This document shows positions 1 through 40,117 of a stretch of DNA of 40,117 bases, one piece after another. A program made the translations under genes and the position numbers. The stretch covers positions 1 to 40,117 of the IMG/VR virus record IMGVR_UViG_3300020170_000014; one strand, given 5' to 3'. Within the stretch, counting starts at the first letter, position 1. Each line of letters begins with the position of its first letter. The notes below the pieces were generated by a model. The model made no database searches. It had not been told where the DNA came from and saw nothing but the letters and a program-made list of their open reading frames with translations. The stretch comes from a virus.

Positions 1-147
1 AAAATACAAACAAATTATTCCCAAAAGAAAGCAGGAATAAAGAATGAATTTTAATTTCATACGTAACCTATAATTAGCTATATTAAGTCGCGATATCTCC
101 GACTCTCTTACTATTATATCCTTCACTGAGTATGATTGGCGCATGGT
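1..147. other. Non-coding gap across the contig join
   Basis: AT-rich stretch between the end of the SSB-like gene and, across the circle, the small zinc protein starting at 39962. On the minus strand it holds a perfect TATAAT (plus-strand 113-118) without a good -35 box, and TATACT near 39985. I see no gene and no convincing terminator. Early transcription probably reads through it. Confidence 0.5.
8..133. repeat. Terminal direct repeat, left copy
   Basis: These 126 bp are identical to 39992-40117. The seven bases before them nearly match too, but one A of a homopolymer differs (AAAC here, AAAAC at the other end). This is what a circular genome looks like when a contig runs past its start. 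It could also be a short direct terminal repeat of the packaged DNA. Confidence 0.9.
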
Positions 148-705
148 TTAGAAAGGTATCTCGCTTGGATCAACCCTCTCATTCAAAACTTCCCCAAACG
201 GATCTTGGCTCTCATACAAAGCCTCGAGATTAATAGCACTATTCTCAAATTCTATTTTAATAGAAGAAACAAGCGGTCGTATGGGTTTAGGAAGAGTCTG
301 ATATTCCGTGTCCTGTTCTTTTCCTTTTCGGCTAATAGAAATATCGTATTCTCGAGGATCTCCCCACTCAGAATCGCCAATAAGAGCGATAAAGGCAGTA
401 ATAATCGTTTTCTGGACAACCTCAAGTATTTGAACTTTTTGTGCCTGATAGTTATAGACAATCATAGCCCAAAAATGCTTTGGTCTACCAATGTTTCCCC
501 ACTTATCAAGCTCTAACTCACCCACAGGAATACTTTCGCCCATATGTTTGCGTATTGGTGTTCGCTTTCCTCCTATTGTCCTCCAGTACTCCATGCCCAT
601 AATAGGTTTTGAGAGAAATCGAAACTTATTCTCTCCTTCCTCAAGTTGCATATAATTAGAATCTTCCGGCTGTTTATAGTCTTCTGGAATAAATGCATCA
701 CTCAT
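148..705 (-). CDS. Putative single-stranded-DNA-binding protein
   Basis: 185 residues from the ATG at 705, which has an AGAGGA ribosome site. The extra upstream residues of the open frame are probably untranslated. The N-terminal half has the aromatic/basic run EYWRTIGGKRTPIRKHMG, followed by HFWAMIVYNYQAQKVQILEV, a pattern I associate with phage OB-fold ssDNA-binding proteins. The protein ends in DPSEIPF, very like the acidic -D-IPF tip that bacterial SSB uses to recruit replication and repair partners. The stop of the upstream gene overlaps this start by 8 nt. SSB function is inferred from the C-tip and overall layout. No other phage replication enzyme except the HTH protein is visible. Confidence 0.6.
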   Translation of the reverse strand: MSDAFIPEDYKQPEDSNYMQLEEGENKFRFLSKPIMGMEYWRTIGGKRTPIRKHMGESIPVGELELDKWGNIGRPKHFWAMIVYNYQAQKVQILEVVQKTIITAFIALIGDSEWGDPREYDISISRKGKEQDTEYQTLPKPIRPLVSSIKIEFENSAINLEALYESQDPFGEVLNERVDPSEIPF

Positions 706-919
706 AAAAATCCTCTTTCCTTCCATCGGATGGTCTTTCCCATGGCTCTAGTTTTTCTTTTAATAAACTTTGGTACTCTTCAAAACTGATCTCTCCACGC
801 CCGTAGGATTCAAAAAGAGATTGCGCCTTTTCGTCCTTAAAATTTTTATAGGTCGAGCTATAAGGTCCAACATGTTCAAAGTTTTGATCATTTCTTTCGT
901 CAGGATCAATCGTTTTCAA
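698..919 (-). CDS. Small early protein, unknown
   Basis: 73 residues, hydrophilic and charged, with no recognised domain. The likely start is a TTG at 919: GGAGG sits 5 nt upstream, while the first ATG of the frame (988) lies well inside the preceding gene. It overlaps the preceding gene by 14 nt and the SSB-like gene by 8 nt, so it is translationally coupled within the early operon. Confidence 0.6.
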   Translation of the reverse strand: MKTIDPDERNDQNFEHVGPYSSTYKNFKDEKAQSLFESYGRGEISFEEYQSLLKEKLEPWERPSDGRKEDFYE

Positions 920-1121
920 AGATACCTCCGAATTCTTTAGATAATTCTTCGTAGATACGTTTATACCCACTAACATTTTCAAGTGCATAATTATGGATTT
1001 CCTTAGCTTCCCTCATCTTTTTTTGAAGAGAAAAGAACGCCATAAGTTTATATATCTCATTTACAATAGTGATCTCTTCATTCCTCTTAATATCCTCCGT
1101 TTTAAGTATGTTTATTTTCAT
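906..1121 (-). CDS. Small early protein, unknown
   Basis: 71 residues, mostly helical and charged (KTEDIKRNEE..., LQKKMREAKEIHNYAL). No domain recognised. An AGGAGG/AAGGA ribosome site precedes the ATG, and the frame overlaps the regulator gene upstream by 20 nt. It is the second gene of the early operon started at 1287. Confidence 0.65.
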   Translation of the reverse strand: MKINILKTEDIKRNEEITIVNEIYKLMAFFSLQKKMREAKEIHNYALENVSGYKRIYEELSKEFGGIFEND

Positions 1122-1287
1122 AAATTCCTTTTCCTCCTACTTCTTCTAAAAGACTGAGAATCGCTATACGTACCAAAGTCGACGTATACATACCCATATC
1201 TATTGCAAGGGACTCAAGATCAACTCTCTCTTGTGGTGTTAACCGCGTAAAAACCACCTCTGACCGTCTCTTTTCCCTATCCTTCAT
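1102..1287 (-). CDS. Ribbon-helix-helix transcription regulator
   Basis: 61 residues from the ATG at 1287. The layout fits the Arc/CopG/MetJ family: a basic N-terminus (MKDREKRR), a short strand SEVVFTRL, helix 1 (TPQERVDLESLAIDMG) and helix 2 (STLVRIAILSLLEEV). It starts the early operon. The ATG lies exactly 6 nt after the -10 hexamer of a consensus promoter, so the mRNA is probably leaderless and the longer upstream frame is not used. Direct GACAAA repeats, 10 bp apart, overlap the -35 and spacer and could be its own operator. The regulator role is inferred from fold and position. Confidence 0.7.
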   Translation of the reverse strand: MKDREKRRSEVVFTRLTPQERVDLESLAIDMGMYTSTLVRIAILSLLEEVGGKGIYENKHT

Positions 1288-1293
1288 GCTCAA

Positions 1294-1322
1294 ACAATAC
1301 CATATTTGTCTACTTTTGTCAA
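1294..1322 (-). promoter_or_regulatory. Early promoter, leaderless type
   Basis: Read on the minus strand: TTGACA (1317-1322), a 17-bp spacer, then TATTGT (1294-1299) preceded by TGG (extended -10). Six bases separate the hexamer from the ATG at 1287, so the predicted +1 is the A of the start codon. GACAAA occurs twice, 10 bp apart. It follows directly after the late terminator and so begins the transcription circle. Confidence 0.75.
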
Positions 1323-1334
1323 ACATTTTTATCT

Positions 1335-1369
1335 AAAAAAGATAAGAGGCCTGCCCTACCCCTTACCTT
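1335..1369 (-). terminator. Intrinsic terminator at the end of the late operon
   Basis: On the minus strand an 11-bp stem (arms 1359-1369 and 1339-1349, two G-U pairs) encloses a 9-nt loop and is followed by UUUU. It lies between the holin stop (1381) and the early promoter (1322), which is where a unidirectional genome needs a stop. Confidence 0.7.
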
Positions 1370-1380
1370 AAAACAGTATA

Positions 1381-1587
1381 TCACTTATTATCAGAGACCC
1401 ATTTATTGAGAAGATCGTAAACCACATTAAAAAGATACAAATAGGCAATCCAGAGGGCGTCTCTTAGAGGGGTTCCCGTTTTTAGCGCACCCATAAATAA
1501 AAGGAGTGCGGGAAGAAGAAACTTTAGTGCATTCTTTGCCCATCTTTGCCAGTCATCTACTTTAAGTTCAAATCGTCCTGAATTCAT
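1381..1587 (-). CDS. Holin-like membrane protein
   Basis: 68 residues with two hydrophobic segments (about 20-36, ALKFLLPALLLFMGAL, and 46-60, WIAYLYLFNVVYDLL) joined by a short polar turn. The N-terminus is amphipathic and the tail ends WVSDNK. Size and topology suit a small phage holin. Its ATG overlaps the endolysin stop (ATGA), so it is the last gene of the lysis cassette. Holin function is inferred from topology and position. Two more membrane proteins in the cassette could share or take the role. Confidence 0.65.
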   Translation of the reverse strand: MNSGRFELKVDDWQRWAKNALKFLLPALLLFMGALKTGTPLRDALWIAYLYLFNVVYDLLNKWVSDNK

Positions 1588-2234
1588 AGATTTTTCTCCT
1601 TTGCAAGACTACCTGCCAGGATAAGTGCCTCCCCGAGTGTTTTGGGAGAATCACCCAGGGAAGGCGGGTTATCTGCCCTCTTTTTATAGTCAGATGCTTT
1701 ATCCTGAATTTTTTTAATATACACTTTTTTCTCGTCAGGGTTCCAACTCTCATCAAACTGATCCCCAAATGACTGTCCTAGTTGTAAAAATGATTGTTTC
1801 CAATCGGGCTCCATAACTCCTCCTTTAAGGCGTAGCCACCCCAATACGTTTGTATAATTATGATATTGTACATGACACCTTGATCCTACTGGATAATTTT
1901 GGTCAAAACTATGAAAATCGTTATCCGATACTTTGACAATAAAAATAGCAACATGTCCATCTACTCCATCCCACAAAACAACATCTCCCTGTTGGGGAAA
2001 TACTTCTTTTTTAGACGAATTAGGAATTTTTTCAAACAATTCGTGAAGAAAGAGAGAATTAAAGTTTGTATAAACTGTCTTTGCGTTGACTGCTGCTAAG
2101 GCTCGAAAGGATAGTCCAAAAACATCATGGAGATATTGGTGCATGAGATCCATGCATTGATAGGGATTGTTCTTAGGAAACCCGTCAACATCACATGTTT
2201 TTCCATCCCATTCTTTAACAAACTCACTTAACAT
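1584..2234 (-). CDS. CHAP-domain endolysin
   Basis: 216 residues from the ATG at 2234, whose TGATG overlap with the mini-membrane gene decides the start. The N-terminal CHAP amidase/endopeptidase domain has catalytic Cys27 in PYQCMDL and His94 in DGHVAIF, followed by FHSFDQNYP and NVLGWLR as in phage CHAP lysins. The C-terminal 80 residues are charged and helical (DWKQSFLQLGQSFGDQ..., KKVYIKKIQDKASDYKK) and match no wall-binding domain I know. It should cut peptide bonds of peptidoglycan at the end of infection. No signal peptide is visible, so export would need a holin. Confidence 0.88.
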   Translation of the reverse strand: MLSEFVKEWDGKTCDVDGFPKNNPYQCMDLMHQYLHDVFGLSFRALAAVNAKTVYTNFNSLFLHELFEKIPNSSKKEVFPQQGDVVLWDGVDGHVAIFIVKVSDNDFHSFDQNYPVGSRCHVQYHNYTNVLGWLRLKGGVMEPDWKQSFLQLGQSFGDQFDESWNPDEKKVYIKKIQDKASDYKKRADNPPSLGDSPKTLGEALILAGSLAKEKNL

Positions 2235-2317
2235 CACCACGGATACCACCTTAGTAATACTACTAAAAATCCTGCTACTATCAGTAGCATACGAACCCAC
2301 GAAAATCGTGTATTCAT
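2234..2317 (-). CDS. 27-residue membrane peptide of the lysis cassette
   Basis: A tiny frame starting MNTRFSWVR, then one hydrophobic helix (MLLIVAGFLVVLL), then RWYPW. Its start overlaps the upstream stop (ATGA) and its stop overlaps the endolysin start (TGATG), so it is tightly coupled on both sides. The positive-inside N-terminus and single helix suggest a pinholin-like or holin-modulating peptide. It is inferred from overlap geometry and hydrophobicity only. Confidence 0.6.
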   Translation of the reverse strand: MNTRFSWVRMLLIVAGFLVVLLRWYPW

Positions 2318-2604
2318 TTTATATGTATCTCAAAAATCCCTATTAAAAATCTGCCTATTTCATAGATAATGAATGCAATAACACCCCATCCGCTTTTTTT
2401 AATAAAATTTACATCCTTTTGTATTCCTTCTATTCGTACGTCCATTTTATCAGATAAAACTTTTTGTTCCTCCTTGGTTACATACGAATCCTGCATTTCC
2501 TTAAGTCGCGCATTGACCTTATCAACCGAGATTCTCAGGTATTCCATATCTTTTTGCAAAGAATTTAGTGCAATTGCAACGGAAGTTTCTGTTGTTTTGT
2601 CCAT
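2314..2604 (-). CDS. XhlA-like coiled-coil membrane protein of the lysis cassette
   Basis: 96 residues from an ATG at 2604 with GGAGAG 6 nt upstream; an alternative ATG at 2619 overlaps the preceding stop. The body is a long coiled coil (about residues 10-70, ALNSLQKDMEYLRISVDKVNARLKEM...). It ends in one membrane segment (VIAFIIYEIGRFLIGIF) and a short tail. This layout matches haemolysin XhlA/holin-associated proteins of Gram-positive phages. It lies just before the mini-membrane gene and the endolysin. Function inferred. Confidence 0.6.
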   Translation of the reverse strand: MDKTTETSVAIALNSLQKDMEYLRISVDKVNARLKEMQDSYVTKEEQKVLSDKMDVRIEGIQKDVNFIKKSGWGVIAFIIYEIGRFLIGIFEIHIK

Positions 2605-2615
2605 AACACTCTCCG

Positions 2616-3317
2616 TCATGGTAGCTCATTTCTTTTATACCATTCTGCCGTTTCTGCTCCTGTTTTTGGTGTTTGTCCAATGACCTTTTCTATTTGGTCA
2701 GCAAGTTGTTTTTTATAGTATTCAGGAACGCTCCCGAGCATTTGTTGTACTGTGTGTGCATCTTTCATAAGAACCGCTGTATCAAAAGCGGACTTCTGCC
2801 CTGGTTGCCAACCCTGCATACTTTCTACCATATTTCCTGTCATTGAATCATGCCCCTGCGGAGGCTTGACCCCTGGATTAACAGTACTCTCAAATCGCTT
2901 CAAGGCGCTTAACTCCTTTTTGTTTATATGGGACAACCTATCACTTAGAGTCTGTAGGATTATCTCTGCCTCCCCATTTAGCGTCTTTGGGTTATCTTGT
3001 TGACCAGGCTGTGTAGCCGCTTGTAGCGGGTTTACAGGGCCTCCAGAAGGCTGCTGTGGTTGGGGTTGTACGCTCTGTTGGGGAAGTTGAATACCTTGTC
3101 TAGCTGCATACGCGTGAACATCACTCATTGGTGATTTATTTGGCATCGCCCCCGGCGTATTTGCCTGCAAGGTAGGATCAAAATTAGGTGACATAGGTGT
3201 AATGGCATTCATAATACTTCCCTCTCCCGAGGGGTCGAGTGCGGGTTGTGAAACCGCATTACTGACGTTTCTTACTCCCGTATTTCCCGGACCAAATGGT
3301 GGTACAAGTCTATCCAT
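2616..3317 (-). CDS. Pro/Gln-rich virion-associated protein, unknown
   Basis: 233 residues. The N-terminal half is disordered and rich in P, Q, N and G (QPQPQQPSGG). The C-terminal third is helical (LSHINKKELSALKRFESTV..., EYYKKQLADQIEKVIG). No enzyme motif. It follows the long internal-virion gene and resembles small ejection or assembly proteins of podoviruses in composition. On the minus strand TGC-TATACA lies 9 nt before the ATG, a weak member of the extended -10 family, and no ribosome site is seen. Confidence 0.6.
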   Translation of the reverse strand: MDRLVPPFGPGNTGVRNVSNAVSQPALDPSGEGSIMNAITPMSPNFDPTLQANTPGAMPNKSPMSDVHAYAARQGIQLPQQSVQPQPQQPSGGPVNPLQAATQPGQQDNPKTLNGEAEIILQTLSDRLSHINKKELSALKRFESTVNPGVKPPQGHDSMTGNMVESMQGWQPGQKSAFDTAVLMKDAHTVQQMLGSVPEYYKKQLADQIEKVIGQTPKTGAETAEWYKRNELP

Positions 3318-3322
3318 AAGTA

Positions 3323-5710
3323 CTACTGTATAGCAGGTAGCCCTCCTCCCACAATAGGTGCAAAACTAGGCTCGGAAGGTGCCGTAGGGCGCTGGAGTGG
3401 TGTCGGTTTGTTTTGGGAGCTTACCGTACCCGAAGGGGAAACAACCGCAGCATACGGCTCTTGGAACTGTCCGTGTGTTTCGATAATAGTGGTAAGCATT
3501 TCGTCAACCTTTTGTCGTATTTGTTCACTTGAATCACCCGCATGAATAAGTTGTGTGTCGGTAGGTGACTCACCCGTAATATCCTTTGATACCGAAGAGT
3601 AAAGATTATTGAGCTTCCCAACTCTCGCAAGTTGTTGCGCATAAGGATTGTTGGGGTTAGATATGTATGCTTCTAAGTCTCTGTCTTGTTTAAACTGCTT
3701 TAATATATCAGTTGGAAGAGACGGAAGTGTCTGATCCCTGAAGGAAGCAACACCATTTAAAATTGGTTGCGATTTATTCATAAAGTTCTTTACTCCCGAA
3801 GTCAGCGCCCCCTGTGCCTGTTTCTGTGATTCTTGGTACGCCGCTTCTATATTATTTCTTTCAGGATCTCCTGGCGGATGTTGTTGTATTCCCTGCAAAT
3901 ACTCCTGTGTAGTCATATAGGTCCCTCCCCCTTGTTGATCTGGAAAGGAGTAGTTACCTTGCACATCTGGTTTTAACGATTGAACAGGAGATTGCCCCCC
4001 CACAGGAGATACATTTCCCGACAGGGACAGTGTTGGTATTTGGGGAAGTCTTGATGCGTTGTTACTTTCTTCGTTTTGTGCTTGTTGACCCGCCTGCGAA
4101 CCCCCCAGGGCTCCTTGTATTTGTAACGGGTTATTTGATACGTACGCTGATGGATTTTGTGCTATTTCTGGCAAATTAGCCAGAGCACTTAATGGACTTG
4201 TCGCTTGACCAATCGCTCCTCTTGCAGCATTTCCAGTGGCCTGTGCTGTTCCAACCACCCCCGAAGGTGCACTTGACGAAGCAACCCCACTGGTAAGATC
4301 TTGGTTTATTTGCTCAGGAGTTTTATCTAGAAAGGGTGATAGGGCTTTTTGAACTCCTCCAACAAGCGCCCCACCTATTGTTTGCCTGGGTTGCGTAATA
4401 AAGTCAGCTACTTTCTGTGACGCAGGGACGATTCCCTCTCGAAGTTTAGAAAATGCTGTCATGCCTGCATCCTGCGTCATTTCAATCATTCTTCCAAGGT
4501 TAACATAGGGGGCTTGAATCGATCTCCCATCCCGAAACTGCTTAGCATCAGAAAGCCATCTGTTTGCAAGTCCTTCGGGAAGTCGTGACAGTTCAGCTTG
4601 AACCCTTGGATCGGATTTATATACTTGGTATGTTTTAGGGTCAATAGCCTTATCGAGCACGTCGTTTATGTTATTTTTAATCTCTCCAATAGCATTAGAC
4701 GCTCGTTCCATATCAGGATTTATGAGATCTCCCTGAGCATCATAGGCTTTATTTTTGTACATTCTCTCGAGCGTTCCTAGTTTTTGGGATGTTGTATAAA
4801 GATCAGAAGGCAACGCAGTATTTTCTGGTATTATTGACTGCATGCCATATTCCGGGAAGGACCCCGCCACGCGGGCATTAACCTCGTTAACAAGACCCTT
4901 TGGACTTCCTTTTAGGTTTTGATTTATCGCACGAGACGCAATCGTTTCTGCTGCTGGTTGCGAATTATAGATTGATTCTATATCGACCGGTTTTTTTATA
5001 TCATCCAGTATTATTTTGTTTATTTTTGGAAAAGCTCCGTTTTCTCCGGTTACTGAATCCACCACTCCTTGGAGTTCATTAAGATCTTTTACGTTAGTTA
5101 TCCCATCTTTTATAGCTGTCCTTACTGAGTCTTCTGGACTAATGCTCATTCTTTGAGCAGATCGCTTCGGAACCTCAAACATCTTCATATAATTATCAAC
5201 TGCTTGTTTAGGAATTTCTTGTGATATTTTTGGTAATGCAGTGCTACTTTCTTTTATGTCCGATGTTCGTGACTGTGCAGCAGTATTAACAGCGTTAATT
5301 GCTCCCATTGCCGTAGCAGCAGTATTCAGCGTTTTGCTTACCGGATGCTTTTCGAATCGCTTTCGAGCTTCCTCGTTGCCAAGCATAGCAGGAGCAGTGG
5401 TTGTCGCAAAGTCAGTAACCGCATTTACCGGTGCCATGAGTGCCCCTGCAGCTGTTTTCAGAGGGTGAAGCATTGCATTTCTCGGAAGGTTTAAAAGGCC
5501 TGTTCCAACGTCACTTACATCCTGCATCACCTCATTTGTGTTTGGACTAGACCCTATATTTTTGGATACATCGTAAGAGGGAATTCCATTGTTTATATAT
5601 GACCCAACCATGGGAATATCTTTTGTGCTACTTTTTATAAATGATTGAAGAGGATTATCTGGAGTAGAAATTCCCATTGAATTAATAAAGTCTATTATTT
5701 TGTTTGCCAC
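3323..5710 (-). CDS. Large internal virion (ejection) protein
   Basis: 795 residues from a GTG at 5710 with GGAGGA ahead. Ala/Gly- and amphipathic-rich segments (KTAAGALMAPVNAVTDFATT, TLNTAATAMGAINAVNTAAQ) precede a helical middle and a low-complexity Gln/Pro/Gly C-terminus. No enzyme motif is visible. In podoviruses, long proteins of this type between the hydrolase and tail genes leave the capsid ahead of DNA and line the channel across the envelope. It is the largest candidate for such a role here. No tape-measure protein is seen, which also fits a short tail. Confidence 0.6.
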   Translation of the reverse strand: MANKIIDFINSMGISTPDNPLQSFIKSSTKDIPMVGSYINNGIPSYDVSKNIGSSPNTNEVMQDVSDVGTGLLNLPRNAMLHPLKTAAGALMAPVNAVTDFATTTAPAMLGNEEARKRFEKHPVSKTLNTAATAMGAINAVNTAAQSRTSDIKESSTALPKISQEIPKQAVDNYMKMFEVPKRSAQRMSISPEDSVRTAIKDGITNVKDLNELQGVVDSVTGENGAFPKINKIILDDIKKPVDIESIYNSQPAAETIASRAINQNLKGSPKGLVNEVNARVAGSFPEYGMQSIIPENTALPSDLYTTSQKLGTLERMYKNKAYDAQGDLINPDMERASNAIGEIKNNINDVLDKAIDPKTYQVYKSDPRVQAELSRLPEGLANRWLSDAKQFRDGRSIQAPYVNLGRMIEMTQDAGMTAFSKLREGIVPASQKVADFITQPRQTIGGALVGGVQKALSPFLDKTPEQINQDLTSGVASSSAPSGVVGTAQATGNAARGAIGQATSPLSALANLPEIAQNPSAYVSNNPLQIQGALGGSQAGQQAQNEESNNASRLPQIPTLSLSGNVSPVGGQSPVQSLKPDVQGNYSFPDQQGGGTYMTTQEYLQGIQQHPPGDPERNNIEAAYQESQKQAQGALTSGVKNFMNKSQPILNGVASFRDQTLPSLPTDILKQFKQDRDLEAYISNPNNPYAQQLARVGKLNNLYSSVSKDITGESPTDTQLIHAGDSSEQIRQKVDEMLTTIIETHGQFQEPYAAVVSPSGTVSSQNKPTPLQRPTAPSEPSFAPIVGGGLPAIQ

Positions 5711-6145
5711 TTATTCCTCCTTTCTTGGTATAAACCCCAATAGTTGTTGTCCTGTTCTTTGTTGCCAATCATCTAAATCATAGGGTTTTACACCTGTATC
5801 CGTTGCCGATATAAACTGATTATTCCCCAAATAAATCCCCGTGTGCCCATTTTGGTCATTTGAATTATCCGCACTAAAATAAACAAGATCTCCTGGCTTT
5901 GTATCAGCTATTCCCTTCCGTGCATTCTTCGAAAGATCGTTCCACGCGTTTATGGCAGATGGATATTTACCATGACTCCCCGTCGAAATTTGTTCTACAA
6001 AACGCTCACACTTCCCGTTAAAACTCTGATCACCCTCAAATTGTTTTGCCTCATCAACGTATTTAGGAGTAGTATAAAAAGAGAGTGCTTCCTCCAGCGG
6101 ATCTTTCTGAGAATATGCTCTTAGTGCAACATCAAGCTGATCCAT
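5711..6145 (-). CDS. NlpC/P60- or CHAP-type virion peptidoglycan hydrolase
   Basis: 144 residues. A papain-like hydrolase core is visible: Cys46 in NGKCERFVEQ, GDLVYF at about 85-90, His101 in NGHTGIYLGNNQF, and a closing LLGFIPR. The family cuts peptide cross-links of peptidoglycan. It sits among internal virion genes, away from the lysis cassette, which suggests that it is packaged and opens the wall locally during entry. Its TAA is directly followed by the GTG of the next gene. No good ribosome site is seen. Confidence 0.8.
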   Translation of the reverse strand: MDQLDVALRAYSQKDPLEEALSFYTTPKYVDEAKQFEGDQSFNGKCERFVEQISTGSHGKYPSAINAWNDLSKNARKGIADTKPGDLVYFSADNSNDQNGHTGIYLGNNQFISATDTGVKPYDLDDWQQRTGQQLLGFIPRKEE

Positions 6146-6147
6146 AA

Positions 6148-6933
6148 TTAAACGTTTTTCACGCTTGCTCCAGTAACCGTATTTACTAATCTTTGAGCAG
6201 GATTCAATGTCTGATATCTCTGCTGCAGCTGGGTATTTGCTAGTTGGGTGTTTGCCTGTAGTTGTGCTTGTTGATATGCCTCTGCAGTGGCAGCAAGCTG
6301 CTGGGCCCTCTGCATTTCTTGTTCTGAAAGCTGAACTCCTGATTGCATCTTTGCAACTAATCCATCAAGCTCATTTTTAAGCGAGTCAGTCCATCCTGTT
6401 GTTTGTGCTGCCTGGTTTTGTGACAAAAATTGACCATATGCTTGAATAGGGAGTAGACTCTGAGTGTTTTGTGCCTGTTGCTGTGTTACATATCCACTTG
6501 CCAACCCTTGTGCTGTATTGGCATTCTGTTGTGCTGCCGTTGCTTGTGGAGCCAAAAATCTATTGGCAACATTTGCTGCATTTTGTACCTGCGCATCCCC
6601 CACATCAAACCCCCGTGCAAGTTGATATTGTTGGGGAAGTTGATTGTTTACTTGCTGAGTCAATCTGTTTGCTTCTTGCGCAAGACCCGGAACATTGTAC
6701 ATTTCATTGGCTTTTGCGTAGGTATCTTGCATTTGTGGATTACCCGCTATGGTATTAGCAAACTCATTTTGGTAGTTTTTTGCAGTACCAAGCTGTGATC
6801 CAAGCATATTGTTATAGTCACCAAGCCAGTTTTTTACTTTTGAAGTGGGGTCGAACGAATTTACAGCACTCTGGCCTTGTTTATATGCATCCGATCCTTG
6901 TTGGTTATAGCTTCCAATATCAAATCCTGCCAT
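6148..6933 (-). CDS. Gln/Ala/Asn-rich internal virion protein
   Basis: 261 residues from the ATG at 6933. Strongly enriched in Q, A and N with long helical stretches (VNNQLPQQYQLARGF, QQLAATAEAYQQAQLQANTQ). This composition resembles ejection proteins of P22-like phages, but no specific family is recognised. It stands first in an internal-virion block (6933 down to 2616) and has its own leader: an extended -10 and a terminator-like hairpin directly before the start codon, with no ribosome site in between. Confidence 0.6.
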   Translation of the reverse strand: MAGFDIGSYNQQGSDAYKQGQSAVNSFDPTSKVKNWLGDYNNMLGSQLGTAKNYQNEFANTIAGNPQMQDTYAKANEMYNVPGLAQEANRLTQQVNNQLPQQYQLARGFDVGDAQVQNAANVANRFLAPQATAAQQNANTAQGLASGYVTQQQAQNTQSLLPIQAYGQFLSQNQAAQTTGWTDSLKNELDGLVAKMQSGVQLSEQEMQRAQQLAATAEAYQQAQLQANTQLANTQLQQRYQTLNPAQRLVNTVTGASVKNV

Positions 6934-6994
6934 ATACAAAAATATCCCAACGAGAGTTTTCTCTTGGGATAGGTTCCTTTATTTTATTGTAGCA
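6934..6994 (-). promoter_or_regulatory. Late leader: extended -10 plus terminator-like hairpin next to ATG
   Basis: Minus strand: TGC-TACAAT (6986-6994), then AAAGGAACCTATCCCAA, then a hairpin (8-bp stem 6943-6950 with 6964-6971, plus 3 inner pairs), a T run, GTAT and ATG. The AAAGGAACCTATCCCAA stretch is shared with the leader at 11689-11747. The hairpin with its U-tract looks like a terminator or attenuator. Confidence 0.55.
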
Positions 6995-6997
6995 CTT

Positions 6998-8089
6998 CTA
7001 CGCAGTCACTTCCATAACAATGAGTGTTCTTGTCGAGCAATACGCGGTTCCTGCACCACTATGCTCACCCCATTTTATCTTAATGGTATGACTTCCCGCC
7101 GACAGAGCCGCTGACTCGTAGTTTAATGCTGCACCCTGTCTATCTCCATTCGTACTTGATACCGGTGATGTAACAATAATCTGAACCCCACCCCCTCCAT
7201 CCACATCTATATTAAAAAGAACGAGACTATCAGCACTACTATGAGAACAGTTCGACGTAAACATAGCCATCATCTTACTGTTTGCCAACACAGTCATAGT
7301 AATACTCATGTCAGCAAGATCAACGTTTGAACTTGTTGTTGACTGCACATCGTCATTCACCGCCTGCGAAACTTGTCGAACTTTTGGTGTACTCCCTGTA
7401 GGGGTACTAAATGCTCCCGTTCCATCAAGATACGTTGTTGCCGTATTAGATAGTTTAGGCAAAAGACCATGTTTAGTGCTCGAGGAGTCAGCAGTTGTCA
7501 CATCAGTAAAACTAAACTGGCTTTCCACTATAGTCGGAACCGTATACGTTCCTGCTCCACTCAAATATTTTGTTGAATCATTTGGTAGTTTTGGAGTAAG
7601 ACCATGTTTAGTAGTCGAAACATCCGCCGTCGTTATGTCGGTAAAGTTAAACTGACTTTCAACAACAACGGGAACCGCCCATGTTGCGTCCCCCCGAAGG
7701 AACTTCGTTGTATCGTTTGGAGCTTTAGGAGCAAATCCATGTTTTATTATAGAAACATCAGCAATAGTATTGTCAGAAAGAAGAAGATTAAGTTCTGTTA
7801 CGGTACTACTCAAGAGAGTACTCCATTGTGGAACCCCATCAATAATAGTAAACAAATCTCCCGTCGTACCAGCTGAAATTCGTCCAAAGTTAGACCCCTT
7901 ACTATAGTACATATCTCCATCATGTGTAAGCCCAGGGACTAAATGACGCGGTTTTATAGATCCAGGAATGATAGCATTTTGAGAAACGAGTGCACTTGCC
8001 TGCACACTTTTAGCTGTCGTTGGATCAACGAACGACGCTTTGGTTGAAGTATCTTTAACCTCATTTGAATTATTCTTATCATCACTCAT
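6998..8089 (-). CDS. Tail fibre with three HGL-PK repeats
   Basis: 363 residues from the ATG at 8089 (TGATG overlap with the spike stop). After a hydrophilic head it carries three repeats of about 45 residues, each with (S/T)xxKHGxxPKxxNxxTxxL, at about 105-240, as in many phage fibres and collar-type spikes. The C-terminal 120 residues (LADMSITMTVLANSKMM..., AALSAGSHTIKIKWG, TRTLIVMEV) form a beta-sandwich-like end domain suited to receptor binding. It shares its transcript with the long spike upstream. Confidence 0.72.
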   Translation of the reverse strand: MSDDKNNSNEVKDTSTKASFVDPTTAKSVQASALVSQNAIIPGSIKPRHLVPGLTHDGDMYYSKGSNFGRISAGTTGDLFTIIDGVPQWSTLLSSTVTELNLLLSDNTIADVSIIKHGFAPKAPNDTTKFLRGDATWAVPVVVESQFNFTDITTADVSTTKHGLTPKLPNDSTKYLSGAGTYTVPTIVESQFSFTDVTTADSSSTKHGLLPKLSNTATTYLDGTGAFSTPTGSTPKVRQVSQAVNDDVQSTTSSNVDLADMSITMTVLANSKMMAMFTSNCSHSSADSLVLFNIDVDGGGGVQIIVTSPVSSTNGDRQGAALNYESAALSAGSHTIKIKWGEHSGAGTAYCSTRTLIVMEVTA

Positions 8090-11000
8090 CAAAATTTTCC
8101 CTCACTTGTCAGTTCGTCCTTAAGTAATGAGAGGCCTAAAAGTGTCGGAGAAGTCGTTCCCGAAGAGAATAGTTTTACACCTAGCTGGTACTCTTGCGCT
8201 CTACCTGACGAAATTGCGTTTCTCACAGAAGTTTTACTAATCGTACTTTGTGTACCAAGCGAAGTAAATCCATTTCTGTCTAGATTGAGCTCTATTTCGA
8301 CTGACTGTCCTGTTGTAAGTGGCAAAAAGTCTGCCTTAAGTGCAAGCGTCTCACTTTGATGCCAGATACTATTATCGTCCATCACGAGTGTTTGAAGTTC
8401 ACCAACCCGAGCAGGATTATTATTAAAATCAACCTTATCAGCACCAAATCCAGAACCATCTTTCCACCCTACAACAAGCGATGTTCCTACAGGGGTTATC
8501 GAACCTATTTGCACAGTACTTCCATAGTTTCCAGTAGAAATTGGATAGTCAAACGAGAGTATTTGAGGATACATTTGATTTAATGTTCCATAACTATAAA
8601 CACCACGCCCTACTGTTGTTGAGTTACTATTTGCATAAAGCCCCGCATGGAGAAGACCTCGCCACATCGTAAGCGCTCCAGGATATACTTCTGTATAGTC
8701 ATTTCCTGAAAGCTGCGGCATTCTTTTAACTTTCTGCGACTGGGCGCTCCCTGTGGAGGCATAATTTCCCTGATAGTCCATAAGAAGCCCTCGGTATCCT
8801 GCATACATATAGAGATCAGAGTCAATTCCACAAAGCGCGTTAACCTGGCCCTCTGCAATATCAATAAAGAAGTTAAATGTTGGAGCCTGGCCATCCCAAA
8901 AATAAATACGTCCACGATCAAACCCCGTTATCAATCCTCCACGCCACATACCAATAGCCAGATATTCTCTCCAAAACCCAAAACATCTAACTTTCCACTG
9001 GGGGGGGAACGCGATAAGGTTAGGATTATAAAAAGCACCATCCCATGTTGCAAGATATCGTTCGTTTCCAATAACTTCATACTGAAGGAAGGGAACAATA
9101 GGGTGAAATTGCGTATCAGTTACCAAAAATCCAAAATAAGTATAGTATTTTGCCGTGGAAATATTGTCTGCTGTTCCCGTGACAATTTTCCCATCAGCTA
9201 CTGTTGAGGTTAGGTGAATATGATATGTTTTTCCAATAACAATTCTCCAAGGAGTGGTAAAAATGAATTCTACTTCACCGGCAATCGGAATATTGGCATT
9301 CGCCATAGTGGTTGTAGCTATTGTCCTGTTTTGCTGATCGTGAATAGTCACCGTCCAGTTTCCCGTTCCTTTAGTATCAACAAAGAACGAGACTGACGCC
9401 TGAGGGTCATTAACGGGGGTAAAACTACGTATATCTATAGCGTCCTCGATGATTGAGGTAGGAAGAGTATAGGTTTGTCCACTAAGAACCTGTGATGTAT
9501 CGATATCTAATCGAGTTGAGGGTGCAGGGAAGGGAACATCAGTCGAGAAGGTCGGCGAGTTATGAGAAGTAAGCGTATTTCCATTAGCCGTACCATCGGT
9601 AAACGCTGCGTTCAATTTATAGTATGCCTTAAGATTTCCTTCACTCCCCGTCAGCTGAACCTGGTTTTGTGCTGCTATTTGTCCGGCCCCATTAGCTTGC
9701 CCCCAAATACGTGCATCATCAAGATATCCATCGAAAAAGTTAGCAACTGCAGAAGTTTTATTTGCGCCCACATATAAAAGGGAGGCGTTGTTATGTATTG
9801 AGGTAAAGGTACCAACAGAAGTACCGATAACCAGCGCATTCAGATAAAAGGTTACCGTTGAGGTTGCTGCTACCCAAGACGCCGAAAGTCTATTCCATAC
9901 TCCTGTGGCAAGACTAGAAAGGTTTTGTGTTAAATATTCAGAGTTTGATCCATTACTTGAAACTCCAAGTCGCGCCTGTGTTGTTGTGGTTGTTACAAGC
10001 GTATTGTCTTGGGTAGCATTCAGTGTTGGAATAGTCGATCCAGAATAAGAAGTAAGATAGTTTAGATGTATTCTTCCATCTCCTCCGGCCCCTCCTGAAC
10101 TTGCTGTTCCACCAATACCCAAAGTTGCATGACTACCTCCTCCCCCGTTTCCTCCCTCGCCAGGGACATCAGGGATTGTACTTCCCGCACCAAGCGCAGT
10201 TATAGCATCAACTCCAAGCGGCGCAACTTGTCCATTCATCATAACAAAACCTCCTGAACCCGATCCTGCAGAATGCCTTCCTACCGAACCTGATACTCCT
10301 CCCGCTGTCATAGTTCCTGATCCATGTCGTGATATTGTTACTGCGTTTACGAAGATTCCGCCGCCACCATTTCCACCATCGATAGTTCCACCCGAAGGAG
10401 TGTTTGCACCACCCCCACCGCTTCCCAGGATCATTGTAGTTAGATCTGTCGAGTCTGGTGTTACAAGACCAGCAAAACCATTACCACTAAGATTGTCGCC
10501 GCCGCCGCCGCCTGAGTAGTTTGGAATATTAGATCCACCCCCGCCACCCAAGTACGACTCTCCTTGGTTTCCCGTTGTTGTTGTTGTTCCTCCTACTCCT
10601 CCTCGAAATCCTGCCCCATCCGCTGAAACGATACCAGTATACGCGAAGTTTCCACTTGCCAAAAAAATAAGTAGTCCACCAGTAGTCCCATTCCAAGATT
10701 TAGCACTCCATGTAAAACTCGAGCTTACAGAAACCGTCGTATATTGGGGAATTTGAATAACCTGTGCCCCTGATCCATAGGTGTTCCTAAGAGGAGTCAT
10801 AGTAGTGATAGTTCCCGATGTGTAACTTTGTATAGTATTTCGCTCCCATTGCCCAGCACTCGATCCTTGTGTTTGCCAAATAAGTATTGGTTTGTTTGCC
10901 GCAAAAGAAGCGTTTGTTGCTGAAATTGATTGTGTTGCAGCTGTTCCAGTACAATCTGAATCAACAAGACTTTGAGTAGTATTTGAAGAAATCGTCAATG

Positions 11001-11688
11001 GCCCATCAGACCCATCCCCAAAGAAACCAGAAGTTCCGTAAAGGTCGAGGATATACGACCGAGTAACACCTGATTCATCCCACTTAGCAATAAGCGCCAT
11101 TGAATTACCCGCGGTAGGTAAGGTGTTTGCCTTAAAAAAAGTTTCTAGAGTGATGCTTCCCGTTACCGAAAGAGACGCAGAGTCAGAAGCAGTTGCATAC
11201 ATAGAGGAAGCAGAGGCTAAAAGAAGAGAGTTAGTATTTAGCGGAACTCCACCCTGTGCCTGGAGAAAGTTGTCTGAAACAGTAGGTATTCCTGCTATAG
11301 GACCATACCGACCAAGGGCCGAGTCAGTCGTATAGTAGAGATAATCATCACCAGCAAAATAGGATAGCCCATTTCCATGAGCATTAGCAACTGACCGTAA
11401 AAGGCTCCAGCTTCCCGCCGTTGTTCGTTTATAGAGATTTCCCGTGTCTCCGTAGTAATAGGAGCTCAGATCAGAAGGAATAACATCTCCCCACTTAATA
11501 AGATCTGTAATTACCGATCCAGATTCTTTTACCGCGCCAGGAAGAAGCGTGATTGATTGAGGGTCATCTCGGTAATTTATGGCACGACCATAGTAGAAAG
11601 AATTAGGGACTTCTCCCGATGCATTTTCCTTAAGATAATCGCTTAAACCACCAGCCCATCGCTTCTGAGAAAAAACTGACTTAGACAT
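8089..11688 (-). CDS. Long tail spike/adhesin: split LamG domain with glycine-rich insert
   Basis: 1199 residues from the ATG at 11688. The N-terminus (FSQKRWAGGLSDYLKEN) suits a tail-docking segment. A LamG/concanavalin-type lectin begins at about 165 (LSVTGSITLETFFKANTLP) and resumes at about 590 (GVWNRLSASWVAATSTVTFYLN, DGYLDDARIWGQ). Between them lies a glycine-rich block with runs such as YLGGGGGSNIPNYSGGGGG, like polyglycine-sandwich adhesins of some tailed phages. The last 400 residues read as a propeller-like tail protein (PPQWKVRCFGFWREYLAIGMW, NALCGIDSDLYMYAGYRG). Probable function: receptor or cell-surface glycan binding. Confidence 0.75.
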   Translation of the reverse strand: MSKSVFSQKRWAGGLSDYLKENASGEVPNSFYYGRAINYRDDPQSITLLPGAVKESGSVITDLIKWGDVIPSDLSSYYYGDTGNLYKRTTAGSWSLLRSVANAHGNGLSYFAGDDYLYYTTDSALGRYGPIAGIPTVSDNFLQAQGGVPLNTNSLLLASASSMYATASDSASLSVTGSITLETFFKANTLPTAGNSMALIAKWDESGVTRSYILDLYGTSGFFGDGSDGPLTISSNTTQSLVDSDCTGTAATQSISATNASFAANKPILIWQTQGSSAGQWERNTIQSYTSGTITTMTPLRNTYGSGAQVIQIPQYTTVSVSSSFTWSAKSWNGTTGGLLIFLASGNFAYTGIVSADGAGFRGGVGGTTTTTGNQGESYLGGGGGSNIPNYSGGGGGDNLSGNGFAGLVTPDSTDLTTMILGSGGGGANTPSGGTIDGGNGGGGIFVNAVTISRHGSGTMTAGGVSGSVGRHSAGSGSGGFVMMNGQVAPLGVDAITALGAGSTIPDVPGEGGNGGGGSHATLGIGGTASSGGAGGDGRIHLNYLTSYSGSTIPTLNATQDNTLVTTTTTQARLGVSSNGSNSEYLTQNLSSLATGVWNRLSASWVAATSTVTFYLNALVIGTSVGTFTSIHNNASLLYVGANKTSAVANFFDGYLDDARIWGQANGAGQIAAQNQVQLTGSEGNLKAYYKLNAAFTDGTANGNTLTSHNSPTFSTDVPFPAPSTRLDIDTSQVLSGQTYTLPTSIIEDAIDIRSFTPVNDPQASVSFFVDTKGTGNWTVTIHDQQNRTIATTTMANANIPIAGEVEFIFTTPWRIVIGKTYHIHLTSTVADGKIVTGTADNISTAKYYTYFGFLVTDTQFHPIVPFLQYEVIGNERYLATWDGAFYNPNLIAFPPQWKVRCFGFWREYLAIGMWRGGLITGFDRGRIYFWDGQAPTFNFFIDIAEGQVNALCGIDSDLYMYAGYRGLLMDYQGNYASTGSAQSQKVKRMPQLSGNDYTEVYPGALTMWRGLLHAGLYANSNSTTVGRGVYSYGTLNQMYPQILSFDYPISTGNYGSTVQIGSITPVGTSLVVGWKDGSGFGADKVDFNNNPARVGELQTLVMDDNSIWHQSETLALKADFLPLTTGQSVEIELNLDRNGFTSLGTQSTISKTSVRNAISSGRAQEYQLGVKLFSSGTTSPTLLGLSLLKDELTSEGKF

Positions 11689-11747
11689 AAAAAAATCCCA
11701 CACAACGAGATCGTTTTGGGATAGGTTCCTTTGGGGGAAGTATAGCA
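11689..11747 (-). promoter_or_regulatory. Late leader of the tail spike gene
   Basis: Minus strand: TGC-TATACT (11739-11747), then AAAGGAACCTATCCCAA, then a hairpin (ATCCCA/TGGGAT with inner AACG/CGTT), seven T and directly ATG. There is no ribosome site between hairpin and start. Same layout as the leader at 6934-6994. Confidence 0.55.
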
Positions 11748-11773
11748 GATTACAGGGTTTTATTAATCCCCCA

Positions 11774-11810
11774 ATTATATCACAAGGTATTATTAATTAC
11801 TATTGTGATA
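11774..11810 (-). promoter_or_regulatory. Extended -10 (TGA-TATAAT) inside an inverted repeat
   Basis: On the minus strand TGATATAAT (11774-11782) is a perfect extended -10. An 8-bp perfect inverted repeat, TATCACAA (11778-11785) and TTGTGATA (11803-11810), overlaps it and the end of the neck gene. It may be an operator, or a stem that ends the neck transcript. It serves the spike gene in tandem with the promoter at 11739-11747. Confidence 0.45.
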
Positions 11811-12777
11811 GCTCTGTTGCCCATACTTTATATTGCAACGGATTTAAACGAGGTTTCCTTCTAACAATTCTCCTGTCATCACGGTCATTATAAAGATTTA
11901 TTGCCCCCAAAAGCCCGCCTGTTATTTCGGGAGTTCCCTCAACTCTGTTTTTATTTTTAGCGTTACCCGTCCAAAAAAGGTTATCATATAGTTCTGCTGA
12001 GTCGGGGTCTTTTTGCATTCCTCCATAAAAATCAGCAGCAGTTCCCCAGGACAAAATCGTATGAAGTTCTTCCGGCAGCTCGGGTGTCTCTCCGATTCTA
12101 TAGGCAGCTGGAGTCGCAGTAGCAAACGCCCAGCTTGACGCAACCCCTGAATTTGTACCCAAAGTAACATGTGTAGTATCGGTAAATCCTGTTATCCGAT
12201 ACCAGTATCCCTGCCCTTGAACAGTTGTATCTGTCACCGTAAGCCACCTACCCACCATAGAACTTGTAAAAACTGCATCGGCGTTTTCGACAATCGCACT
12301 CCCGTTAGTAACGGTAATTGTTCCAGTAGAAAAGTCGTCAACCGAAAGATTTCTATCTCTAAAGTGATAGTAAATCACCCCCGTATAAGTTGCTTGAGGA
12401 ATTGGCCACACCTGAAATGAGTCCTGTTCAATGAAATAAAACTGAGGAACTGCCGAAGCCTGAATTTGGATAGCATTGAGCTGCAATATATTGTTTCGAG
12501 AAAGTATGGGTTGAAGCGGATAGTTTACCGATCCAATAGTAATATATCCTCCCTCAATGGTCACAAGGCCCGGGGGAAATGGATAAAGCTGTGTATTGTT
12601 TGCGGTACTAAATGAGTATGGTTTTACTGTCTTATAGTTATTAAGTTTTGCCAGTACTAACTGATACCGTTGACCAAGATTCGTATTAAAGTCCGCCAAA
12701 AGATCAGTATTAGTCGTACCAACCTCATTAATGTAGCGAAGATGTTGTTCTTTGATATCTTGATAGGTAAGTCGCAT
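11800..12777 (-). CDS. Neck / head-to-tail connector protein
   Basis: 325 residues. N-terminal helix TTNTDLLADFNTNLGQRYQLVLAKLNNY, then beta-rich segments (YPFPPGLVTIEGGYITIG, FQVWPIPQATYTGVIYYHFRDRNL, MVGRWLTVTDTT, YWYRITGF), then ETPELPEELHTILSWGTAADFYGG and a charged tail. I recognise the pattern from podovirus-like metagenomic genomes, where it lies among tail genes. Connector role is inferred. The middle segment (about 145-230, TGTITVTNGSAIVENADAVFTSSMVG) looks like an inserted phage Ig-like module. Confidence 0.6.
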   Translation of the reverse strand: MRLTYQDIKEQHLRYINEVGTTNTDLLADFNTNLGQRYQLVLAKLNNYKTVKPYSFSTANNTQLYPFPPGLVTIEGGYITIGSVNYPLQPILSRNNILQLNAIQIQASAVPQFYFIEQDSFQVWPIPQATYTGVIYYHFRDRNLSVDDFSTGTITVTNGSAIVENADAVFTSSMVGRWLTVTDTTVQGQGYWYRITGFTDTTHVTLGTNSGVASSWAFATATPAAYRIGETPELPEELHTILSWGTAADFYGGMQKDPDSAELYDNLFWTGNAKNKNRVEGTPEITGGLLGAINLYNDRDDRRIVRRKPRLNPLQYKVWATELSQ

Positions 12778-12779
12778 AG

Positions 12780-12911
12780 TTATTTCTTCTTCTCAACTCC
12801 TTTAATCTTTCCTGCATTTTTAGATGCATAGAAAACACTTTCTCCTTTTTTGGAGCCATATTCTTTTTCCATCGCACCTCTAATTTTTGAACCTTTTTTA
12901 GTAAGTGGCAT
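12780..12911 (-). CDS. Small basic virion-cluster protein (43 aa)
   Basis: 43 residues starting MPLTKKGSKIRGAMEKEYG and continuing KKGESVFYASKNAGKIKG. The pattern K-G-x-K-(I/M)xxAMxxxYGxKKGExVFYASKNxGxIKGV is widespread in tailed phages near head genes, function unknown. AGGAGGG precedes the ATG, and TGC-TATACT (12929-12937) gives it its own promoter. Its TAA lies 2 bases before the neck ATG. Confidence 0.85.
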   Translation of the reverse strand: MPLTKKGSKIRGAMEKEYGSKKGESVFYASKNAGKIKGVEKKK

Positions 12912-12928
12912 AGCCCTCCTTTTTTTCT

Positions 12929-12937
12929 AGTATAGCA
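12929..12937 (-). promoter_or_regulatory. Extended -10 promoter (TGC-TATACT)
   Basis: Minus-strand TGC-TATACT with no good -35, 17 nt before the ATG at 12911. It is followed by a normal AGGAGGG site, so this transcript has a short leader. Same hexamer family as the other late promoters. Confidence 0.5.
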
Positions 12938-12940
12938 GAT

Positions 12941-13681
12941 CTACATTCCCATACCCATCATCATACGAAGTGCATTTACCGCCATAGCCCCGTATGAAGG
13001 AAATTTATTAGGACGTGTATATATTTGCCACGGATCGGTATAAAGCTGCTTGGCTTCTTGCGCATTAAACGATCTGTTTGCCCAAACCCGGGCCGAGTAA
13101 ATAGTACAGTTACACCGTTTCGCATTCGAGTTATCTTGTGCCAAAGAAGTATTCGCTGTGGGAGCATTTGTAGAACTGCTAGAAGTTGTTGCTGTTGGTA
13201 AACCATTTATGTACACTGTCGTTGTAAGAACTGCCCGATTACTTACTAGAATATTGTAAATTACGCCCGCAGTAAGAGTCACTGCAACATCAAATAGATT
13301 CTGTCCTCTAAAAAGAACTTTTACCACCCCTGCGTTAACTTCCAGTGCAACTCCATTCGAGTTTGCGTCAGACCCCACGTAAAGAATTACTTTTTCTCCC
13401 GCAGCTTGAATAGTAGTAAGGCTAAATATTGCCGCAAGTGCATAATTAGTAGTGTTAGATGTTGGAACCGATCCCACGCTTGCAAACTGTGTCGACCCGT
13501 CAAATGAAAGGCCGGGGCCGAGTTGGCTTGGTTTCCATAAGGGAGTTCCACTTGTAGTAAGGTTTCTGTTACTCACGACATCTTGAACATTGGTACCGCC
13601 TCCTTCAAAAAGAGGTACGTCAAAAACAAGTCCCTGAGAAAACCGATTATTCCAATTTATTTTAGGGATGTACGGTTTCAC
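12941..13681 (-). CDS. LamG/concanavalin-like adhesin
   Basis: 246 residues from a GTG at 13681 with GGAGG upstream; start and preceding stop share one base. Single LamG-type sandwich: LSFDGSTQFASVGS, YALAAIFSLTTI, IYNILVSNRAVLTTTVYINGLP, CTIYSARVWANRSFNAQEAKQLYTDPWQIY. The ending xQLYxDPWQI(Y/F) is typical of phage-borne LamG proteins. It may decorate the virion and bind surface sugars. Confidence 0.75.
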   Translation of the reverse strand: MKPYIPKINWNNRFSQGLVFDVPLFEGGGTNVQDVVSNRNLTTSGTPLWKPSQLGPGLSFDGSTQFASVGSVPTSNTTNYALAAIFSLTTIQAAGEKVILYVGSDANSNGVALEVNAGVVKVLFRGQNLFDVAVTLTAGVIYNILVSNRAVLTTTVYINGLPTATTSSSSTNAPTANTSLAQDNSNAKRCNCTIYSARVWANRSFNAQEAKQLYTDPWQIYTRPNKFPSYGAMAVNALRMMMGMGM

Positions 13682-14322
13682 TATTTTCCTCCTCTATAAA
13701 AACTGTTTCCGCTACTTGCCTTAAAAGTTGCAACACACCCCGCAGCATTTTGTAGTGTTGCCCACGATGCCGTGGTGCTTTGAGCACCTGTTGCAGTTGT
13801 TATTAGATATGACGTCATAAGATCTGTTGTCGTTATTCCTGTCACATACGAGTTTGTCCAAGAAACACTTCCTCCGTTAGTAAGCAGTGTACCTACAGCC
13901 GCAACAACCAGCTCGTCAGCAAGAGTAGTAGCACTGGTTGTTCCCGATGCACGGGAAGTAACCGGAACCCCACTGTCGGCTGTTGATGCAGTTTGATCCA
14001 AAACCGAAGCAGTAGTGGTGTTAAACCCGCTAAATTCAAATACATGAAACTGCATAAGTGTTGCAAGTGTTCCCACCGAACTAATTGACGTTGTATCAGT
14101 TCCGTCACAAATCTTATAAAAAACCTGAGTGCTTCCTACTCCAATATTTGTTGCAATTGAAACAGCAGAAGTAAATCCCGTTATCGTAACACTTCCTGCA
14201 GCGACGTTTGCATCAACCACCCCTATAAGAAGATTGGTTATTTTTGGTGTCAATCCCAACGTTACTGTAACAGGAGTCGTAAGTGCCGTATTTGAAGCTG
14301 ATTGTACAAAAAATGCTGCCAT
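13681..14322 (-). CDS. Virion protein, beta-rich, unknown
   Basis: 213 residues, very rich in T, S, V and A, without charged clusters. Strand-like segments (PVTVTLGLTPKITNLLIGVV, MQFHVFEFSGFNT, TTASWATLQNAAGCVATFKAS) suggest an Ig-like or jelly-roll decoration or fibre module. No family recognised. Position between LamG and other beta-rich genes supports a structural role. No ribosome site; TATAAC lies 10 nt ahead. Confidence 0.6.
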   Translation of the reverse strand: MAAFFVQSASNTALTTPVTVTLGLTPKITNLLIGVVDANVAAGSVTITGFTSAVSIATNIGVGSTQVFYKICDGTDTTSISSVGTLATLMQFHVFEFSGFNTTTASVLDQTASTADSGVPVTSRASGTTSATTLADELVVAAVGTLLTNGGSVSWTNSYVTGITTTDLMTSYLITTATGAQSTTASWATLQNAAGCVATFKASSGNSFYRGGK

Positions 14323-14328
14323 AAAAGA

Positions 14329-14790
14329 CTAAGTTATAGTAGGCGTAATAAGAGTATATTCTGCTGAAAAATTACCTCCCGTACTATTGGCCGTAGCTCC
14401 TGTACTGTTAACCACTGCAATTCCAAAACTTTTACCCAGAGATCCCAGAAATTTTGTATCAAAAACCCCATAATAGGTAGCGTTAGATGTTGCTGCAGAA
14501 TTAAGTATAGTACCCAAAAGCGGTGCATTGATTACGGTAATTCCCGCATCAGATGCTCCTGCATTGTCGTCAATAAGCGTGCCGTCTCCTCGTATGAGAT
14601 AGACATACACAAGTGTATTCGCTGTAGGACTTGTTCCTGTTGTAAATTTAACTGCAATGAGCGCTGATGGAGCAGTATTGCTTGTAATAACATTACTTTG
14701 CCTCCCTACCCCTGCTGTTGAATTAGCAAGCGACGCAAGAGTAATAGTAAATGTAGTTGTTGTACCATAAGTATCCGATATCGATGACAT
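14329..14790 (-). CDS. Virion protein, beta-rich, unknown
   Basis: 153 residues, T/S/A-rich, strand-rich (TTTTFTITLASLAN, NTLVYVYLIRGDGTLIDD, NATYYGVFDTKFLGSLG, NFSAEYTLITPTIT). Its ATG overlaps the preceding TAA (TAATG). Likely a small fibre or decoration subunit by composition and neighbours. No named family. Confidence 0.6.
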   Translation of the reverse strand: MSSISDTYGTTTTFTITLASLANSTAGVGRQSNVITSNTAPSALIAVKFTTGTSPTANTLVYVYLIRGDGTLIDDNAGASDAGITVINAPLLGTILNSAATSNATYYGVFDTKFLGSLGKSFGIAVVNSTGATANSTGGNFSAEYTLITPTIT

Positions 14791-15080
14791 TAGATGAGTG
14801 CCTCCTTGACCTGTTCTTCTGTTATTTCATTGGGAACACCAGTAATTCCCACAATCAATTTTAAAACTGGCGCGTCCCTATAGTCAGTTCTCTGACCAGT
14901 AATAGTACCCGCAGGAGGAGGATTGATATCAGGACCAGGATCGGGCTGGATAATATCGCTAATCGTGACTGTTTGTGAATTCATGAGATCAGCAATCTCT
15001 TTTGCAGACTTACCTAAATACCCCTTCTTACCCGGGTCTACTTCTATTTCTTTTTTTATTCTTTCTAGTAACTGGTCCAT
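14790..15080 (-). CDS. Small structural-cluster protein, unknown
   Basis: 96 residues. Helical N-terminus (MDQLLERIKKEIEVDPGKKGYLGKSAKEIADLMNS), then a Pro/Gly linker (QPDPGPDINPPPAG) and a short C-terminal part ending EEQVKEALI. TGAGG precedes the start. It lies between two fibre-type genes and could be an adaptor; no family recognised. Confidence 0.55.
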   Translation of the reverse strand: MDQLLERIKKEIEVDPGKKGYLGKSAKEIADLMNSQTVTISDIIQPDPGPDINPPPAGTITGQRTDYRDAPVLKLIVGITGVPNEITEEQVKEALI

Positions 15081-15082
15081 AA

Positions 15083-15937
15083 TTAAACCTCATCAACATA
15101 ACTTACTGAATAGTGGATAGTTTGAGAACTATCTAAGTTAAGATTAAGAAGTGTTGCGCTGGCGGTTGCAAATAGCCATGCCGGTGGAGTAATAGCCAAA
15201 TTAGCTCCTGTAGAGACTCCAGAAGGTGCTTGTAATATAACTCGCCATAATTCTGTACCACTTGCTCCTGACTGAAAAATGCAGATTACTGCAGTCGTTG
15301 ATGTCGTTGAAAGTGAAAACGCATGAATCTTTAGTCGATTGGTCCCCGCACTTATTAAGGTATTATTCCCCGAAGAGCTAACTGACCCTCCCTTTGAGGT
15401 AAGTGTTTTTCCCGAATCATTTGCCTGCACAACACGTTGTACTCCTGTTCCTGACGCTCCCGCACCCATACTAGGCGCTACTCCATTAATCTGTTTTACG
15501 TTTGACTGTACAACCGAGGCAGTAATAGCTCCCGCAATCATTGCAAGATTCCCCCCGCTTTCAAGAGCCAAAAGAGAGGTATTGAGGTTAGTTCCTGCGT
15601 TTGCCGTCACACTTGATAACGGAGTAAGTGTCGTTAGTTGCGAGGCAGTAAGAACGATAGGAAGTGAGCCGGCCGCAAGTTGCTGTCCTAGTGAAAATAA
15701 CGCACCTCCCACTTGCGTGATATTTTGAGACCATGGTGCTCCTCCTTGGTTAGCCGTAACCGTACCAGAAACAGGGAACGTGGATATTTGTGTTCCCGTT
15801 GAGTCAACCACTGCAACTACAAGAGCGTTAGCTCCCGCTAACGGAAGTCCCTCTAAAACAAGGAGTGAGGATTGTACCAAGTTACTCCGAGCAAGGATCC
15901 CTGTTACTCTGTTATCTTCTCTGAGAGCGTTTGCCAT
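15083..15937 (-). CDS. Fibre/decoration-type virion protein
   Basis: 284 residues, low in charge and rich in A, S, T, G and V. Repeating strand-turn segments (ANALVVAVVDSTGTQISTFPVSGTVTANQGG, STTAVICIFQSGASGTELWRVIL, LNLDSSQTIHYSVSYVDEV) suggest a beta-rich trimeric fibre or a capsid-fibre. It opens the block 15937-12941 and has a terminator-like hairpin leader directly before its ATG. Confidence 0.6.
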   Translation of the reverse strand: MANALREDNRVTGILARSNLVQSSLLVLEGLPLAGANALVVAVVDSTGTQISTFPVSGTVTANQGGAPWSQNITQVGGALFSLGQQLAAGSLPIVLTASQLTTLTPLSSVTANAGTNLNTSLLALESGGNLAMIAGAITASVVQSNVKQINGVAPSMGAGASGTGVQRVVQANDSGKTLTSKGGSVSSSGNNTLISAGTNRLKIHAFSLSTTSTTAVICIFQSGASGTELWRVILQAPSGVSTGANLAITPPAWLFATASATLLNLNLDSSQTIHYSVSYVDEV

Positions 15938-15990
15938 AAAAAATCTCCAAGGCGTTTATAGCCACTGGAGTAAGTCTCCGTATCATTATA
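15938..15990 (-). promoter_or_regulatory. Late leader: TATAAT plus terminator-like hairpin next to ATG
   Basis: Minus strand: TATAAT (15985-15990), about 14 nt, then a hairpin with arms at 15961-15970 and 15945-15953 (CTCCA...TGGAG, one bulge), ATTTTTT and ATG. No ribosome site between hairpin and start. Layout as at 6934 and 11689, but the sequence differs. Confidence 0.45.
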
Positions 15991-16006
15991 CTAACATAGA
16001 ACCACC

Positions 16007-16486
16007 TTATATTTCAGCTAGTTGCTCACGGCGCGATAGGTAGTTTTCAAGTTCACGTATCTTCTTCTCCCGAGAATCTAATATTTTCTTTCTTTCTTGG
16101 TCCCCTTTTTCTGAAGCAAGAAGCACCGCTTCACGCTGTGATAGTTCTCTCATCTTCATACTATATTCGGAAACAAGATTTTTGTCTTGAGAAAGAGAGA
16201 TCCGTTCACGGTCCATGTTTTTAATATGCTCTTGGATTTTTGACTCTCTTTTTTCTATTTCGAGAAGTTTTCTTTCTATATATTCTCTCTCTCTCTTTGT
16301 CTCCTCTTCTTTAACCAAAAGAGATCTTTTAAACACGTCTAAGTCAGTTCGTTTTTTAGCAAGATCATGATCCTCTCCCTTTAACTCCTCCCGCAGTTTC
16401 TCAAGATCCTCAACCTCTTTGAGATACGCATCAAATTCTTTAAATATAACTTCCACTTTTTCCCTTAGGGAGAGGCTGTTGTTCAT
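16007..16486 (-). CDS. Coiled-coil protein, unknown
   Basis: 159 residues, almost wholly charged helix (about 10-155, EEETKREREYIERKLLEIEKRESK...). It predicts a long coiled coil with no membrane segment. The ATG overlaps the previous stop (ATGA). It lies in the operon between head-decoration and fibre genes. It could be an assembly chaperone for the fibre proteins, but only coiled-coil propensity is visible. Confidence 0.6.
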   Translation of the reverse strand: MNNSLSLREKVEVIFKEFDAYLKEVEDLEKLREELKGEDHDLAKKRTDLDVFKRSLLVKEEETKREREYIERKLLEIEKRESKIQEHIKNMDRERISLSQDKNLVSEYSMKMRELSQREAVLLASEKGDQERKKILDSREKKIRELENYLSRREQLAEI

Positions 16487-16749
16487 ACAATCTCAATTTC
16501 TTTTAAAACAGAGGCAATGTCATCCTCATAATTAGAATTTTGTGAGATTCCTCGTGTACTTACCACCTCATGGGCAAGCTTTTTTGCTATATGATCCGCC
16601 AAATAGGTTGGAAAGGTTGCAACACAAAACGATTGGATACAGTAGGTATGCGACACATTAGTATCATCAGCGCGAGTTGCGACAAAATCCTCACTCAGAG
16701 GATTAAAGATGCTTTTTGGTGTTTGGTTCGGTCCTTCTGGAAGTCTCAT
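16483..16749 (-). CDS. Small head-cluster protein, unknown
   Basis: 88 residues. SIFNPLSEDFVATRADDTNVSHT and FPTYLADHIAKKLAHEVVS follow the N-P-x-x-x-(D/E)-F ... LAxHxAKxLxxx(I/L/V) pattern shared with the larger protein at 16968-17552, so the two look like distant paralogues. It overlaps the preceding gene by 47 nt. Function unknown. Confidence 0.6.
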   Translation of the reverse strand: MRLPEGPNQTPKSIFNPLSEDFVATRADDTNVSHTYCIQSFCVATFPTYLADHIAKKLAHEVVSTRGISQNSNYEDDIASVLKEIEIV

Positions 16750-16975
16750 GTTTTTCTTCAGTCAATTCCTCTATGGGTTTGTAGACAATACTTTCAAGTA
16801 CCGCTATTTTCCGCTCTGAGTCTTCAAGGTGAACACATATCGTTAGTATGATAGAAAGCATTGCCTTTCGTGTCATCTTTCCTTCCCGATCAAGCATTTC
16901 TACATACAAGGTCCATTTGTTCTCAGGAATCCGAATATCAAGAATAGTTGAAACCTCATCCCGAAGACTATTCAC
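16703..16975 (-). CDS. Small head-cluster protein, unknown
   Basis: 90 residues from a GTG at 16975 with GGAGG 6 nt upstream, overlapping the previous stop by 8 nt. Helical with a mildly hydrophobic middle (KAMLSIILTICVHLEDSERKIAVLESIV). No recognised domain. Confidence 0.55.
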   Translation of the reverse strand: MNSLRDEVSTILDIRIPENKWTLYVEMLDREGKMTRKAMLSIILTICVHLEDSERKIAVLESIVYKPIEELTEEKHETSRRTEPNTKKHL

Positions 16976-17552
16976 TTGATACCTCCGAAGCTGATACTTT
17001 GTTTAGCGGCTTAACCTTCGTCGTTGTAAACGGAACATCTTTTGAGATAGGAGTGTTGAATGAATCCATTATCCTGTTTTCAAGTGGTCGATAATCAATC
17101 GGAGTTACATCCATTGGCATATCTTCTGGAACTTCCATTCCATACTCCTCGACAAGGCCCAGTACAACGATTTTCGCTATCTCTTCTTTTCTATCAGAAT
17201 CATCTAGTTTGCCCGCTTGATCCCATACCTCTTTGTTCTCTACATATTTATCGGTAAATTTATGTCCAGAATCACGCTCTCGTTTTTCTTTTAGTTCGTT
17301 TCCCCTGACTAACATTTCTTGACCAAGTATATACTCTGATATCTTTTTAAGGTAATGAGCTGCAAGAAACCGACGAATATCTTTCGTTTCGTTAGGCCCT
17401 ATTTTATGCACATACCCCTCATACTTATATCTAAATTCATGCTCAAGAGGATTATAGACACGAATAATATCCTGAGATTTTCTATATAGTTCCTGTCTAA
17501 CAACCATCATTCGCTCTTCGTTACGTATTGTTCCTTCACTCGGAAGTGGCAT
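16968..17552 (-). CDS. Head-cluster protein with NPLxxxF/AxHLxKxI motif
   Basis: 194 residues. The N-terminal half carries IIRVYNPLEHEFRYKYEGYVHKI and KDIRRFLAAHYLKKISEYI, a pattern I know from uncharacterised proteins in podovirus-like head operons. The C-terminal half is charged and Pro-rich (EVPEDMPMDVTPIDYRPLENRIM). The start overlaps the previous gene by 17 nt. Function unknown. Confidence 0.6.
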   Translation of the reverse strand: MPLPSEGTIRNEERMMVVRQELYRKSQDIIRVYNPLEHEFRYKYEGYVHKIGPNETKDIRRFLAAHYLKKISEYILGQEMLVRGNELKEKRERDSGHKFTDKYVENKEVWDQAGKLDDSDRKEEIAKIVVLGLVEEYGMEVPEDMPMDVTPIDYRPLENRIMDSFNTPISKDVPFTTTKVKPLNKVSASEVSSE

Positions 17553-17823
17553 TTTCTACCTCTGCGCCTTCCGGCGCGCTATTTTCTACCGTTTCATTCT
17601 TTGTCTCTTCTTTTGATTCTGTTTTTATCTCTTCGTCTGACATACTCTCTCCTTCTTTTGTTTTGTGTTGTTCTAATATAAATTCTATTTGTTGAAAAAT
17701 GGGAAGAACTACTATTGCGTCAACCAACGAATACTCCCTTTTTAGGAGAACATTATACACTATCGTCAACTCTCGCAAAGATAATTCTATGGTAATTTTT
17801 TTATCGGGAAGCAAAATATTCAT
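17536..17823 (-). CDS. Small acidic-tailed protein, unknown
   Basis: 95 residues: a helical head (ITIELSLRELTIVYNVLLKREYSLVDAIVVLPIFQQIEFIL) and a Glu/Lys/Thr-rich disordered tail. No family. The ATG follows TGA-TATAGT by exactly 6 nt and there is no ribosome site, so it probably starts a leaderless mRNA. Confidence 0.55.
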   Translation of the reverse strand: MNILLPDKKITIELSLRELTIVYNVLLKREYSLVDAIVVLPIFQQIEFILEQHKTKEGESMSDEEIKTESKEETKNETVENSAPEGAEVENATSE

Positions 17824-17829
17824 GAGAGA

Positions 17830-17838
17830 ACTATATCA
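17830..17838 (-). promoter_or_regulatory. Leaderless-type extended -10 (TGA-TATAGT)
   Basis: Minus-strand TGTGATATAGT, 6 nt before the ATG at 17823; no clear -35. The TGTGATATA core is shared with the scaffold promoter (22038-22046) and the one at 11774-11782. Confidence 0.5.
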
Positions 17839-17843
17839 CATTC

Positions 17844-18299
17844 TTATGAAACATTTCCATCTGAACTAATGGGGGTCCAAATACAGTAGAAATCTACTTG
17901 ACCAGCTGTTATGTTAGCTCCTCCAACCGTAGCAAAAATATTTGTCGTTACAATCGCTTTCGGTGGAACAGTGTCAGACATAGCTTTAAAGGTCGTTGCT
18001 GTTGCGTCAGCATAGAGTTCTCCCGCGTCTAAAGTAGTCGCGTCGGCAAGTTGTGCGGTAAGAAGTGCCGTTGAACCAGTCACACCAATCTCAAGTGTTG
18101 CCGCTCCCACGAGATCAGTGTTACAAAAACCGAATACAGAGGCGTAAACGACTCCTGTTACAGTAAAGAGTGCTACTGTTCCAATTGCTCCCGACCCTGC
18201 CACGTTTGAAAATGTTTGAGATTTCTTTGTTATAAGTCCAAGATTAACAATAGGAACCCTATTACCATCTCTGTTAAATGTAGCGCTTATTGTTGACAT
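17844..18299 (-). CDS. Virion/decoration protein, unknown
   Basis: 151 residues, beta-rich and low in charge (GTVALFTVTGVVYASVFGFCNTDLVG, TLEIGVTGSTALLTAQLAD, ANITAGQVDFYCIWTPISS). It follows the MCP and two similar beta-rich proteins, so a capsid-decoration or head-fibre role is likely. No named family. Confidence 0.55.
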   Translation of the reverse strand: MSTISATFNRDGNRVPIVNLGLITKKSQTFSNVAGSGAIGTVALFTVTGVVYASVFGFCNTDLVGAATLEIGVTGSTALLTAQLADATTLDAGELYADATATTFKAMSDTVPPKAIVTTNIFATVGGANITAGQVDFYCIWTPISSDGNVS

Positions 18300-18303
18300 A
18301 TGA

Positions 18304-19029
18304 TTATGCTACCCGCGTAAACGTATATGCAGTAGCGCTTGAGAACATTAGCCTAAAGCAACCCTGTCCTGTTACTCCCGATGCCACCGTAAGTTGTCCG
18401 AACGAAGCAGCCGTTGTGGTCGCAGCGTCAGACAAAATCCCATTAACAGCTACTGCAATAGTAACGGTACTTGCTCCAGCTGTATTATCAATAAAGAGAT
18501 CGAAAACTGTTCCTTGAACCGCTCCTAGCTGAGTTCCCAAAGCTGTCCCGGTAGGAAGTGTTATTGTTGTACCAGCAGCTGATGTCGAAGTAATATATCC
18601 TGTCGCTACTTGTGCCGCTGTGGCTGTAGCTGTAGAGTTAATCGCTGCCGTAGCGTGTGTTGTTATCGGTGCCTTTGTAGAAACAAGACCTGTGCCTTTT
18701 CCGGCAATAGTTATGGATTCGTTTGTACCACCCAATGCCGTTATAGCAACATTCCCCCCCGAGGCCGCTGACTTTATATTAATTCCTGTGATCGCCGAAG
18801 CTGTTGATGCGTCAACATTTAAAGAAGGGTTAGAGGTTCCACTAGGGCCAACTGCGAGAGCATTAGCGCTTGTCGAAGTGAGTGTTGTCGCCCCAGCCGC
18901 TGTTACTCCAGCAATAGTTGTTCCAGCAGGAAGCGCAACGCTTGGCGCAGAACTAAAATCTACTGCTTTTGCAGTATTAAGCCCATTATGTTGAACAACA
19001 GGAATATGATTTTCAATATTTACTGCCAT
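18304..19029 (-). CDS. Head-fibre/decoration-type protein
   Basis: 241 residues from the ATG at 19029, which has AAGGAG 9 nt upstream; a longer open frame lacks one. The middle is a series of short A/T/S/G strand-turn repeats (TSNPSLNVDASTASAITGINIKSAASGGNVAITALGG and on), as in beta-helical or triple-stranded fibres. The last 90 residues form a compact domain (GAVQGTVFDLFIDNTAG, GCFRLMFSSATAYTFTRVA) common in phage head-associated proteins. Structural role inferred. Confidence 0.6.
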   Translation of the reverse strand: MAVNIENHIPVVQHNGLNTAKAVDFSSAPSVALPAGTTIAGVTAAGATTLTSTSANALAVGPSGTSNPSLNVDASTASAITGINIKSAASGGNVAITALGGTNESITIAGKGTGLVSTKAPITTHATAAINSTATATAAQVATGYITSTSAAGTTITLPTGTALGTQLGAVQGTVFDLFIDNTAGASTVTIAVAVNGILSDAATTTAASFGQLTVASGVTGQGCFRLMFSSATAYTFTRVA

Positions 19030-19058
19030 AGAAAAACTCTCCTTGAACTCACTAATCC

Positions 19059-19102
19059 CCTTATTAATGCTCCCTCCGTTTGCGGCCAGGAGCACGATAA
19101 GG
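19059..19102 (-). promoter_or_regulatory. Two-step stem-loop upstream of the head-fibre gene
   Basis: Nested perfect arms: CCTTAT/ATAAGG (19059-19064 with 19097-19102) and TGCTCC/GGAGCA (19068-19073 with 19089-19094). It lies in the 76-nt gap between the 19106 gene and the ribosome site of the 18304-19029 gene. It may be an mRNA stabiliser or an attenuator. No U-tract follows. Confidence 0.45.
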
Positions 19103-19105
19103 ATC

Positions 19106-19855
19106 TTAATCTATCTGTAAAAACATGCAAATACCTTTTCCAGACGCCTTTGCTTGACGGATAACACCAATTCGTTGGTGTGTAGTCCCTGCTATGAACA
19201 CACTAGCGGCTCCAGCTGCATCAAGACATGGAGTTCCGATATCAGACCCAACGGCCGCTGTTTGGTTGCTGGAAAGAACCGTACAAATGCCGTGTGTCTG
19301 CACCCACCCATATGACGATGCTGCTATTTCATAGATTGCAACACCAACCGCCATACCTGTTTGGGTCGTAATAGGAGCTTGTATAACCCCACTCCACGGG
19401 CTTCTCTTCATATTTACTGTTGCTGATGTTGTATAGGCATACCTAAGTGGACGATCAAGCCAAACTTTAAGCGCTCCACCGGTTGTTAATGTACCAGTAA
19501 CCCCCATAATCGTATACTCATCGCCAACCGCCACTGTCCCCGCGGTATAAACTCCGATAGACCCACCCTCAAACTGCGCCGAGGTAATAGTTGCGGTTCC
19601 ATTTGTTACCTGAAGAAACGAGTCCCCCACTGCTCCAGCCGTTCCAATTACCATATTCTCATAGGTTGTATCCTCAACCGCCTCTTGAAGAATATTACCT
19701 TTTACAAGCGCCGATGCCCCAGCAAGCGAATAGCGGAACCCTTTTCCATTTGAGCCAACACGGTACTCCCCAATATTATAGGGGCCCGGATTTGTTGTAT
19801 CCGAGGTATATAAATCAATAGGGGATAAAAACCCTGGTCCTGTTAACATTGCCAT
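19106..19855 (-). CDS. Capsid decoration/stabilising protein
   Basis: 249 residues. Contains the segments GNILQEAVEDTTYENMVIG, GDEYTIMGVTGTLTTGGALKVWLDRPLRYAYTTSATVNMKRSPW and YEIAASSYGWVQTHGICTVLSSNQ, a pattern seen in head proteins encoded directly after the MCP in podovirus-like phages. AAGGAG lies 7 nt before the ATG and only 21 bases separate it from the MCP stop, so the two are co-transcribed. Confidence 0.65.
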   Translation of the reverse strand: MAMLTGPGFLSPIDLYTSDTTNPGPYNIGEYRVGSNGKGFRYSLAGASALVKGNILQEAVEDTTYENMVIGTAGAVGDSFLQVTNGTATITSAQFEGGSIGVYTAGTVAVGDEYTIMGVTGTLTTGGALKVWLDRPLRYAYTTSATVNMKRSPWSGVIQAPITTQTGMAVGVAIYEIAASSYGWVQTHGICTVLSSNQTAAVGSDIGTPCLDAAGAASVFIAGTTHQRIGVIRQAKASGKGICMFLQID

Positions 19856-19876
19856 ACAAAAACTCCTTTTTTAAAA

Positions 19877-20986
19877 CTAAACTCCAGTAATTCCGGTTCC
19901 TTTTGAACTCCTTCGGAAAGCCTTAGGAATCATTTGTCCTATGACATAAAACCTAGCTATTCTTCCTGCTTGGTCAGGGATAGTAAGTGGCTTCTGGTAG
20001 TACCATCCATTGAATTCAGATGGCATATCAAGAGCGAGTGCCCCTGTTCCTTCATATGTTTCCATAGTTCCAAAATCAACTTTTTCAAGGACATCAGAAT
20101 ATTCCTCAGGAACTTCTGTTCTTCCCATCCAATCCATATAACTTTCGTTGTTCATCCATAACGTTTGTGCTGTTGAAAAATCATCCCGCATGATTGACAT
20201 GTCTCGGTAAGAAAGTGCGCTAAATCCTGCCGCATTTCTAAGCTCAGCATTGTTTCTCTCTCCATACTTTGCGCGTACCCGAACTTTGTCATAGCCAACC
20301 GCTTCATACGATGCGCGAACGTTTGGTGTTAAAAGCTGCTCGTAGAGTGACCAAATTGTTTTTGTCGTGTATGCAGCGTTTGGTGTTTCTCCAGCAAGTC
20401 CTGATGCGATAGCACTGTCATACTGTGTTGCCATAGTAGCCAACGTTAATTTGCCACCACTATACGCAGTGAGCGTTGAGTCTAAGACAGGATAAGTTGA
20501 TCGAGAGAGTCCGCCAATAGTGGAAACATTTGTTCCATCATCAATTATTGCACCAAGTCCAAGTGGTTGTGATGCGGTTCCAAATCCAAATACCGCTGCT
20601 CCAAGTGCCTGAAGTGCTTGTGCTGCTGCTTTTTCGTATTTGAAAGTATCGAGATTTATAAGACCAAGGGCTCCTGCGTTTGCAAAAGACTCAAGCATAA
20701 TGGAAACGACGGGTTGGGTGAAAGCGGTGTGTGCAAAACTTCCGGTTACTGTGGTAGAAACAGCAGAGCTGTTAAGTGTTTCAAGACCCGTAAAGAATTG
20801 CCCAGAAGTATCTGAAACAACATCATAGGTAACATCTTCTGTTTTTCCTTGAAATGGTTTTCCTTGAGAAACAAGACGCGAATAAACCGTGGGAGAATTT
20901 AATACCTGATCAACAACTTTTGTATAGAGTTGTCTATTGCCAAAGTTATCAACTCTGTTTCCAAACTGGATACCGTCATATGCCAT
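19877..20986 (-). CDS. Major capsid protein (HK97-like fold)
   Basis: 369 residues from the ATG at 20986 (AAGGAG 6 nt ahead); a frame 10 codons longer has no ribosome site. Order fits an HK97-type shell protein without delta-domain repeats: N-terminal arm (FGNRVDNFGNRQLYTKVVDQVLNSP), E-loop region (TYDVVSDTSGQFFTGLETLNSS), spine and P-domain helices (FKYEKAAAQALQALGAAVFGFG), and a closing strand (YYQKPLTIPDQAGRIARFYVIG). It follows the scaffold gene directly. Assignment rests on size, composition and gene order (portal-scaffold-MCP). Confidence 0.85.
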   Translation of the reverse strand: MAYDGIQFGNRVDNFGNRQLYTKVVDQVLNSPTVYSRLVSQGKPFQGKTEDVTYDVVSDTSGQFFTGLETLNSSAVSTTVTGSFAHTAFTQPVVSIMLESFANAGALGLINLDTFKYEKAAAQALQALGAAVFGFGTASQPLGLGAIIDDGTNVSTIGGLSRSTYPVLDSTLTAYSGGKLTLATMATQYDSAIASGLAGETPNAAYTTKTIWSLYEQLLTPNVRASYEAVGYDKVRVRAKYGERNNAELRNAAGFSALSYRDMSIMRDDFSTAQTLWMNNESYMDWMGRTEVPEEYSDVLEKVDFGTMETYEGTGALALDMPSEFNGWYYQKPLTIPDQAGRIARFYVIGQMIPKAFRRSSKGTGITGV

Positions 20987-21098
20987 ATAAATCTCCTTGT
21001 TGTGGTTTTTATCCACAAAAAAACTCGCCCCCCAAAAGGTAAGCGAGTAAGTCTCGTAATTTAGATATAGTGTACTGTCTCTAAGGGAGGGGTGTCAA
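20987..21098 (-). promoter_or_regulatory. Promoter and terminator-like leader of the MCP gene
   Basis: Minus strand: TTGACA (21093-21098), 18 bp, TACACT (21069-21074); then a hairpin ACTCGC/GCGAGT (21043-21048 with 21023-21028) followed by seven T; then a small TGTGG/CCACA stem (21001-21017) and the AAGGAG site. It makes the MCP separately controlled from the scaffold gene. Confidence 0.5.
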
Positions 21099-21101
21099 TG
21101 C

Positions 21102-22031
21102 CTATGCTTTTTGACGTTGTAATCCCTCTTCGAGAAGTTGTCGATATGATTTATTGTGATCACGGGCGTAAATATATGCCTTGGAATCACTCTTTACGGC
21201 AGAACTTCTTGATCCCGAAACGGGAGCATCCGCACCCGCAGGCTGTGTATTATTTCCCGACTTATAATGCATAAAATAGATTTTAGAAATTGAATCAAGT
21301 GCCGGAAGATCTTTCTTGATCCGTTCGTTGTTAATCTTCACTCCTAATTCAAAGAGTTCATTTCTAATTTTATCCCCTTCATCCCCTTCTTTGGTGGATC
21401 GAGGAATAAATTTTCCCTCATAAAGCTCCTCAAGCTCAGCAGCAATCTTTCGAGAAACCGCGGCAGATTTCTCCTCCTGGGTTTTTCTCTCTGACTCCTG
21501 CTGTTCTCTCTCTTGACGAGTTCTTTCCTCCTGTGCCCGTTCCCGCTCCTCAAAGAGTTTATTCATTTTAATCTCTGCTTTTTTTTCAGAGATACGTTCA
21601 ATTTCAGAGAGAGCTTCTTTCCAGTCGGTAGGCAAGCGGTTTTCTTTTTCCCACTTAGTAATAAGTTCATCTGACTCGCGTACTTTTTCCTCTTCGCTCT
21701 TCTTAGAACTCTCAATCTTTTGAAGTTCTTCTTTAAATGCGGTAGTTGCCTTTTGGGTAGCTTTGTCCGTGGCCTCTTCTAAAAGCCGGGGAATATCTAC
21801 TTTTTCTTCTTGAAGAGAATTTTTATCAATACTTTTATCGTTCTCTTTTTTTTCCTCGGAAGGAATTTCTTTTAAGGATTCTTCTTTTTGGGCTCCCTTT
21901 TTACGACGTTCTCTTGTTTCTGTCAGCATTTGCTGTACTGACTTATCATGGTCCCGCTGGTAAACATAGGGCTCTTCTTTTATTTCACTCTCAGGAGAAG
22001 TAACCTCTTTTTTTTCTTCAACATCAGCCAT
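21102..22031 (-). CDS. Scaffolding protein
   Basis: 309 residues, very rich in E, K, R, Q and S, with coiled coil over about 90-200 (KAEIKMNKLFEERERAQEERTRQEREQQESERK). Position between portal and MCP, and this composition, mark the internal scaffold that is lost on maturation. An odd trait: the motif Y(V/I)Yx-RDH(D/N)KSxxQxL occurs near both ends (residues about 22-36 and 286-300). The ATG lies 6 nt after TGA-TATACT and lacks a ribosome site, so the mRNA may be leaderless. Confidence 0.8.
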   Translation of the reverse strand: MADVEEKKEVTSPESEIKEEPYVYQRDHDKSVQQMLTETRERRKKGAQKEESLKEIPSEEKKENDKSIDKNSLQEEKVDIPRLLEEATDKATQKATTAFKEELQKIESSKKSEEEKVRESDELITKWEKENRLPTDWKEALSEIERISEKKAEIKMNKLFEERERAQEERTRQEREQQESERKTQEEKSAAVSRKIAAELEELYEGKFIPRSTKEGDEGDKIRNELFELGVKINNERIKKDLPALDSISKIYFMHYKSGNNTQPAGADAPVSGSRSSAVKSDSKAYIYARDHNKSYRQLLEEGLQRQKA

Positions 22032-22037
22032 GGTGAA

Positions 22038-22046
22038 AGTATATCA
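22038..22046 (-). promoter_or_regulatory. Leaderless-type extended -10 (TGA-TATACT) of the scaffold gene
   Basis: Minus-strand TTGTGATATACT ends 6 nt before the ATG at 22031. No recognisable -35. Shares TGTGATATA with 11774-11782 and 17830-17838. Confidence 0.55.
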
Positions 22047-22050
22047 CAAA

Positions 22051-22722
22051 TCAACTTCCTAAAAGGATTTCGGAAATACGTTCGTTAATCTCCACCACTC
22101 CCCTGGTCTTGTTTTGTCTCGGAGTATCGACCGCTACGGTTTCTGGGTGCCAATCATCGGGATCTTGGAGAGTGTATTCTTCCCCATTCTTTATAAAAGT
22201 TTTTTTAAAAAAAGAATCTTTCTCTTCTTTAGTATTCTTTAGTATATCTATAGTACCTTCCGGTTTTTTCCGGAGTGGGTTGTTGAGCGTGTCCGACCTC
22301 ATGCTATCCATTCCGGTTTTTTCCGGAGTGGGTTGTTGAGCGTGTCCGACCTCAATTACCCCATTCCGGTTTTTTCCGGAGTGGGTTTCTTGTCCATTCC
22401 GGTCTACGTCGGACTGTGTCTCTCCTGCAATCCAAAAGGGGAATAATTTCCTATGTTGGATTTTCCCCAAATCGTCTCGTATGATCTCGCGACGTACAAG
22501 ATCTAGCGAGACAAGCTTAGAAACAATATCAGATACTGTTCCCGACTTTAGCCCTACTTGTTCCCCAAGGTATGTGTTTGTTGCGTAACAGTATCCCTTG
22601 TTGTTGCTTAGTGCTAAAACTCTTCCATAAATTACTTTCTCAGACATAGATAGGTCATCTCTGACCATAATATGTGCGGGTATATAGCATGCACCAACTG
22701 ATTCTTCGGAATAATTTTCCAT
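22051..22722 (-). CDS. Winged-HTH replication-initiator-like protein
   Basis: 223 residues. The N-terminal 95 residues form a winged helix-turn-helix: ACYIPAHIMVRDDLSMSEKVIYGRVLALS, YATNTYLGEQVGLKSGTVSDIVSKLVSLDLVRREII, then a wing ending HRKLFPF. The middle (about 110-150) is a spacer whose DNA carries iterons. The C-terminus is charged. The fold and internal repeats resemble phage/plasmid initiators whose origin lies inside the gene (as lambda O). A transcription regulator is the main alternative. It sits alone between portal and scaffold with its own promoter, terminator and structured leader; TGGAGG precedes the ATG. Confidence 0.65.
   Translation of the reverse strand: MENYSEESVGACYIPAHIMVRDDLSMSEKVIYGRVLALSNNKGYCYATNTYLGEQVGLKSGTVSDIVSKLVSLDLVRREIIRDDLGKIQHRKLFPFWIAGETQSDVDRNGQETHSGKNRNGVIEVGHAQQPTPEKTGMDSMRSDTLNNPLRKKPEGTIDILKNTKEEKDSFFKKTFIKNGEEYTLQDPDDWHPETVAVDTPRQNKTRGVVEINERISEILLGS
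22258..22417. repeat. Iterons inside the HTH gene (candidate origin)
   Basis: Two identical 44-bp units (22258-22301, 22311-22354) and a third unit matching over 24 bp (22364-22387) start every 53 bp with TTCCGGTTTTTTCCGG. A fourth TTCCGG lies at 22397, followed by GTCGGAC, the inverse of the GTCCGAC found in units 1 and 2. The 53-bp step is not a multiple of 3, so the repeats are read in different frames; they are kept as DNA, not as protein. Confidence 0.8.
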
Positions 22723-22983
22723 AAAACCTCCATAAAAACGACAAGACCAGAGTTACCTTAGCAAATAGGAGGAGTTGTGACACACGTCCGGCTAAAAATA
22801 ACTCTGGTCTTGTCGTCGATTAGTAGTAGTACCTACACGGTAGCATGTGTCACCTTGGAATAGTATCGAAAGAAGAGGTTCACTTCAAGAAGATAAGAAG
22901 TCGATTAGAATAGGTTTTATAGAAAAGCTTAAAAATACACACGAAGCGCATTGCTGCGCCTCCTATGTTTGCTAACGCCCGTA
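22723..22983 (-). promoter_or_regulatory. Structured intergenic region upstream of the HTH gene
   Basis: 261 bp without a gene. Read on the minus strand: TTGAAG-17-TACTAT (22860-22888) predicts a start at about 22853. The leader then begins GTGACACA (22846-22853). A perfect 18-bp stem (22799-22816 with 22738-22755) follows. Its loop holds TGTGTCAC (22777-22784), complementary to the 5' end, and CTCCTCCT, complementary to the TGGAGG ribosome site just downstream. The stem is followed by TTTTT. The pairing order A-B-A'-B' permits a pseudoknot. Confidence 0.55.
22931..22962 (-). terminator. Terminator-like hairpin after the portal gene
   Basis: Minus-strand RNA GAGGCGCA-GCAA-UGCGCUUC: an 8-bp stem (one G-U pair) with a GNRA tetraloop at 22943-22962, then GUGUGUAUUUUU. 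The U-run starts 7 nt after the stem, so termination may be weak. Confidence 0.45.
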
Positions 22984-25020
22984 TCATAACACACCCTGGG
23001 GAGGGAGTCCGGTAGGAGGTGTTGCGGGTATTTGCGCAGTGTTAGTTACGGTAGGGTTCTGTGGCTGTGTAGGGCCTGTGGCAGGTTGTCCTTGTGCCAC
23101 CAAAGGGTTTGGTTGTTGCATCTGCTGACTAGCCATTTGCTGCTGTTCTAGAGCCGTCTGGTTCATAAGTGCCTGTGCCATAGCGGTAGAGGTATCAAGA
23201 CCCTTAATTACTTTTTGCATATATGCCATGGGATCTGTTTTCATAAGCATAAGTTTTTCTGTTCTTCCCTCAGGGTCAGAGAGTCCCATGTCAGTAAAGA
23301 ACGTATAGGGATCGATCATCTCCATCTTTGCCATATCCATAGCGTTGTTTTGTGCTCTCAACTTATCAGTGCCTGATGCTTTGATTTTAACTACCATTCC
23401 CTCGTCAACCATGTTTCTATTTAGTTTCATCCACACTGTTTCTCCGGCAATACCAAGAATTTCCTTAAAATGATCTTTGGTATAACGAAGCTTTATAAAC
23501 TGAAGTGACCAACGAGCCATCCACTCTGCAGCGGCATTAATAGTATCTTCAACAAGATCATCAGCCCGAGTGAAGTCATTTTCACGAGCTATTTGATTAT
23601 TGGTAGCGGGAGCATTTCCCATGATTTGCCCCCGTACTGATTGTGATCCTGCAATAGAATACATGCGGTTACGGAGGTTATTTACCTCTTCGAACTCTGC
23701 GGGAGTAGGCCGTTGCGGCTCTATGTACTTATGAGTGTTGTTTACATTGCCATCAACAACAAAGTCTTCGTCGGGATCATTCATATCGATGGACTCAACA
23801 TCAGCAGACGTTAGACCCGCTTCCTTTGAGAAAACATTGTGTCCCCTATTATCAAGTGTTTCGTCAATTTGTTTTCCCCGCTTATCAAGTGTTTCTTGAT
23901 TTCTAATATTCTGTTCGATACGAGACGTTTCATCCATCGGTTGTCTTCCCCACTGGTCATAACCGAGAAAATAGTAGGGCTTTTCAGGGGTTCTGAAATA
24001 GTTGTGATAAACCTTTTCCTCTTTAATATTTTCAGGAACCTGACCGGTTATGAGAAGATGTTGCAAGTCGTTCTCAGTCACTCCTTGCCGGACCCCTTTC
24101 TCATCATAAGAGAAATAGCGGATCTCTCCCTCATAGTCAAAATTAGGATTCTTCATTTTATGGAGTAAGCATTTCTTATACTTCCACATCACCCCATCAA
24201 TGCGCTCCCACTGAGTGTCGGAGTGTCGTTTAAATTGATGAAACCATGTCTCTCGAATCTTTATCGTCGTTGCCATGAGTTTCCATCCTGGCGTATCACC
24301 TACCATAAGACCACTTCTTTGAAGTTCTTTAAAAAACTCTTCTTTCTTGTTAGGAAAACGCATCACTACTTCCTCAACCGTAAGAGGAACGAGTTGCGAA
24401 ACAAACTGCATCTCATTAGCGTCATTGGTAGGGCATGTGTGATCAATATCAATTTCATCAGGATGGATACACTCAAAAACATAGTCATCAATTTCAGGAT
24501 TCCACCGCACCTTAATGCAGCCCGTGAAGTACACTGGATGGTGCTTGAAAGCCAATCCCAGTACTTTCCTATTCTCTCGGTCTTTTATGTCCGTATCGAC
24601 CGCTTTAGAGACTTCCTGTGCCATAAGAACTGACTCATCACTATCGTTGCCAGGCGTTACCATAAGGTCAGGAAGACGAGACATGGCTAGAGGCTTAATG
24701 GTTGACTCAATCTCATAAAGGACATTGTCTTGGAACCGAGATTCGTAGCTTTTAAGATCTCTATCTCGTTCCCGTTGTGCTATTTGCCTCCCGAAGTAAT
24801 ACATCTCGTTTTTTCTTCGTCTGCTATAAAGATCATAGCTTTCTTCATAAAAAATACGGGATTCATTGATTCGTTTATCGATAATATCAACCAGTTCTTC
24901 GTCGGGGATAGCAAGTTCAAGAGGATCAAGGGGCTTTGTTTTGAGATCTTCGTTCTCTCTGTTTTTACTTGTTTTTACATCATTGAAAGATCCCTGCATG
25001 GGAATAGTAGTAGAAGCCAT
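22984..25020 (-). CDS. Portal protein
   Basis: 678 residues from the ATG at 25020; the frame runs two codons further but only to a TTG. Long podovirus-type portal: clip/stem region with PEKPYYFLGYDQWGRQPMDETSRIEQN, a helical wing (DFTRADDLVEDTINAAAEWMARWSLQFIKLRY), and a Gln/Pro-rich C-terminal tail (QQQMASQQMQQPN...) like the barrel or disordered end of P22-size portals. It forms the 12-mer through which DNA is packaged and ejected. It lies after TerL and before scaffold/MCP, separated from the latter by the HTH module. Confidence 0.88.
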   Translation of the reverse strand: MASTTIPMQGSFNDVKTSKNRENEDLKTKPLDPLELAIPDEELVDIIDKRINESRIFYEESYDLYSRRRKNEMYYFGRQIAQRERDRDLKSYESRFQDNVLYEIESTIKPLAMSRLPDLMVTPGNDSDESVLMAQEVSKAVDTDIKDRENRKVLGLAFKHHPVYFTGCIKVRWNPEIDDYVFECIHPDEIDIDHTCPTNDANEMQFVSQLVPLTVEEVVMRFPNKKEEFFKELQRSGLMVGDTPGWKLMATTIKIRETWFHQFKRHSDTQWERIDGVMWKYKKCLLHKMKNPNFDYEGEIRYFSYDEKGVRQGVTENDLQHLLITGQVPENIKEEKVYHNYFRTPEKPYYFLGYDQWGRQPMDETSRIEQNIRNQETLDKRGKQIDETLDNRGHNVFSKEAGLTSADVESIDMNDPDEDFVVDGNVNNTHKYIEPQRPTPAEFEEVNNLRNRMYSIAGSQSVRGQIMGNAPATNNQIARENDFTRADDLVEDTINAAAEWMARWSLQFIKLRYTKDHFKEILGIAGETVWMKLNRNMVDEGMVVKIKASGTDKLRAQNNAMDMAKMEMIDPYTFFTDMGLSDPEGRTEKLMLMKTDPMAYMQKVIKGLDTSTAMAQALMNQTALEQQQMASQQMQQPNPLVAQGQPATGPTQPQNPTVTNTAQIPATPPTGLPPQGVL

Positions 25021-25082
25021 ATACAAAAAAACCCACAGCCAGATTTTTGGTGTGGGGTATGTCCCTTTATTCTATTGTAGCA
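25021..25082 (-). promoter_or_regulatory. Late leader of the portal gene
   Basis: Minus strand: TGC-TACAAT (25074-25082), AATAAAGGGACATA, then a hairpin CCCACACC/GGCTGTGGG (25049-25056 with 25032-25040, one bulge), seven T, GTAT and ATG. No ribosome site. Same order as at 6934-6994, including TTTTTGTATATGGC across the start. Confidence 0.55.
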
Positions 25083-25480
25083 CTATCATAAAAGTTGTAA
25101 CACTGTTTACAATTCTCGTTTTGACAAAATTGTATGCAAGGATACATACTTGTATAAATACGGTGAGGAAGTACCGTTCTACAAAAAATGCAGCGGAATT
25201 CTTCTTGTGACGTTTTAAGAAGAACAGTATTTATATAGCTTCTCTTTGTCCATGAGACAGTCTGAAATGTGTAATAAAGAGAACACCCTCTGTGGGAGGG
25301 GCATTTAAATATGATGGGTACTTCGGGAGAGGGAATGCTTCCAGGAAACATGTCTGTTATCTTCCCAGTGACCTGCACGATTGCTTGAGAGCAATTAAAG
25401 CAACGAAAGAGAGAGGTACGAGAAGCATTGTCACGACAAATACTGACCGTTTGAAGAAGCGGCTCGGAGAGAGAGTACAT
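25067..25480 (-). CDS. Double zinc-ribbon protein
   Basis: 137 residues. Two Cys-rich modules: FRCFNCSQAIVQVTG...PIIFKCPSHRGCSLYYTF (about 25-72) and FRCIFC...CIQFCQNENCKQCYNF (about 95-131). The first has the C-x-x-C ... PGSIPSPEVPIIxKC layout of Com-like phage zinc ribbons. An in-frame stop lies just upstream, so the ATG at 25480 is the only good start; it follows TGA-TATACT by 6 nt. The role in the packaging cassette is unknown; nucleic-acid binding is plausible. Confidence 0.6.
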   Translation of the reverse strand: MYSLSEPLLQTVSICRDNASRTSLFRCFNCSQAIVQVTGKITDMFPGSIPSPEVPIIFKCPSHRGCSLYYTFQTVSWTKRSYINTVLLKTSQEEFRCIFCRTVLPHRIYTSMYPCIQFCQNENCKQCYNFYDSATIE

Positions 25481-25486
25481 GCAGGT

Positions 25487-25495
25487 AGTATATCA
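25487..25495 (-). promoter_or_regulatory. Leaderless-type extended -10 (TGA-TATACT)
   Basis: Minus-strand TTGATATACT, six bases, then the ATG at 25480. There is no ribosome site or clear -35. Confidence 0.5.
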
Positions 25496-25497
25496 AG

Positions 25498-25662
25498 TTA
25501 CTTATTCTCAAACTGGAATCTATTTCCTGTTCCGAAAGCACGGTATTTCTTTCCTTCATGCTGTGTATATGCGCCCGCACTGAAGTATTCCTTGCGCTCA
25601 CATACTGTAAGCCTCCCCTCGTTTTTAATTGAATGGTCTTTTTTACAGATAGTACAAATCAT
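25498..25662 (-). CDS. 54-residue zinc-knuckle protein
   Basis: Starts MICTICKKDHSIKNEG and continues LTVCERKEYFSAG, ending FGTGNRFQFENK. CxxC plus a later Cys/His set could bind one zinc. It lies between TerL and the double-ribbon gene. The ATG follows TGG-TATACT by 6 nt and has no ribosome site. Unknown function. Confidence 0.6.
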   Translation of the reverse strand: MICTICKKDHSIKNEGRLTVCERKEYFSAGAYTQHEGKKYRAFGTGNRFQFENK

Positions 25663-25668
25663 AGAGAG

Positions 25669-25677
25669 AGTATACCA
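25669..25677 (-). promoter_or_regulatory. Leaderless-type extended -10 (TGG-TATACT)
   Basis: Minus strand: TTGTGC, 17 bp, TATACT (25669-25674) preceded by TGG, then CTCTCT and the ATG at 25662. It lies just before the TerL stop. Confidence 0.5.
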
Positions 25678-25680
25678 AAC

Positions 25681-27129
25681 TTATCTCTTAGGCACAAATT
25701 TATCGATATTGATAGGTAATTGGTTTCCATCAATCATACGAGCAGCGGGGTGTGCATAAGGAAGGGTAGGTTTGTCAGACTTACTAATAGCACCTACTTT
25801 AGCATCAATCCACTTAAGGTGTTTAAACTGGTATCGTTGGTCATCGCATGCATGGTCTTCACCATCACTATCTATATCCTCTACGTTATTTTTGTCATAA
25901 ACCTGATCAGGGAGTGTTCGTATGAGGTTGGTACAATTTCTTGTAATCTGCCAATACGGTAACTCGTCAGGTGCATTAGAGAGCCAATTGTGCATCACTG
26001 ACCACCCCGCAACCCTGTCGTTGTTTGCGCTTCTAAGAAGACGCCATAATTCATTATCATCAACAAATTGGTCCCTAATGCTTTTTGACATATCCTGACC
26101 TTTGTTAAAGATAGTTGGATCAGCCCGCACCCACGATACATCTTTGAGGGTAAGATTAAATAACTTTAGCTGTGTTTGTATTTCTTGACTCCACTCCTTA
26201 GGATTCTTCTGTGTTCCGTAAGTTTCAAAGAATGTTTTGGCACGGTAGAAGTGGGTAGCATTAAAAAATACTTTTTCTATTGTTGTAAGGTGAAACGAGA
26301 AAGGTGCGGTACGTCCCCAATCCATACCGCCAACGACAAGAGACCCCTCTTGGGGAATAAAGGGGCGTATGATATGTAAACCCTCGTTCCACTCCTCAAA
26401 GTATTGATCTTCAAAGGTAGTCCACGATCCCTCCATAAATGCTTTGCGCTTCTTTTCAGGAAGGGATCGTAGTTGTTCTACATACGAGGGATCAATGTAC
26501 TTATTATCATCATATCGTGCAGGGACATAGAAAAATCGACTTTGTTCATGGTCTAGTTTGTCGGAATTAGGAGCTATCCACTTCTGTTTTACCCATCCAT
26601 GACCTATCGAACCAGGGTTTGTAGCCCCCACAAACTTAGTATCAGGAATACCTGGATAACGAAGCCGAAAGCGTAAATCATCAAAAGTCTCTTCGTTATT
26701 CTTGGTGAGTTCTTCCACAAGTATGGCTGCAAATTCCACGGAAGCGTATTTACTTGGATCATCAAGATTACGAAGAAGAATATTAAATCCGCCCCACTTA
26801 TCACTAGCTTTAAAAACATAGCCCTCCTCTCTTGTATCCTTTAGCTCCCCAAGCCATGGGGGGAATTCACGTTTTATTCTACTGATTTGTCGGTCTTTAA
26901 GGGTTGGGTAATCTTCAGAGAATAGACCGATTGGTATACCTTTGATTCCATACTTGGCGGAGTAATACATTCCCAATGCCAATGCACTCCATCTAACAAA
27001 ATAAGATTTACCTCCAGCAGCGGCCCCTCCGTAAAGAAGATACTTACATTCTGGTTGGAAGAGTCTCTTAAACGCCTCGAGTTGTTTGGGTTGAAAGTTG
27101 GCAAGTTTGGTGAAGTTGATTTCACGCAC
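25681..27129 (-). CDS. Terminase large subunit
   Basis: 482 residues. ATPase half: Walker A GGAAAGGKS at 34-42, Walker B FAAILVEEL at about 138-146, coupling motif GATNPGS at about 171-177. RNase-H-like nuclease half: Asp in VVGGMDWGRTAPFSF, then WVRADPTIF, and DSDGEDHACDDQRY near the C-terminus. It cuts and pumps DNA into the prohead with TerS and portal. It overlaps the preceding small gene by 8 nt. Confidence 0.95.
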   Translation of the reverse strand: MREINFTKLANFQPKQLEAFKRLFQPECKYLLYGGAAAGGKSYFVRWSALALGMYYSAKYGIKGIPIGLFSEDYPTLKDRQISRIKREFPPWLGELKDTREEGYVFKASDKWGGFNILLRNLDDPSKYASVEFAAILVEELTKNNEETFDDLRFRLRYPGIPDTKFVGATNPGSIGHGWVKQKWIAPNSDKLDHEQSRFFYVPARYDDNKYIDPSYVEQLRSLPEKKRKAFMEGSWTTFEDQYFEEWNEGLHIIRPFIPQEGSLVVGGMDWGRTAPFSFHLTTIEKVFFNATHFYRAKTFFETYGTQKNPKEWSQEIQTQLKLFNLTLKDVSWVRADPTIFNKGQDMSKSIRDQFVDDNELWRLLRSANNDRVAGWSVMHNWLSNAPDELPYWQITRNCTNLIRTLPDQVYDKNNVEDIDSDGEDHACDDQRYQFKHLKWIDAKVGAISKSDKPTLPYAHPAARMIDGNQLPINIDKFVPKR

Positions 27130-27349
27130 TAGGCTCCTTCTTAAATACTGGGTGGTTACGAAAGTTAAGAACCTCTTTTTCTATACCACCTTTTGGGTCA
27201 ATCTCTTGTGACGGATTACCGAATGTCTCAAGCTGCATACGAGAGATTGGTGGAAGAAGTCGTATATACTCGTCCCATTCTTGTGGAGTTAAGTATAGTG
27301 CGAAACTACCCTCATCAATTTGTTTGGTTAATATTTCTATTGCATTCAT
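27122..27349 (-). CDS. Small protein between terminase genes
   Basis: 75 residues, mixed helix (MNAIEILTKQIDEGSFALYLTPQEWDEYIRLLPP...). No recognised domain. No ribosome site is visible. It overlaps TerL by 8 nt, so it may help couple TerL translation. Confidence 0.6.
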   Translation of the reverse strand: MNAIEILTKQIDEGSFALYLTPQEWDEYIRLLPPISRMQLETFGNPSQEIDPKGGIEKEVLNFRNHPVFKKEPSA

Positions 27350-27382
27350 CTTAGTAGTTTTAGTTTCAGTTGTATTTTCTTA

Positions 27383-27781
27383 TCATTCTGTATCCAACCT
27401 AACTCTCAGTGGTTCATCACTATCATTACCAAGTAATTTACGCTCTGTTTCAATCATCCCATGATTGGCCTTGAGAAGAAAGATGGCCATCGCTGAGTTA
27501 ACTTCTTTACCACCATACATACCGTCAACCATCAATTGGTTCTTCTGTAATTTAAAAACTCGTTTATAAGCGGCTCTAAACTCTGGATGTTTTTCGCACC
27601 AATCAGCCATTGTATCATCAGATACTCCCAAATGAAGGCTCAGGCCTTCGATCGTCGGTAGAGATGGCGCTGAACTATTTATTGCGATATATTCCTCACA
27701 TTCACTAAGTACTCCATTATGATAAAGTGTTGGCCTACCTTCTTTAAGATAATCCTTAGGGTCTTTACGTGGTGTTGCCAT
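27383..27781 (-). CDS. Terminase small subunit
   Basis: 132 residues. Helix-turn-helix LPTIEGLSLHLGVSDDTMADWCEKHPEFRAAYKRV (about 41-75), then LMVDGMYGGKEVNSAMAIFLLKANHGM, the pattern of phage DNA-packaging small subunits. It should bind the packaging site and load TerL. GGAGG lies 4 nt before the ATG. It overlaps a small membrane gene by 17 nt. Confidence 0.88.
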   Translation of the reverse strand: MATPRKDPKDYLKEGRPTLYHNGVLSECEEYIAINSSAPSLPTIEGLSLHLGVSDDTMADWCEKHPEFRAAYKRVFKLQKNQLMVDGMYGGKEVNSAMAIFLLKANHGMIETERKLLGNDSDEPLRVRLDTE

Positions 27782-27944
27782 TTTTCCTCCAAAACTTCCT
27801 TAAAATAAGTTCATCGATTATTTCGTTTCGAATAGTTATTACTGTAATAAAAAAAGCTACTGACCAATGGGCGTTAGTCCATACAAAATAGAGCAAAACT
27901 AATTCCAGAAATATTCTTATTAGAACCTGTGGACTAACCTTCAT
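27765..27944 (-). CDS. 59-residue membrane protein
   Basis: Starts MKVSPQVLIRIFLELVLLYFVW, then NAHWSVAFFITVITI and a basic tail (RNEIIDELILRKFWRKNG). One or two membrane helices with positive-inside ends. It overlaps the preceding gene by 11 nt and TerS by 17 nt. No family recognised; it might be a superinfection-exclusion or host-membrane factor, but nothing in the sequence proves it. Confidence 0.6.
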   Translation of the reverse strand: MKVSPQVLIRIFLELVLLYFVWTNAHWSVAFFITVITIRNEIIDELILRKFWRKNGNTT

Positions 27945-28287
27945 AGGGATTATCCCTCAAAACCGATTCTTTACCGGTAGTTAGTTTATATTTTTTAATA
28001 TACTCCTTTGCCTTTTGAAGCTCAGGTACTTTATCCAACGTTTCCTTCATTGCTTCTTTTCCCTCCTTCACCTTCTTAGGCTCTTCTCTCTTTTTTATCT
28101 CTTTTGCATCAGGCCGTCTTATGACTCCAACACCCACTCTATCAATTGATTCATAAAGAGGGTTATCTCGTAGAGGTTCTTCCTTAATGGTTGTCTTATC
28201 ATGCTTCTCTTCTTTAAATATATACATACCAAAAAAGAATCCGGCAAATATCCCAAATAAAAAAAAGAGGATAATTGTTTCAATCAT
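27934..28287 (-). CDS. Membrane-anchored charged protein, unknown
   Basis: 117 residues from the ATG at 28287, where AAGGA sits 6 nt upstream. N-terminal anchor IETIILFFLFGIFAGFFFGMYIF, then a long Lys/Glu-rich soluble part (EIKKREEPKKVKEGKEAMKETLDKV). LRDNP occurs twice (about 40 and 110). N-in or N-out cannot be judged. Unknown role. Confidence 0.6.
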   Translation of the reverse strand: MIETIILFFLFGIFAGFFFGMYIFKEEKHDKTTIKEEPLRDNPLYESIDRVGVGVIRRPDAKEIKKREEPKKVKEGKEAMKETLDKVPELQKAKEYIKKYKLTTGKESVLRDNPYEG

Positions 28288-28289
28288 AA

Positions 28290-28598
28290 TCATTCCTTGT
28301 AATACGTATCATCTCCTGAGTAAACGTGTTTTGCGTTCTTTATCTCATTTTCAGTATACCCATACTGACGGGCTTTTTCCTCTCCATATACATCAACCCA
28401 CCGTTTATTAAGGCTTCCTTTTCTGTGGTGTGATGTTATGTCATCAGGGAAAGCTTTTCGTTCCTCTTTGATTGAATCACTCGTAAACTCTACTCCTTTG
28501 TCAGGAGGTGATACTCCTTTATTCTGACACACTTTACACGGAAGGTATCCTAAAAAAACGTGACTAACCGCTTCTCCCGTGTGACACGCGGGACACAT
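28290..28598 (-). CDS. Zinc-ribbon protein, unknown
   Basis: 102 residues from the ATG at 28598 (TGATG overlap; GGAGG upstream). CPAC ... CKVC at 2-5 and 21-24 binds zinc; then EFTSDSIKEERKAFPDDITSHHRKGSLNKRWVDVYGEEKARQYGYTENEIKNAKHVY, a pattern I associate with uncharacterised phage proteins. Possible nucleic-acid or adaptor role. Confidence 0.65.
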   Translation of the reverse strand: MCPACHTGEAVSHVFLGYLPCKVCQNKGVSPPDKGVEFTSDSIKEERKAFPDDITSHHRKGSLNKRWVDVYGEEKARQYGYTENEIKNAKHVYSGDDTYYKE

Positions 28599-28666
28599 CA
28601 CTTTTTCTTTCCTCCCATACACTTTTTACAATCATCCTTATCATTTCCATGAGGACACTTCTTCAT
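28598..28666 (-). CDS. 22-residue zinc mini-protein
   Basis: A tiny frame, MKKCPHGNDKDDCKKCMGG then Lys. C-P-H ... C-x-x-C could hold one zinc. GGAAG precedes the ATG, and its TGA overlaps the next ATG (TGATG). It follows the GroEL stop by 6 bases. Supported by spacing, overlap and metal-ligand pattern only. Confidence 0.5.
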   Translation of the reverse strand: MKKCPHGNDKDDCKKCMGGKKK

Positions 28667-28672
28667 AAAAAA

Positions 28673-30256
28673 TCACTTCCTTTCTTCTCGTACTTTAGGA
28701 ACAATTATACAAGAACTGGTAAGTATCTGAATAGCAACAGAGACCGCATTGGTAAGAGCATTTAAAGGGACGAGAGCGGGGTCGATAATACCTGCCGCGA
28801 CGAGATCTACCGGTTCTCCTGAAGTAACATCGATACCATAGTTATTATCTAAAAGAGCAAGACTCATTCCTGACGAAAACTGATCTATTCCTGCATTACT
28901 AATAAGACGGTAGAAAGGTTCGAGGAGTGCCTTCTCTAAAATACGGTGCGCAGGTATTTCCTTGTTAAGAACATGGCGTATTCTAAAGTAGATCATCTCT
29001 CCCCCTGGTACAATTCCCGATTCAAGTGCTGCTCGTGTTGCTGCTACCGAATCCAAGACCCGCTCTCTGCGCTCTTTCATCTCCACTTCCGTTGCACCCC
29101 CTACTCGAATAACCGCTACTCCGTTCGTAAGTTTAGCGAGTCGTTCTTTTAGCTTTTCTTTGTCAAATTCACCGCTCTCTTCCTCAATTTGCTTCTTAAT
29201 CGAATCTACTCGAGCTTGAAGCGAGTGAGAGTCCCCAGAACCACCCGTTATAATAGTTCCTGACTTTGTTGAAACAATAGACTCAGCTTTACCAAGATGA
29301 CTTATGGTTATATCTTCAATTTTATGCCCTGCATCCTCGGTAATAAACTTAGCACCAACAAAAAGCGCAATATCCTGAAGAAACTCTTTTTGGTTCTGTC
29401 CGAACGAAGGAGCTTTAATACAAAGTACCGATAACTTGCCCTTTAATTTGTTCTGAAGGAGCGTAGGAAGTACGTCACCCCCTATTTCTGGAGCAATAAT
29501 CACCAGTTTATCTTGCTGCTTCCATAGCTCTTCAAGGAGCTTCATAAGCGGTTCTACAACGAGTAGGGATTTATCTGTAACAAGAAATCTTGCATCATGA
29601 AGGATTGCTTCCATATGCTCCGGATGAGTAATGAAGAGGGGGTGGTAGAATCCAGTGTCAAACTGCATTCCTTTTTGAAACTCCACAGTAGTTACTGCGT
29701 TCTTTGATTCCTCAACCGTAATTATTCCATCTTTTGTTGCCTGAGTAAGTGTTCCGGCTACAAGGTTTCCTATCTTCTCGTCTTCTGCTGATATCGTAGC
29801 AATACGAGTTAGCTGATCTTCGGTGGTGATAGGAGTTGCTTGAGAAAGAATCTCATCTATGAGAAGATCTAACCCACTCTCAAGTCCTGATCTAAGTTCC
29901 ATGGGATTAAATCCCGACGCAATATACTTAAATGCTTCTTGAATAATGGCATGAGCTAAGATGATGGTAACCGTTGTCCCATCTCCTACTTCATCAACCT
30001 GTTTACGCGCAGCCTGAATAATGAGTTGCGCACCCATATTTTCGAATTCATCAAGTAGTTCTATACTTCGTGCTACTGATACCCCATCGTGAAGAACAAT
30101 GCGTTCATAGATCTCTCCTCGGGGATTTGTTTTAGCAATCGCGACATTCTGTCCTCGTGGTCCAAGAGTAGTACCAACGCTTTTACAAACAATATCTATT
30201 CCTTTAAGAAACTTCGACCTCGCTTCTTGGTCAAAGAGAACATCAGTTTTGATCAT
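28673..30256 (-). CDS. groEL: Phage-encoded chaperonin GroEL
   Basis: 527 residues from the ATG at 30256 (GAGGAGG just upstream). Bacterial-type group I chaperonin along its whole length: TLGPRG (30-35), catalytic-loop HDGVSVAR with Asp57, GDGTT (91-95), apical-domain EFQKGMQFDTGFYHPLF, and the second equatorial block GVAVIRVGGATEVEMKERRERVLDSVAATRAALESGIVPGGE with the ATP-hydrolysis Asp. Key nucleotide residues are kept, so it looks active. The usual Gly-Gly-Met tail is missing (ends KVREERK), and there is a short insert before Asp57. It follows groES with a 14-nt overlap. Probably folds capsid or tail proteins. Confidence 0.96.
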   Translation of the reverse strand: MIKTDVLFDQEARSKFLKGIDIVCKSVGTTLGPRGQNVAIAKTNPRGEIYERIVLHDGVSVARSIELLDEFENMGAQLIIQAARKQVDEVGDGTTVTIILAHAIIQEAFKYIASGFNPMELRSGLESGLDLLIDEILSQATPITTEDQLTRIATISAEDEKIGNLVAGTLTQATKDGIITVEESKNAVTTVEFQKGMQFDTGFYHPLFITHPEHMEAILHDARFLVTDKSLLVVEPLMKLLEELWKQQDKLVIIAPEIGGDVLPTLLQNKLKGKLSVLCIKAPSFGQNQKEFLQDIALFVGAKFITEDAGHKIEDITISHLGKAESIVSTKSGTIITGGSGDSHSLQARVDSIKKQIEEESGEFDKEKLKERLAKLTNGVAVIRVGGATEVEMKERRERVLDSVAATRAALESGIVPGGEMIYFRIRHVLNKEIPAHRILEKALLEPFYRLISNAGIDQFSSGMSLALLDNNYGIDVTSGEPVDLVAAGIIDPALVPLNALTNAVSVAIQILTSSCIIVPKVREERK

Positions 30257-30560
30257 TTTCCTCCTCAAAAGTACTTCGTATATCTTGTATCTTCACCATA
30301 TAGAATCGCTTTGATCCGTGGACGAAAAAGTCATAGCTTCCCTCATACGAAAGAAAAACTACAGTATCTCCTACCCGTGCATAGCGGCGCATTTCAAGAG
30401 TTGCTCCAAAGTCGGTCCGGATATCATCACCTACGGCAGTAACTCGACCACTCAAAAGCCGCGATCTATTACTTGGGCTTGAAACAAGGGAAAGGCCACT
30501 TGATTCTTGCTCAGTAATTTCACAAATAACAATCCCCGGCGCGGGGGTAAACTTAGTCAT
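30243..30560 (-). CDS. groES: Co-chaperonin GroES
   Basis: 105 residues. Core: FTPAPGIVICEI (strand), mobile-loop region about 16-36 (EQESSGLSLVSSPSNRSRL), GRVTAVGDDI, then ARVGDTVVFLSYEG and FYMVKIQDI. The C-terminal STFEEENDQN extends past the usual end. It should cap the GroEL ring made from the next gene. GGAGG lies 3 nt before the ATG, and the start overlaps the preceding gene by 8 nt. Together they form one operon. Confidence 0.9.
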   Translation of the reverse strand: MTKFTPAPGIVICEITEQESSGLSLVSSPSNRSRLLSGRVTAVGDDIRTDFGATLEMRRYARVGDTVVFLSYEGSYDFFVHGSKRFYMVKIQDIRSTFEEENDQN

Positions 30561-30741
30561 TGTCCTCCAATCCTATAAATCTTCCTGAGTCCGATTCCAA
30601 AAGAATCTGGTATTTTTGAACATCCTCGTGTACTTTTCTACGAAACCACACAGAAAGAGGTATGCCGTTAAGAAGCTTTTTAAGAATATCGAGCTCAGAC
30701 CTGTCTTTTAGATAAAATCCAATACGAAGCGGTTGAAGCAT
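30553..30741 (-). CDS. Small protein opening the chaperonin operon
   Basis: 62 residues from the ATG at 30741 (or 64 from 30747). Basic, mixed helix and strand (PLRIGFYLKDRSELDILKKLLNGIPLSVWFRRKVHEDVQKYQ). No family. TATACT lies just before the start, and a 16-bp near-palindrome (30741-30756) covers both start codons and the -10, so expression is probably controlled here. No ribosome site. Confidence 0.55.
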   Translation of the reverse strand: MLQPLRIGFYLKDRSELDILKKLLNGIPLSVWFRRKVHEDVQKYQILLESDSGRFIGLEDND

Positions 30742-30759
30742 ATACATAAAAGTATACTA
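30739..30759. promoter_or_regulatory. Operator-like near-palindrome at the chaperonin operon
   Basis: Contains TATACATAAAAGTATA, an inverted repeat of TATAC around a 6-bp AT core. Its 21-bp context is identical to the reverse complement of 38088-38108, inside the kinase-gene promoter. The minus-strand -10 TATACT and the start codons of the 30553 gene lie within it. Confidence 0.6.
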
Positions 30760-30779
30760 AAATATTCCTACTTTTTCTA

Positions 30780-30830
30780 CTACTCTCCAATTACTCCAAA
30801 AACTATGAGTACGCATATCGTCACAATCAT
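30780..30830 (-). CDS. 16-residue hydrophobic micropeptide (candidate)
   Basis: MIVTICVLIVFGVIGE, preceded by AAGGA at 8 nt. It could insert in the membrane. It lies between the 30833 gene and the chaperonin operon. The bases around its start repeat (AATAATAATGAT twice). Support is weak: ribosome site and hydrophobicity only. Confidence 0.35.
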   Translation of the reverse strand: MIVTICVLIVFGVIGE

Positions 30831-30832
30831 TA

Positions 30833-31198
30833 TTATTTCCTTATCATTATTATTTCTTTCAAGTTTTCTTTAAGAATAAGTATTTGTTGGTTAAACCTAA
30901 AAACAGCCCGATTGTATCCTTCTTCTTGCGTAAACTCCCCTTCTGGCGCATATTCATCACACACATAGCACCAACCGCTATCATCATTATGTGCATGTCC
31001 ACTATGCTTACCTACTGGATGTTCTTTCATCATCAGTCCATCCAGGATAGTAAAAAGGAGGCCGAATAATTCTGTTTCCTTTTCTTTAAAGAATTGCTTG
31101 CATGCCTCGCTAGGTTCAGCGAGCCCAGAGGTTTTGTCATTGTATCCATGAGTGATACACTCACCTAGTATTCTTCGTATATCTTTAAATTCACTCAT
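30833..31198 (-). CDS. Early protein, paralogue of the 33183 gene
   Basis: 121 residues. Shares (L/F)xTxLDGL(M/V)M and (Y/W)NxAxxxFNQxI with the product of 33183-33461. Between them sits an insert with HSGHAHNDDSGWCYVCDEY, possibly one zinc site. The ATG overlaps the previous stop (ATGA). Unknown function. Confidence 0.6.
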   Translation of the reverse strand: MSEFKDIRRILGECITHGYNDKTSGLAEPSEACKQFFKEKETELFGLLFTILDGLMMKEHPVGKHSGHAHNDDSGWCYVCDEYAPEGEFTQEEGYNRAVFRFNQQILILKENLKEIIMIRK

Positions 31199-31686
31199 AA
31201 CCCGTGCTCCTTTTGGATATCTGAAATAATAGATAGCGATTTCTCAAATCCCGTTATCATCATCCACGCTCCAAACGATGATTCCTTATCCCGATACTCT
31301 GGATAATTATTAGTTTTCTCGTTTTCTATCCTCTCTTTACACTCCTGGAGGAGTTGTACAGTAGTACTCCTAATGAATTTTTTAATATGTTCGCCCTTAT
31401 CATATTTTGGAGTACCTGGTGGAGCTATTCCCCACATTAAATCAAAATCTTTTTCCCACTCAGGCTGTGGTTTATCTGTCTGAACTGGTAGTTGTGCGTC
31501 ATTCATGAGGACGCCCCTTTCTTCTTTTTCTCCTCCTACTTGTAATAAACTATAATTGGGACACTCGGGATTGTTGCAAAACGGAGCTATAAAATTGTCG
31601 TTTCCGTAGCTATATTTCATTTCTTGACCACACTGGACACACATTAGATTTTCGATAGTGGCTTTCAAATAAATAGGACAGCTCAT
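31195..31686 (-). CDS. Fusion of a zinc ribbon with a duplicated early protein
   Basis: 163 residues. Residues 1-60 are a zinc ribbon (CVQCG ... CNNPECPNYSLLQV), a type usually found alone in phages. From residue 61 (MNDAQLPVQTDKPQPEWEK) it matches the 33616-33999 protein at both ends, including QLLQECKERIE and SIISDIQKEHGL, while the middle differs. It looks like a gene duplicate with a swapped centre and a fused N-terminal module. Unknown function. Confidence 0.6.
   Translation of the reverse strand: MSCPIYLKATIENLMCVQCGQEMKYSYGNDNFIAPFCNNPECPNYSLLQVGGEKEERGVLMNDAQLPVQTDKPQPEWEKDFDLMWGIAPPGTPKYDKGEHIKKFIRSTTVQLLQECKERIENEKTNNYPEYRDKESSFGAWMMITGFEKSLSIISDIQKEHGL
31450..31508. repeat. 59-bp direct repeat, copy 1
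   Basis: Identical to 33943-34001. It encodes the shared start MNDAQLPVQTDKPQPEWEK of two early proteins. Further near-identical blocks recur at 31190-31230 with 33611-33650 and around 31330 with 33780, in the same order. Confidence 0.85.
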
Positions 31687-31853
31687 ACTTTATCCTCCCA
31701 CTTTTCCCATTCAGAGATCATTCTGTGGATGTACTCTATAAATTCCTTATCTTCACAGTGTACAACAAGTAGATTATAGAGTGAGTTAAAGCTAACAAAT
31801 CCATTTCCACAAAATTTAATTAATACCTCGAGTTCAATATTTTTATTTATCAC
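31683..31853 (-). CDS. Small early protein (56 aa), unknown
   Basis: GTG start at 31853 overlapping the previous TGA, with GGAGG 4 nt upstream; its stop overlaps the next ATG (ATGA). Sequence VLIKFCGNGFVSFNSLYNLLVVHC then EYIHRMISEWEKWEDK: a compact helical protein. No family. Confidence 0.6.
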   Translation of the reverse strand: MINKNIELEVLIKFCGNGFVSFNSLYNLLVVHCEDKEFIEYIHRMISEWEKWEDKV

Positions 31854-32062
31854 TTCTCCTCCGTTATTTTTAAACTCTTACGTCTTCTCTTGTATAAGAT
31901 TATCGTCGTTGCCTCCTCCGTTAGTTCTCCAAAAGGCACGTTGCCTCCAGCATCGCATAGCTCGTCTATTATTTTTATTATTCTTTCTCGCTCCTTTCTA
32001 TGTGAGATTGGATAATCTTTAAAGCTATAAACAAACCGTCGTTGAAAGCTGTCGTTCTCCAC
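31850..32062 (-). CDS. Small early protein, unknown
   Basis: 70 residues at most, basic (SHRKERERIIKIIDELCDAGG..., LYKRRRKSLKI). It overlaps the preceding gene by 85 nt, which is unusually long. An AAGGAG inside the frame suggests a later, non-ATG start, so the N-terminus is uncertain. Confidence 0.45.
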   Translation of the reverse strand: MENDSFQRRFVYSFKDYPISHRKERERIIKIIDELCDAGGNVPFGELTEEATTIILYKRRRKSLKITEEK

Positions 32063-32310
32063 CTAATAAAGTCGTCAACCTCCTTGTCCAAAACATTAAT
32101 ATCCTCCGGAAATTTCTGGTTCTCTATCTCTTCCTGTATCTGGGAAAGGGTTTGAGAGATGAACTTGCATACCCAATTCTTAGTAATAGTGTGTTGGCAA
32201 TTCTCTATATCACAGTCGTCGAAATCATCAATTGTTCTGCACCATTCACTGTGACGGAACTCAATCTTGTTAAATCGTTCTTTCCATGTACTATATTGTG
32301 TAGGTTTCAT
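31978..32310 (-). CDS. Small early protein, unknown
   Basis: 110 residues. Cys/His-containing middle (CRTIDDFDDCDIENCQHTITKNWVCKF) followed by acidic helices. The ATG overlaps the previous stop. No domain recognised. Confidence 0.55.
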   Translation of the reverse strand: MKPTQYSTWKERFNKIEFRHSEWCRTIDDFDDCDIENCQHTITKNWVCKFISQTLSQIQEEIENQKFPEDINVLDKEVDDFIRWRTTAFNDGLFIALKIIQSHIERSEKE

Positions 32311-32519
32311 AGATTATCCTTGTGCTTTCTTGCATACTGGTTACGCTTCCTACGTTGGTAATCTAGGCTCTGTGCCTTGAAATGACAGTCATAGCAACCG
32401 TTCTCTACCCATACAATAGGCATCTGATATCGTGAGTCCCACAACTCCAGCGGTTTGCCACATTCGCAGAAAGTCTGAGCTTTAGTTTTTTCGTAATAAA
32501 TGCACTGGTAATTATTCAT
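32307..32519 (-). CDS. Small zinc-ribbon-like early protein
   Basis: 70 residues. CECG (about 18-21) and CYDC (about 42-45) form a C4 zinc site, followed by a basic tail (QRRKRNQYARKHK). ATGA overlaps on both sides. Possibly a nucleic-acid-binding early protein. Confidence 0.6.
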   Translation of the reverse strand: MNNYQCIYYEKTKAQTFCECGKPLELWDSRYQMPIVWVENGCYDCHFKAQSLDYQRRKRNQYARKHKDNL

Positions 32520-32794
32520 GATTTTTCTCCCGCATTGCTTCTTGCTCTACCACAACAAGAAGACCCATCAATATGCCATAGATCCTTATCTGGTAGATGA
32601 CACGGACATTTACAGAGTATTCTATCATTGACTTGACCCAGTGGTTTGGTACTTATTTTCATCTCTTTCAAAACTTCTTCTGCGGATGTTCCATATTCAG
32701 GAAAATTAATACTACCGTCTTCTTTATATCCAAATATCTCTTGACACATGCCCAAATAAGTTGCGTACCACTTATTAATATTAAATCTATTCAT
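32516..32794 (-). CDS. Small Cys/His-rich early protein
   Basis: 92 residues. Helical N-terminus (KWYATYLGMCQEIFGY), then a C-terminal metal-site candidate CKCPCHLPDKDLWHIDGSSCCG. Unknown function. Confidence 0.55.
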   Translation of the reverse strand: MNRFNINKWYATYLGMCQEIFGYKEDGSINFPEYGTSAEEVLKEMKISTKPLGQVNDRILCKCPCHLPDKDLWHIDGSSCCGRARSNAGEKS

Positions 32795-32824
32795 ATAAAT
32801 TATTCCGCTCCTTTCAAGCTTTCC

Positions 32825-33181
32825 TTATGTAGTCTCCTTTGGGGAGTATATGGATTCTATTTTGATCGCTATCTCTTCTAGCTGGTCGTAAACTTCTTGC
32901 TCACCACTCCAATCTGTCAGCAAGTGTGTTCTAACTATCTCTGCTGCTTTTCGGATAGTATCGGTTCTTGTGGAGGTGATGGCTTGGTCAATCTTGTCAT
33001 TCGCCCAGTCGATCACATCTTCATAGCAAGCGTCTGGTTTGAATTCTACCTCAACCTCTGGTGATTCTGGATTGCTGCTATATTCCTCATCCAAAAATGT
33101 ACCAAAGAACTCCCTGCGTAGAACTTCATAATCTCTAATATCTTGTTTTACTGTCTCTACTTCACTGGTTGGTTTATCCAT
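32825..33181 (-). CDS. Acidic early protein, unknown
   Basis: 118 residues, rich in D and E (EEYSSNPESPEVEVEFKPD), helical. No domain recognised. It starts 2 bases after the stop of the 33183 gene. Small acidic early proteins are often host-directed, but nothing specific is visible. Confidence 0.55.
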   Translation of the reverse strand: MDKPTSEVETVKQDIRDYEVLRREFFGTFLDEEYSSNPESPEVEVEFKPDACYEDVIDWANDKIDQAITSTRTDTIRKAAEIVRTHLLTDWSGEQEVYDQLEEIAIKIESIYSPKETT

Positions 33182-33182
33182 A

Positions 33183-33461
33183 TTATTCTCCCTTCAAGCC
33201 TAATTTAATACTTTGTATACGTTGGTTAAACTCATGGGCTGCATCGTTCCATCCTGATGAATGCACGTCTTCGTCGGTAATCTCAATAGTATTCTCATAC
33301 GGAATGCTTTCCATTACCAGGCCATCAAGGAGGGTAGAAAAGAAGGCACAGAGTTCGTCTGTTGCCTTCTCTCCATTAAATTCAAAAGTTCCGTATCCCT
33401 TTTCATGACTCTTAAATAAAATATCGCCAATTTGTTCACGGATATCTTCAACTGCTGTCAT
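33183..33461 (-). CDS. Early protein, paralogue of the 30833 gene
   Basis: 92 residues. Shares FSTLLDGLVM and WNDAAHEFNQRIQSIK with the 30833-31198 protein but lacks its Cys/His insert. The ATG overlaps the previous stop (ATGA). Unknown function. Confidence 0.6.
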   Translation of the reverse strand: MTAVEDIREQIGDILFKSHEKGYGTFEFNGEKATDELCAFFSTLLDGLVMESIPYENTIEITDEDVHSSGWNDAAHEFNQRIQSIKLGLKGE

Positions 33462-33619
33462 AGACTATGTAAAGTATTTCTATTCGGTTCAAAAGGGTCA
33501 GCGGGTAAGCCAAGTGCTTCTCTATAGCGCCGTACCTGTAGATATACGACCATGCCGCCAGTTATTGCACCGAATAGAAATACTCCTCCAAAAAATAAAT
33601 ACATTATAAATTCACTCAT
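33458..33619 (-). CDS. 53-residue membrane protein
   Basis: MSEFIMYLFFGGVFLFGAITGGMVVYL forms one glycine-rich membrane helix, followed by a cytosol-type tail (QVRRYREALGLPADPFEPN). ATGA overlaps on both sides. It begins MSEF, like the 30833 gene at the matching place in the duplicated block, so the duplication boundary runs through its start. Unknown role. Confidence 0.6.
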   Translation of the reverse strand: MSEFIMYLFFGGVFLFGAITGGMVVYLQVRRYREALGLPADPFEPNRNTLHSL

Positions 33620-33999
33620 AACCCATGCTCCTTTTGGATATCTGAAATGATACTTTTAGCAGTTTCGAGGACTGAATTTCTATCACATTCACACTCATCT
33701 CCATCAGCAATCGAGTACCCACACAGTTGACAGGTACAGCAAGAGCCATGAGTTGATTTACGTTTATTTTTTTGTTTTTCTATCCTCTCTTTACACTCCT
33801 GGAGGAGTTGGGAGAGCAGATCAGTTATAAGCACTCTTAGTTCTTCCTCAATCTCTGTGCGTGGAGCATAGTCTTCCTCACCCCATGTCACTATCATGAC
33901 TCCTTGGCGTTGCAAGTCTCGTTTGACCAATTTATTTAGCAGTTTTTCCCACTCAGGCTGTGGTTTATCTGTCTGAACTGGTAGTTGTGCGTCATTCAT
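33616..33999 (-). CDS. Early protein with zinc site, duplicate of the 31195 gene
   Basis: 127 residues. Both ends match the 31195-31686 product. Here the centre carries CCTCQLCGYSIADGDECECD, a possible zinc site absent from the other copy. AAGGA precedes the ATG. Unknown function. Confidence 0.6.
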   Translation of the reverse strand: MNDAQLPVQTDKPQPEWEKLLNKLVKRDLQRQGVMIVTWGEEDYAPRTEIEEELRVLITDLLSQLLQECKERIEKQKNKRKSTHGSCCTCQLCGYSIADGDECECDRNSVLETAKSIISDIQKEHGL

Positions 34000-34001
34000 G
34001 A
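33943..34001. repeat. 59-bp direct repeat, copy 2
   Basis: Second copy of 31450-31508; covers the start of the 33616-33999 gene. Confidence 0.85.
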
Positions 34002-34011
34002 TTGTATCCTT

Positions 34012-34227
34012 TCAATAAATGTTTACTTTTGGTATGACAATAACACCTCTCACATCGCCACCGTTTAGGCATTCCCTAGCAACAACACAGTAATCATCCG
34101 TTTCTTTTACAAGGAACCCCGTTGTTATAAAACGTGCAATATCATACTTTTCTATTTCTGGCGTTGTTTGGTGATTATATTGATTAGAGTCTGTCCATTT
34201 TATAGTTATTACTTCTTTTTTATTCAT
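34012..34227 (-). CDS. Small conserved phage protein
   Basis: 71 residues. IKWTDSNQYN..., TTGFLVKETDDYCVVARECLNGGDVRGVIVIPKVNI: a beta-rich pattern (GWLVxExxDxxxVAxxxxxxxxVxGVIxIPxxxI) I know from uncharacterised phage proteins. The ATG overlaps the previous stop. Function unknown. Confidence 0.7.
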   Translation of the reverse strand: MNKKEVITIKWTDSNQYNHQTTPEIEKYDIARFITTGFLVKETDDYCVVARECLNGGDVRGVIVIPKVNIY

Positions 34228-34574
34228 TTCTCCTCCGTATCTAGTGTAGTGAGTAGGTCTTTGGAACGTTGGCGTTGTTCGGATTTTAAATTGTTTCTAT
34301 TCATAGCCAAAATTATATTTCTAGGGATACTTTCCCCTGTTCCTATGCTCATCAATTCCCAATAAGACATCGCGGTGTCTTCATCATTGCCTATTATTTC
34401 TTCCACCATTTTCTTAAAGAGTTCTTGTTGTTGGAGGAGAACAGACTTTATTTCCTCATCGCATTCGTACGCTTCCCCTGTTTTTTTAAATTTTTTCCAC
34501 TCTTCCATTTTCTCTTGTATAAAGTTATTCATTGGTTTGCTTCGCTCACATTTTATTTCATCTAGTGATTTCAT
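34224..34574 (-). CDS. Early helical protein, unknown
   Basis: 116 residues, charged and helical (NNFIQEKMEEWKKFKKTGE, SVLLQQQELFKKMVEEIIGN). No domain. An alternative start lies at the second Met (residue 15); neither has a clear ribosome site. Confidence 0.5.
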   Translation of the reverse strand: MKSLDEIKCERSKPMNNFIQEKMEEWKKFKKTGEAYECDEEIKSVLLQQQELFKKMVEEIIGNDEDTAMSYWELMSIGTGESIPRNIILAMNRNNLKSEQRQRSKDLLTTLDTEEK

Positions 34575-34581
34575 CCCTGTT

Positions 34582-35205
34582 TTACAAGTTGTTTGCTTGC
34601 TCCTTTAGCTCGTTAGCTTTGTCTATCAACTCTTGAGCTTTTTTAAGTAATTCTGATTTTTTATCATCAATAACTATGCCTGTTATTTTTTTAAAGATCT
34701 CTGCATCAAATTGCGGTATAGAAGTTATGCAACCTCTCTGCTGCTCAGTAGAATTAGACCAGAAACTAGCCCATGCATCTTTATACGCAAAAGTTTTTAA
34801 ACAACCTCCCAACTCTCTGTAATTTGGATAATTATTTTTATCATCTTTTGACATGTCCTTTTCCTCAACCCACTTAATTAAATATATTTTTACCTCATTT
34901 TCTCTTAACTCCTTTAACGTATCAGCATATTCTTTCTCAGAGACATCTTTGTTGAATATCCTGATATTTTTTTGATATCCTTCTCCTTTTGACTCAGATT
35001 TTCCACTCCCTAAACAAAAAATCATCTTTTCGCTCATTCTCAACCCAACAGAAAAGTCGCAGAAGTCGCAGAAGTTGCAGAAGTTGCAGAAGTCGCAGAA
35101 GTTGCAGAAGTTGCAGAAGTCGCAGAAGTTGCAGAAGTTGCAGAAGTCGCAGGAGTTGCAGAAGTTGCAGAAGTCGCAGGAGTTGCATCTCATATTGTTT
35201 AACAT
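34582..35205 (-). CDS. Tandem CxxC-repeat protein
   Basis: 207 residues. Residues 6-51 are a run of DFCNFC units, giving about 16 CxxC-spaced cysteines. A conserved domain then starts VGLRMSEKMIFCLGSGKSESKGEGYQKN and runs through RELGGCLKTFAYKDAWASFW and AEIFKKITGI. I recall the same order (Cys run plus this domain) from other metagenomic genes, so the repeat is a protein trait and not junk. A coiled-coil tail ends it. Possibly a metal-rich nucleic-acid- or protein-binding arm; function unknown. AAGGA precedes the ATG. Confidence 0.65.
   Translation of the reverse strand: MLNNMRCNSCDFCNFCNSCDFCNFCNFCDFCNFCNFCDFCNFCNFCDFCDFSVGLRMSEKMIFCLGSGKSESKGEGYQKNIRIFNKDVSEKEYADTLKELRENEVKIYLIKWVEEKDMSKDDKNNYPNYRELGGCLKTFAYKDAWASFWSNSTEQQRGCITSIPQFDAEIFKKITGIVIDDKKSELLKKAQELIDKANELKEQANNL
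35055..35187. repeat. 9-bp tandem repeats in the Cys-run gene
   Basis: About 15 units of GCAGAAGTT or GCAGAAGTC on the plus strand, often in a TTC (T/T/C) order. They encode the DFCNFC run on the minus strand. The array is probably variable in length. Confidence 0.85.
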
Positions 35206-35252
35206 AAGTTTTTCCTTTTTTTAAATTTATAAATAAAAGTTTTATAACCCTA

Positions 35253-35405
35253 TTAGTCTTCTAAGATACGCGCTTTCCACCAAAAATAACCAATGAGGAT
35301 AATAACGCCAATGTTAATAGTATTTGAATTAGGATCATAATTTTTAATAAGAAAAAACCAATCAATAGCAACCAAATTTACATAAAGAACATCGCAGTTT
35401 TTCAT
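35253..35405 (-). CDS. 50-residue membrane protein
   Basis: Starts MKNCDVLYVNLVAIDWFFLI, then NYDPNSNTIN and a second hydrophobic part IGVIILIGYFWWKARILED. AGGAG lies 9 nt before the ATG, only 5 bases after the previous stop. One or two helices. Unknown. Confidence 0.6.
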   Translation of the reverse strand: MKNCDVLYVNLVAIDWFFLIKNYDPNSNTINIGVIILIGYFWWKARILED

Positions 35406-35409
35406 ATTC

Positions 35410-35691
35410 TTATTCTCCTGATAACCCCTCATCTTCTAGTAACGCCCCCATAAGGGCGTAATTGGCAACATCAAGCCAACATTCTTTGACTGTTTCTCGA
35501 GGGGGTTTTCCTCCCCGTTTCACATCATTAATCTTGTCCTTTGCTCGTACAATAATTCCCTGCCGCCCATCATCCATAAACACGTCTCTGTGGTGGTTAT
35601 TTCTATCAACAAACAATTCATAGGCCTCTTCAAAAAGCGCACGCATTTTATCTGCGGTATCTTTTAGCTTGGATGTTGCTGGTTCTGTCAT
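35410..35691 (-). CDS. DUF1599-like nucleotide-modification-associated protein
   Basis: 93 residues. ALFEEAYELFVDRNNHHRDVFMDDGRQGIIVRAKDKINDVKRGG and ECWLDVANYALMGALL fit a short all-helical phage domain (nucleotide-modification-associated type, DUF1599). By analogy it may act on nucleotides or support DNA modification, but no methylase or kinase partner is visible here. It overlaps the previous gene by 44 nt. Confidence 0.5.
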   Translation of the reverse strand: MTEPATSKLKDTADKMRALFEEAYELFVDRNNHHRDVFMDDGRQGIIVRAKDKINDVKRGGKPPRETVKECWLDVANYALMGALLEDEGLSGE

Positions 35692-36148
35692 AAGTCTCCT
35701 TTCTTTCTAGTGATTCTTTAGCTTTATACAACTTCTTTTTTTCAATCAATCCTCGTAATTCATCAAACTCCTCGGCTACCGTTGTCCAGTACTCAATTCG
35801 CTCAAGTATTTGTTGCTTTCTTTGTCTAACTAGATCTTGGTTGCTCAAAAGTTTATCAACAGATACATATCCTCTGCTCTTACCACCATCAGAGGATTCT
35901 ACTGATACGTTGTAGAACGCCCTAGTAGCTTTTCTGGCTATCTCTACTTGTACCTGTACAATGAGCATTCTTGCTTGTTGTAAGCGGTATTGGTATGCCG
36001 CCTCGGTATTATCCCACTCAAAGAAGTCGTGGAGAACGCTATTCTGGGATTCCGCTCTTGCAAGAACAGCGGTTGCCGTTAACAAGCCACCTTCTTTTTC
36101 TAACATTTTTAATTCTTCTAATAATCGTGGATTTATTTTTTTAATCAT
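35648..36148 (-). CDS. Conserved phage helical protein, unknown
   Basis: 166 residues. SVLHDFFEWDNTEAAYQYRLQQARMLIVQVQVEI, then YVSVDKLLSNQDLVRQRKQQILERIEYW. The LHDxFEWDxxxAAxxYRxxQAR pattern is common in uncharacterised phage early genes. AAGGA precedes the ATG. Function unknown. Confidence 0.7.
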   Translation of the reverse strand: MIKKINPRLLEELKMLEKEGGLLTATAVLARAESQNSVLHDFFEWDNTEAAYQYRLQQARMLIVQVQVEIARKATRAFYNVSVESSDGGKSRGYVSVDKLLSNQDLVRQRKQQILERIEYWTTVAEEFDELRGLIEKKKLYKAKESLERKETYDRTSNIQAKRYRR

Positions 36149-36358
36149 AAATATCCTTTTTTAACATAACTGCCAATACATACCCAAACCCACCGTATAA
36201 TAACCCAACTCACCGTTCCTGTCTTACCATGTCTTAACTAAACCAACGATACCCTAACCCTCCTGCCAAACCATACCAGAACTCACCTCACCAAATAATA
36301 ACTTACCCCTCCAGCCATACCAAAACTGTCCAAAACGGACCCAACCATTCCAACACAC
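36149..36358 (-). other. Strand-skewed non-coding gap
   Basis: 210 bp without a gene. Over 36181-36360 the plus strand has only 11 G and very many C, so the transcript is GU/A-rich and C-poor, with many GG and GGG runs. Short motifs recur: AGTT(T/C)TGGTATGG at 36315-36327 and 36271-36283, and GGT(G/A)AGTT several times. It may form G-quadruplexes or bind a regulator in RNA. Confidence 0.5.
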
Positions 36359-37087
36359 TTATTGCGCTACTGAGAATGTGCCATTGTTGCCACCACGTTC
36401 AGGACGTTGCTCACCTACGCCGCAAGCAAAGCCTGCTATATTAATTAGATTTGCAATCTGTTCTAGCGAAATCACATCAGCGTTAAATCTAATCTCAAGG
36501 TCGCATAACCAATCATTAAGTTGTAATCTATAGCGTAAGTCAGCACTCCCCATACCAACGCGTACCATGTCTTCACGCATGAGAATATTCTTAGGGTGCT
36601 TAGGATCAAAGCCGAAAAGTCCCTCAGGTCTATCATCAGGGTCAAAGAGTGTTACTTTGAGTCGTTTCTTGCTGCTTGATGTAGCACCGCTCGTAGGGAC
36701 AATAGCCACCTTCTTTTTTCCCATTATTGAATAGACAGGAATAAGATCAGACTGGTCGGTAGTGATAAACATTGCTCCTCGAATCAAAGTCATTGTCACA
36801 CCTTCAATATTACGAGTCGCAGCGACAATTGCTTCTTTAAACCATGCCCCACGAACACATAGCTCGCCCGACTGATTTATGTACGGCGTGTTCGAGTAAT
36901 CATCAATAGGATCACGTGTCTCTCTGCCCTTAGTTGCGAGCTTCTGTTGTTTAACGCGCATCATCTCTTTAGCTTTCTCGCTCCACTTATGGTAGATAAG
37001 CGGCGAGTCACTTTTAATGGTTAATATTGCTCTCTGAATATTTGATTCAGGGATTTTTATCTTTATATCTTTCTTGGCAAAAGCCAT
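36359..37087 (-). CDS. Conserved phage protein, unknown
   Basis: 242 residues. SPLIYHKWSEKAKEMMRVKQQ, PYINQSGELCVRGAWFKEAIVAATRNIEGVTMTLIRGAMFI, MVRVGMGSADLRYRLQLNDWLCDLEIRFN, and the ending NIAGFACGVGEQRPERGGNNGTFSV. This series is typical of a phage family of unknown role. The Gly-rich closing loop recalls RAMP (Cas7-like) folds, but that is only an impression. AAAGGA precedes the ATG. Confidence 0.7.
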   Translation of the reverse strand: MAFAKKDIKIKIPESNIQRAILTIKSDSPLIYHKWSEKAKEMMRVKQQKLATKGRETRDPIDDYSNTPYINQSGELCVRGAWFKEAIVAATRNIEGVTMTLIRGAMFITTDQSDLIPVYSIMGKKKVAIVPTSGATSSSKKRLKVTLFDPDDRPEGLFGFDPKHPKNILMREDMVRVGMGSADLRYRLQLNDWLCDLEIRFNADVISLEQIANLINIAGFACGVGEQRPERGGNNGTFSVAQ

Positions 37088-37189
37088 AAAACTATCCTTT
37101 CTTTTGCATAATATATATTCTTACAGGTTTAGGCTCATCGTATCGCATAAGTGTTTCAACAATAAGTCTCCTTAAAAATAGTTGATAAC

Positions 37190-38053
37190 TTACATAGCAT
37201 CAGTTGCCGATGGTCTCATTTGATACACCTGGTTAATGCGGTCAAATCTGTGTTCAACCTCATTTTTTACCCAGTCGTATGCTTCGGGGTGATTATGTTT
37301 AAGCATGGCAAGGCCAACATCAATAGCATAAGGCGCTATTTCTGGCCAATTTCGAGCCATCATCGCCATAACCCGAGAGAACTGTCCCCGCCTATCCCCA
37401 CATAGAAACGTAATTGCTTGCTGTGTTAAGAGGCTATCCATTTTTTTGAGATAGGGAGCAGCAAGACCATCTTTCCACCTCTTTGGTCCAAAATAGTCGA
37501 TAAGGATCATGTCGTTTCCATCCAGAACCCAGTTGTCTGGCTTAAAGTCCCCCAAGACCTCCGTAGGACAAGTGATAAGGGGGCTCTCTACTCTTCCACC
37601 GGGGAGTCTATCCAAGAACTCTAATATTTTTAGGGAAATCCATCTTTTGTAGTCAAGAGCATAGCCATTAGAGAGTTTAGACTTCAAGTCCTCTCCATCA
37701 CCATGCATCTCATCAATCATAACAATTTGGTACGAACCACCAGCTTCTACCTGAACAGCATTGATACGATGATTTTTAGGAATAACCACTCCGGCCTTCT
37801 GTAGTTCGTTTCTATAGGCAATAGTTTCATCAACAAGCATTCGTGCTTCATCCCACGTATATCCCTTATGCTCACCACCACAGAACTTAGCAACACACTC
37901 TTTATCTGCTCCTGGATAGTCTGCAATACGCACCACCCGTGCTTGTTTTCCATTGGCAAGATTAACTCGACGCAGTTCGGGAATAACCCCTACGGGAATT
38001 CTTTGCATTGGTTCAATCAGAGTTGATAATAACGGCAACTCGGTACGTGCCAT
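37190..38053 (-). CDS. Protein-kinase-fold phosphotransferase
   Basis: 287 residues. Kinase-like landmarks in order: ARVVRIADYPGADKECVAKF (VAK, Lys56), helix-C candidate Glu in TWDEARMLVDETIAYRNEL, hinge region YQIVMIDEM, catalytic loop LGDFKPDN (Asp169, Lys171, Asn174) and a DFG-like LIDYFGP (Asp186). All ATP/Mg residues seem present, so it may be active. It lacks a typical activation segment and resembles atypical or antibiotic-kinase-like folds. Target unknown; host proteins are plausible, as with T7 0.7 (analogy only). It has its own strong promoter. Confidence 0.72.
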   Translation of the reverse strand: MARTELPLLSTLIEPMQRIPVGVIPELRRVNLANGKQARVVRIADYPGADKECVAKFCGGEHKGYTWDEARMLVDETIAYRNELQKAGVVIPKNHRINAVQVEAGGSYQIVMIDEMHGDGEDLKSKLSNGYALDYKRWISLKILEFLDRLPGGRVESPLITCPTEVLGDFKPDNWVLDGNDMILIDYFGPKRWKDGLAAPYLKKMDSLLTQQAITFLCGDRRGQFSRVMAMMARNWPEIAPYAIDVGLAMLKHNHPEAYDWVKNEVEHRFDRINQVYQMRPSATDAM

Positions 38054-38083
38054 AACGTAACAACTACTATAAATAATGTATGT

Positions 38084-38112
38084 ATAATAGTATACTTTTA
38101 TGTATATGTCAA
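38084..38112 (-). promoter_or_regulatory. Strong promoter with operator, kinase gene
   Basis: Minus strand: TTGACA (38107-38112), 17-bp spacer, TATTAT (38084-38089), 30 nt before the ATG at 38053. The spacer contains TATACATAAAAGTATA (38091-38106). A second inverted pair GTATA-ctat-TATAC overlaps the -10. Repressor control is likely. Confidence 0.75.
38088..38108. promoter_or_regulatory. Operator-like near-palindrome, kinase promoter
   Basis: Reverse complement identical over 21 bp to 30739-30759 at the chaperonin operon. It lies between -35 and -10, where a bound repressor would block RNA polymerase. Confidence 0.6.
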
Positions 38113-38119
38113 GATAGTG

Positions 38120-38515
38120 TTATTTATATGGTGTTTTCTCTTTCTTTAGTTCTTTTAACCGCTCAGACCAATACAAATAGGCCATTTTTCGGTCTTTTGT
38201 ATGAAGCAGGTTTGACTTCAATCGTAGCGAATCAAACCGACCTTGTCCCAACTGTTTAATTTTGAACTCTCTATAAGCCTCTCTATCTTCTTTTTCCCAG
38301 TATCTGTGACATCCAAAGCAAAGCGTATCGCAGTTTTCCTCGTCGAATCGAACACTTTCCATGCGTCGTCCAAAGTAGTGGGAACACTGGGTTTTCTTAG
38401 AATATACTCCGCACCGAACACATGTATACCTATCCCGTGTACGTATATACTTTGAGAACATAGAGTCAGCTTTGTCTATTTTTAGATACATCTCTTCCAA
38501 AAGGACAGGATTCAT
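38120..38515 (-). CDS. NinG/HNH-like nuclease
   Basis: 131 residues from the ATG at 38515 (GGGAG upstream). DKADSMFSKYIRTRDRYTCVRCGVYSKKTQCSHYFGRRMESVRFDEENCDTLCFGCHRYWEKEDREAYREF: CxxC plus SHYFGR and CFGCH make a zinc-supported His-Asn-His-type site as in phage NinG recombination proteins. It may resolve branched DNA or recombine phage DNA. It overlaps the preceding surface-protein gene by 50 nt. Confidence 0.8.
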   Translation of the reverse strand: MNPVLLEEMYLKIDKADSMFSKYIRTRDRYTCVRCGVYSKKTQCSHYFGRRMESVRFDEENCDTLCFGCHRYWEKEDREAYREFKIKQLGQGRFDSLRLKSNLLHTKDRKMAYLYWSERLKELKKEKTPYK

Positions 38516-39053
38516 TACTACAAATCTCCCTATCCCCACCCCAATACGTAAGATCACTTTCACAATAAGGACACTTTTCTTTGTTTTTAGTGTATTTAAC
38601 TATCAAAATACCAACTCCTAAAACAAGAACCGCCCCTACAATAAGATACCAGTTAAAGTCTCCTGTTGCGGGAAGTTGTGCACTTATTCCTGCTTCTTGG
38701 GTATTGCAGTGGTCTTGTGCTCTGAGACAACCAAGGCTCCCAGTTCTCCCATCAGTTCGTCCATCAGATCGGTCTTCTCGTTGAACATCAGTAGAATCTG
38801 ACGTTGAGTTTGGATACTGTAGTGAAAATTGCGTAGGATTAGAGCTTGGGCTAGCAGAATAACTAGCTGTAGGACTAAGAATAGGACTATAAGTGACATA
38901 CGGACTCCTTGTTGGAACAATACTAGGGGAAGGACAGTCATTTTCTGCTTGTGGTGTTCCACAGTGTGTCCACGCAAATACCATCTGAGTTGATTCCCCT
39001 AATACTACAAAAAAAATAATAAGTAAAAAAATACCAATAAAAAATTGCTTCAT
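38466..39053 (-). CDS. LPATG surface-type protein with zinc-ribbon tail
   Basis: 195 residues. N-terminal hydrophobic signal (1-27), Ser/Thr/Pro-rich ectodomain (40-100), LPATG at 127-131, membrane helix 136-153, then KYTKNKEK. Unlike normal sortase substrates it does not stop there: a C4 zinc ribbon (C161, C164, C178, C183, CPYCESD...CSNESC) follows on the predicted cytosolic side. It could be a sortase-anchored outer part plus a released tail, or a membrane-spanning sensor. AAGGAG precedes the ATG. Confidence 0.7.
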   Translation of the reverse strand: MKQFFIGIFLLIIFFVVLGESTQMVFAWTHCGTPQAENDCPSPSIVPTRSPYVTYSPILSPTASYSASPSSNPTQFSLQYPNSTSDSTDVQREDRSDGRTDGRTGSLGCLRAQDHCNTQEAGISAQLPATGDFNWYLIVGAVLVLGVGILIVKYTKNKEKCPYCESDLTYWGGDREICSNESCPFGRDVSKNRQS

Positions 39054-39054
39054 A

Positions 39055-39791
<737 letters not shown>

Positions 39792-39798
<7 letters not shown>

Positions 39799-39962
39799 AC
39801 TTTCTCCTTTCTAATTTCTTTATTCTTTTTATTTACTAATCTATAACAACTATCGTGGTAAAACACATAGTGTCCCCATGATTTTCTCCATTTGTAACGT
39901 CTTTGATTAACTGCTAAGAATTGTCCACAGTGTCCGCACAAAACAATAACTGTTTTTTCCAT
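39792..39962 (-). CDS. Small zinc-finger-like protein (56 aa)
   Basis: Starts MEKTVIVLCGHCGQFL and continues YKWRKSWGHYVFYHDSCYRLVNKKNKEIRKEKVC. CxxC (9-12) and HxxxC-type ligands (HYVFYHDSC) could hold one zinc. It is the first gene after the contig join in the early direction and overlaps the next gene by 7 nt. Confidence 0.6.
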
Positions 39963-39991
39963 ATTAAGAAAAAGTAAGTATAAAAAATACA

Positions 39992-40117
39992 AAACAAATT
40001 ATTCCCAAAAGAAAGCAGGAATAAAGAATGAATTTTAATTTCATACGTAACCTATAATTAGCTATATTAAGTCGCGATATCTCCGACTCTCTTACTATTA
40101 TATCCTTCACTGAGTAT
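39992..40117. repeat. Terminal direct repeat, right copy
   Basis: Identical to 8-133; shows that the sequence closes into a circle. Confidence 0.9.

Follow-up and report, generated by a model that had tools for sequence, protein, structure and literature searches.

A structured leader RNA that may restrain an inserted lambda-O-like initiator gene in a phage of probable Patescibacteria hosts

In the virus record analyzed here (40,117 bases, all of which we call the window), all identified genes are on the minus strand. Read on that strand, the portal gene and the downstream HTH gene are separated by a gap of 261 nt, nearly all of which would be the leader of the HTH gene (ca. 250-255 nt). Is this leader a mere spacer, or is it an RNA that controls the gene behind it? 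The initial annotation had opted for control, by a long stem with a pseudoknot-forming loop through which the ribosome site could be opened or hidden. This is partly confirmed: the stem and the pairing of its loop with the RNA 5' end are present, while the match to the ribosome site is not as described. The features discussed are listed in Table 1.

Table 1. Features of the leader and of the neighboring genes, in the order in which they are transcribed
Feature	Position	Strand	Remarks
Terminase gene		minus	among the identified genes of the window
Portal gene	22984-25026	minus	named from position and relatives, without profile match
Extended -10 promoter-like box TG-T-TATGAT	22983..22991	minus	overlaps the portal stop codon; found by reading the sequence
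a, TTAGCAAAcATAGGAGG	22959..22975	minus	RNA 5' end; complementary to a'
H1	22937..22968	minus	5'-proximal hairpin, 13 bp, GCAA loop, then AUUUUU; -20.6 kcal/mol, z -5.2
Possible 23-codon leader peptide, MRFVCIFKLFYKTYSNRLLIFLK	22880..22951	minus	AGGAGG 7 nt upstream; frame overlaps b
b, TTTTCTATAAAACCT	22912..22926	minus	pairs with ribosome site and start codon
c, GTGACACATG	22844..22853	minus	pairs with c'
d	22799..22816	minus	5' arm of the 18-bp stem
c', CGTGTGTCAC	22777..22786	minus	within the loop
a', CCTCCTATTTGCTAA	22758..22772	minus	loop segment
d'	22738..22755	minus	3' arm of the 18-bp stem; U run at 22738-22734
b', AGGTTTTATGGAAAA	22715..22729	minus	part of the Shine-Dalgarno sequence and HTH start codon
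HTH gene	22051..22722	minus	putative lambda-O-like replication initiator, 223 aa, PF13730 HTH_36; Pfam and PHROG matches
Three tandem 53-bp direct repeats	22258..22416		iteron-like; inside the initiator gene, in three different reading frames
AT-rich tract	22186..22260		20% GC, candidate unwinding element; adjoins the repeats
Scaffold-like gene	21102-22031	minus	named from position and relatives, without profile match
Promoter-hairpin-capsid arrangement	21098-21017	minus	
Capsid gene	19877-21016	minus	

By its profile matches, the HTH gene resembles initiators of phage replication. Its product carries an N-terminal winged helix-turn-helix domain (PF13730, 28.9 bits against a cut-off of 25, E 1e-6) and matches PHROG 270, a replication initiation protein family (4e-12). 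The three 53-bp repeats within the gene are read in three frames; thus, the repetition is one of DNA and not of protein. Two copies are nearly identical, and the third has diverged over half its length. The frame-shifted repeats could also stem from a recent duplication. They are adjoined by the stretch with the lowest GC content within the first 30 kb, and repeats and AT-rich tract together are a candidate in-gene origin. This layout is the one found in the lambda-O-like/HTH_36 family, with binding of the protein to the repeats being putative. Iteron-like repeats and AT-rich 15-mers are found inside the gene in the same layout in two relatives from the Patescibacteria-phylum genome set (L171 and L172).

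Lambdoid origins are located in the middle of gene O and consist of iterons and an AT-rich region (PMC7466680). The HTH gene shares with lambda gene O the N-terminal DNA-binding domain, the in-gene repeats and the adjacent AT-rich tract. It differs in having 53-bp repeats rather than short iterons, in its position among head genes, in the structured leader upstream and in that no P-like partner is seen adjoining it. A scan of 29 proteins of the window revealed neither a helicase loader nor a helicase, in a record that may not be complete. In one related locus (L087), the initiator is followed by ORFs that we took, by reading, as a DnaC-like loader and a DnaB-like helicase. The GC skew does not turn near 22 kb.

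The HTH gene is lacking in 38 records of related phages, many of them fragments, and is thus most simply explained as an insertion. The gap between portal and scaffold genes is only ca. 20-40 nt in most close relatives and contains a TATAAT-like box; other relatives have different small genes at this position. By this comparison, the gene looks like a replication module inserted between portal and scaffold genes. The host is probably a member of the Patescibacteria because a relative of the capsid protein (76% identity) is encoded on a contig (L167) from a Patescibacteria MAG, and because distant relatives of the portal protein occur in a TM7 phage. Two further MAG contigs were matched (assigned to Scalindua and Terriglobia), which are perhaps mis-binned. 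A portal-based search of genome contigs gave no matches.

Where would the leader RNA begin? The promoter-like box at the portal stop codon places the RNA start near 22976. This box was missed by a promoter consensus scan, which demands a -35 box; a TATAAT-like box follows the portal gene at the same place in related phages. In eight loci (L003, L007, L012, L015, L020, L021, L031 and L053), such a box was seen, by reading and without a count, a few nt before the ATG of the gene that follows the portal gene (usually scaffold). So short a distance to the ATG suggests that this phage group has leaderless mRNAs.

The leader RNA is far more structured than expected. The sense strand folds with -94.6 kcal/mol (z -7.0), which none of 200 shuffles reached, and the opposite strand with only -73.6 kcal/mol (z -3.5). 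Such a bias toward the sense strand is expected if selection acts on the RNA rather than on a symmetry of the DNA. Three leader helices score at least 22 compared to 0.27 expected (0/500 shuffles). Several sense-strand helices, H1, d/d' and b/b' among them, are beyond chance. One of these is the perfect 18-bp stem d/d', which encloses a 43-nt loop exactly as the initial annotation had it. No other perfect stem in the window is as long (runners-up have 16 and 13 bp), and simple counting (40117 x 300 / 4^18) gives a chance expectation of ca. 2e-4 for a stem of this length. Folded by itself, this hairpin has -41.6 kcal/mol (z -9.2). H1 had previously gone unnoticed.

The loop of the long hairpin has two potential partners upstream. 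One is the predicted RNA 5' end: the proposed 8-bp pairing is present (TTTGCTAA, 22765-22758, with TTAGCAAA, 22975-22968) and runs on with CCTCCTAT (22772-22765) and ATAGGAGG (22966-22959) to a total of ca. 16 bp (a/a'). The duplex between loop and upstream region has -30.5 kcal/mol, which was not equalled in 500 shuffles of either side, and the middle of the leader, taken as an internal control, forms no such duplex. However, 30 of 1500 random window positions (2%) reach the same value, so that this complementarity is notable and not extraordinary. The other partner, which had been overlooked, is a 10-bp helix with one G-U pair (c/c', 22853-22844 with 22786-22777 in the loop). A pairing that would compete with the 18-bp stem, of 22856-22848 with 22743-22735, is weak (9 bp, with a score expected by chance).

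Can the loop hide the ribosome site? It does contain the supposed anti-Shine-Dalgarno sequence CTCCTCCT, but the complementarity to TGGAGG of the HTH gene is restricted to GGAGG (5 bp), and these nucleotides of the loop pair better with the 5'-proximal ATAGGAGG (8 bp). By a geometric estimate, ca. 6 nt would have to span the 18-bp stem. With so short a match and so short a connection, the loop is unlikely to reach the ribosome site while the stem is closed and would not easily hide it. For full a/a' pairing, H1 is a competitor of higher stability, and only 2 nt are left between a' and d'. A stable full pseudoknot of the order A-B-A'-B', as postulated for the swap between folds, is therefore unlikely. 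In these models, c/c' is the sterically easier pseudoknot.

A better candidate for masking the start site, which had also been missed, is the helix b/b'. Its 15 pairs (one G-U) extend over part of the Shine-Dalgarno sequence and the AUG of the HTH gene, and it is included in the minimum-energy fold of the leader. When 49 genes were ranked by pairing of their start region with upstream sequence, this duplex came only seventh. According to the folding models, any mask over the ribosome site is likely to be b/b' rather than the loop. The segment b is overlapped by a possible upstream frame of 23 codons that has its own AGGAGG. The combination of AGGAGG and a start codon occurs by chance inside other genes of the window, and it suggests only weakly that the frame is translated as a leader peptide.

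Along the RNA, the elements follow each other in the order a-b-c-d-c'-a'-d'-b', with crossing helices. When folding was followed stepwise on the growing RNA, H1 formed first, and then c/c' and a 7-bp part of a/a' appeared transiently. Once d' had emerged, they gave way to d/d' and lastly b/b', so that the end state consisted of H1, d/d' and b/b'.

From folding energies and helix statistics of this one sequence, we propose that a cis-acting multi-helix leader throttles an inserted lambda-O-like initiator that carries its own candidate origin, a reading to which we give about an even chance. It is plausible that the leader keeps the initiator at a low level. The main effect would come from the ground state, in which b/b' masks the Shine-Dalgarno sequence and the AUG, resulting in low synthesis. 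Part of the transcripts may also terminate early at the U runs. Opening of the mask would raise synthesis, and the simplest opener would be a ribosome that translates the short upstream frame containing b. The pairing between 5' end and loop would be competing or transient and might help to set the order of helix formation rather than serve as a stable pseudoknot switch.

Alternatively, H1 and d/d' might be terminators which insulate the initiator gene from late transcription that enters from the portal gene, the loop complementarities being incidental. This is possible, even though we are inclined to doubt it. Inserted phage genes are often flanked by a terminator, H1 begins 15 nt past the portal stop codon and is followed by AUUUUU, and the TTTTT behind d/d', at which termination had been suggested, is real. 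However, five U residues behind a hairpin with a 43-nt loop make a poor intrinsic terminator. A terminator located ca. 11 nt ahead of the start codon would, moreover, truncate the initiator transcript itself, which is predicted to start near 22976, and b/b' is left unexplained.

The initial annotation had pointed to copy-number control of plasmid replication genes. With a strong, sense-biased fold and an initiator-family gene downstream, this comparison is reasonable, and the interpretation is partly supported, a plasmid-type mechanism and an antisense RNA being hypothetical. A complete switch of this type, in which a leader peptide, a loop pseudoknot and a counter-transcript or other effector set initiator synthesis and hence copy number, fits the crossing order of the helices, the possible upstream frame overlapping b and the initiator-like gene. 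Nevertheless, we rate it as unlikely: a consensus scan found no promoter-like site for an antisense RNA on the plus strand of the leader, the loop has only the 5-bp, sterically poor match to the ribosome site, and the helix analysis showed no prominent preemptor segment that could pair with the d arm.

Two plasmid systems come close. The rep leaders of ColIb-P9 and IncL/M plasmids combine a leader peptide, a pseudoknot and an antisense RNA (Asano and Mizobuchi 1998, cited in PMC10724649). They share with the phage leader an initiator behind a folded leader, a possible leader peptide and crossing complementarities. In the phage, however, no antisense promoter was found, the element order is different, there is no sequence relation, and the loop could pair over only 5 bp with the ribosome site of the initiator gene, its better partner being the RNA 5' end. 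The attenuator of repC in pT181-type plasmids (Novick 1989, cited in PMC10724649) is comparable in that a hairpin and a U run directly precede the initiator gene. The phage leader differs by its long loop, its short U run, the lack of a clear preemptor and the failure to find a countertranscript.

Still less probable is an action at the DNA level. The inverted repeats would then be binding or origin sites for a protein, such as an autoregulatory operator of the initiator, and the RNA fold would be a by-product. Initiators of the iteron type often bind to inverted repeats close to the promoter from which they are expressed, and here a perfect dyad adjoins an initiator gene with in-gene repeats. 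On the other hand, the sense strand folds much more strongly, arms that are 43 bp apart are atypical of an operator, and the 53-bp repeats resemble the leader no more than expected by chance (P about 0.5).

Is the leader known from elsewhere? Rfam covariance models did not match it at gathering scores or at E values up to 5. Only short, chance-level matches were obtained for its DNA in phages, plasmids, viral contigs, 39 records and 379 genomes of one phylum. A 16-mer from the stem had 21 matches in viral contigs, about the chance number, and none of them pairs both arms; a two-arm stem pattern had no match. A 17-mer from the 5' end had 12 matches, which are not followed by the remainder of the leader in the alignments listed. 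A comparable stem was found in none of the initiator relatives examined (from 80 viral and 8 genome loci). Just three other family members have an upstream stem, of only 10-12 bp, and the region upstream of the closest initiator relative (L170) is coding and unstructured. The leader is therefore not a feature of the initiator family. The lack of relatives, together with the 2% of random positions that equal the loop duplex, would fit a young, non-functional intergenic region that arose by chance or recent rearrangement and arrived with the gene, a very improbable origin given a stem expected ca. 2e-4 times, a leader z of -7.0 and several independent helices together.

Returning to a leader that throttles the initiator, it is tempting to speculate, and we do so only tentatively, that this is a Patescibacteria phage with a transplantable replication module, the initiator of which would be controlled in cis by a crossing-helix leader RNA. 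This would amount to plasmid-like copy control, unrelated in sequence to known rep leaders. If so, control of replication initiation at the RNA level would also exist in phages of a bacterial radiation that has received little study, and the module would offer a compact candidate replicon for use in bacteria for which genetic tools are scarce.

A pattern before the capsid gene is better supported than the control by the leader. In a set of related loci (L003-L054 and L167), a TTGACA-like/TATAAT-like promoter is followed by a terminator-like hairpin with a T run and then by the capsid start; the window has its own copy. With a promoter of at least 9/12 matches and a downstream hairpin with a T run as criteria, at least 31 of the 40 distinct loci in the related phages have this arrangement, compared to 0.05 expected from shuffles. 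The same scan at other genes gave 0/27, 2/19, 0/10, 0/9 and 0/25. An upstream segment that competes for the 5' arm of the hairpin (at least 4 Watson-Crick pairs) is found in 24 of the 33 loci with a scored hairpin (4.8 expected), the hairpin criteria differing between these two counts. In another count, made over a slightly different stretch, the competing segment had four pairs in 22 loci and three in 10. Four or five types of base pair are represented at every one of the four core positions of the terminator stem. The loci were grouped by a loose identity filter only and thus are not fully independent. The pattern is reminiscent of attenuation or antitermination acting on the capsid gene, which suggests that control of head genes by termination or antitermination is conserved in this phage group. 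In some loci, L020, L023, L025 and L041 among them, two tandem hairpins seem to be present. In the published TM7 phage, the elements are not arranged in this order; a similar version with a longer loop is found in the Manatee Spring phage.

A few further features of the window are worth recording. Phage-encoded GroEL (PHROG 5e-133) and GroES-like genes adjoin the packaging genes (28673-30560, minus strand), and groEL is also annotated upstream of the terminase in the Manatee Spring phage record. A 53-codon ORF contains a perfect 16-bp stem (33458-33619 / 33473-33584), the 3' arm of which ends 11 nt before the start of the next gene (33461); this is a candidate for translational coupling. Tandem repeats at 35054-35187 and 39133-39310 code for Cys/Phe-rich and Ala-rich repeat proteins.

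Follow-up and report, generated by a model that had tools for sequence, protein, structure and literature searches.

The best-known chaperonins of phages are encoded by single genes in giant phages, and the 40,117-base whole viral record IMGVR_UViG_3300020170_000014 (the window, analysed here at its full length) raises the question of what a GroES-GroEL pair is doing in a genome of such modest size. The reading that we favor, at a probability of about two in three, is that the two genes would yield a functional chaperonin of group I together with its lid, that this machine would fold a structural protein of the phage, and that groEL derives from, or has a common ancestor with, the GroEL of one group of the ultra-small Patescibacteria, which are the probable hosts.

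The two genes form a tightly spaced operon on the minus strand, with both frames intact and both products above curated family cut-offs; the sequence-only reading of this DNA, which had proposed that the phage itself carries both GroES and GroEL, complete, in a genome of about 40 kb, was correct in this respect. The groES gene (30243..30560, 105 aa), which is also the operon partner of groEL in relatives, overlaps groEL (28673..30256, 527 aa) by 14 nt, and likely ribosome-binding sites are present for both (GGAGG at 30564..30568 for groES and GAGGAGG at 30260..30266 for groEL, each on the minus strand). The open groEL frame reaches back to a TTG at 30268, but the ATG at 30256 is the more likely start because the TTG sits at the edge of the Shine-Dalgarno-like GAGGAGG (30266-30260). 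That motif also codes for part of the acidic GroES C-terminus, which had been taken for an extension of the protein; the residues in question, EEENDQN, result from reading the ribosome-binding site and opening codons of groEL (GAG GAG GAA AAT GAT CAA AAC) in the groES frame. As the ribosome-binding region explains the acidic tail and relatives are without it, a functional extension was rejected. The operon had further been credited with its own small leader gene and operator, neither of which was borne out. The supposed leader, a 64-aa minus-strand ORF of doubtful status (30553..30747), is not conserved and has no homologue in the phage lineage to which the window belongs, a search for a CIRCE site with up to 3 mismatches found none, a palindrome search for an operator returned nothing convincing, and promoter-like matches were near chance level (11 found versus 7.7 +/- 2.6 expected); on these four grounds an operator proper to the pair is unsupported. 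Regulation of the heat-shock type was rejected as well, given the absent CIRCE site and the lack of a convincing palindrome.

GroEL matches Pfam PF00118 (Cpn60_TCP1) from residue 29 to 525 (191 bits, E 4e-56, cut-off 34.3) and the PHROG ‘chaperonin groEL’ at 446 bits, a full-length family match that places it among the group I chaperonins (GroEL/Cpn60). Residue comparison in E. coli numbering agrees with the earlier statement that the protein kept its ATP residues and lost its GGM tail: the ATP-site residues G32, D52, D87, T89, T90, D398, G415, and D495 are all present, and the C-terminus, ...CIIVPKVREERK, is without the Gly-Gly-Met tail, a feature that is common in group I and not required for membership. 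The tail is absent in every member of the phage lineage, and Patescibacteria copies mostly end in a Met/Gly-rich one. Overall, the protein is 38% identical to its E. coli counterpart and at most 46% to those from Patescibacteria. For GroES, the sequence match is weak (23.0 bits to Pfam PF00166 (Cpn10), cut-off 21.1; 31.6 bits to the PHROG ‘co-chaperonin GroES’), and the predicted model (pLDDT 84) reaches a Z of up to 11.2, over 82 residues, against structures of bacterial Cpn10 and of 7.6 against T4 gp31, a lid of the GroES fold, bringing the protein closer to bacterial Cpn10 than to the T4 lid; the family match, together with the Cpn10 beta-barrel predicted by the model, puts it in the GroES/Cpn10 family. 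The model contains a low-confidence loop around residues 19-24, and a hydrophobic LSLV at residues 23-26 aligns in register with the GGIVL of the E. coli mobile loop. In the model, GroES is a Cpn10 with a putative mobile loop of probable flexibility, and the hydrophobic loop motif fits its predicted docking onto GroEL. In the closest pair, dN/dS is 0.06 for groEL and 0.26 for groES, both rough values because synonymous changes are near saturation throughout; judged by these ratios, groEL is under strong purifying selection and groES under weaker.

The distribution of the pair was surveyed in a census that started from the capsid gene, so that genomes were not chosen for their GroEL. The capsid gene is carried by 44 IMG/VR contigs, and the near-complete records number 17 (37.7-42.0 kb), including the window, two GenBank phages, and two further contigs, one from a bacterial bin and the other found via the terminase. 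The window belongs to the lineage in having the phrog_9953 major capsid protein (MCP) together with portal and large terminase subunit (TerL) homologues. GroEL was found in 16 of the 17 near-complete records, all 16 of which have a GroES-model match close upstream of it, the two genes often overlapping by 4 nt in the lineage; these matches include records outside the set from which the GroES model was built (2e-21 in G014, 2e-17 in G038, and 2e-8 in G029). The small genome size is real: exact repeats of 80-149 bases sit at the ends of five records, and GenBank lists another two as circular (MW202566 and MG269973), so that 7/17 are closed or circular. Closed genomes of 39.8-41.6 kb carry the pair (G004, G014, G049, G052, and G058:C1), and the window, which has no terminal repeat, agrees with the closed members in length. 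Its GroEL is 24-55% identical to those of its lineage relatives. The pair is a near-fixed, conserved feature of this lineage of 38-42-kb tailed phages, the single exception being G046, a complete-looking genome of 41.7 kb with neither groES nor groEL; the pair is therefore dispensable in at least one member. As a separate observation, one groEL frame (L077, G001:C1:21739-23319) is broken by one in-frame TAG, for which sequencing error, recoding, and decay are all possible explanations.

Downstream of groES-groEL in the window are a Zn-ribbon ORF (28290..28622, 110 aa), the small and large terminase subunits (the latter at 25681..27129), the portal gene (22984..25026), and the major capsid gene (19877..21016), with all of these coordinates on the minus strand. 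The large terminase subunit, recognized by family matches, is a marker of the lineage; the portal protein was assigned by homology to the gene annotated as such in MW202566, and MCP, the lineage anchor, by its match to phrog_9953 ‘major head protein’ (E 1.7e-27). The Zn-ribbon ORF, a downstream neighbor kept in most lineage members, gave no confident Pfam or PHROG match and only insignificant PDB fold matches (E at least 7), and its candidacy as an obligate chaperonin partner was rejected because the GroEL-less G046 also carries it. The description of the genome as podovirus-like is unproven, as a PHROG search for tail-type genes in the window and MW202566 resolved no type and the latter phage, the nearest GenBank relative, was labeled Myoviridae by its depositors. 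Several other minus-strand genes of the window may be recorded here: two small paralogous proteins (31195-31686 and 33616-33999) that are 39% identical, the first of which contains a motif resembling a Zn ribbon (CxNPxCPNYSLLQxG) and is similar to an ORF of G046; a replication-initiation/DnaD-like PHROG match (22051-22722, E 4e-12) at an odd site between the portal and capsid genes; and an ORF (38466-39053) with a weak LPXTG-anchor match near its C-terminus (Pfam, 20.2 bits versus a cut-off of 20).

Two members of the lineage are GenBank phages. Caudoviricetes sp. cthkR962 (MW202566.1; Manatee Spring, circular, 38,956 bp) has its mhsp60 (groES)-groeL pair upstream of the terminase, portal, and capsid genes, as in the window, with GroEL 41% and MCP 33% identical and most other genes far diverged. 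TM7 phage DolZOral124_53_65 (MG269973.1; circular, 38,840 bp), the host of which is annotated as candidate division TM7, has an MCP 29% identical to that of the window and a Cpn60 gene after a 100-aa GroES-like ORF; unlike in the window, this operon lies away from the terminase, and the encoded GroEL (L031:15183-16625) is short (480 aa), 24-27% identical, and on a very long branch. Both GroEL and GroES are likewise annotated in larger genomes, namely those of Flavobacterium elemovirus (60 kb, named FspP), Cellulophaga Callevirus (73 kb), and Flavobacterium immuto (160 kb). The elemovirus has the order GroEL-GroES, whereas groES comes first in the window, and the immuto GroEL groups with other bacteria in the tree, unlike the window lineage. 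With pairs annotated in 60-kb, 73-kb, and 160-kb phages, genomes that encode both proteins were already on record, and the rarity of the pair, in view of these phages and the 39-kb relative MW202566, had been overstated. Soil viral GroELs have also been detected in transcripts and peptides (Wu et al., 2021; PMC8390657).

The kinship of the phage GroEL was examined in trees of 117 and 50 rows, with the elemovirus and Callevirus proteins left out of the final versions (long branches). In both trees, the phage lineage, L102 (G048), L007 (G005), and one set of Patescibacteria GroELs (set B) are grouped together. The branch that splits this group from other Patescibacteria and from the other bacteria, a limited sample of phyla, has support of 100 and 100/100, values that cover the split and not the joining point inside the set. 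The set was partly picked as best matches to the window, and members picked by Pfam score alone fall into the same set. A His at E. coli position 51 (K51) is found in 23 of 26 phage-lineage rows and 31 of 32 rows of the Patescibacteria set, as against 0 of the 57 other rows. The best bacterial BLAST match of the window GroEL lies in the set as well (454 bits, 46%; versus 416 for Rhizobium and 413 for Acidobacteriota), the members of which are its closest bacterial relatives at 41-46% identity. Trees and residues together point to an origin of the phage groEL from, or an ancestry shared with, one Patescibacteria group, and the best bacterial identity of 46% rules out a recent host copy. The separate positions of L102 and L007 within the set suggest that each was acquired independently; the second comes from a 40.3-kb phage (G005) that lacks the lineage capsid gene and has a GroES-like ORF just upstream of GroEL. 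Set B keeps the Met/Gly-rich tail, T91, R452, and conserved hydrophobic residues at substrate-groove positions 234 and 264, whereas the phage lineage has lost the tail and the inter-ring residue R452, changed T91 to V/L/A and A383 to G, mostly replaced the V of inter-ring position 464 with E/Q/D, and often become polar at 234 and 264. These phage-specific residues fit a chaperonin in which inter-ring contacts and client range may have changed.

What is new here is that the GroEL of a near-fixed pair sits with one Patescibacteria set, on a fully supported branch, and shares with it the rare His51. Our literature search found no description of the small-phage lineage or of a Patescibacteria origin of its GroEL, although an earlier mention in a study of virioplankton chaperonins is possible (Marine et al., 2017). 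Chaperonins go unmentioned in PMC12911398 and PMC13059738, which deal with Patescibacteria phages, and in PMC10746230, which deals with CPR phages, and a search for literature on the TM7 phage itself (MG269973) found none.

Two observations, the kinship of GroEL and the annotation of MG269973 as a TM7 phage, make Patescibacteria the probable hosts of the lineage. Besides this phage, another member lies in a genome bin named Patescibacteria; bin-based host evidence is nevertheless weak, since the capsid gene occurs in one Scalindua and one Terriglobia bin as well as in the Patescibacteria one. The capsid model was not enriched in Patescibacteria genomes (1/380, the seed itself, versus 5/396 in Acidobacteriota), the 374 genomes from the class to which G249 belongs yielded one distant match, and host assignment from the presence of the capsid gene in bins was rejected, the phage being too rare in bins and enrichment lacking. 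GroEL was detected in 103 of 116 sampled Patescibacteria (about nine in ten), with one GroEL as a rule, so that the host does not obviously lack one.

For the working of the pair, the models are bacterial GroEL/GroES and phage T4, in which gp31 works with the host GroEL and is needed for folding of the capsid protein gp23; from these we infer ring assembly, ATPase activity, and the client. Phage GroEL subunits would assemble in sevens, as one ring or as two stacked together, and take up unfolded protein; once ATP is bound, a phage GroES heptamer would be able to cap the ring via its mobile loop, and the client would fold inside the capped chamber. The client would be an abundant structural protein of the phage, with MCP as the first candidate. 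A structural protein seems the most likely client because the pair is near-fixed and, in the window and its nearest relatives, has its place a short way upstream of the terminase, portal, and capsid genes. We also advance, tentatively and with the odds somewhat against it, a broader proposal: a lineage of small phages of Patescibacteria (CPR) may keep a chaperonin as a core part of its genomes, derived from that host group and acquired independently on two further occasions (G048 and G005), which then became specialized through tail loss, altered inter-ring face, and partly polar groove for the capsid protein of the phage itself, perhaps working as a single ring.

The same features were weighed against other readings of the locus. 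An unlikely one is that the chaperonin mainly supplements folding in the infected cell, relieving stress and prolonging productive infection, instead of serving one phage client. The general ATP machinery retained by GroEL, the single GroEL that is the rule in the host group, and the ability of G046 to manage without the pair are all in keeping with such a boost to the host; the polar residues at groove positions 234 and 264, hydrophobic in the host group, fit a shifted client range instead, and near-fixation and a site beside the packaging and head genes fit a need of the phage. Less probable still is a loss of encapsulation, in which GroEL would act as a holdase or a single ring and GroES would be vestigial or have another role. 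The precedent is Pseudomonas phage EL (gp146), which, like phage OBP (gp246), encodes a GroEL-like ATPase: the EL chaperonin is a distant homologue with rings that separate with ATP and shows no interaction with the GroES of E. coli (PMC7185714), and purification of the OBP chaperonin gave a single ring (PMC5934643). The missing tail and R452, the acidic or amide residues at inter-ring position 464, and the faster evolution of groES relative to groEL would suit this reading. The window departs from the EL/OBP type, which needs no co-chaperonin and is distant from bacterial GroEL, in having its own groES and a GroEL close to bacterial ones; moreover, GroES is kept by every near-complete GroEL carrier, is under purifying selection, and retains a putative hydrophobic mobile loop and, in the model, the Cpn10 fold. 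Finally, that the genes are passengers with no phage function (a transient host-derived acquisition or an assembly chimera) has next to no probability left. The clearly bacterial type of GroEL is in its favor, but the census refutes this reading, with the same operon in many independent contigs that share the capsid, portal, and terminase genes, closed genomes included (which excludes a chimera or host contamination), with intact frames and strongly constrained groEL, with identity in the lineage down to 24-40%, and with a best bacterial identity too low for a recent host copy.

A working chaperonin with a phage structural protein as its client therefore stays the preferred reading of the pair. 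The GroES-GroEL system takes up about 5% of a 40-kb genome, and nearly every near-complete member of the lineage retains it, suggesting that the machine of the host alone does not suffice for them. By the shared His and the tree, the gene is linked with one group of Patescibacteria, which offers a clue to the host for phages of bacteria that are hard to culture. The finding also opens testable questions, namely which protein is the client of a virus-specific chaperonin and how the loss of the tail and the inter-ring changes affect its cycle.
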